From Alcanivorax sp. DP30 (GTDB taxonomy: Bacteria > Pseudomonadota > Gammaproteobacteria > Pseudomonadales > Alcanivoracaceae), in NCBI RefSeq assembly GCF_009882945.1, contig NZ_WTUY01000005.1, forward strand, positions 435,046-475,861: a stretch of 40,816 nucleotides of DNA, in the 5' to 3' direction. A program made the translations under genes and the position numbers. The stretch's first letter is position 1. Every line of letters begins with the position of its first letter. This document shows, one piece after another, positions 1 to 40,816 of the stretch. Below the pieces are notes generated by a model. That model did no database searches and was not told the origin of the DNA. It saw only the letters and a list, made by a program, of their open reading frames with translations.

Positions 1-16
1 TCTGTTTTTGGGCGGA

Positions 17-46
17 TGCAAAACAAAATCAAAACCCCTGCAAAAC
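17..46 (+). repeat. Direct repeats, candidate integrase arm sites
   Basis: TGCAAAAC occurs at 17-24 and again at 39-46, exactly 22 bp (two helical turns) apart, between the window edge and the integrase stop codon. An 11-mer, AATCAAAACCC, at 27-37 recurs at 40640-40650 near the other end, so both arms of the circular attP would carry copies. Lambda-family integrases bind short arm-type repeats placed this way. The assignment is inference from position and spacing. Confidence 0.4.
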
Positions 47-1138
47 CTATCCCCGGATCTTCGATATATCCAGGTCGGCAATGGCCTCCTTCCAAACCAC
101 ATCATCGTGGTCTGCCTCGTAGTTTCGCGTCATCTTCCCGCTGGCATGACCAGCGATGGCCTGACCGTCTTTCCCTGCCTTTTTGTACAGATGGAGGCTG
201 GTGGCTCGCAGCTCGTGAAAGCCGGGCATTTCTTCCTCTGACAGGTGGGCATAGCACTTGGCGTCATCCCGGGCGGCCTTGAATGCCCGGGTCAGGTATC
301 GGTTATCAACCTTGGTCCAGTGGCCGTCCTTCTTCACCTTCCTGTCCGGCTTCCGGTGGATCAGATAGGGCGAGGCGATATTGTCACGACACCGGGCAAT
401 GATTTCCTGCAGGGCAGGGGTAAGAGGCAGCCGCAGCCACCCGGCGTCCGTATGCCGCTTGGTCTTGCTCTGCACCACATACAAGGCGCCGTCCCGCACA
501 TCCTCAAACTTCATGTTCAGAATGTCTTCCCGGCGCTGGGCGGTGACCAGGGCAAGGTCTATGGCGTTCTGTAGCCACGGCTCTGCCTTTGCCCGAATGG
601 CTGCAATGCCTTCCACGGTGTGGCGCTTGCGCTGTTTCTTCTCGATTCGGGCCATGGTGGCGGCGGCAGGGTTGTCCTGGCACAGGCCTTTGGCGATCGC
701 ATGGGCGAATACGTCCACCAGCAGGGCGCGGGCTTGATTGGACGCCCGGGCGGTCAGGCCATCCAGAAACCGGGCCACATGGCGGATGGTAATCTGGTCC
801 ACCGGGGCTTCACCCAGGGCAGCACGAATCTGCCGGATGCGCACGGCATACAGGTCAAGCGTGGCCTTGGCCAGATCCCGGTGAGGCAGCACATCAGCCT
901 CATAGGAGTCCAGAAACTGGCCCATGGTGCACTGAGTGCCCAGCACGCCTGCCACCAGGTCACCCGGGGCGGCCAGCTCGGCATTCAGGATCTTGGCCGC
1001 CTTGATGGCTTCCTGCTTGTTGGTGCCCATGCCGTGCCATGTGCCGGTGTCCGGTCGCCGGTAGCGGTAGGCCCGCCCGTTGGGGTACAGGTTGGGCGGC
1101 AGGCCGTGGTTGCCCTTCTTGCGTGGCCGTGGCGCCAT
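47..1138 (-). CDS. int: Tyrosine recombinase, phage integrase
   Basis: Lambda-Int-like site-specific recombinase of 363 residues that would insert and excise the phage at the tRNA-Pro attB. The N-terminus (PPNLYPNGRAYRYRRPDTG, about 14-32) matches the lambda Int arm-binding domain. The catalytic set is complete: R202 in TAQRRED, K225 in VQSKT, H308 and R311 in FHELR, H331 in GHASGKMTRNY, and nucleophile Y340. Its ATG overlaps the stop of the excisionase-like gene as TAATG, so the two are translationally coupled at the end of the leftward operon. The gene reads toward the attachment site as in lambda. It may also have its own promoter, which I could not identify. Confidence 0.96.
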   Translation of the reverse strand: MAPRPRKKGNHGLPPNLYPNGRAYRYRRPDTGTWHGMGTNKQEAIKAAKILNAELAAPGDLVAGVLGTQCTMGQFLDSYEADVLPHRDLAKATLDLYAVRIRQIRAALGEAPVDQITIRHVARFLDGLTARASNQARALLVDVFAHAIAKGLCQDNPAAATMARIEKKQRKRHTVEGIAAIRAKAEPWLQNAIDLALVTAQRREDILNMKFEDVRDGALYVVQSKTKRHTDAGWLRLPLTPALQEIIARCRDNIASPYLIHRKPDRKVKKDGHWTKVDNRYLTRAFKAARDDAKCYAHLSEEEMPGFHELRATSLHLYKKAGKDGQAIAGHASGKMTRNYEADHDDVVWKEAIADLDISKIRG

Positions 1139-1344
1139 TAACCGGCCCTCAGAACGGCATCAGCCAGGGCGTTTCCGGTCTGCTTCTGGTAGGCGTCCCA
1201 ATCAATAAACCACAGGCGTCCAATCTGAGCCCCGGGCAGTACATCGCGCTGTATCTGGTCACGGATCGCCTGATTGGTCAGCGGGGTTCCGTTGGCACCC
1301 CACACCCGGCGTTTGAATTCGCGAATCTTGATCATTTCACTCAT
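1138..1344 (-). CDS. xis: Excisionase-like small DNA-binding protein
   Basis: A 68-residue basic protein immediately upstream of and overlapping the integrase gene. Size, position and the pattern of a short helix-turn-helix (TPLTNQAIRDQIQRDV, about 20-35) followed by a strand-like GRLWFIDWDAYQKQTG fit the winged-helix excisionase/MerR-like fold used by phage recombination directionality factors. It would bend attP/attR DNA so that Int excises the prophage. A strong Shine-Dalgarno GGAGGAT precedes the ATG, which sits in an ATGAGTGA overlap with a tiny upstream reading frame. No sequence match beyond family resemblance is claimed; a general HTH regulator is the alternative. Confidence 0.75.
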   Translation of the reverse strand: MSEMIKIREFKRRVWGANGTPLTNQAIRDQIQRDVLPGAQIGRLWFIDWDAYQKQTGNALADAVLRAG

Positions 1345-1384
1345 GACTATCCTCCAGCCAGTCGGTTGCTCTCATTCGTTGCAT
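1337..1384 (-). CDS. Possible 15-residue leader peptide before xis
   Basis: A 15-codon frame (starts MQRMRATDWLE) with a good GGAG site six bases before its ATG ends in GAG TGA, overlapping the xis ATG as ATGAGTGA. Four other junctions in this operon share the same overlap (three ATGAGTGA, one GTGAGTGA), which supports translation of this frame as a coupling leader. It is too short to judge from codon use, and may only be chance in a spacer. Confidence 0.3.
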   Translation of the reverse strand: MQRMRATDWLEDSHE

Positions 1385-1394
1385 GGGGGGCTCC

Positions 1395-1604
1395 TCAGCC
1401 AAGGGCCAGAAATGTCCACTTAATGGCAAGCAAGCCGCCATACCCGCTCAGAACGAGCAAGGGGAACGCTATACACCAGAAAAAGGCGTATGAAGCATAT
1501 TCCCCGATAGTGGCCCGTCCGGTGGAGCGGATGTCTTGAGCCTTTGCTAAGCCAAAGACTGCGCCTGCCAACATCAGCGAGAAAACAACTTGCCCTTCGG
1601 TCAT
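1395..1604 (-). CDS. Small two-segment membrane protein
   Basis: Unrecognised 69-residue protein. Two hydrophobic stretches are visible, roughly residues 6-20 (VVFSLMLAGAVFGLA) and 40-66 (AFFWCIAFPLLVLSGYGGL), separated by a polar loop, so it is probably an inner-membrane protein. The ATG at 1604 is preferred over a GTG one codon earlier because it follows GGAGGGGGAGTG and overlaps the previous stop as TGATG. It belongs to the chain of small accessory genes between the recombination genes and xis, a common place for phage genes of host-takeover or exclusion function; no specific function can be claimed. Confidence 0.65.
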   Translation of the reverse strand: MTEGQVVFSLMLAGAVFGLAKAQDIRSTGRATIGEYASYAFFWCIAFPLLVLSGYGGLLAIKWTFLALG

Positions 1605-1819
1605 CACTCCCCCTCCTTGCGCGGTGGCTCCGGTAGCGGCATCCAGTGGGTTATCTTGTCGTTAGCAGGGTGCATTCCCTCGAACCGCCAGCCAGTCCAC
1701 GGAAATTGAGAGGCTGAGTTATCCAAAAAGCAGGCAATCAAGACGGCCCCGCTTTTTGTCGCAACCATGGCTCTCTCTCCCTCAAGTGGCCGCTCCTCAG
1801 CACCAATCCACTCGCTCAT
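1604..1819 (-). CDS. DUF551-like phage protein
   Basis: A 71-residue protein with the layout typical of DUF551 proteins from lambdoid phages: an N-terminal WI...RPLEGERA segment, a central GWRFEG, and the C-terminal signature THWMPLPEPP. The family is widespread in enterobacterial prophages but its function is unknown. The start overlaps the stop of the preceding gene as ATGA, and its own stop overlaps the next ATG as TGATG, so it is translated as part of a tightly coupled string. Confidence 0.7.
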   Translation of the reverse strand: MSEWIGAEERPLEGERAMVATKSGAVLIACFLDNSASQFPWTGWRFEGMHPANDKITHWMPLPEPPRKEGE

Positions 1820-1989
1820 TGGTCACACTCCCCATATTCGACAACGCGCCATCCGTACCAGGTGCGGCGAACGCCACACAAGGTATCGCCAGCAGCATGG
1901 CGTTGTTTTACTCGCTCGTGCACGACCCGGTAATTTACCTCCGGCAGCCACACGCACAGAAAGACAAAAGCAAACAGAAAGAAAAGCAT
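1816..1989 (-). CDS. 57-residue protein with N-terminal membrane anchor
   Basis: Short gene in the exact slot between two coupled genes: its ATG overlaps the upstream stop (TGATG) and its TGA overlaps the downstream ATG (ATGA). The Shine-Dalgarno run GGAGGGGGAGTG is identical to the one before the gene at 1604. The product opens with MLFFLFAFVFLCVWLP, a clear transmembrane segment or uncleaved signal anchor, followed by about 40 polar residues including two cysteines and a tryptophan-rich tail (RTWYGWRVVEYGECDQ). Unrecognised. A longer overlapping frame at 1823-2011 is a shadow. Confidence 0.7.
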   Translation of the reverse strand: MLFFLFAFVFLCVWLPEVNYRVVHERVKQRHAAGDTLCGVRRTWYGWRVVEYGECDQ

Positions 1990-2360
1990 CACTCCCCCTC
2001 CACCAGTTCATCAGGCACGTCCACGAAGCCGGAGGGGTTTTGGGCGGCTACGATGGCGCGGCAGGCGGCGATGAGGCGATTAGGGCCGCCCTGTATCGTC
2101 TTCATATCATGGGTTTGCGCCCAGCACTTGTCGCCATTAACAGGTTTATCTATGCGATACAGGTGCTCATCCATGAGCGGGCCGCATTGTGACCAGTCCT
2201 CGGTCGGACACCATGTTCCTGACATAGGAGTCCCATATTGATCGAGCCAGTGTCGAATAAGAGGTGGCTGGCTTTCGATTCGCTCCAAGCCTTCAGCTTC
2301 AGCCACAGCCCAATCCAGCGCCACCCCTTCCAGCTCCGCTATCGCTATGCGTTTAGTCAT
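1989..2360 (-). CDS. DUF2591-like phage protein
   Basis: Protein of 123 residues resembling DUF2591 proteins of enterobacterial and pseudomonad prophages: N-terminal ALDWAVAEAEG, a central WCPTEDWSQCGPLMDE block (the family has a similar STDWAQGGP-type motif), an ACRAIVAAQ helix, and a C-terminal VDVPDEL. Function of the family is unknown. It overlaps both neighbours (ATGACTAA upstream, TGATG downstream). I recognise the family from motif order only. Confidence 0.7.
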   Translation of the reverse strand: MTKRIAIAELEGVALDWAVAEAEGLERIESQPPLIRHWLDQYGTPMSGTWCPTEDWSQCGPLMDEHLYRIDKPVNGDKCWAQTHDMKTIQGGPNRLIAACRAIVAAQNPSGFVDVPDELVEGE

Positions 2361-2610
2361 TGGTGGGCTCCTTGCACTGATTGATCTCTATTCTGGATAC
2401 CGAATGCTCAGGTATCATGGTTTTGCCAATGATATAAAACCCGTTTACGGTCTCTATGCTTTCAGCATCGGTGCCATATGAAACAACTGAGTTTCCGCTC
2501 CAAATTGTGTATTTCTTGCATGGTCGAGGCTCAGACTTGGCAGATAGAGCAAGACCGACAACAGCGAGCAGTGTCAGCCCGGCTATCACGGCAATAATCC
2601 GCAGAAACAT
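2353..2610 (-). CDS. Small secreted or membrane-anchored protein
   Basis: Unrecognised 85-residue protein. Residues about 2-22 (MFLRIIAVIAGLTLLAVVGLALS) form a hydrophobic segment followed by SAKSEPRP, compatible with a signal peptide or anchor and a ~60-residue periplasmic domain containing two cysteines (PCKKYTIW and NQCKEP) that could form a disulfide. The ATG at 2610 is chosen over a GTG one codon upstream because it overlaps the previous stop as TGATG behind GGGAGGTGAG. Confidence 0.6.
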   Translation of the reverse strand: MFLRIIAVIAGLTLLAVVGLALSAKSEPRPCKKYTIWSGNSVVSYGTDAESIETVNGFYIIGKTMIPEHSVSRIEINQCKEPTND

Positions 2611-3155
2611 CACTCACCTCCCGGCATTTTCAGTGCGCCAGCGTCGTAGAGGGCTTCTGCGATTTCATCAAGGTCCATGAAGTCATGCAATGCCCCGGAG
2701 GCCAGTACAGCCTCCACTACCCGCTCCTTTTCGGTTTTTAGGGGACGGCAACGAATATCTGAGTCATCACATTTATAATGCCAACGGCTTGCAGGGTAAT
2801 TCTTGAGCGCCATAAGACAGCTAATGCCGTCATTGAAAAGCATCACACGATCATCCCAGCTCATTCCGTTCAGACTAAACTCAAACTCCACCCCAACCGG
2901 CGGCAACCCATCTTCCGGCCCTGACCATTTCTTGGCTGGGCGAGGGATGTAGGCGGCGGCATAGTCATCACCAGACGCGTCATCAATCCAATATTTTCGG
3001 TCGCTATTCCATGCCTCCCAGCCATATTCGGCTGAAAGTCGCATCCACGGGCATTCTGGCTCGCCATCGTTGGCGTCGTAATGAGTCGCCCCCTCCGGAG
3101 CCACCGAATCCCAATAAGCCCGGTCAGTTTTCAGTCGTTCGATGTTGATGGTCAT
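2610..3155 (-). CDS. Phage protein of unknown function
   Basis: A 181-residue acidic protein with a good Shine-Dalgarno (GAAAGGA). Residues about 7-40 (RAYWDSVAPEGATHYDAN...) recall small phage proteins that begin with WDSVAPEGATHY-type segments, and the middle (LPPVGVEFEF...MSWDDRVML) resembles a recurring module in prophage accessory proteins. The C-terminus has a helical KERVVEAVLASGALHDFMDLDEIAEALYDAG. No catalytic motif is visible. It is one of the modular, poorly conserved genes in the leftward operon. Confidence 0.65.
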   Translation of the reverse strand: MTINIERLKTDRAYWDSVAPEGATHYDANDGEPECPWMRLSAEYGWEAWNSDRKYWIDDASGDDYAAAYIPRPAKKWSGPEDGLPPVGVEFEFSLNGMSWDDRVMLFNDGISCLMALKNYPASRWHYKCDDSDIRCRPLKTEKERVVEAVLASGALHDFMDLDEIAEALYDAGALKMPGGE

Positions 3156-3164
3156 AATCCTTTC

Positions 3165-3272
3165 CTAAATCCCCAGCCCAATACGCAGCCCCTGGCCGGC
3201 AGTCCATCCCAGAACAAAGCCCCAGAAACAGAGCAGGGCGGTTATGGCGGCCACGAGCTTTATCAGGCGCAT
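3165..3272 (-). CDS. 35-residue single-span membrane peptide
   Basis: A short frame begins with ATG at 3272, preceded by AAGGAG seven bases upstream. The peptide (opens MRLIKLVAAITALLCFWGFV) has one transmembrane helix of about 20 residues and a short glycine-rich tail ending GLRIGLGI. It fills the gap between two larger genes exactly and keeps the operon spacing, which is the main support. Unrecognised; possibly a small membrane effector. Confidence 0.55.
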   Translation of the reverse strand: MRLIKLVAAITALLCFWGFVLGWTAGQGLRIGLGI

Positions 3273-3275
3273 GGG

Positions 3276-3527
3276 TTACTCCTTGTTGAGTAGGGCGGCG
3301 GCGCGGCGTAGGTCTTGAGCACCAAAGCACTTTTCTTCGCTTGGCGATAAGTTAGATAAGTCGTAGTACTCCCGCGCAAACGGCTCCAGCGCCTTCTCCA
3401 GCTCCGCAATGCGGGCCTTGGCTGCGGTGAGTTCTGAGCCAAGAGCCTCGTTTTCACAGACGTAGCAGGTGCCGCCTTGGCCACAGGTGCCACCATCAAT
3501 AGGGCACTGCTTCTGGTACTCACTCAT
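3276..3527 (-). CDS. Cysteine-rich coiled-coil small phage protein
   Basis: An 83-residue protein. The start is taken at 3527 (MSEYQKQCP) because GGAGACG lies at the right distance and the ATG overlaps the previous stop as ATGAGTGA; the same frame is open further upstream. Cysteines at 8, 15, 21 and 24 sit in CPIDGGTCGQGGTCYVC, a possible metal-binding knuckle, followed by a short coiled coil (ELTAAKARIAELEKAL, 32-47). Proteins with this C-terminal ELEKALEPFA pattern are common in prophage accessory regions; function is not known. Confidence 0.6.
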   Translation of the reverse strand: MSEYQKQCPIDGGTCGQGGTCYVCENEALGSELTAAKARIAELEKALEPFAREYYDLSNLSPSEEKCFGAQDLRRAAALLNKE

Positions 3528-3756
3528 CTTTATCGTCTCCGGTGGTGGGGCGGGAGTGCAGAAAAGAAAGGCTGAGGACATTGAATCGTTTGTTCGTCGC
3601 GCCGAGTTCTTCCTGTAGTTTTTTCTTCAGGGCGGCATATTCATCAGGGGTGTTGATAGGGCAGCCCCAACTAGCTGTGCCGTCACGGTATTCATGGCTA
3701 ATCCCATCCCCCATCATGACTGCCCAGTGGTATAGGTAGCTTTTACAGTCACTCAC
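3520..3756 (-). CDS. Phage hypothetical protein
   Basis: Unrecognised protein of about 78 residues. Two starts are possible: ATG at 3771, with no visible Shine-Dalgarno, or GTG at 3756, which follows GGGGGTG and overlaps the previous stop as GTGAGTGA, matching the recurrent junction of this operon; I prefer the GTG. The sequence CKSYLYHWAVMMGDGISHEYRDG followed by GCPINTPDEYAALKKKL suggests a small folded domain with a C-terminal helix. No function can be assigned. Confidence 0.55.
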   Translation of the reverse strand: MSDCKSYLYHWAVMMGDGISHEYRDGTASWGCPINTPDEYAALKKKLQEELGATNKRFNVLSLSFLHSRPTTGDDKDE

Positions 3757-4636
3757 TGTCGTCACCCCCATTGCTGCGGAGGCGGTCGGCGGCGTCCTGA
3801 GGGTCGATAGATGGCTGGCGAAGTCGGGCAGCGCACTTGATCAGCCATGAGTTTACTTTCCTTAGCGTTCTTGCTTGTTCGCTTTTGTTCTCCAGATAGC
3901 CAATCTGTTTTGTGATTTCGTCAATAAAGCCTTCCAGCGCCTCGGCCTGCACTTCATTGCGCGGCTGGGCGGGGTGGGTGTAGAGAAAGTGAGTTCCGTA
4001 TGGAAGCGTTTCCCACTCAACATGGCACTCAGTTGCTGAGCTGGTGTATTTCATCACCGCCTGCTCTTTCACCGGCTCCACCTCCCCGCCATCGGCAGTG
4101 GGGGTGGGTTTAGCGGCTAGGTCTACTTCCATTGACGTGCTGCAACGCGGGCACTGATACACCACCTTCCCAGCGTCGGCAATATGCTCGGGCTGTGGGG
4201 CGGCGGTGAGCATGTCCAGAAGTTCGGCCTGCTCATTTGCATCCGAAGCTGAGTAGCGATTTGCGCACGGAATTACGCCGCATGTTTGCAGGTTGGCGTA
4301 ATCTTCCAGAATGGCTGAAATAAGATCGAAATTAACACCCTCCGGCACCGCAACAGATGGCGGGGCGGGGTGGGTGTAGACTGGCTTACAGACCCAATCA
4401 GAAGCTACTGGGTACAGCTTTACCGGCTTGCCATCCGCAAGGGTGTTTAGGGTTACGTGGCTCAGGTAGCCCACCGGCTCCGCCTCCCCACCATTGGCGC
4501 TAAGGGCGGCTTGCCATGCTTGCCACATTCTGCGCGTTTCTACAAATTCGTAGTTGTCATCCCTACCAAATCCGCGCTTTATTGTGTAGCCTTCATTCTC
4601 GCACCAACCCTCAAACGCCTCTCTCAAATCACTCAT
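3749..4636 (-). CDS. Ead/Ea22-like modular phage protein
   Basis: About 295 residues from the ATG at 4636, chosen because GGGAG stands six bases upstream and the ATG overlaps the previous stop as ATGAGTGA; an open frame extends to 4714. The N-terminus (residues 4-46, LREAFEGWCENEGYTI... RRMWQAWQAAL) is the module found at the head of many Ead/Ea22-type lambdoid proteins. Two copies of an EPV...VYTHPAPP / FLYTHPAQP segment follow, with a CPRCSTSM zinc-knuckle-like element between them, then a helical C-terminus. Such mosaic proteins sit in the PL operon; their role is not known. Confidence 0.65.
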   Translation of the reverse strand: MSDLREAFEGWCENEGYTIKRGFGRDDNYEFVETRRMWQAWQAALSANGGEAEPVGYLSHVTLNTLADGKPVKLYPVASDWVCKPVYTHPAPPSVAVPEGVNFDLISAILEDYANLQTCGVIPCANRYSASDANEQAELLDMLTAAPQPEHIADAGKVVYQCPRCSTSMEVDLAAKPTPTADGGEVEPVKEQAVMKYTSSATECHVEWETLPYGTHFLYTHPAQPRNEVQAEALEGFIDEITKQIGYLENKSEQARTLRKVNSWLIKCAARLRQPSIDPQDAADRLRSNGGDDSE

Positions 4637-4790
4637 ATCCATCTCCCTGCTTCCGGTTCTTGTATCGCTCAATCCATCTTTCCAGGCTGCGCCAACCACT
4701 CTCGGTGTCATCAACGATGGTGCGCATGATGCCGCTGCCGTTATCGCGCATGACGCATATCTGCGTGGCTGAGTAGCGCTGGATGGTCAC
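4629..4790 (-). CDS. 53-residue GTG-start phage protein
   Basis: A short gene fits exactly between two others: its GTG overlaps the preceding TAG (TAGTG) and its TGA overlaps the next ATG (ATGAGTGA). The product begins MTIQRYSATQICVMRDNGSG and ends with a basic, tryptophan-bearing helix (SLERWIERYKNRKQ). It is small and basic, and could bind nucleic acid, but that is a guess. Codon content and perfect junctions are the evidence. Confidence 0.6.
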   Translation of the reverse strand: MTIQRYSATQICVMRDNGSGIMRTIVDDTESGWRSLERWIERYKNRKQGDGYE

Positions 4791-4972
4791 TACCGATCCG
4801 TCTCCCTGGCCACAAAGGCCGTTGTCTCTCGCAATGCCAGCCGCACGCTCTTCCCCTTGCGGATCTTCACCAGCACCAGGCGCTGGGCTCTCTGCTGTGT
4901 CCTGTCCTGCGCTCCCAATCCCTGTATGCGGTGGGTAAGGAGCTGCTGGACTGTTGAGGGGTGGAGGGTCAT
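4790..4972 (-). CDS. Small basic phage protein downstream of ssb
   Basis: Unrecognised 60-residue, strongly basic protein (many R, K and Q; no long hydrophobic stretch), preceded by AGGTGA at good spacing and starting nine bases after the SSB stop. Its stop overlaps the GTG of the next gene. Position directly behind SSB suggests it belongs to the recombination/replication set, but there is no motif to confirm that. Confidence 0.5.
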   Translation of the reverse strand: MTLHPSTVQQLLTHRIQGLGAQDRTQQRAQRLVLVKIRKGKSVRLALRETTAFVARETDR

Positions 4973-4980
4973 GGCTTCAC

Positions 4981-5388
4981 CTAAAAGGGGATGTCTGAGT
5001 CGGTCTCAAAATCGTCTGCCGGTGGCTGGCCGCCACCCTGAGCCTGTGCCCGGTTCTGCTGTGGCTGCTGGTCGCTACTCGGCGCATCACCCTGCAGCTC
5101 AATCTCGCGCATGATGACCTCAACGCTGGTGCCCTTGCTGCCGTCATTGCGCTCAAACTCACGCACGCGCAGCTCCCCGGAGATCGTGGCCTTGCCGCCT
5201 TTGCGCATGTGAGGGCACAGCTTTTCGCCGCGCTCACCGAACAGCACCACGGTCAGCCAGCTGGTGTGCTTGTTGTCGCCCCAGCCAGAATCCACCGGGC
5301 AGCGCACTGTAGTGATTGGCTTGCCAGCTTGCGTGTACTTCGTTTCTGCGTCCTGCCCGAATCGGGTGGTGAATGTCAGAATGTTCAT
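4981..5388 (-). CDS. ssb: Single-stranded DNA-binding protein
   Basis: A 135-residue SSB. The OB-fold region spans about residues 1-100 (MNILTFTTRFGQDAETKY..., TSWLTVVLFGERGEKL, GKATISGELRVREFE), followed by a flexible Q/G/P-rich linker and the acidic C-terminal tail ending DSDIPF, the hallmark peptide by which SSB recruits partner proteins. It coats single strands during recombination and replication. It lies next to the exonuclease and RecT genes, forming a compact single-strand-annealing cassette. Shine-Dalgarno GGAGAG precedes the ATG. Confidence 0.92.
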   Translation of the reverse strand: MNILTFTTRFGQDAETKYTQAGKPITTVRCPVDSGWGDNKHTSWLTVVLFGERGEKLCPHMRKGGKATISGELRVREFERNDGSKGTSVEVIMREIELQGDAPSSDQQPQQNRAQAQGGGQPPADDFETDSDIPF

Positions 5389-5420
5389 GCTCTCTCCGTT
5401 GTCTGAATGGATGCGGTGGC

Positions 5421-7034
5421 CTACGCCACTCGCTGCAATTCCTGCTGATTCATTTCCAGCACCCAGGCGGCGGCGGTATGCACGTCCACCTGAAACTCGG
5501 CGGCGATGGCGCGGAGAATGTCCTGGTCGTTGGGGCGGAAAGGCTTTTCTTCGGCCTTGTATTCGGCGCGCGGCTCGCTTTTCACCTGTTCGGCTACTGG
5601 TTCAGGATCGGTTTTTTCGGCGAGCTTGCAGGCCATTGATTCGGCCTCAGCTTCACGCTGGGCTTGCGCCTGAGCATCAGCCTTCTGCTGCGCTTCGCGC
5701 TCTGCCTTGGCCTTTTCCTCGGCAGCGATGCGCTGGCGTTCAGCCTCCAGGCGGCGCTCTTCTTCCTGCTTGTGGCGTGCAATGCGGCTCTCGACTTCCA
5801 GCTTCACCAGTTCGCTGTCTTTCAGCGCAAGCTGCTGCCGGTCGGCGAACAGGAATTCGTAACCAGCCTCGGAAATGATCTTGGCGTTGACCCGGATCGC
5901 GTCGGCATATTCATTGATGGCGATCTTCGCCCGGGCCACTTCGTTGTCGGCGGCATCGCGCAGGGTGGCGATGGTGCGCTTGCCCTTCATGGCTTCGTTA
6001 AAGTCCGTGGGGACGCGGGGGAGGGTGTAGCCGTCCAGCGTGGCCTGAACCTTGGCGCCGTGGTCTTCGACGGCCTGTTTGCCGTCCTGCGCAATCTTCA
6101 GCTTGATGGCCCGCTTCTGGCTCTCCACCAGCTTCTCGGCCATCAGCCTGTTCTTTCGGGTCAGCTCCTGCAGCATGTCCTTGCGACGCTTGGCTTTGTC
6201 CACGGTTTCAACCTGGGATAGCAGTTGAGTCTCAGCAGCGTCCAGCGCCTCTTCTGCCTTCTTTAGCTGCTTGACCTGACCCTGCAGGGTGGCAAAGTCA
6301 TCATCCGTCTGCGGGTCTTTCACCAGCACCTCATCCAGGAACAACTTCAGCGATTCTTCAAAGCGGTCGAAGTTGTCCACGATGAAAAGCTCGCCGGACA
6401 CCTGAACAGATACAGCCGGCAGGTCTTCGGTCACCGTGGCGGTAGCTGGCCGCTCCTGCTTGCGCGGCTGGTAATCGGCCAGGTCGGCCCGGAACTGCTC
6501 CCAGCCTGCCTTGATGGCGGCCAGACGCTCGGGCGTAGTGGTGTACCAGAAGTGATTGCAGTCATCGGTGGTGCCGTCGCTGGCCATGAACAGGCATTTT
6601 TCGGCACCGCTCACCAGCAACTGCTGATCCATCTGGATTTTGTAATGCTCGTCCAGGGTATCCACGGTTGCCGAGCGCAGCGTGTCATTGATCAGCTTGT
6701 GCTCCCAGATCACGTCTTCCAGCATGGTCACGCCGTCGAAGCTGGCCAGCAGAACGCCGTCATCATCCAGCGCAGTGGCCGGAAACAGCTCTTCCCCGAT
6801 GATTTCCTCGGCAATAGGCCGCGCAGCAGCTTCAGCGGCGTGGCCACGGTCAAAGATGGCCTGCTGGGCCGGGGTGACTTCCTCGGCCATGCCGGTGGCT
6901 TTCTGCTCCATCAACGCGGTGCGGGTCTGGTACTTGCTCTTGCCCATCATCGCCGGCGCTTCGCTGGCGGTGTTGTGATTGGTGCGCAGGGCTTTCCATT
7001 CCGGGCTGCCCTGGGTGACGTTTTGAATCTGCAT
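5421..7034 (-). CDS. YqaJ/lambda-exonuclease fused to long coiled-coil domain
   Basis: Protein of 537 residues, more than twice the size of lambda exonuclease. Residues 1-190 are a YqaJ-type alkaline exonuclease: GSPEWKALR at 9, catalytic D100 in SFDG, E111 and K113 in WEHK, and QMDQQLLV at 134-141. It would chew 5' strands of double-stranded ends for RecT annealing. Residues about 210-480 are helical and strongly charged (ELTRKNRLMAEKL..., and an EEERRLEAERQRIAAEEKAK coiled coil), like DUF1351-type proteins that accompany exonucleases. The last ~50 residues form a small helical domain. The gene follows recT by two bases and has GGGGAA before its ATG. Confidence 0.88.
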   Translation of the reverse strand: MQIQNVTQGSPEWKALRTNHNTASEAPAMMGKSKYQTRTALMEQKATGMAEEVTPAQQAIFDRGHAAEAAARPIAEEIIGEELFPATALDDDGVLLASFDGVTMLEDVIWEHKLINDTLRSATVDTLDEHYKIQMDQQLLVSGAEKCLFMASDGTTDDCNHFWYTTTPERLAAIKAGWEQFRADLADYQPRKQERPATATVTEDLPAVSVQVSGELFIVDNFDRFEESLKLFLDEVLVKDPQTDDDFATLQGQVKQLKKAEEALDAAETQLLSQVETVDKAKRRKDMLQELTRKNRLMAEKLVESQKRAIKLKIAQDGKQAVEDHGAKVQATLDGYTLPRVPTDFNEAMKGKRTIATLRDAADNEVARAKIAINEYADAIRVNAKIISEAGYEFLFADRQQLALKDSELVKLEVESRIARHKQEEERRLEAERQRIAAEEKAKAEREAQQKADAQAQAQREAEAESMACKLAEKTDPEPVAEQVKSEPRAEYKAEEKPFRPNDQDILRAIAAEFQVDVHTAAAWVLEMNQQELQRVA

Positions 7035-7036
7035 GA

Positions 7037-7951
7037 TTATTCCCCTTGCTCCACGGCCAGCACCTGCTGCGCCTGTTCTTCGGTCAGCGGCGCCTTACTG
7101 GCCACCATGTCGATAATCTGCTTGCCGGACTTTTTGCCCGCTTGGATAAGCTGGGCCCACTTTGGAAAATTGGCCGCAAAGTCCTCTGCCGGGTAATGGG
7201 GCAGGGCCTGTGGCTGGTCGGCTTCACGCGGTGTAATGTCGCGCTCCTTCCGGTTGTTGAACTCGTACATCCAGTTGTCATTGCCCAGCATTTCCATGAT
7301 TTCACTGCTGTTCGGCAGCCGGCGGGCCAGGCGATGAAGGGCGGACTTCAGGGCCATGCGCTCAAACCAATCTTTCCAGGGGCCGTAAGCGCCGGTCTTG
7401 CTGGCGGAGCGCACTTTCTCAACGTCTGCCATGGTCATTGGCTCAACGATTACGTCCCCGGTCTTCATCCTGGCCATGGCGTAAACCAAGATCATGGGCC
7501 CGCGGTCACCGGCAAAATTAGGGCGGTGCTTCAGATGCTCGCCATCCTCGTCCACCCAGTAATCAAACTGATCGTTCTGGTGAACGGCACGGGCCGTTAT
7601 TACGGAGACTTCGCCAGACTGGCGCGCGCGCTTGAGAACACCATCCACCATTGGCATGTACTGGATTTTCTGGACCCAATTCGGGTTATCCCGGGTGCCG
7701 ACATTGGTATTAAACTGAACCAGTGCGGCCTCCCTGTTGTCCGGCACAAGGCCATCGCCTGCGCAGCGCTGAAGGCTGGTAAAAAGGCTCTGGCGGTCCG
7801 CATTAAGCAGATCTGGGTTGCTCTGGATGGCAATCATTGCCGTCTTGATGAATCGTTCCACCGGAAGGTGATCAGGCAGGATGGATTTCAGCTCTTTATG
7901 TTGAGCCTGTATCTCCTGCTGGAACTGCTGTATGGGTGCAATCGCGTTCAT
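7037..7951 (-). CDS. recT: RecT family single-strand annealing protein
   Basis: 304 residues from the ATG at 7951, which follows AAGGAGCAGAGC; the open frame extends further but lacks an initiation signal. RecT features: SLQRCAGDGLVPDNREAALV at about 65-84, YMPMVDGVLKRAR, ITARAVHQND, GPMILVYAMARMKTGD, and the C-terminal KSALHRLARRLP. The protein anneals complementary strands and works with the adjacent YqaJ exonuclease, a standard two-component recombination system. It is the first large gene of the leftward operon after four small ones, so expression is expected early after induction. Confidence 0.95.
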   Translation of the reverse strand: MNAIAPIQQFQQEIQAQHKELKSILPDHLPVERFIKTAMIAIQSNPDLLNADRQSLFTSLQRCAGDGLVPDNREAALVQFNTNVGTRDNPNWVQKIQYMPMVDGVLKRARQSGEVSVITARAVHQNDQFDYWVDEDGEHLKHRPNFAGDRGPMILVYAMARMKTGDVIVEPMTMADVEKVRSASKTGAYGPWKDWFERMALKSALHRLARRLPNSSEIMEMLGNDNWMYEFNNRKERDITPREADQPQALPHYPAEDFAANFPKWAQLIQAGKKSGKQIIDMVASKAPLTEEQAQQVLAVEQGE

Positions 7952-7998
7952 GCTCTGCTCCTTGAAAAAAGGCGGGGCGGACCCCGCAAAACAACAGA

Positions 7999-8226
7999 TC
8001 AGCGCTCTGTCGTATCGGTATCTCTTGCGGCCAGCATTGCGTCTGCCATGGCGTAGGCGTGTTCTGCGACGCGCTCCCAATCAGGTGCAGGGGAGTGCGG
8101 GTTAGCGATAGCCCCTTGCATAGCCTTAGCCGCGAAGTAGTCGCGCAGGGTCATACCTTCCTGATCGTTTACATTTGCATCATTGGGCACCGGGAATGCT
8201 GGCCCGCCGCTGTTCACCTCACTCAT
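7999..8226 (-). CDS. Small phage protein, GMTLRDYFAAKAMQ family
   Basis: About 75 residues. The ATG at 8226 follows GGAG at seven bases and overlaps the previous stop as ATGAGTGA. The product carries GGPAFPVP near its start and GMTLRDYFAAKAMQGAI in the middle, a combination found in many small phage and prophage proteins of unknown function. The C-terminal half (AEHAYAMADAMLAARD) is a single helix. No enzymatic motif. Confidence 0.7.
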   Translation of the reverse strand: MSEVNSGGPAFPVPNDANVNDQEGMTLRDYFAAKAMQGAIANPHSPAPDWERVAEHAYAMADAMLAARDTDTTER

Positions 8227-8440
8227 GTCCAACTCCTGCCACTTGCACCGGCTCGGCGCAGTTAATGTCTTTGTCCCAGTCCCGATGCACTCCGGCCTTT
8301 ACTCGCCAGCAGTACTCTATGGCTGATGACTTCTCTTCCAGCTTCGCGTCCTGGTAGTCCATTTCCCCAGCCATGCAGTAGATGGCGAGCAAAGCAAATG
8401 ACAGGGCGCCGCCGAGAATGATTTTCCAGTAGCGGTTCAT
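8219..8440 (-). CDS. Small membrane-anchored protein
   Basis: Unrecognised 73-residue protein, start taken at 8440 because GGAGGGT stands just upstream and the ATG overlaps the previous stop as ATGA. One transmembrane helix at about residues 5-24 (WKIILGGALSFALLAIYCMAG), then a polar domain with two cysteines (YCWRVKAG, INCAEP). This architecture repeats that of the gene at 2353-2610, so the phage carries at least two membrane-tethered, two-cysteine small proteins in the same operon. Confidence 0.6.
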   Translation of the reverse strand: MNRYWKIILGGALSFALLAIYCMAGEMDYQDAKLEEKSSAIEYCWRVKAGVHRDWDKDINCAEPVQVAGVGHE

Positions 8441-8724
8441 GCGACCCTCCGGGGTGCTTGCGGGTAGATCAGCAAAGGGCAAGGCGCTGGCCACTGACCG
8501 CCAACCCTTGCTGCAATGGCTGCGTTAATCAGCGCATCGGCCCGGTTGATGAGCATGCATTGCAGGCTTTGCGGGCCATGCTCGGCCTCGGCCTGCAGGT
8601 AGCGCCCGTGCCACTCTTTGCGGACGCTCTCGCAGGTATCCATGGTCACGCCTTCGTGCATGATGACCTTGGCGTCGGTCATGGCTTGCTGGGTTTGAAT
8701 TTCGATCAGTCGGGCGATACTCAT
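8437..8724 (-). CDS. Phage hypothetical protein
   Basis: Unrecognised 95-residue protein, mostly helical by eye (SIARLIEIQTQQAMTDAKVIM..., ADALINAAIAARV), with a proline-rich C-terminus. Its start lies four bases after the previous stop, and its stop overlaps the next start as ATGA. It is one of the first genes transcribed from PL, where lambda has N, but it lacks the short arginine-rich N-terminus expected of an N-type antiterminator. Confidence 0.55.
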   Translation of the reverse strand: MSIARLIEIQTQQAMTDAKVIMHEGVTMDTCESVRKEWHGRYLQAEAEHGPQSLQCMLINRADALINAAIAARVGGQWPAPCPLLIYPQAPRRVA

Positions 8725-8727
8725 GGG

Positions 8728-9021
8728 TTACGGCTCCATCCGTTCTTTGGCTTCGGCTTCCAGGTACTCGCGGGCAGCGGCCCGGAATTTCTCTGCGTCC
8801 ATCATTTCGCTGATAACTTGATCCCGGATGGCGCGGAATTCCGGCTTCCAGCACAGCGCCTTCCACAGGTCTTCAGGCTCAATCAGGTGGCCAGCGCCAG
8901 TGGTTTGCAGCGCCTCTTCCTCTTCGCGCTGGAATTCTTCACCGGCTGCGCTTTCGAGAATGTCCGCGCCATGCAGTGCGTCCTGATAATCCCAATCGCT
9001 GTTGAAGTTGCGTGCTTCCAT
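8728..9021 (-). CDS. First gene of the leftward operon, unknown acidic protein
   Basis: A 97-residue, strongly acidic protein (EEFQREEEEAL in the middle, EYLEAEAKERMEP at the end) with GGAG six bases before the ATG. It is the promoter-proximal gene behind PL, so it is made first and most during induction. The high negative charge could mean DNA mimicry or interaction with a basic host protein, but there is no recognisable domain. Confidence 0.6.
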   Translation of the reverse strand: MEARNFNSDWDYQDALHGADILESAAGEEFQREEEEALQTTGAGHLIEPEDLWKALCWKPEFRAIRDQVISEMMDAEKFRAAAREYLEAEAKERMEP

Positions 9022-9055
9022 GTCTGGCTCCGGGCTGTTCGTTTAGCGTGGAACC

Positions 9056-9100
9056 AGTATCAACCAAAAGTTGACATTAAGTCAACAACCAGATGTTGAT
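9056..9100 (-). promoter_or_regulatory. PL promoter with operators OL1 and OL2
   Basis: On the minus strand, TTGACT (complement of 9080-9085) and GATACT (complement of 9056-9061) are 18 bp apart and read toward the leftward genes. OL1 (9059-9075, ATCAACCAAAAGTTGAC) covers the -10 side and OL2 (9084-9100, AACAACCAGATGTTGAT) covers the -35. Both match the RTCAAC-N5-GTTGAY rule of the three sites near cro; centres are 25 bp apart. A lone half-site GTCAAC lies at 9115. Repressor binding here would silence the leftward operon. Confidence 0.75.
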
Positions 9101-9193
9101 GTTTTCAGGAAAAGGTCAACTTGGCGCAAAATGACCATGGAATTCTGTGGGCAAGAAAGAAGGTGTTGGCGCGCAGAACAGGATTGCGGGCAC

Positions 9194-9216
9194 AAAAAAA
9201 ACCCGCGCTTGGCGGG
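9194..9216 (-). terminator. Intrinsic terminator of the lysogeny transcript
   Basis: Read on the minus strand: CCCGC, five-base loop, GCGGG, then eight Ts. It lies just past the stop of the 300-residue gene at 9243 and before PL, so it isolates the repressor transcript from the leftward operon. Confidence 0.8.
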
Positions 9217-9242
9217 CTTGGTGGCGCTAGCGTAGTGCGGTT

Positions 9243-10145
9243 TTATTCAGCGCGCGCGTCAGAGATGTACAGGGTGTGAATCTCGCCGGCTTTCAGTACA
9301 GGCTTGGCCGTGATTCGGAAAGGCGTCTGCTGGTCAAATGAGTGGGTATAGACGTTGCCGGGCTGATCCAGCGTTGGGTCGGTGATTTTCCCTTTCAGTA
9401 GCCCCTCATACTGCTCGACGGTAATCTCGCACCGGCCTGTATTTCTGTTCAGACTGCTGATCGAAAGGCACCGCATTTCTTGAGAATTTTCGACAATAAG
9501 GTCGTCCGTAGACTTGATAGCCTTGGCTTCAGGTTCGGCAATCACCGTTGGCGCCTTGCTGTCTGCATTCTGAACGAGCTGCGAACAGGCCCTGCCTATA
9601 GGGGCCACCATGGTGCGCCCGTGATTGCGGTTATTATCCGCCAGTTCCGGGAGCATCCTTATCAGCGTCTCGTGCAGCGAAGCCAAGTTGTCATTGGACT
9701 TTACAAGGCCATTTGCCAGGATCTGCTGTGTGTCTGAGCTATTTTCAGCCAGCTTGGTGATCGCCTCCGCAAGCTCCTTCACAACATCCTCCTTAGAGTC
9801 TCGTGTCCATATTTCCTTGAGGGAGTCTATCACCATCCAGAACAGGGTGGACATTGCTTCTTTGTATGAAGCGACAAACAAATTTCCATCGGCCAGAGCT
9901 GGGGCGATACACATTATCGCTTCCAGGGACCCCTGTTTGGGAGCGGCAGTGAAGCAGAGAAATTCTTTCTTGTAATTCCCCTTCGGCACTTCACCAAAGA
10001 CGCAAAAATGCGCAGTAGCAGTATAAATGCGTGCTGCGGCGGCTATAGACTCGCCGAACATTGCTGCATCCATGAAGTGATGATCTGTCTGCTTCCCCTG
10101 ATAAGAAATCTTGAATGGAGTGACAATATTATTGTTTCTGTCCAT
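9243..10145 (-). CDS. Unknown 300-residue protein in the repressor operon
   Basis: Not confidently recognised. It reads in the same direction as the repressor, 59 bases behind it, and ends at a dedicated terminator, so it should be expressed in the lysogen. The N-terminal ~130 residues (FKISYQGKQTDHHFMDAAMFGESIAAAARIYTA..., then KKEFLCFTAAPKQGSLEAIM) resemble an uncharacterised domain I associate with prophage and accessory loci, in which an early GK-x-H-x-MDA pattern precedes an alpha/beta fold. The middle is a helical or coiled stretch (about 115-170), and the C-terminal ~90 residues look beta-rich (CLSISSLNRNTGRCEITVEQYEGLLKGKI). No membrane segment or signal peptide, so cytoplasmic. The context fits lysogenic conversion, for example superinfection exclusion or defence. 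Confidence 0.75.
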   Translation of the reverse strand: MDRNNNIVTPFKISYQGKQTDHHFMDAAMFGESIAAAARIYTATAHFCVFGEVPKGNYKKEFLCFTAAPKQGSLEAIMCIAPALADGNLFVASYKEAMSTLFWMVIDSLKEIWTRDSKEDVVKELAEAITKLAENSSDTQQILANGLVKSNDNLASLHETLIRMLPELADNNRNHGRTMVAPIGRACSQLVQNADSKAPTVIAEPEAKAIKSTDDLIVENSQEMRCLSISSLNRNTGRCEITVEQYEGLLKGKITDPTLDQPGNVYTHSFDQQTPFRITAKPVLKAGEIHTLYISDARAE

Positions 10146-10204
10146 TTCCCTGCTGTCCCTCCAGGGTAGTTATTTTCTCCTCGCCCGTCCTGCGGATGAG
10201 GGCG

Positions 10205-10897
10205 CTACATTGGGTCGTATTTCCCGATGACGACGCCGCATATGGACCAGTCGCCATCAATCCTGATTATCGGGTCCGGCCATTTGGGGTTTCCTGGCTT
10301 CAGGAAGTATTCACCCTCAGAAAAAGACAGCTGCTTGAGTGTAACCTTAAGGTCGCTGTGCCGCTTGGCAACAACGTACTTGCCCGGGTCAGGACTCCGG
10401 TCCGGATCAATAATCACTATTTCGCCGTCACATATCCGGGGGTCGTTGCTTTCGCCCTCTACCCGCAAAGCATATGTATTTGGGCCAGCCGAGGGAGGCC
10501 GAAAAGGAAGCCAGTCATCAGCATCGCCAGGCTCAAACGGATCTTCAGCGTCGCAAAATTCCCCTGCTTGAATGTAGCTAATAATGGGGATTCCGCCTGG
10601 CTCCGTGGCATTCGAATAGGTGCCAATCTCATCGCCGACAGCAAATACCCCGTACAGCATATAGTTCGGCTGGATATTAAATATCCCACATAGTAATTGC
10701 ATGTTCAGACGATCCGGCATGCCCGTGCCGTCCAGCCACTTATGTACGCCCTGAACGCTTATCTTGCCGCCGGCAGCCTCTATTTCACGCTTAAGCCGAG
10801 GCGCACGGCCTCTTGCCTGCCATCCAGCTTTGTCCATTTGCTCGACTAGCCGGGCAGAAAACGCCTCACGGATAGCCTGAGTATCTGAGTCAACCAT
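10205..10897 (-). CDS. CI/LexA-like S24 phage repressor
   Basis: 230 residues from the ATG at 10897, inside an operator; the frame is open further upstream but runs through the promoter region. The N-terminal ~60 residues hold a helix-turn-helix (ISVQGVHKWLDGTGMP, 46-61). The C-terminal half is an S24 self-cleaving peptidase: probable scissile A111-G112 in SYIQAGEF, nucleophile S150 in VEGESNDP, general-base K188 in KVTLKQL. It maintains lysogeny by binding the 17-bp operators at both PR and PL, and RecA-stimulated autocleavage would link induction to DNA damage. The weak Shine-Dalgarno and the operator over its start suggest tight autoregulation. Confidence 0.93.
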   Translation of the reverse strand: MVDSDTQAIREAFSARLVEQMDKAGWQARGRAPRLKREIEAAGGKISVQGVHKWLDGTGMPDRLNMQLLCGIFNIQPNYMLYGVFAVGDEIGTYSNATEPGGIPIISYIQAGEFCDAEDPFEPGDADDWLPFRPPSAGPNTYALRVEGESNDPRICDGEIVIIDPDRSPDPGKYVVAKRHSDLKVTLKQLSFSEGEYFLKPGNPKWPDPIIRIDGDWSICGVVIGKYDPM

Positions 10898-10962
10898 GCG
10901 TTGATTGTCGCATAGGGGTTGATCAACAGTCGGTTGCTGTTTAATATCAACTAAAAGTTGAT
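10889..10962. promoter_or_regulatory. Right operator region, three 17-bp repressor sites
   Basis: Three inverted repeats of the same design: 10889-10905 (GTCAACCATGCGTTGAT), 10922-10938 (ATCAACAGTCGGTTGCT) and 10946-10962 (ATCAACTAAAAGTTGAT, perfect arms). Centres are 33 and 24 bp apart. The first covers the repressor start codon, the other two overlap PR. The pattern copies the lambda OR1-OR3 arrangement with a different recognition word. Confidence 0.82.
10919..10947 (+). promoter_or_regulatory. PR promoter for cro and the right operon
   Basis: TTGATC at 10919-10924 and TAATAT at 10942-10947 with a 17-bp spacer; transcription would begin near 10954 and the Cro ATG is at 10977. Two operators overlap these boxes, so repressor would block it. 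Confidence 0.7.
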
Positions 10963-10976
10963 GTTCTGGAGCCGTC

Positions 10977-11243
10977 ATGGCCATTTCTAAATTCATTTCT
11001 GATGACCCTCTTGCTGAGGCTGTGGCCCTGGCTGGCGGACCCATCCCTACAGCTAAAGCCTGCAGCGTAAGCCGTCAGGCCGTTGACAAGTGGCTTGCCC
11101 GTGGCCAGCTGCCCCGGACTGATTACACCGGCGAGTCGTCGCACGCAAAAGCCATTGCCTCATTGGCAGGCGAGCAGGGCGCTGAATTTTCAGCCTCTGA
11201 TCTGCTGGAAGCCCTTAAGGAAAAGGCAAAAAACGCCGCATAA
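10977..11243 (+). CDS. Cro-like / YdaS-type transcriptional regulator
   Basis: An 88-residue protein encoded divergently from the repressor, 79 bases away. Residues about 16-45 contain a helix-turn-helix, AKACSVSRQAVDKWLARGQLP, of the type seen in YdaS/Cro proteins. By position it is the lytic-side counterpart of the repressor, probably binding the same operators with a different order of preference. Translation starts with TGGAG five to six bases before the ATG. YdaS-like proteins are sometimes named antitoxins, but no toxin partner is next to it. Confidence 0.85.
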   Translation: MAISKFISDDPLAEAVALAGGPIPTAKACSVSRQAVDKWLARGQLPRTDYTGESSHAKAIASLAGEQGAEFSASDLLEALKEKAKNAA

Positions 11244-11257
11244 CCCCGGCGCTTTTT
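11231..11257 (+). terminator. Weak terminator after cro
   Basis: CGCCG at 11234-11238 pairs with CGGCG at 11247-11251 across an eight-base loop, followed by five Ts (11253-11257). The hairpin overlaps the cro stop codon, a position like lambda tR1, and may reduce transcription into the replication genes until antitermination. Confidence 0.5.
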
Positions 11258-11283
11258 ATTTACGAATTTTCAGGAGAGCGAAC

Positions 11284-11703
11284 ATGAGCGAACACCAGCG
11301 AACAATGCCCCTTCTGGGCGCCGTCGATGCGGAATTGCGGGACGTTGACCCGGTGGCAGTGGCTGGTTGCTCCCATTGGGCTCAGGCCCTGCGCTTGTGC
11401 TTGCGGCAGGCTCGTGTGAAGCGCTCCCAGCGCAACTGGGCAGACCTGCTGGGCATGTCAGTGGGCACCCTGAACACCCTCCTGAATTCCGACCATCACG
11501 CGAAAACCGGCAGCCGTGTCCGCCATCTGGATATGGACATGATTGCCGACATCGAGGATCTGGCCGGCAACAACGCCATCAGCCAGTACCTGGGTATGCG
11601 CAAAGCCCGCCAGTTGTACTGCCAGCGGAAGGAAGTGAGCCCTGAGCAGGAATTGGCAGAGCTAAAAGCGAAGGTGGCCATGCTGGAAAAGCAGGCCGGA
11701 TAG
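11284..11703 (+). CDS. CII-like HTH regulator (Phage_CP76-type)
   Basis: 139 residues from the ATG at 11284 behind AGGAGAGCGAAC; a longer open frame runs from 11083 through cro in another phase. The protein has HWAQALRLCLRQARVKRSQRNWADLLGMSVGTLNTLLNSD (about 31-70), a helix-turn-helix of the kind in the Phage_CP76/CII-like family, then a central domain and a C-terminal coiled coil (ELAELKAKVAMLEKQ) that would mediate oligomerisation. Position right after cro is that of lambda cII, so it probably decides lysogeny or activates early genes. The exact family is a resemblance, not a database hit. Confidence 0.72.
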   Translation: MSEHQRTMPLLGAVDAELRDVDPVAVAGCSHWAQALRLCLRQARVKRSQRNWADLLGMSVGTLNTLLNSDHHAKTGSRVRHLDMDMIADIEDLAGNNAISQYLGMRKARQLYCQRKEVSPEQELAELKAKVAMLEKQAG

Positions 11704-11710
11704 AAAGCAA

Positions 11711-11746
11711 AAAGCCCCGGCGCTGTAGGAGGCATACCGGGGCTTT
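11711..11746 (+). terminator. Hairpin between cII-like gene and replication genes
   Basis: A perfect 10-bp inverted repeat, AAAGCCCCGG (11711-11720) and CCGGGGCTTT (11737-11746), with a 16-base loop. The stretch after it is not T-rich, so it may be an attenuator, or a bidirectional terminator using the A/T ends of its own stem. Confidence 0.55.
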
Positions 11747-11768
11747 CATCTGAAGCAACGAGGTGATT

Positions 11769-12452
11769 ATGAAAGCAAGACCGATACTTTTCAACACGGA
11801 CATGGTGAAGGCGATTCTGGCAGGGCAGAAGACGCAGACGCGGCGCGCACTGAGAGACCAGCCGCCTGCGAATATGTCCGATGCATTGCGCGTTGGGGCT
11901 GGTCCGTTTGAAGCCGTTCGAAAGTCAGGCATGTTCCGCTTCGCGAATAAAAAAAACGGTGATATGTGGCCAGAAGGTCCACTCATTTGCCCCTACGGCC
12001 AGCCTGGAGACCTGCTGTATGTCAGGGAAGCATTCAGTGGGCCACACTGCATGGAGGCAACAGAAGACTTTCCGGCATTAGCCCCCAGTGTTTGGCCGAA
12101 AGATTGCGGGATTCATTACTGGGCTGACGGAAATCCGTTTTACGGAGACTGGACACGGCCTCGGCCCTCAATCCACATGCCCCGTTGGGCATCCCGCCTG
12201 ACCCTGGAAATCACCGATGTGCGCGTAGAGCGGTTGCAGGGAATTTCTGAGCTGGATGCCATTCATGAAGGTATAGCCGTTCCTGAGCGCCTGCCTTGTG
12301 GTGCTTGGTCGCATGATGCAGTACAGGAGTTCTGTGAGCTATGGGATTCCATCTACAGCAACTGGGATGCCAACCCCTGGGTCTGGGTAGTGGAATTCAA
12401 AGCCCACCACTGCAACGTCGATGCTCTGCTTCGTGAGCGGGAGGCTGCGTAG
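11769..12452 (+). CDS. ASCH-like domain phage protein
   Basis: 227 residues from the ATG at 11769, behind GAGGTG. The opening KARPILFNTDMVKAILAGQKTQTRR is the signature of ASCH/PUA-like phage proteins (residues 2-27), and the later YGQPGDLLYVREAF, LEITDVRVERLQGIS and NPWVWVVEFK blocks complete the fold. Family members are annotated as RNA-binding or nucleotide-binding, and some prophage copies as morphogenetic protein; the true substrate is not known. The gene lies between the CII-like and O-like genes, where a nucleic-acid-binding role in early expression or replication would make sense. Confidence 0.75.
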   Translation: MKARPILFNTDMVKAILAGQKTQTRRALRDQPPANMSDALRVGAGPFEAVRKSGMFRFANKKNGDMWPEGPLICPYGQPGDLLYVREAFSGPHCMEATEDFPALAPSVWPKDCGIHYWADGNPFYGDWTRPRPSIHMPRWASRLTLEITDVRVERLQGISELDAIHEGIAVPERLPCGAWSHDAVQEFCELWDSIYSNWDANPWVWVVEFKAHHCNVDALLREREAA

Positions 12453-12454
12453 TC

Positions 12455-13300
12455 ATGGCTCGTGCCCGCAATATAAAGCCGTCCTTCTTCGATAACGACA
12501 ACTTGGCCCTGCAGAACGATCCGCTGGGCCGGCTGCTGTTCATCGGGCTGTGGACCCTGGCCGATTACAACGGGAATCTTGAGTGGCGCTCTCACCGTAT
12601 CAAGGTGAAGTTGTTGCCCTACGATGAATGCGACGTGGAACAACTCGCGATAAATCTGGATAAATCTGGATTCATACGGTTCTACTCGGACGGCGAGAAA
12701 GTTCTGCTCAATATTCCGAATTTCACCCTTCACCAGAACCCGCACAAGAATGAGAGGGATAAAGGTGCTGCTGTTCCTGAGTACAGCGAAGAGCGCCGCC
12801 AACTCATTGATATTTCTACACTCACGATAAATCGCGATAAATCCCGAGCGAATCCAGATCAAAACGGAACTGATCCTGCTGATTCCCTCTTCCTGAATCC
12901 TGAATCCTCTTTCCTGAATCCTGATTGCGGAAGCCCGAAATCGGAAGACCCGCCTCCTGCCGGAGACGAGGGGGCGGGCAAGCCGCCCAAGCCCAAATCG
13001 AAAATCACCAAAACCGACCTGATTAACGATTTCGGAATCCCGGAAGAGCTGGCCGTGCAGTTCCTGCAAATCCGCAAGGACAAGCGGTTAACCCTCACGC
13101 CAAAAGCCATGGAAGACCTGGTCAATGAATTCAGGAAAGCGGGTCTTGGCGTATCCATGGGTATCGAGCTTTGCTGCAAGCGCTCCTGGGCAGCATTCAA
13201 GGCGTCTTGGGATTGGCGTCCGGCCAGTTTTGGCGACGAGAAATCCTTCACTGAAACCGATTACAGCAAGGGAGTGACCGCTGATGGTCGACTCGCGTAA
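12455..13300 (+). CDS. O-like phage replication initiator
   Basis: 281 residues. The N-terminal ~105 residues (RNIKPSFFDNDNLALQNDPLGRLLFIGLWTLADYNG..., IPNFTLHQNPHKNER) form the winged-helix domain typical of phage replication initiators that are followed by a DnaC-like loader. A low-complexity linker (about 125-180, with the repeat LFLNPESSFLNP) leads to a C-terminal helical domain (LINDFGIPEELAVQFLQIRKDKRLTLT...) that resembles the partner-binding part of such proteins. The gene contains two sets of short DNA repeats, so the origin is probably inside it as in lambda O. Its stop overlaps the start of the loader gene by 17 bases. Confidence 0.82.
   Translation: MARARNIKPSFFDNDNLALQNDPLGRLLFIGLWTLADYNGNLEWRSHRIKVKLLPYDECDVEQLAINLDKSGFIRFYSDGEKVLLNIPNFTLHQNPHKNERDKGAAVPEYSEERRQLIDISTLTINRDKSRANPDQNGTDPADSLFLNPESSFLNPDCGSPKSEDPPPAGDEGAGKPPKPKSKITKTDLINDFGIPEELAVQFLQIRKDKRLTLTPKAMEDLVNEFRKAGLGVSMGIELCCKRSWAAFKASWDWRPASFGDEKSFTETDYSKGVTADGRLA
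12646..12927 (+). other. Putative replication origin, iterons inside the O-like gene
   Basis: GATAAATC occurs four times, in two pairs, each 10 bp apart: 12649 and 12659, then 12826 and 12836. Downstream, CCTGAAT-type heptads recur at 12892, 12899, 12913 and 12920, all offsets multiples of seven. Lambda carries its iterons inside O at an equivalent position. The repeats encode unremarkable linker residues, so selection at DNA level is plausible. Confidence 0.6.
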
Positions 13301-14045
13301 AGCAGAAAACCTGATCCCGTTCAGCCTCCGTGATCTGCCGGAGCCGGGCGACATTCGCAATCAGCCGGTGATGATGACCTGCGAGCACCACGGCAAGTGG
13401 AAGCGTCAGGAAACCATGGACGGCCAGGTGATTTCCCCGGACTGCCCGCAGTGCATCCAGGATCGCCGCATGGCCACCGACCTTGGCCGGGCAGCTATCC
13501 CGCCGCGCTACCAGCACCGCTCTCTGGAAACGTATCAGGTCGAAGGGCCGGGCCAGAAGCAGGCGCTGGAGGTGTGCCAGACCTACGCCGGGAACATCAA
13601 GCGCACACTGGCAGAGGGTCAGAACATGCTGCTGATTGGCTCCGTGGGTACCGGCAAGACGCACCTTGCCTGTGGCGTTGCTCGCCGCTTTCTGGAGTCC
13701 GGCCACACCGCGCTGTACGTCCGCACTGCCGAGCTGATTTCCATGGTTCGGGAGACCTGGCGCCCCGATTCCAAGAAAACCGAGCGCAGGGTTATGCGCG
13801 AGCTGACTGATCCGGACTTGCTGGTGATTGACGAAGTGGGCGTGCAGGCCAACACCGAAAACGAGCAGCAAATTCTGTTCAACGTCATCAACGGGCGTAA
13901 CGAGCAAATGCGACCCGTAATCCTGATTTCAAATCTGGACGCCGAAGGCATCAAGAAGGTGCTTGGTGAGCGTTCCTCTGACCGGATCCGGGAGTGTTGC
14001 CGGGTCGTGCAGTTCAACTGGCAAAGCTGGAGGGGCAAGGCATGA
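13284..14045 (+). CDS. DnaC-like AAA+ helicase loader
   Basis: A 253-residue IstB/DnaC-type ATPase, functional analogue of lambda P. Walker A is GSVGTGKTH (119-127), Walker B is LLVIDEVG (179-186), a sensor-like ILISNLD follows at 213-219, and a conserved arginine region SSDRIRECC lies at 231-239. The N-terminus has a probable zinc site (C33, H35/H36, C54, C57). It would bring the host replicative helicase to the origin marked by the O-like protein, whose gene it overlaps by 17 bases. Confidence 0.93.
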   Translation: MVDSRKAENLIPFSLRDLPEPGDIRNQPVMMTCEHHGKWKRQETMDGQVISPDCPQCIQDRRMATDLGRAAIPPRYQHRSLETYQVEGPGQKQALEVCQTYAGNIKRTLAEGQNMLLIGSVGTGKTHLACGVARRFLESGHTALYVRTAELISMVRETWRPDSKKTERRVMRELTDPDLLVIDEVGVQANTENEQQILFNVINGRNEQMRPVILISNLDAEGIKKVLGERSSDRIRECCRVVQFNWQSWRGKA

Positions 14046-14308
14046 AACACAACGCAGCAACCCAACGCGAACGCATCCGGCAGTACCTGTATTCCTGCCC
14101 GCACGGCGCGACCCGTAACGAGATCCACCGCGACACCGGCCTGATGGTGCAGACCCTGTGCCGCCGCCTGCGCGAATTGGAAGACCTGAAGCACATCACT
14201 GCGTGGCGCCGGGTGATCTGTCCGGAAACCGGCGTGCTGAACAAAAACTACCGGCTCACCGGTAACCAGCGGGCGGCCATGACACGGAAAGCGGGGAGGG
14301 CGGCATGA
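14042..14308 (+). CDS. Small winged-helix DNA-binding protein
   Basis: 88 residues from the ATG at 14042, which overlaps the loader stop as ATGA. The body is a compact winged helix: RERIRQYLYSCPHGATRNEIHRDTGLMVQTLCRRLRELEDLKHITAW reads as three helices with a MarR-like recognition element (TRNEIHRDTGLMVQTLCRRL), followed by a basic C-terminus. It probably regulates or assists replication or early transcription. No specific family name is offered. Confidence 0.7.
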   Translation: MKHNAATQRERIRQYLYSCPHGATRNEIHRDTGLMVQTLCRRLRELEDLKHITAWRRVICPETGVLNKNYRLTGNQRAAMTRKAGRAA

Positions 14309-14613
14309 TTCAGCAAAGCCTTTTCAACTTCTCTGCGCCTGTGGTGCCGATTTCTTCGGAGCCTCACCAGGACGTTTCTCATGTTGAGAATCTTCTGTTC
14401 TCGCTGCCCCGGTCTCTCGTTTTGCTGTGGGAGCAGAGGGGGAATCCTGATTCGCCAGCCAGAAAGAATGCCGGCCGCCTTGAGTTGATTGTCAGCGATG
14501 CGTTTGCACATGGCCTGATTGATGACAAGGAAAGGGCTGCACTGGATGGCTGTATTCGGGACGCCATGCCTGTACCCACTCCGGTCCTGATGACGCTGGG
14601 AGGTGCTGCATGA
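14305..14613 (+). CDS. Phage hypothetical protein of nin-like region
   Basis: Unrecognised 102-residue protein with ATGA coupling to the gene before and after it. The sequence starts MIQQSLFNFSAPVVPISSE, a short motif (QxSLFNF) that looks like a clamp- or partner-binding peptide (resembling QL[SD]LF beta-clamp motifs), then two helical segments. The clamp interpretation is speculative. Confidence 0.55.
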   Translation: MIQQSLFNFSAPVVPISSEPHQDVSHVENLLFSLPRSLVLLWEQRGNPDSPARKNAGRLELIVSDAFAHGLIDDKERAALDGCIRDAMPVPTPVLMTLGGAA

Positions 14614-14837
14614 GTCAGATCCCCATGTTCCCCGCAGAGAAAGCCAACTTCATTCCTCGCGAACCGAAAGCGCCGCGCTACCAGCTGTGTGATAGCCGAT
14701 ACGAGCACGGCAAGGGCTGCGCAGGGTGCCCGATTCACTCCATCTGCACCGGTGGTCACCAGTGGGGGTGGGAAGGCCTTAAAGATTGGCAAGAGCGGTG
14801 CGACAAGGCCGCAAAAAAGCATTTGGAGGCAGCATGA
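14610..14837 (+). CDS. Cysteine-rich small phage protein
   Basis: A 75-residue protein with an N-terminal MSQIPMFP segment and a cysteine cluster, CDSRYEHGKGCAGCPIHSIC, then WGWEGLKDWQERCDKAAKK. Four cysteines plus histidines suggest a zinc or iron-sulfur site. Coupled to both neighbours by ATGA-type overlaps. No named family recognised. Confidence 0.6.
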   Translation: MSQIPMFPAEKANFIPREPKAPRYQLCDSRYEHGKGCAGCPIHSICTGGHQWGWEGLKDWQERCDKAAKKHLEAA

Positions 14838-15010
14838 ACACATTCATCAGAAAGCCCCGCCAGAAAAACATCATCGTGAAGGGCGCAACGGTCTGTTACG
14901 ACGATAAGAACCAGGGCTGGGTGTTACCCGGTCGCCGGTTCACAAAAGACCACGAACGCGCCTACCGGGCCTGCTGCATCATGGCCGCGATTATCGGGGG
15001 CACGGCATGA
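14834..15010 (+). CDS. Small 58-residue phage protein
   Basis: Starts at the ATG at 14834, overlapping the previous stop (ATGA); the stop overlaps the next ATG the same way. The sequence (MNTFIRKPRQKNIIVKGATV...) is basic, with KDHERAYRACCIMAAIIGGTA at the end forming a short hydrophobic helix. Unrecognised; kept because of the perfect junctions on both sides. Confidence 0.5.
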   Translation: MNTFIRKPRQKNIIVKGATVCYDDKNQGWVLPGRRFTKDHERAYRACCIMAAIIGGTA

Positions 15011-15456
15011 GCCAGGAGCGCATTTTCTACTTCGGACGGCGCAACGTGCGCGAGGTACTGGCTCAGGCGTTCCGGGTGGCCTGCGAGCTGACAGGGATCG
15101 CTGACAAATGGGAGCTGGTACTGCGTGAACGTAAGCGAACGCTGCCACAGAACGCCAAGCTGTGGGCCTGCCTGCAAGACATCGCCGACCAGTGCGAGCT
15201 GGTCATCAACGGCAGACCACAGAAGGCCAGCAAAGAGGACTGGAAGCAGGTCTTTACCGCCGCCTTGGCGCGTGAGAACCGCATGGCCCTGGGGCTTGAT
15301 GGCGGTGTGGTTGTCCTTGGCACAAGCACCAGCCGCATGCGCAAGACCGAGTTTTCAGACCTTCTCGAAATGATCCACGCCTACGGTGCGGAGCATGGGG
15401 TGCATTGGAGCGACCCGGCTCTGGCGGCGTTTGGCAAATATCCGGAGGCAGCGTAA
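15007..15456 (+). CDS. ninB: NinB-like recombination protein
   Basis: 149 residues with the NinB signature RTLPQNAKLW at 44-53, preceded by WELVLRERK, and LGTSTSRMRKTEFSDLLEMIHAYGAEHGV near the end. NinB (lambda Orf) is a single-strand DNA- and SSB-binding mediator that helps load recombination proteins. It lies in the nin-like region between replication genes and Q, as in lambda, and would work with the phage SSB, RecT and exonuclease made from the other arm. Confidence 0.9.
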   Translation: MSQERIFYFGRRNVREVLAQAFRVACELTGIADKWELVLRERKRTLPQNAKLWACLQDIADQCELVINGRPQKASKEDWKQVFTAALARENRMALGLDGGVVVLGTSTSRMRKTEFSDLLEMIHAYGAEHGVHWSDPALAAFGKYPEAA

Positions 15457-15596
15457 TGGACCAGTCATGGCTTCAACCGCTGGCCTTCGGCCTAACGGTA
15501 TTCGCAATGGGCATTACGGGCTACACGCGGCACTGGCTGGGCCTTGTCGCATCCTGTTTCTTTCTTGGGCTGCAGATCGCTGCGCTGGTGTCCTGA
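15456..15596 (+). CDS. 46-residue two-helix membrane protein
   Basis: TAATG overlap with ninB and TGATG overlap with the next gene. The product is almost entirely hydrophobic in two stretches, LAFGLTVFAMGITGYTRHW and LVASCFFLGLQIAALVS, so it should be a small integral membrane protein. Unrecognised. Confidence 0.6.
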   Translation: MDQSWLQPLAFGLTVFAMGITGYTRHWLGLVASCFFLGLQIAALVS

Positions 15597-15748
15597 TGTA
15601 CCGCAGCTGGTACGCAATCGTAAACGGCAAGCGCATTGCCACGATGGTGGGCGAGCCAAAGAGGCGTGAAGAGGCGCTGGATTTTGCACGGTTCCACTGG
15701 CCGGAGGCTGATGTGGAGCCCAACGAACTGTCGAGGGTGGACGGATGA
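15596..15748 (+). CDS. 50-residue nin-region protein
   Basis: Begins MYRSWYAIVNGKRIATMVGE at an ATG that overlaps the previous stop (TGATG), ends with TGA overlapping the next ATG. A beta-hairpin-like YAIVNGKRIATMVG followed by an acidic helix (REEALDFARFHWPEAD) suggests a small single domain. Function unknown. Confidence 0.55.
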   Translation: MYRSWYAIVNGKRIATMVGEPKRREEALDFARFHWPEADVEPNELSRVDG

Positions 15749-15912
15749 ATTGCAGGCTGTGCGGGAATGGCGGAACGAACCGCCTGTCAGGCGATCACGT
15801 TTATTGCCCGAAATGCAAAGGCCATGAATACCGTGGGCTGTTGTTCACTGCTAATGAGTGGGCGGACTGGGTAGAAGGTGTCAGCGAGCCTGATTTTGGG
15901 GATGCGGAATGA
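15745..15912 (+). CDS. 55-residue zinc-ribbon protein
   Basis: Contains two paired cysteine knuckles, CRLC at residues 3-6 and CPKC at 21-24, a classical four-cysteine zinc ribbon, followed by GLLFTANEWADWVEGV. ATGA overlaps at both ends. Small zinc ribbons in nin regions commonly accompany Holliday-junction or nuclease functions; here it directly precedes an HNH-type nuclease gene and may be its partner (inference). Confidence 0.65.
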   Translation: MNCRLCGNGGTNRLSGDHVYCPKCKGHEYRGLLFTANEWADWVEGVSEPDFGDAE

Positions 15913-16268
15913 AGGGCGGCAAGGCACCAACAGCCAGCCAAAAGCGCTGGCATGACTGGCTGGCAAATCAGGGCTGCTATCTGGGTTTAGGCCCTGCCTG
16001 CATCCATCACTGTGTTGGCAGCACAGGCAAGCACAACAAAGTGGAAATCGGTCAGTGGTTTTGCATTCCGCTGAGCTATGAGGCCCACCAAGGCGCAGGC
16101 GGCATCCACGGTGACCTGTCCGCCTTTGACGGCCACAACCTGGGCGAGCGCCGCAAGGAAATTGAAAAGACCATTTTCAACCGTCTGGTGGCTGTGTATC
16201 GCCGCCAGCACGGGGAATATCCGTGCCCGCCTGATGTGTTGGCGGCTATTGAGAATTATCACCGTTAG
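15909..16268 (+). CDS. Ref-like / HNH-type phage nuclease
   Basis: 119 residues with an HNH-like zinc-finger core: CIHHCVGSTGKHNKVEIGQW followed by IPLSYEAHQGAGGIHGD, the order found in recombination-enhancement (Ref) nucleases and DUF968 proteins. The C-terminal half is helical. Lambdoid phages carry such nucleases, or NinG/Rap, in the nin region to process recombination or replication intermediates. Exact assignment between Ref and other HNH families cannot be settled by eye. Confidence 0.75.
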   Translation: MKGGKAPTASQKRWHDWLANQGCYLGLGPACIHHCVGSTGKHNKVEIGQWFCIPLSYEAHQGAGGIHGDLSAFDGHNLGERRKEIEKTIFNRLVAVYRRQHGEYPCPPDVLAAIENYHR

Positions 16269-16277
16269 GAGAGCGCA

Positions 16278-16532
16278 ATGGCGAAGGTGACAGGGATTGG
16301 CGCGGCAGCGGGTGATGCTTCACGAATCACGCTTGAGGCCATGCTGCTGAACAGTGCGGAAACAGAGATTCAGCATTACAAAAAGGGGTTTTTGATCCTT
16401 CTGGATGACGAGGATGACCGGTGGGAGATCGGTTACCGCAATTCTGGGCTCAAGGCATCCGAGATCCTGGCAATGCTGGAGACGGCAAAAACCATGATTC
16501 TCGCTGACATGGGGTATCTGCCAAGTGAGTAA
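16278..16532 (+). CDS. Small phage hypothetical protein
   Basis: Unrecognised 84-residue protein with TAGGAGAG before its ATG. Sequence has an alternating helix-strand character: ITLEAMLLNSAETEI, then GFLILLDDEDDRWEIGYRNSGLKASEILAMLETAKTMIL, which resembles small proteins that report or bind per-cell values in phage nin regions, without known function. Its end overlaps the GTG of the VRR-NUC gene by eight bases. Confidence 0.6.
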   Translation: MAKVTGIGAAAGDASRITLEAMLLNSAETEIQHYKKGFLILLDDEDDRWEIGYRNSGLKASEILAMLETAKTMILADMGYLPSE

Positions 16533-16911
16533 GCCAATACCTACCGAGCACGAAGAGCAAAAGGCCGTAATTCAGTGGTTCAACGCCCAGCACAGGGCGC
16601 TGAAGGGTCGACTCATTGCGGTGCCGAACGGGGCGCATCTGGCCGGCAGCGCTCGCCAGCGATGCGCCAAGATGGCGCGAATGAAGGCGGAAGGCCTGAG
16701 CCCGGGATTTCCTGACCTGTTCTTGCCGGTGGCCCGGCGCGGGTTCCACGGGCTGGCAATCGAAATGAAGCGCGTGAAGGGCAGCACGACCAGCAAAGAG
16801 CAGCAGGACTGGCTTCAGTGGCTGCCCGAGCAAGGTTATCTCGCTGTGCTGTGCAAAGGCGCAGACGTGGCAATAGACACCATTCAGGCTTATCTGGCAG
16901 AGGAAGAGTGA
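16525..16911 (+). CDS. VRR-NUC domain nuclease
   Basis: 128 residues of a PD-(D/E)XK superfamily VRR-NUC enzyme, the phage relative of the FAN1 nuclease domain. Conserved elements: EEQKAVIQWF (10-19), a basic VPNGAH (33-38), catalytic D64 in GFPDLFLP, E80 and K82 in IEMKR, then TSKEQQDWLQWL. Phage VRR-NUC proteins can act as Holliday-junction resolvases. The gene uses a GTG start in a GTGAGTAA overlap with the gene before it. Confidence 0.9.
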   Translation: MSKPIPTEHEEQKAVIQWFNAQHRALKGRLIAVPNGAHLAGSARQRCAKMARMKAEGLSPGFPDLFLPVARRGFHGLAIEMKRVKGSTTSKEQQDWLQWLPEQGYLAVLCKGADVAIDTIQAYLAEEE

Positions 16912-16912
16912 A

Positions 16913-17335
16913 ATGGGATATGCACAAGCAGAGCCGGACTTTTCAGAAGCTTTCCAAGAGGCCAGAGCGACTGCCGGTCGCGATGATTCGATAGCAAAGA
17001 CGGAGGTGCTGCTGGAGCAGTTTTGCATCTGGGCCCGCACAGGCAGCGGCGTTCCAGCCAAGTATCGGTCGATCATGGCTGCAACGATGAATATTGAGGG
17101 AGAGAGCACTGTTCGAGAGGCCTGTATAAGTGATGACCAGGCTCTGGAAATAGATCAGGCATGGCGACAGCTTGAGGATGCGCGCCCAGATGAAGCACTG
17201 GTGCTGCAGCTGTACTACATGCACGAATGGGAAATCCCCAAGATCAGCAGGGTCTGCAAGGCCTCAAAAAGCACCGTTTCCATGCTCAGGAAGTGTGGCC
17301 TCAGCTTTATCGATGCCAAAATACAGGACGAATAA
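16913..17335 (+). CDS. Q-like late antitermination protein
   Basis: 140 residues resembling phage antitermination Q proteins: LLEQFCIWARTGSGVPAKY (33-51), then a sigma-region-4-like helix-turn-helix near the C-terminus, LQLYYMHEWEIPKISRVCKASKSTVSMLRKCG (99-129). It lies at the end of the nin-like region, immediately before a strong promoter and a downstream terminator, and ahead of the lysis genes: the lambda Q position. It would modify RNA polymerase at that promoter so that it reads through the terminator into lysis, head and tail genes. Confidence 0.85.
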   Translation: MGYAQAEPDFSEAFQEARATAGRDDSIAKTEVLLEQFCIWARTGSGVPAKYRSIMAATMNIEGESTVREACISDDQALEIDQAWRQLEDARPDEALVLQLYYMHEWEIPKISRVCKASKSTVSMLRKCGLSFIDAKIQDE

Positions 17336-17364
17336 CCAGTGCTGTACAAATTACGCTGGAAATA

Positions 17365-17393
17365 TTGACAGTTCGAACCGGAATCGGTAGAAA
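17365..17393 (+). promoter_or_regulatory. Putative late promoter (pR'-like) behind Q
   Basis: TTGACA at 17365-17370, a 17-bp spacer and TAGAAA at 17388-17393, thirty bases after the Q stop. Start of RNA would be near 17400, two bases before the next ATG. Consensus -35 and ideal spacing, together with the downstream terminator at 17919, match the lambda late-control arrangement. Confidence 0.6.
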
Positions 17394-17401
17394 GGTGAAA
17401 G

Positions 17402-17863
17402 ATGCAAGAGTTCGCCCAGTTGACGGCGTTTTGCGGTGCAGAGGGTTGCGAAAACGTAACCCATGTATCAGCCCTTTATTGTGTTGGGTGCCGCGAAAAG
17501 TATCTGGAGAAGGCCCTGGCTCGATTCCCTGAGCCGCCCAAGGGCAAGACATGGATTTATTTCATGCGATCAGGCGAGGATGGCCCGATAAAGATTGGCC
17601 AATCCATCGACCCCACAGAAAGAGCTGTGTATCTCCAGACTGGCAGCGCCGAAAAGCTATGGATTGAAACCGCAATGCTTGGAGCGCCAGAGATTGAGGG
17701 GCGGCTTCACGCAAGGTTTATAAAGCACCGGATCAGAGGGGAATGGTTTAAGCCGGCTCCCGATATTCAGGCGCTGATTGTCTGGGCCAAAAAGGCGGAG
17801 AAAGAGGCACGCCGTAAGCGTCTTGAGATCGCCATGGGCTCAGACATTTTTGATTCGAAGTAA
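17402..17863 (+). CDS. GIY-YIG (MUG113/T5orf172-type) nuclease-like protein
   Basis: 153 residues. An N-terminal four-cysteine finger (C11, C16, C27, C30) precedes a GIY-YIG-superfamily domain of the MUG113/T5orf172 kind: IYFMRSGEDGPIKIGQS (52-68), R74, GAPEIEGRLHARFIKHRIRGEWF (94-116). The C-terminus is a basic helix. It would act on DNA, but this subfamily has few tested members. It lies between the Q gene and the late terminator, thus inside the leader transcript of the late promoter. AAAGGTG before the ATG coincides with the -10 element, so transcripts from that promoter would be nearly leaderless. Confidence 0.8.
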   Translation: MQEFAQLTAFCGAEGCENVTHVSALYCVGCREKYLEKALARFPEPPKGKTWIYFMRSGEDGPIKIGQSIDPTERAVYLQTGSAEKLWIETAMLGAPEIEGRLHARFIKHRIRGEWFKPAPDIQALIVWAKKAEKEARRKRLEIAMGSDIFDSK

Positions 17864-18145
17864 CAATTTGATTTCGTTGGCCGACCCTTCCCCCGAACCC
17901 ATTGGCCAGCATCCCCCAAACCCGCCTTGTGCGGGTTTTTCTTTTTCTGCCCCGAAACGACGTTGGCCGGGGGCGGGAACAGCAGGCTAGCAACGCCGGC
18001 TGGTATCACTGCGGCCTCGGTGGGATTGGCGACCCCTTTGCAGTCAGTCAGCCACATCGCGATATATCTAGCCTGCCACGCCTCAACGGACTGGGAGTAA
18101 CCCGTTCGGGCGCACCACGGCGGGCGCCAATTTCTGGAGCATGCA
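17864..18145 (+). other. Intergenic leader between late terminator and lysis genes
   Basis: About 280 bases without a convincing gene. It contains the terminator at 17919 and, beyond it, a GC-rich stretch with no clear Shine-Dalgarno-headed frame until the endolysin. Open frames on either strand here are short extensions of neighbours or shadows. In lambdoid phages this stretch is the late leader. Confidence 0.5.
17919..17948 (+). terminator. Intrinsic terminator, probable tR'
   Basis: AACCCGC (17919-17925), loop CTTGT, GCGGGTT (17931-17937), then a T-rich tail. It lies about 520 bases downstream of the putative late promoter, so Q-modified polymerase would have to pass it. Confidence 0.85.
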
Positions 18146-18526
18146 ATGGACTGGGACAGATTCGCCAACTTCCAGCCGCATGAATTCGTGTGCTCCCACA
18201 CCGGAAAGAACGGCATGAAGCCGGGCTTTATGGAAAAGCTGCAGGCTCTGCGCACTGAGTACGGCAAACCCATGACCGTCACCAGTGGTTACAGGCACCC
18301 GACTCACCCCATTGAGGCCCGCAAAGCCTCCCCAGGGGCGCATGCCAGTGGCCGGGCTGCTGATATTGCAGTAAGTGGCGGCGATGCCCTGAAAATCATT
18401 GAGCTGGCGCTGAAGCACGGCTTTACCGGTATCGGCGTGAACCAGAAGGGCGACGGGCGATTCATCCACCTGGATGACCTGAAGCCCGAGCCGGGGCGGC
18501 CCCGGCCTTGGGTGTGGAGCTACTGA
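18146..18526 (+). CDS. Peptidase M15 endolysin
   Basis: 126 residues of a VanY/M15-type D-Ala-D-Ala-cleaving peptidase. Zinc-binding set: H66 in SPGAHASGRAADIAV with D73, and H108 in RFIHLDD. SGYRHPTHP (47-55) is the usual preceding loop. There is no signal peptide, so it needs a holin to reach the cell wall, where it would cut stem-peptide bonds. TGGAG stands before the ATG, and the stop overlaps the next gene (TGATG). It opens the lysis cassette. Confidence 0.92.
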   Translation: MDWDRFANFQPHEFVCSHTGKNGMKPGFMEKLQALRTEYGKPMTVTSGYRHPTHPIEARKASPGAHASGRAADIAVSGGDALKIIELALKHGFTGIGVNQKGDGRFIHLDDLKPEPGRPRPWVWSY

Positions 18527-18738
18527 TGGCCCGCCTGTACCGGTTCATCACTGAAAATGCGCTCATGAGCCTGGTGGTAATTCTCTGGGCAATCACCCTG
18601 ACCACCTGGGTGACAATCCGCGTGTTCGGTGACAGCCCGCCAGACGTGCCAGCGGGCACTGCAGCTGCGCTGACCACGGTATTTGGCTTGCCTACGCTGG
18701 GCTTCACTGTGTGGAAGTGGCGCAGGGAACAGAAATGA
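18526..18738 (+). CDS. Holin-like two-span membrane protein
   Basis: 70 residues with two hydrophobic segments, about 12-34 (ALMSLVVILWAITLTTWVTI) and 47-64 (AGTAAALTTVFGLPTLGF), and a basic C-terminus WKWRREQK. That layout and its place between endolysin and spanin genes fit a class II holin that would release the M15 endolysin through the inner membrane. The ATG overlaps the endolysin stop (TGATG) and GGAG lies seven bases upstream. No family name is claimed; two more small membrane proteins follow the spanins, so the holin choice is not certain. Confidence 0.7.
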   Translation: MARLYRFITENALMSLVVILWAITLTTWVTIRVFGDSPPDVPAGTAAALTTVFGLPTLGFTVWKWRREQK

Positions 18739-19130
18739 CCTGGCTCACCCTGCTGAAGAAGGGCGGGCCGTATCTGGTCGTGCTGGCAGTTGCCGCGGCA
18801 CTGGTCGGGATCGGCTGGGTTGGCAAGGGCTGGCATGAAGACTCCAAAGAGCTTGAGCGTCAAAAGGCCACCGCGGATGCAATTACCGCGGCACTGAAGT
18901 CAGATTCCAAGATTGCCGCGGCAGTGGAAGAGAAGCTATCGGGCCTGAAGGCAAATCAAACCGTTATCGACCGCGGGGTGACACGTGAGATCCAGAAGAC
19001 TGTGTATCGCAATGTGTGCCTGCCTGGTACTGGTGTCAGCTTGCTCAACGCCGCGGCAACAAACGACATTACCGGCCTATCAGCAGAACCTGATGGCGAA
19101 ATGCCCGCGGCAACTGCCAACCCTGAGTGA
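18735..19130 (+). CDS. Rz: Rz-like inner-membrane spanin
   Basis: 131 residues from the ATG at 18735 (ATGA overlap with the holin-like gene). One N-terminal transmembrane helix (YLVVLAVAAALVGIGWVG, about 13-30), then a periplasmic coiled coil (KELERQKATADAITAALKSDSKIAAAVEEK) and a flexible tail. This is the i-spanin layout. The o-spanin gene starts within it in another frame. Together they would fuse inner and outer membranes in the last step of lysis. The gene body contains an unusual cluster of CCGCGG hexamers. Confidence 0.85.
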   Translation: MTWLTLLKKGGPYLVVLAVAAALVGIGWVGKGWHEDSKELERQKATADAITAALKSDSKIAAAVEEKLSGLKANQTVIDRGVTREIQKTVYRNVCLPGTGVSLLNAAATNDITGLSAEPDGEMPAATANPE

Positions 19131-19239
19131 CGGGGAGGCCGGTACGGTGCTGACCACCATGAAGCAGTGGGCCAGCCAGTACCACGATTGCGCAACCCGC
19201 CACAACGGACTGGTCGATGCGATCCGGGCGGCTGAATAA
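18985..19239 (+). CDS. Rz1: Rz1-like outer-membrane lipoprotein spanin
   Basis: 84 residues read in a different frame, starting (GTG at 18985, behind GGGGTG) inside Rz and running past its end. A signal peptide MRSRRLCIAMCACLVLVSAC ends in a lipobox with lipidated C20. The mature part (TPRQQTTLPAYQQNLMAKCPRQLP...) has a proline-bearing segment and two further cysteines, as in o-spanins with TMKQWASQYHDCATRHNGL-type tails seen in pseudomonad and P2-like phages. It completes the spanin pair. Confidence 0.85.
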   Translation: MRSRRLCIAMCACLVLVSACSTPRQQTTLPAYQQNLMAKCPRQLPTLSDGEAGTVLTTMKQWASQYHDCATRHNGLVDAIRAAE

Positions 19240-19378
19240 AAAGCTACAGGACACGCTACACGGCCTGATCCTGGGCGCAATCATCACACTACTTTTTTGG
19301 CTTGGCGCTGCATATTTGGTGCGGCAATGGTGGAGAGCGGTACGTGAGTCAGAACAGCCCCGAAAAGACAAACCATAA
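19217..19378 (+). CDS. 53-residue single-span membrane protein
   Basis: Frame starts with ATG at 19217 inside the end of Rz1 and ends inside the next gene. Basic N-terminus (MRSGRLNKKLQDT), one transmembrane helix (LILGAIITLLFWLGAAYLV), then a basic tail RQWWRAVRESEQPRKDKP. The double overlap, the membrane segment and the position in the lysis cassette support a real gene, possibly an accessory holin, pinholin or antiholin. Unproven. Confidence 0.55.
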   Translation: MRSGRLNKKLQDTLHGLILGAIITLLFWLGAAYLVRQWWRAVRESEQPRKDKP

Positions 19379-19613
19379 GCCGGTCCATTTCAATAATGAG
19401 ATCAGCATCGGGAATGTCCTTACCGGCATCGGCATGTTTCTGGCCCTCGCCACCGCATGGTTCAACCTGGACAAGCGGGTAAGCGTCAACGAGGCCAATC
19501 TGATTAACCAGTCACAGCGCACCACAGAGCTACAGCGGCGCATCGATGACCGCTTGTACCAGATGGACCGCAAGCTGGATGTCATCGTAGAGCGGCAGAT
19601 AGACAAAAACTAA
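19344..19613 (+). CDS. Membrane-anchored coiled-coil phage protein
   Basis: About 89 residues from a GTG at 19344 behind GGAGAG; the frame is open further upstream without a start signal. One transmembrane helix (IGNVLTGIGMFLALATAWF, about 21-39) is followed by a coiled coil with heptads (NLINQSQRTTELQRRIDDRLYQMDRKLDVIVER). Small proteins like this precede terminase in many siphoviruses and are often listed as holin-associated. TAATG overlap couples it to the next gene. Confidence 0.65.
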   Translation: MSQNSPEKTNHKPVHFNNEISIGNVLTGIGMFLALATAWFNLDKRVSVNEANLINQSQRTTELQRRIDDRLYQMDRKLDVIVERQIDKN

Positions 19614-19780
19614 TGGCAAAGCATGTGACGTTCGTTATGCAAGTGAAGGTGCGATGGTGGTTGCGCCTGTACCTGCATGGCGTAGCACTCACCAGCTACC
19701 TGACGGGCTTAGAGCCTGATCACAACAAAGTGCAAAAGTGGATCAATCGTGGAGTGAAGACCCGACTGGTCAAGCGATAA
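19613..19780 (+). CDS. 55-residue basic protein upstream of terminase
   Basis: Frame starts in a TAATG overlap at 19613. Product has VRWWLRLYLHGVALTSYLTGLEPD followed by a basic KVQKWINRGVKTRLVKR tail. Similar short proteins with a VRWWLR-YL-GV-L...G-EPD pattern are common just upstream of terminase genes in pseudomonad-type phages. Role unknown. Confidence 0.6.
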   Translation: MAKHVTFVMQVKVRWWLRLYLHGVALTSYLTGLEPDHNKVQKWINRGVKTRLVKR

Positions 19781-19812
19781 CGGGCGGTGCCCGGAACGTG
19801 GAGGAATCGGCG

Positions 19813-20322
19813 GTGCTGAATTCCAAACAGCAATTATTCGTAGAGGAATACCTCAAAGACCTGAATGGCACGCAGGCTGCAATCCGGGCCGGATACAGCC
19901 CAAATAGAGCCGACCAGACTGCTTCGCGACTGTTGAGAAATGGCAAGGTCAAAAGCGCAGTAGAAAAGGCCAAGGCGCAGCGTTCTGAAAGAACCAAGGT
20001 CGATGCTGACTACGTGCTCAAGCGCCTTCATCAAATAGATACTTTGGACGTGACTGATATTCTCGATAACACCGGGAATATGCTGCCAATTCGTGAGTGG
20101 CCGAAAGCGTGGCGCCAGTCGATTTCTGGTGTGGATCTTCAAGAGCTGATGTCGGGCGACACCGAGACCGTGGTGCGCAAGATCAAGTGGCCGGACAAGC
20201 TGCGCAACCTTGAATTGCTGGGCAAGCATGTGAACGTCAAGGCCTTCGAGGAAGACAAGGATGGCGGCGTAGAGGATATGGCGGCCGCACTTGAGAAGCT
20301 GGCTGACAAGCTGCCAGGCTGA
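19813..20322 (+). CDS. Terminase small subunit (Terminase_2)
   Basis: 169 residues from the GTG at 19813, behind GAGGAATC; the frame is open to 19738 without signals. The N-terminus, NSKQQLFVEEYLKDLNGTQAAIRAGYS (3-29), is the Terminase_2 helix-turn-helix, followed by ASRLLRNGKVKSAVEKA. It binds the packaging site and loads the large subunit, whose gene overlaps its stop as TGATG. Small subunits of this family usually recognise DNA near their own gene, so a pac/cos site may lie around 19600-20300. Confidence 0.93.
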   Translation: MLNSKQQLFVEEYLKDLNGTQAAIRAGYSPNRADQTASRLLRNGKVKSAVEKAKAQRSERTKVDADYVLKRLHQIDTLDVTDILDNTGNMLPIREWPKAWRQSISGVDLQELMSGDTETVVRKIKWPDKLRNLELLGKHVNVKAFEEDKDGGVEDMAAALEKLADKLPG

Positions 20323-21638
20323 TGAATATACAGCTTCAGCGCCAGATGGAGAGGTGGTATCCGCTCAAGGATCATCCTGTCCAATTGGCGCTGATTAAGG
20401 CTGTTTCAGAAGGGGTTAGGTTCCCGGTGGTTCCGGCCGGCCGGAGGTCAGGCAAGACCGAGAGGTTCAAACGCTTTATTGCCAAAGAGGCGATGAAGCG
20501 GCCCGGCGAGAAATACTTCATTGGTGCGCCAACGCACGACCAGGTGAAGAAGATTTACTGGGATGACATGAAGAAGCTGACGCTCTCATGCACCCATGCA
20601 AAGCGGCCGTCTGAAAGTGACCGCATCATCTTCATGCCCAATGGCACAGAGATACACCTGATCGGCCTTGATCGGCCGGAGCGTATCGAGGGTATCCAGT
20701 GGACCGGTGGCGGCATTGATGAGATTGCTGACATCAAGGGCAAGTCTTGGGAGGCGCACATTCTCCCGGCGCTCAACACCGTCAACCCAACCCGGCCGGA
20801 TTACCGCGCCTGGTGCTGGTTGCTGGGTGTGCCTGATGGCCTGAACCACTACTACGAAATGGCCCAGTACGCCGAAACGGCGAATGACCCTGAGTGGGCT
20901 CTTTTTCACTGGAAGTCATCAGAAATTCTGCCGGCTGATGTGATTGCGTCAGCAAAGCGGCAAATGTCCTCAAAACAGTTCAGGCAGGAATTCGAGGCCA
21001 GCTTTGAAACGGCTACCGGCCGCATCTACGAGGAATACAGCAAGGCCAACCAGACTGATGCTGTTATTGAGCCTCATGAGCAGCTGTGCTGGATGCACGA
21101 CCAGAACTACACGCCGCTTTCCTCTTCAGTTGGTGTAGTCCGGAATGGCGACCTGTACCTGCTGGATGAAATCGTGCTCACAAGCGCCATCAGCAGGCAG
21201 TCAGCTGATGAGTTCGTGGAAAAGTTCAAAGACCACAAGAACAAGCACGTCCTGATCTACGGCGATCCGGCCGGCCGTGCAGGCGAGAAGCACGGCCACG
21301 CTTCGGATTACACCGATATTGAGGATGTGCTCAGGGCTAACGGCTGGAAGTTCACCCGAAAGGTGAAGAAGAAAGCGCCAGCCATTAAGGACAGGCAGAA
21401 CGCAGTCAGGGCAAGAATTCTGAATGCGGCCGGTGAGCGCCACCTGTTTGTGAATCCAGTGACGGCGCCATGGAGCCACAAGGGCCTGGCAACTGTTCAG
21501 CTTCAAGAAGGCTCCACTTTCCAAGAAGACCAGAAGAACGATTACCAGCACATCACCACGGCCATTGGCTACATGGTCGATGTCGAGTGGCCGCTTGAGC
21601 GTGCCGCAATCTCCACAACGCTGAGAATGAATTACTAA
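20322..21638 (+). CDS. Terminase large subunit
   Basis: 438-residue packaging motor and headful/cohesive-end nuclease. ATPase: Walker A PAGRRSGKT (38-46), Walker B GGIDEIAD (130-137). Nuclease carboxylates likely D260 (WMHDQNY), D315 (YGDPAG) and D408 (KNDYQHITTAIGY). It follows the small subunit by a TGATG overlap and is followed by the portal gene in the same way. The protein pumps DNA into the prohead through the portal. Confidence 0.95.
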   Translation: MNIQLQRQMERWYPLKDHPVQLALIKAVSEGVRFPVVPAGRRSGKTERFKRFIAKEAMKRPGEKYFIGAPTHDQVKKIYWDDMKKLTLSCTHAKRPSESDRIIFMPNGTEIHLIGLDRPERIEGIQWTGGGIDEIADIKGKSWEAHILPALNTVNPTRPDYRAWCWLLGVPDGLNHYYEMAQYAETANDPEWALFHWKSSEILPADVIASAKRQMSSKQFRQEFEASFETATGRIYEEYSKANQTDAVIEPHEQLCWMHDQNYTPLSSSVGVVRNGDLYLLDEIVLTSAISRQSADEFVEKFKDHKNKHVLIYGDPAGRAGEKHGHASDYTDIEDVLRANGWKFTRKVKKKAPAIKDRQNAVRARILNAAGERHLFVNPVTAPWSHKGLATVQLQEGSTFQEDQKNDYQHITTAIGYMVDVEWPLERAAISTTLRMNY

Positions 21639-23068
21639 TGGCTAAAGACGTTACCTACACGCGAGGCGACTACGCCAAAGCGCTGCCCAGCTGGATGCTG
21701 GTTGGCGATGTGGTGGCCGGTGAGGAAGCAATCAAAGCCAAGGGCGAGGCATATCTGCCGAACCCGTCAGCCGTTGAGGGCGAGCCGGAGGCGGTTTATG
21801 ACCGCTACAAGCAGCGGGCCAGTTTCTACAACGTCACCGGCCACACTTTGCAGGGGCTTATCGGGGCGGTATTCCGCAAAGACCCCGAGCTGGAAGTGCA
21901 GGCTGGTCTGGATTATGTCTCCACTGATGTTGATGGCGCCGGGGTAAGCATCTTTCAGCAGAGCCAGCGTGTCCTCGAAAACGTCATGGGCAAGGGCCGC
22001 GAAGGCCTGCTGGTGGATTACCCCAATGCAGAGGCCCCGGCCTCGCGGGCCGACCAAAACGCCGGCCTGGTCCGCGCTAGCATTGTTCGCTACCAAGCAG
22101 AGCAGATCACCAACTGGCGCACCACCAAGGTTGGGGGCGCTCATGTGCTTTCCATGGTGGTGCTGCATGAAACGGTTGAGGAGGCTGGCAAGGATGGATT
22201 CAGTGTTGATGAAATCGAGCAGTATCGGGCGCTGCAGCTTGTCGAGGGTGTCTATCAGGTAACGCTCTGGCGCTCAAATGAAAAGGGCACGGCTTGGGAG
22301 ATCCACGAGCAATATGCCCCGCGCACCGGCACCGGCACAGTCTGGAACCGTATTCCGTTCACCTTCATTGGCGCACAGAACAACGACAGCGGCATTGATA
22401 AAGCCCCGCTTCTTGACCTGGCCCGACAGAACATCAAGCACTACCAGGTGGGGGCGGACTGGTATAACGCGCTGTTCTACGCCGGCCAGCCGCAGCCCTG
22501 GATGTCTGGCCTTACTCAGCAATGGGTGGACATGCTGGAAGACAAGGGTGTTTTGGTTGGCTCTCGCGCTCCCATCATGTTGCCCGAGGGCGGCCAATTC
22601 GGCATTGAGACGGTCATGGCCGATTCTGCCATCCAGAAGGAACTGAAAGACATTGAAGAGCGGATGGTCGGTCTTGGCGCCAAGCTGATGCAGATTGGCG
22701 GTGTTGTGAAGACCGCCACCGAGGTGGATAGCGATGACGCCGCGCAGCACTCCGCTCTGTCGCTCGCCTCTTCCAATGTGTCCGACGCTTACACCCAGTG
22801 CCTTGCCTGGATGGGAGACTTCAACAACGCCCCGGGCGAATCTTCCTATCAGCTGAATCAAGATCTGGTAGAGCACAAGCTGGACGCCCAGCTTCTGCGC
22901 GAGATTGTGGCGGCATGGATGAGTGGCGCGGTTCCCGAAACTGACGTTTGGGCATGGATGCGCCGCACTGGCCTGATCGATTCAGAAAAGACCGATGACG
23001 AAGTGCGCGAGGAAGTGAGCGACAGCGGCACCGGACTTGCCCTGGATGATGCTGATGGCGGTTCCTGA
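21638..23068 (+). CDS. Portal protein (DUF4055-type)
   Basis: 476 residues. The N-terminus (TRGDYAKALPSWMLVGDVVAGEEAIKAKGEAYLPNP...) and GLIGAVFRKDPE at about 81-92 are characteristic of the DUF4055 portal-like family in siphophages; LVDYPNAEAP and PFTFIGAQNNDSGIDKAPLLDLARQNIKHYQ follow in order. It forms the dodecameric ring at one vertex for DNA entry and tail attachment. Place directly after the terminase large subunit supports this. The C-terminus overlaps the next gene by about 20 bases. Confidence 0.88.
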   Translation: MAKDVTYTRGDYAKALPSWMLVGDVVAGEEAIKAKGEAYLPNPSAVEGEPEAVYDRYKQRASFYNVTGHTLQGLIGAVFRKDPELEVQAGLDYVSTDVDGAGVSIFQQSQRVLENVMGKGREGLLVDYPNAEAPASRADQNAGLVRASIVRYQAEQITNWRTTKVGGAHVLSMVVLHETVEEAGKDGFSVDEIEQYRALQLVEGVYQVTLWRSNEKGTAWEIHEQYAPRTGTGTVWNRIPFTFIGAQNNDSGIDKAPLLDLARQNIKHYQVGADWYNALFYAGQPQPWMSGLTQQWVDMLEDKGVLVGSRAPIMLPEGGQFGIETVMADSAIQKELKDIEERMVGLGAKLMQIGGVVKTATEVDSDDAAQHSALSLASSNVSDAYTQCLAWMGDFNNAPGESSYQLNQDLVEHKLDAQLLREIVAAWMSGAVPETDVWAWMRRTGLIDSEKTDDEVREEVSDSGTGLALDDADGGS

Positions 23069-24125
23069 AGCCCTCGTTGACTCCACGGTTCGCCATGCGG
23101 TTTATCTGGAGCGCCTGAAATCAAGCGAAGCCAATCAGATGGTGAGCTTCCTTCAGGAAGTTGACCGAGAAATCCGCAAGAAGCTGCTGTTTCGCTCTGA
23201 GCTGGCCGCCTACAAGCGGGACAAGCTGAGCCGGCTGCTAAAAGAGATCGACAGCCTGCTGACCGGTCTATATGCCAAGCAAACAGCTGGCCTGTTGGGC
23301 AGCCTGAAGGAGTTGGCCGAATACGAAGCTGGCTTTGAGGCGCGAAACTTGGGCGGCGTGGTTGCGGGCACTACATTCGCCGTTCCCGGAATCTCCACGG
23401 TGTGGGCTGCGGCAACACTGGACCCCATGAGTGTGCGGGGCAGCCAAGGCGGCAAGCTGCTAGAGCCATTCATCAAAGACTGGGCTCGCAGCGAAGTTGA
23501 GGCGGTCAAGAATCGCATCAGGCAAGGCGCTTTCGAGGGCCAGACCAATGCCGAGATTGTCCGATCGATTCGCGGCACCAAAGCCCGGCGCTACAAAGAC
23601 GGCATGCTGGACACCACCCGGCGCCATGCCGAAGCCATTGTGCGGACTGCCGTGCAGCATGTGGCTAGCACTGCCAGAAAGCAGACGTGGGACCGTAATG
23701 CCGACCTGGTAACAGGCTATCGGTGGGTTTCCACGCTGGATAGCCGCACCACGACACAGTGCCGCAGCCTTGATGGGCAGACGTTCGAGGTGGGCGACGG
23801 GCCAATGCCGCCCCTGCATATCGGCTGCCGCTCTACCACGGTGGCTGAGCTGGATGACGGGCTGGACTTCCTCGACAAAGGCGCCACGCGCTCCAGTGAG
23901 AACGGCTATGTGGATGCCGACCTGACGTATTACCAGTGGCTGAAACGACAGCCAGCCGCTTTCCAGGATTCAGCAATAGGGCCAACGCGGGGCAAGTTGC
24001 TCCGCAATGGCGGCATCAATGCAGAGCGATTCGCGCAACTGCAGCTCGACAGAAATTTCCAGCTCCTGACCTTGGCAGAAATGCGGCAACTTGAGCCGCA
24101 GGCTTTCGCACGGGCAGGGATTTAA
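23046..24125 (+). CDS. Head morphogenesis protein (Mu F / SPP1 gp7-like)
   Basis: About 359 residues. ATGs at 23046, 23049 and 23055 lie inside the portal gene end; the first is listed, the third (MAVPEALVDST) is equally possible. The C-terminal part has the minor-head-protein signature: ARTAVQHVAS-like IVRTAVQHVAS, GYRWVSTLDSRTTTQCRSLDGQ and PPLHIGCRST (about 215-265), with the paired cysteines of the family. It joins the prohead with the portal, probably as a few internal copies. Confidence 0.88.
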   Translation: MMLMAVPEALVDSTVRHAVYLERLKSSEANQMVSFLQEVDREIRKKLLFRSELAAYKRDKLSRLLKEIDSLLTGLYAKQTAGLLGSLKELAEYEAGFEARNLGGVVAGTTFAVPGISTVWAAATLDPMSVRGSQGGKLLEPFIKDWARSEVEAVKNRIRQGAFEGQTNAEIVRSIRGTKARRYKDGMLDTTRRHAEAIVRTAVQHVASTARKQTWDRNADLVTGYRWVSTLDSRTTTQCRSLDGQTFEVGDGPMPPLHIGCRSTTVAELDDGLDFLDKGATRSSENGYVDADLTYYQWLKRQPAAFQDSAIGPTRGKLLRNGGINAERFAQLQLDRNFQLLTLAEMRQLEPQAFARAGI

Positions 24126-24156
24126 CCCAGTGGGTAAACCAAGAGGTCAGTGACCA

Positions 24157-24867
24157 ATGCGATTCAATAAGATTCCCCAGATTAAACGTGAAGGTGCCGG
24201 TGGCGAAGGTGGTGACGGTGGCGGCGGTAGCCTGACCCCGGAGCAGATTGCCGAAATTCAGGCCGAAAACAGCCGCCTGAAGGAACACCAGGACAAACTG
24301 CTGGGCGAGACCAAAACCGCCAAGCAAGAGCGCCAGGAGGCCGCCAAGCGAATGAAAGAGCTGGAAGATCAGCTGGCATCCATCAATGACGACAAGAGCC
24401 GCAAGGCAGGGGATGTGGACGCGCTGGAAAAGAGCTGGCAGGAAAAACTGTCAAAGCGTGAAAGCGAATTGAAGGCCGAGGTTGAGCAGCACCAGGCCTG
24501 GCTCAAGGAGCAAATGGTCACTGGTGTGGCGTCTGGCATTGCGGCAGAGATCGCAGTGCAGGGCAGCGCCAAGGCGTTGCAGCCGCACCTGACCAGTCGC
24601 TTGTCGATGGAAGTTCGAGACGGCAAGCCGACCACCGTTGTGCTGGATGCCGAGGGCAAGCCCAGCGCAATGACGGTGGACGAACTGAAAGCAGAATTCA
24701 GCAACGATCCGGCCTTTGCGCCGCTGATTGTTGCTTCCAAGGCCTCTGGTGGCGGTGCCAGCGGGGGCGGTAATGGCGGCGGTGCCGCAACTAAAGGCAG
24801 CTTGGGCGGTGATCGTTCCGAGCGTACAGCCGCAATCAAAAACCGTTTCCCTGAACTGAATAATTGA
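24157..24867 (+). CDS. Capsid scaffolding protein
   Basis: 236 residues. A glycine-rich start (about 13-24) precedes a long charged coiled coil (LTPEQIAEIQAENSRLKEHQDKLLGETKTAKQERQEA..., about 26-120). A C-terminal domain follows, ending in a glycine linker and a basic helix (ERTAAIKNRFPEL). Helical, charged, directly upstream of the major capsid gene: the standard scaffold. It would be lost or cleaved from the mature head. No protease gene is adjacent, so removal is probably by exit. Confidence 0.83.
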   Translation: MRFNKIPQIKREGAGGEGGDGGGGSLTPEQIAEIQAENSRLKEHQDKLLGETKTAKQERQEAAKRMKELEDQLASINDDKSRKAGDVDALEKSWQEKLSKRESELKAEVEQHQAWLKEQMVTGVASGIAAEIAVQGSAKALQPHLTSRLSMEVRDGKPTTVVLDAEGKPSAMTVDELKAEFSNDPAFAPLIVASKASGGGASGGGNGGGAATKGSLGGDRSERTAAIKNRFPELNN

Positions 24868-24878
24868 GGTAACAAATC

Positions 24879-25847
24879 ATGGCACTTTCCGATATGCAGG
24901 TGTTCAACCAGTACATCATGCCCGCGACCATTGAGACGCTGGCCCAGATGGTGGACAAATTCAACGCCGCAAGCCGTAACTCCATCCGCCTGACCACTGA
25001 AGGCTTTGATGGTGATTTCCTGCAAGAATCTTTCTTCGCAGCCATCCATAGCGCCCAGCGCCGGGTTGACCGATACGCTGCCAATGGCTCCGCGTCTGCC
25101 ACTGACCTGACCCAGCTGAAGCACAGCTCCGTGAAGGTTGCCGGTGGTTTCGGCCCGATTCTGTTCGAGCCGGGCCAGCTGACCTGGCTGCGCAAGCCGA
25201 CAGCAGAAGGCATTGAAGTGGCCAGCCGTAACTTCGCTGAAGCCCTCATGTCCGACCAGCTGAACACGGCCATTGCGGCTCTGGTTGCTGCCATCGAGAA
25301 CAACAGCGACGCCACCAACGATGTGTCCGGCTCTGCCGGTCTGGATTACGGCGCCCTGAACTCTGCGCACGCCAAGTTTGGCGACCACAGCGGCAACATC
25401 ATCACCAACGTGATGACCGGCGCCGTGTATCACAAGCTGATTGGCCAGAACCTGACCAACACCCCGCAGCTGTTCCAGGCGCAGAACGTCCAGGTGGTGG
25501 ATATTCTGGGCAAGGCGGTGATCGTTACCGATGCGCCGGCCCTGTCCGAATCGGGCACCCCGGATCTGCAGAAAGTGCTGGGCTTGGTTGAGTCTGCTGC
25601 CATCGTGCATGACGGCGGCGACGTAATCAGCAACATCGAAACCAGCAACGGCAAAGACCGCATCGAAACCACCATGCAGGTGGATTACACCTTTGGGCTG
25701 GGCCTGAAAGGCTACACCTGGGACGAAGCGAACGGCGGCAAGTCCCCTACCGATGCAGAGCTGGCAACTGGCACCAACTGGGACCAGGTGGCCACTTCTG
25801 TGAAACACACTGCTGGCGTCATCGCTGTTGGCGACGCTGCTCAGTAA
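24879..25847 (+). CDS. Major capsid protein
   Basis: 322 residues behind a GAGGTAAC site, the expected position after the scaffold. No long N-terminal delta domain is seen, in agreement with the separate scaffold. Features: an N-terminal helix (FNQYIMPATIETLAQMVDKFNAAS), GFGPILFEPGQLTWLRKP, a P-domain-like run NIITNVMTGAVYHKLIG, and VDYTFGLGLKGYTWDE near the end. It likely adopts the HK97 fold, but that is inferred from position and size rather than a diagnostic motif. Confidence 0.88.
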   Translation: MALSDMQVFNQYIMPATIETLAQMVDKFNAASRNSIRLTTEGFDGDFLQESFFAAIHSAQRRVDRYAANGSASATDLTQLKHSSVKVAGGFGPILFEPGQLTWLRKPTAEGIEVASRNFAEALMSDQLNTAIAALVAAIENNSDATNDVSGSAGLDYGALNSAHAKFGDHSGNIITNVMTGAVYHKLIGQNLTNTPQLFQAQNVQVVDILGKAVIVTDAPALSESGTPDLQKVLGLVESAAIVHDGGDVISNIETSNGKDRIETTMQVDYTFGLGLKGYTWDEANGGKSPTDAELATGTNWDQVATSVKHTAGVIAVGDAAQ

Positions 25848-25860
25848 GGAGTAATGACCC

Positions 25861-26085
25861 ATGGCGAATAAAGCGCCTGTTTGGTATCTGCCCGGCCCCT
25901 TCACTCGCTATAACGAGGATGTGAAGGCGCTGGCCCAGAAGTCCGGCGTTCGCATTGTGGATGCCCGTTTTGTGCCCGAGGATGGTCGCAAAGACGCAGC
26001 CCCTGAAAAGGATCTGCCGAAGGTGACCGAGAAGGGCAAGAAAGCAACAACCAAGAAAGCACCAGCTGACAAGGCTGGCGAGTGA
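25861..26085 (+). CDS. Small lysine-rich head protein
   Basis: 74 residues, AAGGAG before the ATG. A folded N-terminal half (APVWYLPGPFTRYNEDVKALAQKSGVRIVDARFVPE) precedes a lysine/alanine/proline tail (KVTEKGKKATTKKAPADKAGE). Such small proteins between capsid and connector genes are often minor head or decoration proteins; the basic tail may touch DNA. Followed by a terminator. Confidence 0.6.
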   Translation: MANKAPVWYLPGPFTRYNEDVKALAQKSGVRIVDARFVPEDGRKDAAPEKDLPKVTEKGKKATTKKAPADKAGE

Positions 26086-26087
26086 AC

Positions 26088-26109
26088 AAGGGGGCATTTG
26101 CCCCCTTTT
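26088..26109 (+). terminator. Intrinsic terminator after head genes
   Basis: AAGGGGGC, loop ATTT, GCCCCCTT, then further Ts. An eight-base perfect stem placed just after the small head protein, splitting head from connector genes; Q-modified polymerase would read through it while basal transcription would stop. Confidence 0.8.
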
Positions 26110-26158
26110 CATTTCACGAATTTAAGGCATTCTGGTAAGCCGGAATGCAGGAGTACCC

Positions 26159-26656
26159 ATGGCCCTGATCATCGAGGACGGCACAGGCAAGGCGGATGCG
26201 GAAAGCTACGCCACCGCAGCTGATTTTGTCGATTACGGCACCCGCTATGGCGTGACCGTGCCTGACACTGAGGCAGAGCAGGAAGCCCTGCTGCGCCAGG
26301 CTGCCGTCCAGATGAACGTGATGAAGTGGAAGGGCCACCGGGCCAATGCTGGCCAGGCGCTGGCGTGGCCCCGCTCCAACGTGTGGACAGATGGCCAGCT
26401 GCAGTCAAACGACTACATCCCCTCGCGGATTGAGTATGGCCAAATGGCCTTGGCTGCTGAGATATTCAACGACCAGACAAACCCGCCGGACCAGCGACAA
26501 GGGCCGGTCACCAAAGAAAAGGTGGACGTTCTGGAGGTGGAATATGGCCAGGTGGAGAACACTGGCAAGCTGATGTGGGCGGCGCCTGAGCGCCCCAGCC
26601 GTGCGCAGTTTGCTGATTTCTTGGTAACCCGCGGGCTGCTGGCTGTCCGTGCATGA
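26159..26656 (+). CDS. Head-tail connector (DnaT-like phage protein)
   Basis: 165 residues with AGGAG before the ATG. The motif order DGTGKADAESYATAADFVDYGTRYG at the start, then MKWKGHRANAGQALAWPR, corresponds to the phage protein family annotated as putative DnaT-like ssDNA-binding, which by position (first gene after the capsid) works as the head-tail adaptor rather than in replication. ATGA overlap couples it to the next connector gene. Confidence 0.8.
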   Translation: MALIIEDGTGKADAESYATAADFVDYGTRYGVTVPDTEAEQEALLRQAAVQMNVMKWKGHRANAGQALAWPRSNVWTDGQLQSNDYIPSRIEYGQMALAAEIFNDQTNPPDQRQGPVTKEKVDVLEVEYGQVENTGKLMWAAPERPSRAQFADFLVTRGLLAVRA

Positions 26657-27027
26657 GTGCCTTTTACGACAGACAGGCGGCCACAGCGCAGCGGCTACTA
26701 GCCCAGTTTGGCCAGCCTGTAACGGTTTCCAGGGTAACGGGCGGCACAGAAGACCCGTTGACCGGAGAATTGACCGGGCAGACGCCTGAGAGCTACACCC
26801 CGAACGGCGTTCTGCTGAACTACTCAGTCAAAGAGGCGGGTGATTCACGCGCCGCAGGCAACGAGATCCGCACCAGCGACCGCAAGTTGCTGTTGGCCCC
26901 GTTTGACGTTGACCCGGTGGTGACTGATTCGGTCACTGTGGATGGCAGCGAGTGGACCATTATCCGCATCAAGACCCTGCGCCCTGCAGGGCAGACCCTT
27001 CTGCATGAGATCCAGGTGAGAAAATGA
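26653..27027 (+). CDS. Head closure / connector protein
   Basis: 124 residues, mostly beta by eye (GQPVTVSRVTGGTEDPLTGELTG..., EIRTSDRKLLLAPFDVDPVVTDSVTVDGSEWTIIRIKTLRPAG), a composition shared with siphovirus head-completion (neck) proteins that close the portal channel. Overlaps both neighbours by ATGA. Identity rests on gene order between the adaptor and the gp10-like gene. Confidence 0.68.
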   Translation: MSAFYDRQAATAQRLLAQFGQPVTVSRVTGGTEDPLTGELTGQTPESYTPNGVLLNYSVKEAGDSRAAGNEIRTSDRKLLLAPFDVDPVVTDSVTVDGSEWTIIRIKTLRPAGQTLLHEIQVRK

Positions 27028-27428
27028 GCTTCGCATCGGACGTTCGGTCATTCTCGAAGAAGGCCGGGCGCTCGATGGAGCAGACGGCCCGTGGCGTTGA
27101 GTTGCGCCTGTTTCGCGCCGTCATTATGGACACCCCGGTTCTGGATGGTCGACTGCGTGGTGACTGGCAGACCACTACCGGCTCCCCGGCAACGGCTGAG
27201 AACGGACGAGCAGACAAAACCGGAAGCACCACCACCGCCGAGATGCAGGCCATTGTGCAGGCCATTGAGGGCGGAAGCGTGACCATGCTGAGCAACAACA
27301 TGCCCTACGCCTACCGCGTTGAGTTTGATGGCTGGTCACACACCAAGGCACCGGAAGGCATGGTGCGCCGCAATGTGGCCCGGTTTAAGCGCCTGTTTGA
27401 AGAAGAGGCCCGGAAGAACCGCGTATGA
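27024..27428 (+). CDS. HK97 gp10-like neck protein
   Basis: 134 residues. The start SFASDVRSFSKKAGRSMEQTARGVELRLFRAVIMDTPVLDGRLRGDWQ and the end APEGMVRRNVARFKRLFEEE match the gp10-like (minor tail/neck) pattern, in which an N-terminal helix, a D-T-PV-DG-LR-x-W loop and a C-terminal helix recur. It would be part of the head-tail joining complex. ATGA overlaps on both sides. Confidence 0.78.
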   Translation: MSFASDVRSFSKKAGRSMEQTARGVELRLFRAVIMDTPVLDGRLRGDWQTTTGSPATAENGRADKTGSTTTAEMQAIVQAIEGGSVTMLSNNMPYAYRVEFDGWSHTKAPEGMVRRNVARFKRLFEEEARKNRV

Positions 27429-27895
27429 GATTCCTTGATATTCGCAATGCGCTGATTCAGTCATGGATCGAGGGCGAATTTGACCTGCCCTGGGCAAAGC
27501 CGGGCAAAGACTTTGACCCCGAGACGGGCGATCCGTGGGCGGCTCTTCATGTGCTGCCGTCACAGCCCGGGGTGGCCACGCTGGGTGATACCGGGCAAGA
27601 CCGACACGATGGCGTGTTCCAGATTGACCTGAACTGGCCGCTTAATACCGGGGACACCCCATTGCTGGTGAAGGCTGACGAAATCGCTGCCCGGTTCAAG
27701 GCCGGCGCCCGGTTTGAGGCCCCGATTCTTTCAGAAACCCTGCATCTGGATTTTGTCGAGCAAGAGTATGGCATCTATGTCCCGCTCTGCGTGCTGATTC
27801 GTTCCTGTGGCGTAAGCCCCATTCGCCGCGTTGATAACTGGAATCGAGTTTCTGCCACGATTTACTACAGCGCCTGGGTCAACCGGGCGCTATAA
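27425..27895 (+). CDS. Tail terminator protein
   Basis: 156 residues, in the slot of the lambda gpU-type tail terminator (between gp10-like and tail tube genes). It resembles DUF4128-like proteins: FLDIRNALIQSWIEGEFDLPWA at the start, a central GVFQIDLNWPLNTGDTPLLVKADEIAARF, and a beta-rich C-terminus. It stops tail tube growth and docks the tail on the head. A terminator follows. Confidence 0.75.
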   Translation: MRFLDIRNALIQSWIEGEFDLPWAKPGKDFDPETGDPWAALHVLPSQPGVATLGDTGQDRHDGVFQIDLNWPLNTGDTPLLVKADEIAARFKAGARFEAPILSETLHLDFVEQEYGIYVPLCVLIRSCGVSPIRRVDNWNRVSATIYYSAWVNRAL

Positions 27896-27903
27896 ACCCC
27901 ACG

Positions 27904-27927
27904 GCCCGCCACTGAGCGGGCTTTTTT
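27904..27927 (+). terminator. Intrinsic terminator before tail tube gene
   Basis: GCCCGC, six-base loop, GCGGGC, six Ts. Separates connector from tail genes; may adjust transcript levels or protect mRNA ends within the late operon. Confidence 0.8.
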
Positions 27928-27952
27928 GTATGTCCCGACTGGAGGCTCCCCT

Positions 27953-28891
27953 ATGGGCTGCCCTGCTAATGGCTCTCGCCACTCTATGGCCCTGGTGGCC
28001 GAAACTGTTGCCGGAACTACACCTGCGACCCCAACTTTCACCCCGATCCGCCAAACCGGCACCACGCTGGCTCTGACCAAAGAGACGATCCAGTCTCAGG
28101 AGTTGCGAGCTGACCGCCAGATTGCGGACATGCGCCACGGTAACAAGCAAATCGGTGGCGATATTAGCTGTGAGCTGTCCTTTGGTGGCGCATTCGACAC
28201 CATGCTGGAAGCGGTGCTGTGCGGCACTTGGGAAGAAGATACCCCCAGCGCTGGCACCGATGAACTGAAGGCAGGCATCGTCCGCCGTCCCTTCACCATC
28301 GAGCGCCACTTTGCCGATATTGGCCAATACCTGCGCTACAAGGGTTGCGAATTCAACACCTGGAACCTGACCGTTTCCCCGAACGCCATCATCACCAGCA
28401 ACTTCGGGCTGGTTGGCCGTTCCATGGATGATCCGGCTCAGACTGCTATTTCCGGCGCCACCTATGACGCCGATACCACTGCCAGCCCGTTCGACAGCTT
28501 CTCCGGAACCATTGAGGAGGGTGGTGCGGCTATTGCGGTCATCACCGAACTGTCCCTGACGCTGGAAAATGGCCTGAGCCCTCTGTTTGTGGTCGGTTCC
28601 GATACGGCTGAGTGTATTAGCATCGCCCGGTCGAACCTGTCTGGCTCGGTCACTGCCTGGTTTGAGTCCGAAGCGCTCTACGAGAAATTCATCAACGAGA
28701 CGGAATCCAGCCTTGAATTCACCCTGAGCGATGGCACCAACGCCTACGGCTTCAGTCTGCCGCGCATCAAGTACAACAGCGGCCAGCCGGACGTGAGCGG
28801 TGAAGGCGAGGTGACCATCTCCATGGACCTGATGGCCCTCTACGATGAGACCGAAGAGAGTCAGATTGTTATCACCAAAGGTGCCGCGTAA
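27953..28891 (+). CDS. Major tail tube protein
   Basis: 312 residues from the ATG at 27953, directed by GGAGG at 27941-27945. Features of siphovirus tube proteins: N-terminal SMALVAETVAGTTPATPTFTPIRQTG, then TIQSQELRADRQIADMRHG, and a late Ig-like half (ITELSLTLENGLSPLFVVGS...). The highly expressed place behind a strong Shine-Dalgarno and between tail terminator and chaperone genes agrees. It polymerises around the tape measure protein to form the tube. Confidence 0.87.
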   Translation: MGCPANGSRHSMALVAETVAGTTPATPTFTPIRQTGTTLALTKETIQSQELRADRQIADMRHGNKQIGGDISCELSFGGAFDTMLEAVLCGTWEEDTPSAGTDELKAGIVRRPFTIERHFADIGQYLRYKGCEFNTWNLTVSPNAIITSNFGLVGRSMDDPAQTAISGATYDADTTASPFDSFSGTIEEGGAAIAVITELSLTLENGLSPLFVVGSDTAECISIARSNLSGSVTAWFESEALYEKFINETESSLEFTLSDGTNAYGFSLPRIKYNSGQPDVSGEGEVTISMDLMALYDETEESQIVITKGAA

Positions 28892-29286
28892 TGGTAGGAA
28901 TGGATGCGTTTTTCACCCGTAACAAGGCGAACGAGGGCATCAAGGTGCCCTTGCGCACACCGGAAGGCGAGGAAACGGAACACTATCTGGTGATCCGGTC
29001 TCAATGGTCTGACGACTTCCAGAAGGCCAAGGCTGAGGCCTACCGTGCCGATCTGGCTGCCATCGCAGGCAAGGGTGAGGCTAGCGCGGAAGACCGCACA
29101 GTGATCCTCACGGCGGCTCTGGTGGCTGACTGGTCGTTTGATGAGGACTGCACCCCGGAGAACGTGCAGAAGTTGTTGCGTGAGGCGCCCCAGCTGCGGG
29201 ACATGATTGACCGCTACGCCTCCAACGATGCCCGTTTTTTCACGAAACCGTCCAGCGACTCTACGACTGGGCGGAAGGGCAAATAG
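28891..29286 (+). CDS. Tail assembly chaperone (lambda G-like)
   Basis: 131 residues in the zero frame, starting in a TAATG overlap with the tube gene. Acidic, helical protein (QWSDDFQKAKAEAYRADLAAIA..., LVADWSFDEDCTPENVQKLLREAPQLRDMIDRYA) as usual for G-type chaperones between tail tube and tape measure genes. Near the end, codons CGT TTT TTC form a T_TTT_TTC heptamer where a -1 slip would extend it into a second domain. It holds the tape measure soluble before tube polymerisation. Confidence 0.85.
   Translation: MVGMDAFFTRNKANEGIKVPLRTPEGEETEHYLVIRSQWSDDFQKAKAEAYRADLAAIAGKGEASAEDRTVILTAALVADWSFDEDCTPENVQKLLREAPQLRDMIDRYASNDARFFTKPSSDSTTGRKGK
29235..29241 (+). promoter_or_regulatory. Programmed -1 frameshift site T_TTT_TTC
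   Basis: The heptamer lies in zero-frame phase (CGT TTT TTC) 45 bases before the end of the G-like frame and fits X_XXY_YYZ. The -1 frame from there is open to 29585 and has no good start of its own, the same design as lambda G/GT. Confidence 0.85.
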
Positions 29287-29585
29287 CCCTCGATCTACCC
29301 GACGCCAAGACCGGTATCAGCCAGCGAGAGCGGCTTGAACAGGTCTGGAAGCAAACCGGCAACAAACCCAAAAGCCTGAAGCTGGAACCACCCCCGGAGG
29401 GGCTTGAATACCTCTGGGGCTGGTTCTGCCAGCTGGGCGACTGCACTTTCACCGAGATCCACCACTGGGCAGCACTGAAGCAGATCCACCTCCTACCCTG
29501 GGAAGTGGACGTGCTGCGTCGTCTGGATCAACTCAGAGCGAAGGCCTGGCATGACAGAAACAGCGCGTCTCGTACTGGCGGTTGA
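29241..29585 (+). CDS. T extension of the tail chaperone, made by -1 frameshift
   Basis: Reading -1 from the slippery site gives about 114 further codons (HETVQRLYDWAEGQIALDLP..., then EYLWGWFCQLGDCTFTEIHHW), ending with TGA at 29585, inside the start of the tape measure gene. The fusion of 117 + 114 residues would be the GT protein that binds the tape measure. The region lacks a start codon with a ribosome site, and it has codon-like sequence (W-, L- and E-rich conserved-looking segments), so it is best explained as an extension and not a separate gene. Confidence 0.82.
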   Translation, partial: HETVQRLYDWAEGQIALDLPDAKTGISQRERLEQVWKQTGNKPKSLKLEPPPEGLEYLWGWFCQLGDCTFTEIHHWAALKQIHLLPWEVDVLRRLDQLRAKAWHDRNSASRTGG

Positions 29586-31803
29586 TAGCACGGATATTTC
29601 CCGTGGCGAGCGAAGCCTGAAACGGCTTGATGCTGCCGCTGGCAAGACCGAGCGCGAGACAAAGCAGCTTACCCGTGCTACTGATCAGCTGGGTGGTGCC
29701 TATCGCGGGTTGCGTACTGTGCTGGCCACAGTCGGCGCGGGCCTGCTTGTCCGTGAGTTGGTGCAGGCTTCTGACACCTATACCGAGCTTCGCAGCCAGA
29801 TCAAGCTGGTCACCGACAGTCAGGAAGAGCTGAACGCGGTATTCGCTGAAAGCTATGAGCTGGCCAATGACACCCGTGGCAGCCTTGAGGGCACGGTTCA
29901 GCTCTACACCAAGCTGGCCCGCTCAACGGAAGAGCTTGATCTGGCCAACGAAGAGCTTTTCACCATCACCAAGGCGGTTAACCAGTCCTTTGTCGTGTCC
30001 GGCGCCTCTGCCCAAGAGGCCGAAGGCGCTATTCGCCAACTTGCCCAGGGCATGGCCTCCGGCACCCTGCGTGGCGACGAACTGAACTCCGTGATGGAGA
30101 ACAGCCCCCGTCTTGCCCGTGCCATCGCGGATGGCTTGGGTGTCACCATCGGCGAACTTCGTCAACTGGGTGCCGATGGCAAGATCACCGCCGAAGCCAT
30201 CACCACGGCCCTGCTGTCCACCGCCGACAGCATTGACCGCGAATTCCAGCAAATGCCCCGCACCGTGGGCCAATCCCTGCAGCAGCTGCGCAACGACCTG
30301 CTTGTCACCTTTGGCCAGACCGATACCAGCGAATTTGTCTCTGCCATCGATGACCTGCGCAGCATCGTTACTGACCCCGGCTTCCAGAGCAGTATGGTCA
30401 CCCTGGGCACCTCTGTGGCCACCCTTACAGGGAATCTGGCCTCTGCCACAAAAGAGACGGTAGGGTTTACCAAATGGCTTGGTGAAGAGCTTGCGGCGCG
30501 AATTCATGGCATCGCCAATGATGATCTGGTCCGCCTGAATGAGCAGCTTGTCGAGCAGCAAGAGGTGGTGGAGACCATCCGCAAAGGGAAGGATGATTTC
30601 TTTTTCAACCCCTCGCTTCTTGAGCAGGAAGAAAAGCTGCTTGCTCAGTACACCAAGCAGTACGAGGATGCAGTAGCGGCTCAGGAAAGGGCCGCCCAGC
30701 AGGCGCTTAAAAACAGACAAATCCTTGCGCAGAAGGCAAAGTCTGAGCGTTTTGCGGATGAAATCCTGTCCGAAATGGGCGGCGGCCCCTCCCTTGGTGG
30801 CGACTCTGGCGGTTCCGACGCCATCCAGAAGCGTGTCGATGCCTTGCGTATGGAGGCAGAAACACTCGGCATGACCGCATCAGAGGCGGATCTGTACAGG
30901 CTTAAAAATGAGGGCGCGACACAATCGCAACTGAATGCGGCTCAAGCCCTATATGCTCAGATTGATGCCCATGAAGCGCTGACCGAGCAGCAAAAGGCGG
31001 CCCGACAAGAATCTGACCAGTTGCAGGCATCCTTGGGAGAAGTGCAGGAGCGATATGCAACCGAGCGCACTTTGCTTGAAGAAGATCTGTTAGCTCGGCG
31101 TGAGATTATCCTGGAGTCATTGGATCAGAAGAAGGTTGATCAAGATGAGGCTAACTCCCTTCTCTTGGCCTCCAACCAGGAATACTACGACTCCTTGGCT
31201 GCGTTAAGAGATCAGGACGTTGAGAGGGAGAGAGCCGCAAATGCAGCGATAGGGGCAGCAAGGTTTGCTGCGTTGCAGCAGGGCCTCGGGTTCTTGAGTG
31301 TGTTTGCTCAGGAGAATAAAGCGGTCGCCCTGGTTGTTCTTGGCGTCCAAAAGGGGCTCTCTGCTGCTGCTGCGTGGGTAAACACCCTGACCGCTGCCAC
31401 GCGAGCCGTTGCAGAGCTTGGCCCGATTGCTGGCCCGCCAGCGGCTGCAAAGATAATGGCATGGGGCAAGCTGCAGGTCGGACTGATTGCAGCAACAGGC
31501 TTGGCAGAGGCAGCAGTAGGCGGCGGCGGGGGAGGCACCAGCATAAGCACAACCAGCGGTGGGGGAACGGGATATGGCGATGCCTATGCTCAGTCAGCCG
31601 CACCGTCTGCGCCTGCCCCAATTCAGTCACAGGTAAACCAAGGAAACACTGTTCAATTCGTGTTTGCCGGAGATGTGAGCGGCCTTGACGCCTCGCAAAT
31701 GGCAGAGGCTGTGATGGCTGAGATTGGGGATAAGGTTAATAATCTGGATTACGTTCTGATTGACCCAGCCAGCAGAAATGGTAGAGCCTTGGCAGGACAG
31801 TGA
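29551..31803 (+). CDS. Tape measure protein
   Basis: 750 residues. The N-terminal domain (about 45-235) is of the tape_meas_nterm type: LRTVLATVGAGLLVRELVQASDTYTELRSQIKLVT and the block IRQLAQGMASGTLRGDELNSVMENSPRLARAIAD. Long coiled-coil regions (310-400, 480-570), a hydrophobic stretch at about 590-665, then a glycine-rich segment and C-terminal domain. Length sets the tail length, here about 110 nm using 1.5 Angstrom per residue. It overlaps the frameshift extension of the chaperone gene that binds it. Confidence 0.95.
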   Translation: MTETARLVLAVDSTDISRGERSLKRLDAAAGKTERETKQLTRATDQLGGAYRGLRTVLATVGAGLLVRELVQASDTYTELRSQIKLVTDSQEELNAVFAESYELANDTRGSLEGTVQLYTKLARSTEELDLANEELFTITKAVNQSFVVSGASAQEAEGAIRQLAQGMASGTLRGDELNSVMENSPRLARAIADGLGVTIGELRQLGADGKITAEAITTALLSTADSIDREFQQMPRTVGQSLQQLRNDLLVTFGQTDTSEFVSAIDDLRSIVTDPGFQSSMVTLGTSVATLTGNLASATKETVGFTKWLGEELAARIHGIANDDLVRLNEQLVEQQEVVETIRKGKDDFFFNPSLLEQEEKLLAQYTKQYEDAVAAQERAAQQALKNRQILAQKAKSERFADEILSEMGGGPSLGGDSGGSDAIQKRVDALRMEAETLGMTASEADLYRLKNEGATQSQLNAAQALYAQIDAHEALTEQQKAARQESDQLQASLGEVQERYATERTLLEEDLLARREIILESLDQKKVDQDEANSLLLASNQEYYDSLAALRDQDVERERAANAAIGAARFAALQQGLGFLSVFAQENKAVALVVLGVQKGLSAAAAWVNTLTAATRAVAELGPIAGPPAAAKIMAWGKLQVGLIAATGLAEAAVGGGGGGTSISTTSGGGTGYGDAYAQSAAPSAPAPIQSQVNQGNTVQFVFAGDVSGLDASQMAEAVMAEIGDKVNNLDYVLIDPASRNGRALAGQ

Positions 31804-31820
31804 GCCGGAAGTGATTAGAT

Positions 31821-32225
31821 ATGAGAAAAATAGCCATGATGCTGCCTTTTTTGGCTGCCTGCGCTCCGGGCTGGGGGCCAATGGATGCACGCCAGTATGT
31901 TCATGCTGATGCGGAGCCGGCGCCCGAGTATGCGATAGGGGTCTGGACGGGCGGCCTTGGGCCATACGTTATGACCATGAAGGTCGCTCCAGATGGCCAT
32001 GTGGACACATGTCACTCATGGAACCACCGGGACGCAGTAGGCAAGGCCAAATTTGCTGGCGGGAATCTGTATTTTTCAGATGGCTCGTTTGCTGTTCTGG
32101 GAAAGACGGCTGACGGAATTACGGTTGTCCCGTTGGCCGATGAGGATCACGCATCGGATTTCGTTAGAGACGAATCTTTAAGGCAGGCGGCGCCCTTTTG
32201 CGAGGATTACTTTCAAAATAACTAG
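31821..32225 (+). CDS. Phage-encoded lipoprotein in the tail module
   Basis: 134 residues. The N-terminus, MRKIAMMLPFLAACAPG, is a short lipoprotein signal with a lipobox (LAAC, lipidated C14). The mature part is beta-rich (YAIGVWTGGLGPYVMTMKVAPDGH..., GGNLYFSDGSFAVLGKTADGITVV) with cysteines near CHSW and PFCEDY that could pair. It resembles no tail structural protein and sits alone before a terminator. Lipoproteins in this position in other phages block receptors or exclude superinfecting phage; that role is inference. Shine-Dalgarno is weak. Confidence 0.75.
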   Translation: MRKIAMMLPFLAACAPGWGPMDARQYVHADAEPAPEYAIGVWTGGLGPYVMTMKVAPDGHVDTCHSWNHRDAVGKAKFAGGNLYFSDGSFAVLGKTADGITVVPLADEDHASDFVRDESLRQAAPFCEDYFQNN

Positions 32226-32244
32226 CGCCCCGCACTGACCCAAG

Positions 32245-32267
32245 AACCCGCTTCGGCGGGTTTTTTT
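32245..32267 (+). terminator. Strong intrinsic terminator with UUCG loop
   Basis: AACCCGC, loop TTCG, GCGGGTT, then more Ts (seven in all). The C(UUCG)G tetraloop makes a very stable hairpin. It closes the lipoprotein transcript and lies in the middle of the tail genes. Confidence 0.9.
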
Positions 32268-32282
32268 ATGCCTGGAGAAAAC

Positions 32283-32693
32283 ATGGCGGTAATCATTTAC
32301 ACGGCAAGGCGCGGCCTCGTTGCCGGCCACACTGCCGGCCAGTCCTATGAGCTGGAAGTTGGGATCGAGAGCGTTTCGCCCAGCTTTGACCGTGAGGAAA
32401 ACACGCTCACCACGCTATCCGGCAAGGACTACACCACGTTTTACCGCATTGAGGAACGGGACAGCTTCAGCACAGTGGCCATAGACGATACGGCGCTGCT
32501 TGCTCAGTTGCGTGAATTCGTCATGTCTGTTGCCGCTGGGGAGCCGTTCACGATGGACCTGATGGGCGAGTCGGGCAGCCCTGTGGCCCCGGTCAGCTAC
32601 AAGTTGCGCGGCAACCCCAGCAAGCGACTGGTGAACTCTGCCGGCTTCTACTCCTACTCATGGCAAGTGAAGGTGTTTGATGAGAACCCATAA
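32283..32693 (+). CDS. Tail tip component, minor tail protein
   Basis: 136 residues from the ATG at 32283, behind TGGAGAAAAC; an ATG at 32268 in the terminator tail is less likely. Protein is beta-rich (AVIIYTARRGLVAGHTAGQSYELEVGIESVSPSFDREENTLTTLSG...) and resembles short distal tail proteins found between the tape measure and the tail hub genes. It overlaps the start of the hub gene by 14 bases. Precise identity within the tip complex is open. Confidence 0.65.
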   Translation: MAVIIYTARRGLVAGHTAGQSYELEVGIESVSPSFDREENTLTTLSGKDYTTFYRIEERDSFSTVAIDDTALLAQLREFVMSVAAGEPFTMDLMGESGSPVAPVSYKLRGNPSKRLVNSAGFYSYSWQVKVFDENP

Positions 32694-35600
32694 CAGCGCC
32701 TTTGGCTCTTTCAATGTCGGCCAGACCCGCGAGCCGCGCTTTGTTATCGAATTCGACTTTGGCGGCGGTGATTATCACTACTTCACCAGCCATGAGGTGG
32801 ATGGGCTCTCTGGCGCCAACGTGACTGATGGCGTGCTGACCCGCGTGGACAGCACCAGCCAGAAGCTGGACCCGGACAAGGCCAACAGCAAGATTGGCTC
32901 CATGACCGTCCGCATTGCGGATGATGGCCTGACCGAGCTGCAGCAAGCCAAGCTGAACGACGACAAGGGGCTGCGCGGCAAGCGTGTGCGCTACTACGCT
33001 GGTTTCTTGGGCCTCCCGTGGTCATCTTTCGTCCTGGTGCAGACCCAGCTGATCCAGGGCGCCTCCTACAAAGAGCAGGAATACACCTTCAAGTGTGCTG
33101 ATATTCAGCGCCAGATGCGTGATGACATCTTCGTCTTGAAGGAAACCACGCTCAGTGCCTCACTGGCTGCGGATGATACGGAGATTGAGGTCTATTCCGT
33201 CAATGGCCTGCAGCTGGTTAAGCAGCCCGTTAGCCCGTCTGGCCGGACCCTTGCCAGCGGGAAAAGCATCTGCCTGGTGAGGCTTGAAGGTGAGAATGAT
33301 GCCTTTGAAATCGCCATGGCAGAGGAGATTGACGAGAGCACCAACACCCTCAAGCAGGTGACTCGTGGCGTCCTGGGGACCACGCCGCTTACCATTGAGG
33401 TGGACCCAGACGAAAAGCGCGACAATGCCCCCAAGGTAACCGAATACGTCTATCTGGACATGCCGGCCCCTATGCTGGCTTATGCGCTGCTGACCGGCTC
33501 TATCTATGGCTATCCCGGCGAATACCTGCCGGACCACTGGCATATGGGTGTAGGCCCTGAGTTCATCCGTACGTCTGAATATCTGAATATCGGGCCAGAC
33601 CTTTGGGACGTAGACAGCTTCGACGATGGGCTGTCTGCTCAGGTCTCAGGGGTAGAGAAGGAGAGCGGCAAGAAGTTCATCGAAGAGCAGATCTTTCGCA
33701 TGATGGGCTGTTACCCGCCTATCTATTCGGATGGCCAGATTGGCCTGCGCCGCATGACCCTGATCCCCTCCCAAAGCGGGTATGTGCGGGAGCTGAACGA
33801 GGACCATGTGCTGTCCCCGGCCACTCTGACCCATGACATGGGCGGGATGATTAACGACATTCTGGTCTATTGGAACTGGAACCAGCGCAAAGAGGCCTAC
33901 ACCCGCGTAAACCGCCTGCTGGATTCGGGCTCTATCGAGCGCAACGGTCAATCTGAAACCCTTGAGATTGAGTTCCGCGCCCTGAGTGCTGAGCGCCACA
34001 CCTACACCACCATCAAGAACATCCTCGACAGTCTGCGGGATCGTTACGCCGGCCCTCCGCTTCGCCTGTCACTGGACCTCTCCCCCGAGAACAACGATCT
34101 GGAAGTGGGCGATATTGTCCGGGTGAATCTGGGCGGAATTAAGGACTACAGCACCGACCAGGTGGACGTGACCCTGAACCGAAATTTTGAGGTGCAGCAG
34201 GTCAAGGTGGACTGGCAGACCGGCAAGGTAACGGTTGACCTGTTCGGGTCCAGCCAGCGGGCCAGCGAATTGCCGGTGGACCAGTTTGGCTCAGCATTAC
34301 CGCTCAGCTGGTATCAGAGTGAAGGCACCGAGATCAGCGCGGCCAACTTCCCTGGGGCTGTCGTAGAGAGCACCGGCGAGCGCCACATCACGGCGGACAT
34401 TACCCTGGAAGGTCACGCCTCGATTGCCGACGACACGGCTATTTACTGGTGCCCGGAAGACCTGACCATTGATGGGGGCGTGACAGTCACGCTCACCAAG
34501 AATGTGCAGCTTCGTGTGGCCGGCTACTTCCAGAATAATGGCACTGTTGACGGTCGCGGTCAGGGCCAGCCTGGCGGGGCCGGGGTTGACGAACTGAGCA
34601 TTGACCCTATCTATTCCGCGCGGTACTTCAAGTGGAATACTGACAACAAAGGGCTGCCCGGGTATCTGCGTGCCGAGTCTTTGCCGCAGTCGCCAAGCGT
34701 CATGATTCAAGAAGACTCTTTCAGGGACTATCGATGGGTATATGTTTCTGACCAGGCGTTGGATTATGCGCTTTTCGGCAGCAACGCGCTGGAGGACTCC
34801 TTTTCTCAGCTGCCCCCGGTAGGAGGGCTGGTTGTAAGTGCTGCCAGGTCAGGGCTTGATGTTGTGGATGGCGAGCTAAAAGGCCTCCCGGGATACCTAT
34901 GGGGCGGGAGCGGCCATGGCGGCGGCCCTGCGGGCAAGCGCCCATTTTCGCCCTTTGAGCTGTCGTATCTTGGCCCTGGTGGTGACGGCGGCAACTCAGG
35001 TGCAGGGCTGGCAATTACCTGCCGCGGCTTCTCTGTGGGGGATAACGGCCTTTTTGACCTGTCAGGCGGTGATGCTCCAGAGCCGCAAACCTTTTATCAG
35101 GCCGCAAGCTGGGCGCGGGCCTACCCTGGAACAGGTGCGCCTGGCGGTCCCGGTGCCCTGTATTTCGTTATGGACGGCGAGACCGCTATTCCTGGGGATC
35201 TCACCGAAGGGAACTTCCACGCATTCTATGGCGCCGCTGCGGTCCCGGGGCATCAGGGCACCAGAGGAACGAACTCTCTTGGATTTTTAGGGAATTCCAT
35301 ACCGGGAGCGTATAACTACTACGAAAATTCCAGCAATGAAATCCTCTCGCCTTTGCAGAGCCCCCAGCCGCTTCCTCTGAATGTTTGGCAGTCAGCGTAT
35401 GTGGTTCATCAGCTAACAGGTTCAATCGCTGCCACCCCGGACATTCCTGAAGAGACAGAGAACCCGGTTACGGTGACCATTGCCGAGCTGACCAACACTC
35501 CACGCAGCGCCAATGCCAACCTTTCCACGATTGAGGTGGCAATTCAGCCTCCAAGCGTTAGTAGTTACAAATACGCCCTGGTGGAGTACCGGGAGAAGGG

Positions 35601-37863
35601 TCAGGAGGGCTGGTTTGAGGTGGGCCCGGCCTCTCCTGAAGTCGGCTTTGTTGTCCCGAGTGACGGCAAGACCTACGAAATCCGTGCGCGTGGTGTATCG
35701 CTGGCCGGGAATGTTGTGCCTGATGCCCCGATTCAGGAAATCACCACCACCAAGATCCTGAATGCCGACCCGGGCGACGAGGATGTGGATGATGTGGTGG
35801 AGGTGCCGAACGTCCATGGCCTGGAGCTGTTCGAGCAGGGTAATGATTCCGTATTTGGTGGCCGTGACGCTAAGTTCGTGTGGCGCAAGACCAGCGTTAC
35901 CGAATGGCTGGAAATGGGCAGCGAGGGCCAGCTGGGGGCCTCCCGTGGCTCTCTGGACCTTTACTTCAAGGATTACCAGGTAGAGGTCTGGGTAGGCGGG
36001 TCTCTGGTTCGGACAGAATGGGTTGTTGACCCTGCCTTCGTCTACACCTACGAGAAGAACGCCGAAGACTATGCGCGAGAGCAGGGCCAGGCGGGCGCGT
36101 GGCGTGCGTTTGAGTGCCGCGTGTACTGCCGGGGCCGCCAGAACCAACTCAGTGCACAGGCCGCGAAATTGCCCGTGGAGAACGTGGCGCCAGAATTGCC
36201 CGACGCAATCACGGTATCCGCCAGCTTCCGTTCTCTTCAGATCGACTATGACCCGCCGGAGGATCTGGATTACAAGGAAACCCGTGTCTGGCTCAGCCAG
36301 AGCGAAGGATTTACCCCTGACCCGGCCAATCAGGTGGCGCAAGCCTACGGCGGGCCAGTGATTATCGCTGGCCTGGCGGACAACACAGAGTACTTCCTGC
36401 GCTTCGCGACCTATGATGCCTTCGGGCAGGGGAGTTTAAGCCAGGAATTCAGTGTCACCACTCCCAGCCTTGCGGCTGCCGAGGTGGATGGTCTGAGCCC
36501 CTGGGCCACGGTTACCGACGCTGACAAGGCGTTCATTGATGCCAACCTAGAAAATGACGCCATCGACAGCACCAAGATCGTCAAGCTGACGGCCTCCAAG
36601 ATTGTGACCGGCACTCTGGCCGCCACCGAAAAAATTAGCGTTGATGGTCAAATTGAGAGCGTAGTTGGCGATGCCGTTGCCACAATTGGCCCCAAGGCCA
36701 CGGACGGCAAAACCGGCATGGTTACCTACCAGTACGATGGCACCACTCTGTTTGCTGTTTATAGCGACGGCAGCGCGGCCTTCTCTGGTGCGGTGACCAT
36801 CACCAACGGCAGCGGCTATGCCAACCTGAGCGACAAGCCAAGCTCCTTGGCCGACATTAACAGCGGGGAAGGTGGGAAGCTTAGTGGCGTTGAAACTGGC
36901 GCCACTGCTGGCGCTGATTGGTCCAGCAATCTGTCCAACATCCCCAGCAGGCTGGGCGATACGCCAAGCACGGGCTTGAACCTCACCGCCACCCACCTGG
37001 GTTATTACGATGGCTCTGACTGGCGCGCATTCATCGAAAACGATGGCACCTTCTACTTTGGTGACGGCGATCAGAAATACCTGAAGTTTGACGGCACCGA
37101 CTTCACTGCTGGCCGTGAAACTACGCTCATAGGCGTGGATTCATATAACGGCAGGAAGCTATATGTTCACGACAACTTCCTCACAGCCTTTGTTCCTGAT
37201 GATAATTTCAGCGTAACCGGAGCTCCGAGTGCGGCTCTCAATCGAGGCAGGTATTCGCTGTGGCTTGAGACAAGCGAGAATGGGGACGATGTTGAATTTT
37301 ATCATTATGTTCCCCAGTACATTATTGATCAGGCAGAGGCAAGTTCTAACTTTAGGATGAAGGTGGGCTTCTCCTTCGGCCATGGTGCAAACGGATCATA
37401 TGGCTTTGGCGACAATGTAAACACAATAATGAATATGAAGCTGTTCTCCTGCAGGGACAGCGGCGCGAACTTTTGCCAGGCCCAATATGAAGTGGAAAGT
37501 GACTGGGCATATGCCGGATCAGGGAGCGATAGAGAGTACACCACCACTTATCGTGTCAGGTTTCGCCAAGGCATAACAACCGAAACCAGGGTTATTGCAA
37601 CAGAAACAGGAACGGTCCCCCCTGCCTCAGTTATTGCGCCGTCTCTTGGTCAGTTCTACGGGGTTGAATGCTTTGTTGATCTTGAAAATGATGAGGTGAC
37701 CATAAGCACACCCAATGGCGAAGAAACCTTCGCCCTGACCAGTACATACACAATCAACGACTTCAGCCCCGGGGATGCACTGAAGGTTTCTCTTGTAACC
37801 ACAGGCAACCGGACAATGGAAGCGGAAGCCCACCTCAGCGATTTCTATTTCATGCAGGAATAA
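32680..37863 (+). CDS. Giant tail hub / adhesin protein (J-like)
   Basis: 1,727 residues from the ATG at 32680. N-terminal ~520 residues look like a tail-hub protein: VTDGVLTRVDSTSQKLDPDKANSKIGSMTVRIADD, ECADIQRQMRDDIF-like FKCADIQRQMRDDIF, and LEVGDIVRVNLGG. Next a beta-rich segment (DITLEGHASIADDTAIYWCPEDLTIDGG) and a glycine-rich zone (about 625-835) with runs such as GGSGHGGGPAG and GPGGDGGNSGAG. Two to three Fn3-like domains follow (about 925-1260). The C-terminus (1260-1727) has repeated short beta motifs and ends in LSDFYFMQE. It would form the host-contacting tip fibre. Confidence 0.88.
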   Translation: MRTHNSAFGSFNVGQTREPRFVIEFDFGGGDYHYFTSHEVDGLSGANVTDGVLTRVDSTSQKLDPDKANSKIGSMTVRIADDGLTELQQAKLNDDKGLRGKRVRYYAGFLGLPWSSFVLVQTQLIQGASYKEQEYTFKCADIQRQMRDDIFVLKETTLSASLAADDTEIEVYSVNGLQLVKQPVSPSGRTLASGKSICLVRLEGENDAFEIAMAEEIDESTNTLKQVTRGVLGTTPLTIEVDPDEKRDNAPKVTEYVYLDMPAPMLAYALLTGSIYGYPGEYLPDHWHMGVGPEFIRTSEYLNIGPDLWDVDSFDDGLSAQVSGVEKESGKKFIEEQIFRMMGCYPPIYSDGQIGLRRMTLIPSQSGYVRELNEDHVLSPATLTHDMGGMINDILVYWNWNQRKEAYTRVNRLLDSGSIERNGQSETLEIEFRALSAERHTYTTIKNILDSLRDRYAGPPLRLSLDLSPENNDLEVGDIVRVNLGGIKDYSTDQVDVTLNRNFEVQQVKVDWQTGKVTVDLFGSSQRASELPVDQFGSALPLSWYQSEGTEISAANFPGAVVESTGERHITADITLEGHASIADDTAIYWCPEDLTIDGGVTVTLTKNVQLRVAGYFQNNGTVDGRGQGQPGGAGVDELSIDPIYSARYFKWNTDNKGLPGYLRAESLPQSPSVMIQEDSFRDYRWVYVSDQALDYALFGSNALEDSFSQLPPVGGLVVSAARSGLDVVDGELKGLPGYLWGGSGHGGGPAGKRPFSPFELSYLGPGGDGGNSGAGLAITCRGFSVGDNGLFDLSGGDAPEPQTFYQAASWARAYPGTGAPGGPGALYFVMDGETAIPGDLTEGNFHAFYGAAAVPGHQGTRGTNSLGFLGNSIPGAYNYYENSSNEILSPLQSPQPLPLNVWQSAYVVHQLTGSIAATPDIPEETENPVTVTIAELTNTPRSANANLSTIEVAIQPPSVSSYKYALVEYREKGQEGWFEVGPASPEVGFVVPSDGKTYEIRARGVSLAGNVVPDAPIQEITTTKILNADPGDEDVDDVVEVPNVHGLELFEQGNDSVFGGRDAKFVWRKTSVTEWLEMGSEGQLGASRGSLDLYFKDYQVEVWVGGSLVRTEWVVDPAFVYTYEKNAEDYAREQGQAGAWRAFECRVYCRGRQNQLSAQAAKLPVENVAPELPDAITVSASFRSLQIDYDPPEDLDYKETRVWLSQSEGFTPDPANQVAQAYGGPVIIAGLADNTEYFLRFATYDAFGQGSLSQEFSVTTPSLAAAEVDGLSPWATVTDADKAFIDANLENDAIDSTKIVKLTASKIVTGTLAATEKISVDGQIESVVGDAVATIGPKATDGKTGMVTYQYDGTTLFAVYSDGSAAFSGAVTITNGSGYANLSDKPSSLADINSGEGGKLSGVETGATAGADWSSNLSNIPSRLGDTPSTGLNLTATHLGYYDGSDWRAFIENDGTFYFGDGDQKYLKFDGTDFTAGRETTLIGVDSYNGRKLYVHDNFLTAFVPDDNFSVTGAPSAALNRGRYSLWLETSENGDDVEFYHYVPQYIIDQAEASSNFRMKVGFSFGHGANGSYGFGDNVNTIMNMKLFSCRDSGANFCQAQYEVESDWAYAGSGSDREYTTTYRVRFRQGITTETRVIATETGTVPPASVIAPSLGQFYGVECFVDLENDEVTISTPNGEETFALTSTYTINDFSPGDALKVSLVTTGNRTMEAEAHLSDFYFMQE

Positions 37864-37875
37864 CCGGAGTAACCA

Positions 37876-38508
37876 ATGGCTCAATACAAAACGGGCACCG
37901 CCACGGCGGTGAACGATAGCCCAGTTGTGTCTGGATCTGGGACGCAATGGCTGGCCAATGTGCAGGCCGGTGACAGCTTTGTCATGGCTGGCGTGGGCTT
38001 GGTCTATGACGTGGCGAGCGTCGATAGCGACACGCAGATCACGCTGACCGCGCCTTACGGTGGCACTGGAAAGACTGGCGCCTATGCCATCCAGCGCGAC
38101 TTCACCAGTGACGGCATTCCTGAAATGGCCCAGGGCGACGTAGAGACGGCGGCCATCTTCACGCGGGCGATGCGCAAACTGCAGGGCTTGCTGGCCCAGC
38201 TTGGCGGTGTGGCAGGCACCGGCGCAACGATTTATCCGAGCATTGCCGCCGGGGAGGCTGGCACAAGCGACACCGAATACTTCTGGGTAGCCGATGGCGG
38301 CACCTTGAAGCTGTACCAGAATCAAACCGGCACGGGCGTAGAGCAGGGCGAATACCCGAACAGCACAGCCCTGCAGACGGCCATTGATGCTTTCACTGGG
38401 GCCGAATCCAGAATTATTGCTCTGATCCAGTCCCTGCACCCTGATCTGCTCGGCACCACCTTTTACGCTGACTTTGTAGCCCAGTCCTATGTCCAGGAGG
38501 ATGTGTAA
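37876..38508 (+). CDS. Tail fibre-associated protein
   Basis: 210 residues with GGAGTAACC before the ATG. The N-terminus (YKTGTATAVNDSPVVSGSGTQWLANVQAGDSFVMAG..., TQITLTAPYGGTGKTGAYAIQRDFT) is a beta domain common in short phage tail proteins next to fibre genes. The C-terminal half is helical (TALQTAIDAFTGAESRIIALIQSLHPDLLG). It could bridge the hub and the fibre that follows, with which it is coupled by TAATG. No precise family name. Confidence 0.7.
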   Translation: MAQYKTGTATAVNDSPVVSGSGTQWLANVQAGDSFVMAGVGLVYDVASVDSDTQITLTAPYGGTGKTGAYAIQRDFTSDGIPEMAQGDVETAAIFTRAMRKLQGLLAQLGGVAGTGATIYPSIAAGEAGTSDTEYFWVADGGTLKLYQNQTGTGVEQGEYPNSTALQTAIDAFTGAESRIIALIQSLHPDLLGTTFYADFVAQSYVQEDV

Positions 38509-40025
38509 TGGCGCTTAAAACCGTCCCATTCAATGTTGCCTTCGATTTCTCGCGCCCAGCCCCAGCCGACTATGAAGACATCAATGGGGATATACAGACG
38601 GCGGGTGTCGATGAGCCACGATTCAACTACAGCAACGGCGTTGCAGAGGGGCTCATCCTTGACGCCAGCCTTTCAGAAACCGCAGCCATCAACGACATCC
38701 CCACTTTCAACTCCAGCTCGGGGACATGGGTATTTAAAGGGTTTCTGGATAAATCCCTGCCGATACCAAGCGCTGGGTTTGGTGAATTCATGGAGGGCTC
38801 TGGCACGCTGGTTTTTGTTTATAGCGGCGGCGTCGGAAAGTGTTGGGCAGATGGAGAGGTTTTGTACACGGTTGACTCTTTCTCTGCTGCAGAACCAGAA
38901 TTTCTGTCAAATGGCGGGCTGGCGAAAATCCAATCCCTTAAATACTACCCATATGCCTGGTCAGAAGAAAAGGCAGCGGCAGAATCAAACGGTGAGTTCT
39001 CGATTTATTACAGCCCACTATTCCTTTTTGCGGATGGCACAGATGGCTACTGGGGCGACTCAAGCGACCCGGCGACCCGTTTCAAGGACGTGGCGGGCAC
39101 TGACCCCGCGGCGGCGGCGGGCGATGAATTTGGGTTGCGGCTGGATAAGTCGGGGAACGGCAACAACCAATACCAAGCAACCACCGCGCAAAAAGGCACT
39201 TACCAGACAGACGGAACGTACCACTGGGTCGCCCTCGACGACGACGACAACTATTTAATCGACGTACCAGCGGGCGGCTGGGCTGGCACTTATGTGCAGG
39301 GCACTATGCAGGGCGTCATTGTTGCGGAGTTCGCTGCGCCGGAGGGGCCGTATCAGATTCCGACTGACCCGAACTATGCGGGGCCGGGCACTGACACCCA
39401 ACTGGTGCTTGTTGATCGTGTGCTGTCTGACCATGAGTTAGAGGGCCTTGTGGAGTGGGTTGGGCAGCGTGGTGCTGAGACGGATTTTGCGGGGGCGGCT
39501 GACGGGGTGGATTGGTTCCTGTTTCGTGATGACCTTACCGCGCTCGACGCTAGCAGATGGGACGTGTCCGCGTTCGGCAGTCTTATTCGTTTTGTAGCGA
39601 ACTGTTCTAACCTCGCATCGCTGAAAATGGACGGGTGGGTGCCGGCCAATGTGACAAGTTTTATGAGATTTATGACCAATTGCCCGCTGCTGACACGCCT
39701 TGATGTCAGTAGCTGGCGCACTGTTAGCGCCAACACGTTTTTTCGTTTTGCGGCGTCGTCGGGTCTGCATGAATTGATAATCTATGGCGGCACGGGGAAT
39801 CCGTTTAGCGACAGTCCGTGCGTCGATTATAGGGCAGCGTTCCTAGACACCAACCTGAGCCAGCAATCCTACGAGGACCTTGTTACCGCCATCGAATCGG
39901 CGGGCACCAGCAATGGAGAGCTGGACATCACCGGCGGTAGCGCAACGACAACCGGCGCGGCGCAAACCGCTGTGGACGCACTGCGGGCGCGTGGCTGGGC
40001 AGTAACCACACCGGACGGGTACTAA
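38508..40025 (+). CDS. Tail fibre with leucine-rich-repeat tip
   Basis: 505 residues. N-terminal 200 residues are a fibre/adaptor domain (PFNVAFDFSRPAPADYEDINGDIQTAG...). Residues about 205-330 resemble a lectin-like sheet domain (FGLRLDKSGNGNNQYQATTAQ, QLVLVDRVLSDHELEGLVEWVGQRG). From about 342 to 425 come three 25-26-residue repeats, each with L-x-x-L-x-x-x-x-W and F/M-rich sides, like BspA-type repeats. The C-terminus (LSQQSYEDLVTAIESAGTSNGELDITGG...) is a compact end domain. It likely binds the receptor. Position after the hub gene supports a fibre. Confidence 0.78.
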   Translation: MALKTVPFNVAFDFSRPAPADYEDINGDIQTAGVDEPRFNYSNGVAEGLILDASLSETAAINDIPTFNSSSGTWVFKGFLDKSLPIPSAGFGEFMEGSGTLVFVYSGGVGKCWADGEVLYTVDSFSAAEPEFLSNGGLAKIQSLKYYPYAWSEEKAAAESNGEFSIYYSPLFLFADGTDGYWGDSSDPATRFKDVAGTDPAAAAGDEFGLRLDKSGNGNNQYQATTAQKGTYQTDGTYHWVALDDDDNYLIDVPAGGWAGTYVQGTMQGVIVAEFAAPEGPYQIPTDPNYAGPGTDTQLVLVDRVLSDHELEGLVEWVGQRGAETDFAGAADGVDWFLFRDDLTALDASRWDVSAFGSLIRFVANCSNLASLKMDGWVPANVTSFMRFMTNCPLLTRLDVSSWRTVSANTFFRFAASSGLHELIIYGGTGNPFSDSPCVDYRAAFLDTNLSQQSYEDLVTAIESAGTSNGELDITGGSATTTGAAQTAVDALRARGWAVTTPDGY

Positions 40026-40027
40026 TT

Positions 40028-40387
40028 ATGGCCGCTTACATTCGCAAACAACTGCGCATCCCGGCAGACATTCAAGACGCCGCGAACCGGGTGGCGGCAG
40101 TTTTCGACCCGGACAGTGGCGGCGCGGAGACGTTCGGCGTGTGCCGACTTGGCCCTAGTGAAGAAGGCCCGGTGACGCATTATCTGGCCAATACGCTGAT
40201 TGACCCCGACTACCTGCCGCTGCTGGCTGACCCGGCCATGGCGCTGGCCGCGCTGAACCAGCTAGCCGACCTGCGCGACCGCGACCGGGTGACGCTTGAG
40301 GACGTAACGGCATTTTGCAACGGCGTGGAAATTGACCCGCCGGATGACCTGGAACGTGTGGGGGTGGGTGTGGCGCCCGCCGCATAG
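40028..40387 (+). CDS. Fibre-associated or chaperone-like small protein
   Basis: 119 residues, three bases after the fibre stop. AYIRKQLRIPADIQDAANRVAAVFDPDSGGAETFGVC begins it, then HYLANTLIDPDYLPLLADPAMALAALNQLADLR, a helical middle, and an acidic EIDPPDD near the end. Last gene of the late operon, where tail-fibre assembly or accessory proteins are usual. The TAG stop is followed in frame by another 32 open codons, see findings. Confidence 0.65.
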   Translation: MAAYIRKQLRIPADIQDAANRVAAVFDPDSGGAETFGVCRLGPSEEGPVTHYLANTLIDPDYLPLLADPAMALAALNQLADLRDRDRVTLEDVTAFCNGVEIDPPDDLERVGVGVAPAA

Positions 40388-40691
40388 CGCTGGCACGTCT
40401 GCCGCTGGTATGTACCGGCGACGGGCAAGGTCATCGTCTCAGGTGCCAGGGAGGGTGTCTGTAGGCGATGGATTAACCCGGCGTAATCTGTCGGGGTATC
40501 CGTTCGTAAGCTGTTGTTTTCGCGTGTGCTGAATCTGCTGTTTTTCCCTCCTCAAATTCCCCCTGTTTTCCTTTCCATTCAGCTGCTTATCCCTGACCGG
40601 TCACGACCTTGACATGGTGGTGCTCTAAGGTGGCTCTCGAATCAAAACCCACAGCTAACTCGTTGATTTACTTATCCTGTCCAACTTGCCA
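40388..40691. other. Right-end region without a clear gene
   Basis: About 300 bases. It opens with a 32-codon continuation of the preceding frame past its TAG and a 62-codon frame (from 40341) in another phase, neither with a ribosome site; the rest is AT-richer and shows no frame, no terminator and no RNA gene on either strand. An 11-mer at 40640-40650 repeats one at 27-37, so this is the right arm of attP. Confidence 0.55.
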
Positions 40692-40717
40692 AAATACTGT
40701 TTATACGTTCAGTATTT
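40692..40717. promoter_or_regulatory. LexA-type SOS box
   Basis: The core TACTGTTTATACGTTCAGTA (40695-40714) has CTG-N10-CAG and extends to perfect eight-base arms AAATACTG and CAGTATTT. It matches the gammaproteobacterial LexA consensus very well. It stands about 50 bases from the attachment core, and no gene start is close by on either strand. Confidence 0.75.
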
Positions 40718-40764
40718 GATGCGCTGAAAACGAATAAAAACAATGGGTTAGGCGGGCACTGTCT

Positions 40765-40816
40765 CATGCATGGGGTGCAAGGGGTCGGAGGTTCGAATCC
40801 TCCCGTCCCGACCAAA
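40765..40816 (+). other. attR: 3' part of tRNA-Pro(GGG)
   Basis: Reads as a tRNA 3' half: anticodon loop ATGGGGT (40770-40776, anticodon GGG), stem GCAAG, variable GGGTC, T arm GGAGG TTCGAAT CCTCC, acceptor strand CGTCCCG, discriminator A, then CCA (40812-40814). The upstream side does not continue as tRNA: the 5' anticodon stem CATGC already mismatches GCAAG at one pair and no D arm precedes. It is therefore the phage-carried copy that duplicates the integration target. Confidence 0.88.

Follow-up and report, generated by a model that had tools for sequence, protein, structure and literature searches.

Accessory genes are commonly found in the cI-N interval, rexAB and bstA among them, according to the available portions of two papers (PMC7067206, PMC8585504), and the slot behind cI thereby already holds two studied exclusion systems (PMC8585504, partial text). 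The same partial texts describe bstA of prophage BTP1 as lying 3' of cI, read from the cI promoter and closed by a terminator of its own, and bstA homologues as frequently sitting behind repressors (PMC8585504, PMC7067206). An effect on the lysogenic switch itself is also on record: 434 Hex shares its PRM mRNA with the repressor and blocks RecA-mediated repressor cleavage (PMC3564112, partial text), and RexA is reported to bias the lambda switch (PMC11077077, partial text).

The window analysed here, a stretch of 40,816 nt from Alcanivorax sp. DP30, holds an integrated phage with integrase, RecE-/RecT-type, terminase, major capsid and tape-measure genes and a lambda-like immunity region. The subject of this work is the gene behind its repressor (9243-10145, minus strand; ATG start, 300 aa), which encodes a DUF7946-DUF7947 protein homologous to phi80 gp40A. 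An earlier note on this DNA had tied the gene to the repressor transcript and proposed that it may alter the host of the prophage. Its observation is confirmed and its interpretation partly supported, with transcription in the lysogen deduced from sequence. Overall, we suggest, with somewhat better than even confidence, that the locus is a lysogeny-expressed accessory (moron) cassette of the immunity region that would protect the lysogen against other phages.

Layout of the immunity region

The accessory gene follows a CI/LexA-type repressor gene (10205-10897, minus strand) on the same strand at a spacing of 59 nt, in agreement with the order and direction seen earlier. The repressor ORF, which ends at 10205, has a Peptidase_S24 match (5.8e-20, Pfam); its probable start was put at codon 28 of the longer frame 10205-10978, because that frame would cross operator-like sites. 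The divergent Cro-like gene (10977-11243, plus strand) has weak YdaS and P22_Cro matches, both under cut-off. Repressor and accessory gene are flanked on either side by operator-like clusters that have a 17-bp site in common. The exact 17-mer ATCAACYAAAAGTTGAY is found on the plus strand at 9059-9075 (OL side) and at 10946-10962 (OR side). A second plus-strand site on the OL side (9084-9100) has 3 mismatches to the 17-mer and 1 to the half-site pattern, and the OR side has two more plus-strand sites, at 10922-10938 (1 mismatch to the half-site pattern) and 10889-10905 (half-site pattern, no mismatch). With up to 3 mismatches, the 17-mer gave 4 matches versus 0.22 expected, one of the four being a site already counted, read on its other strand; the pattern was derived from these very sites, so the match count is not an independent test. 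The arrangement is that of lambda, where cI-rexAB lies between OR and OL, and of phi80, where cI-40A lies between the annotated operators and 40A holds the cI-pL position that the window gene holds here.

The gene ends at an intrinsic terminator-like GC hairpin followed by an 8-T run (9199-9219, minus strand). Beyond it lies a PL-like promoter (TTGACT-18-GATACT; 9056-9085, minus strand) that overlaps the OL sites, so that an eight-T terminator does separate the gene from PL, as the earlier note had it. Folding energy of the hairpin is not exceptional versus shuffles (z -0.91, 40/200 shuffles as good); we call it a terminator because of its stem, T-run, position and recurrence behind homologues, of which 41 of 54 distinct downstream regions have a terminator-like hairpin 3' of the gene (a count made with no shuffle control). 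Eight of the nine homologues that have no upstream repressor also have no hairpin, the exception being L022, and the hairpin is missing as well in five homologues with a repressor (L077, L082, L083, L090, L096). A promoter scan of 8900-11100 found one site, the leftward PL-like one, versus 1.8 expected from shuffles; it returned no promoter of the gene's own and also missed PRM. On the minus strand, no second ORF of at least 60 aa was found between the accessory gene and the PL-like site.

Two other parts of the prophage gave side observations. A 1728-aa ORF located 3' of the tape-measure gene (32677-37863) has weak PHROG matches (best 1.8e-8) and no Pfam match, and is likely a tail protein. 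Where lambda has O and P, the prophage (12455-14045) has a 281-aa ORF with no Pfam match, followed by an IstB/DnaC-like ATPase gene.

Protein family, predicted fold and remote relatives

The earlier note had treated the gene as unknown; the family is in fact catalogued. The protein matches DUF7946 (PF25678; 1.6e-19, 71.1 bits) over residues 11-210 (9516-10115, minus strand) and DUF7947 (PF25679; 7.7e-20, 71.2 bits) over residues 227-298 (9252-9467, minus strand), each against a Pfam gathering cut-off of 27. With both domains in order and above cut-offs, the window protein is, judged by sequence, a member of the DUF7946-DUF7947 (phi80 40A) family; both domains were above cut-off in 10 of 10 family members scanned with Pfam. 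It also matches PHROG 5147 (2.6e-15), which carries no assigned function. The closest annotated phage protein is that of phi80 gene 40A (AFV29182.1; about 23-24% identity, 95% of length, E 5e-7), which has the same two domains in order, a similar length (288 versus 300 aa) and the same slot. Two features set the window branch apart from the phi80 branch: its helical middle has a 14-residue insertion, and it lacks the glycine-rich hydrophobic helix of the latter. The 'acetate kinase superfamily' label on the phi80 record is unsupported, since Pfam shows no such match. In the open-licence literature searched, DUF7946, DUF7947 and PDC-S42 were not mentioned by any paper, no function was found, and no study of phi80 40A was among the matches listed.

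Near-identical copies occur in two viral contigs, L003 (100%) and L004 (97%), and a sister group (L082-L096) has 32-36% identity to the window protein. In a tree of 28 rows, the window protein, L004, L082, L088 and L093 are grouped (support 100/98) within a 25-row DUF7946 set; its deeper neighbours, L117 and L118, are long branches whose placement is unsure. The family is sparse among the sampled genomes, which include the own one: of 17 genomes of the genus only the own genome has PF25678, as do 4 of 369 from the class, and profile A3 matches 5 of 398 from the phylum. Protein queries with P0006 or L025 against viral contigs, and with P0006 against phage records, gave no relative. In L119 (12879-16071; genome G135), a DUF7946/DUF7947 gene lies between pieces that look Rhs-type by eye, with no evident prophage around it.

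Comparison of the window gene with that of L004 gave dN 0.010, dS 0.093 and dN/dS of about 0.11, two multiply changed codons being excluded, and the gene looks to be under purifying selection. Broken or truncated copies make up 7 of 70 (L021, L070, L071, L072, L077, L091, L096), some of them maybe sequencing errors; such a share is as expected for a gene that would be accessory and dispensable. The same seven copies could suggest a passenger without function that is decaying in a recombination hotspot; the low dN/dS and the intact domains of all ten scanned members leave this reading very little probability.

AlphaFold2 models were built for the window protein (32 aligned sequences, mean pLDDT 84.3, pTM 0.67) and for a phi80-type protein (28 aligned sequences, pLDDT 81.3, pTM 0.61). 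Both have an N-terminal strand, a long helix and further strands, then a helical middle, and end in a domain with the order b-b-b-a-b-b, in agreement with the alpha/beta N-terminus, helical middle and beta-rich end read earlier from the sequence. The DUF7946 match covers the first two parts and the DUF7947 match the last, which as modelled (b1-b2-b3-a-b4-b5) is OB-fold-like in both proteins. Foldseek against the PDB returned no match under E 0.001 for either model. Among the matches listed, chains of CspA, eIF1A, IF1, LysRS, Teb1, ExoVII and SilF, which we take to hold OB-type folds, reached a probability of at least 0.9 (E >0.001); unrelated low-probability matches (proteases, receptors) are also among the top rows. 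BFVD gave three matches under 0.001, the best at 1.4e-7 and one of them bearing the name DUF6575 protein; their TM-scores are 0.26-0.41, and they suggest no function. A sequence search of solved structures found no relative, reaching E 0.068 at best with the protein and 0.19 with the profile.

The glycine-rich segment of the phi80-like branch and its nearest kin has a 19-residue hydropathy mean of 1.67-1.93. Elsewhere the best values are 1.49 in the window protein, at another place, 1.62 there in L004, and 0.8-1.15 in the sister group. Because of these values, a membrane role is possible in the phi80 branch and less likely in that of the window, which has no such helix and is probably soluble. 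The cytoplasmic location claimed in the earlier note accordingly fits the value for the window protein itself and is weakened by that of its near twin.

A remote resemblance is to a defence-candidate family, PDC-S42 of PADLOC, matched at E up to 0.1 by 17 of 32 aligned relatives (best 7.3e-6); the window protein itself matches no PADLOC family at E up to 1, PDC-S42 included. Profile comparison with hhalign gave a probability of 88.5% (P 2.7e-6, 233 columns) with a PDC-S42 profile of 3 sequences, versus 0.2% for RexA and 0.5% for repressors as controls. A second profile comparison, on overlapping alignments, gave 89.7%, and by eye PDC-S42 and LAPAL_fam resemble the DUF7946-DUF7947 proteins in the N-terminal motif, the hydrophobic segment and the beta-rich C-terminus. 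Three PDC-S42 members differ in having no Pfam match at E up to 0.01, DUF7946 and DUF7947 included, and form a long separate branch of the tree, away from the window protein. PADLOC matches to PDC-M63B (2/32 members, 0.0094) and TIR-NLR (1/32, 0.028) were treated as noise. In L115 (10177-12336), a PDC-S42 gene has a possible defence or mobile context: an N6-methylase/Eco57I-like gene at a distance of ~2 kb and a DnaB-type helicase gene at ~2.3 kb.

Linkage to repressors and repressor exchange

We found a repressor-type gene upstream of the homologue, in the same direction and within 1.6 kb, in 67 of 70 distinct viral contigs, and within 350 nt in 58 of them; L018, L074 and L095 lack it. The 70 contigs are those left after removal of repeats from an IMG/VR set fished with phi80-like and window-like seeds. 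Regulators were picked by motif first and then checked with Pfam, which found Peptidase_S24 in 47 and HTH_3 in 43 of the 49 distinct regulators scanned (out of 50, L072 being left out; L023, among the 49, is non-viral). The census of homologues that the earlier note had called for is thus favourable to constant linkage, and the viral members found are not consistently structural or lytic genes. It is very improbable, in view of this linkage, of the strand of the window gene, opposite to that of the late genes, and of its own terminator, that the product is a virion or lytic-cycle protein. That reading follows the name 'putative phage structural protein' given to LAPAL_fam in NCBIfam, which the window protein matches weakly (0.003, 17 bits versus a cut-off of 60), and draws as well on L074, where the gene adjoins genes that look structural by eye.

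Single-linkage clustering at 50% puts the 77 homologues (70 viral and 7 others) into 9 clusters; in 7 of these, one or more members have a regulator. Two clusters (L070/L071 and L096) probably stand apart only through frame-broken copies; when these are set aside, 7 clusters remain, 5 with a regulator. One phi80-like cluster holds 56 of the 77, and at 90% linkage there are 24 clusters, 19 of them with a regulator. Small additional ORFs, some of them hydrophobic, lie between the repressor and the DUF7946 gene in L079 (3139-3960) and L080 (3209-3960), one of which, an 87-aa ORF of L080, resembles a secreted HNH-type nuclease by eye and has no Pfam match. That place in L034 (3318-3758) is held by an ORF of 146 aa, which has a hydrophobic stretch at its N-terminus and likewise no Pfam match.

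Among the seven non-viral homologues (bacterial genomes, a plasmid, a phage record), a repressor lies upstream in one only, and two further chromosomal homologues sit among genes that look like housekeeping genes by eye. Since the non-viral homologues mostly have no upstream repressor, the linkage is a trait of the phage-borne members. Chromosomal DUF7946/DUF7947 genes away from evident prophages would suit a host-fitness gene with no anti-phage role, acting by lysogenic conversion of metabolism, stress or surface, and the position behind the repressor would fit such a gene equally well. We consider this unlikely, given the possible remote kinship with PDC-S42 and given that no enzyme or transporter family is above cut-off for the window protein in Pfam or NCBIfam.

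A comparison of the window with L004 delimits what moves. The 59-nt leader (97% identity), the gene (97%) and the terminator (94%) form an exchangeable cassette at 9194-10204 (minus strand), 94-97% identical between the two. On the repressor side, identity is 40% in the cro-like region, 43% in OR, 49% in the N-terminal and 64% in the C-terminal half of the repressor, and beyond the terminator (9101-9193) it is 43%. From this pattern, the gene acts as a cassette, recombining relative to the immunity genes that flank it on either side. The palindrome of L004 is also a different one, ATTAGATTTCTAAT, placed around repressor and gene at 5211-5224, 5235-5248, 7026-7039 and 7051-7064. When these sites are set beside those of the window (9059-9100, 10889-10962), operators, repressor N-terminus and cro appear swapped and the accessory gene kept. 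The two phages are probably, as far as their sequences tell, a natural heteroimmune pair.

The same holds more widely. Of 84 homologue pairs with at least 75% identity, 59 have regulators less than 35% identical; the pairs come from 34 loci hand-picked from 68 with a regulator by thinning near-duplicates, they are not independent, and free end gaps let unrelated regulators score near zero, so that the count supports 'under 35%' and nothing finer. In E. coli, one protein accession was found behind two different, partly related repressors. This exchange bears on the possibility that the protein modulates the phage's own switch and acts on CI, on RecA-mediated cleavage or on the operators, like Hex or RexA. 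The gene is often in the presumed CI transcript, RexA (PMC11077077) and 434 Hex (PMC3564112) offer precedents in the parts of those papers available, and the modelled OB-fold-like domain could bind DNA. Nevertheless, close homologues mostly sit behind dissimilar regulators, four (L040, L042, L043, L077) lie behind a 131-aa HTH regulator with no S24 match, and the C-terminal half of the repressor has diverged in L004 far more than the gene. Switch modulation is therefore unlikely in our view. Repressor exchange would be unexpected if the protein had to touch its own repressor, and expected if it needed only a lysogenic transcript. As the repressor varies and L004 keeps the gene, it is probably an accessory gene and not an obligate CI partner. 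The earlier idea of a gene locked into the repressor transcript thus stands for the operon position and fails for the particular repressor, which is often exchanged.

Likely role and comparison with known systems

Superinfection or phage exclusion is the likeliest role of the window gene, at slightly above an even chance, because of the cI-N slot precedents (rexAB, bstA) and the remote similarity to PDC-S42. On this exclusion reading, the resident prophage would express the gene from the CI (PRM) transcript, and the product, a single-protein superinfection-exclusion or abortive-infection factor, would shield the lysogen from other phages. The signal of infection, a nucleic acid or something else, may be sensed or bound by the OB-fold-like domain at the C-terminus, and oligomerisation or the effector function may lie in the helical middle; members of the phi80-type branch have there a glycine-rich hydrophobic helix that could insert in the membrane.

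The phi80 member offers a practical point of entry. Among 5426 complete E. coli genomes, 62 carry its gene (at least 80% of length and at least 99% identity), full length and 100% identical in all of the best 60 of the 62 matches. Laboratory strains and their derivatives are numerous among the carriers, which include DH5alpha, NEB 5-alpha, DH10B, TOP10, XL10-Gold, EPI300, GB2005 and JM83. In DH5alpha, 40A lies behind an S24 repressor with phi80-like neighbours, a region that is presumably the phi80 lacZ-M15 segment. Since the gene is in such widely held strains, the question of protection is readily testable, and an effect, if there is one, would matter for phage experiments that use them. A T4 isolate has been described to which DH10B is sensitive and a DH5alpha stock resistant (PMC5843723). 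DH10B carries 40A and is nonetheless sensitive, therefore 40A does not block that T4 isolate; as the cause of the resistance of the DH5alpha stock it was dropped, the T4-sensitive DH10B having the same gene (PMC5843723).

Tentatively, and as a possibility rather than an expectation, the DUF7946-DUF7947 proteins might be a phage-defence family that works as a single protein and is widespread in prophages of Pseudomonadota. They would then be a third kind of occupant of the rexAB/bstA slot, with a fold of their own (an OB-fold sensor and a helical, partly membrane-inserting effector), moving as a cassette across immunities, and with a phi80 member that has gone unnoticed in common phi80-carrying cloning strains and shapes their phage sensitivity.

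Other parallels are of position. Lambda RexA and RexB are encoded in the same place, behind cI and before OL, and RexA is of similar size (about 280 aa versus 300 for the window protein); however, RexAB has a membrane partner, RexB, whereas the window operon has no RexB-like second gene. Homology to RexA was rejected on sequence (hhalign probability 0.2%, P 0.28; one RexA sequence versus profile A5), and the RexA structure 8twq is absent among the best 50 of 860 Foldseek rows. The likeness to BstA is in position, the gene being 3' of cI in both, and in a terminator of its own and homologues often placed behind repressors; DUF7946 and DUF7947 are the only families above Pfam cut-off in the window protein. 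Compared by description, 434 hex overlaps its repressor gene and its product acts on repressor cleavage, whereas the window gene lies 59 nt away. The Gifsy prophage defence protein encoded near repressors (PMC12724215, partial text) has an ATPase domain and is hence not of the DUF7946-DUF7947 family. Set against these systems, the DUF7946-DUF7947 family, catalogued but with no function given in the papers found, fills a known accessory slot with a new type of gene; the family spans distant phages, moves between repressors as a cassette and has no sequence similarity to RexA.
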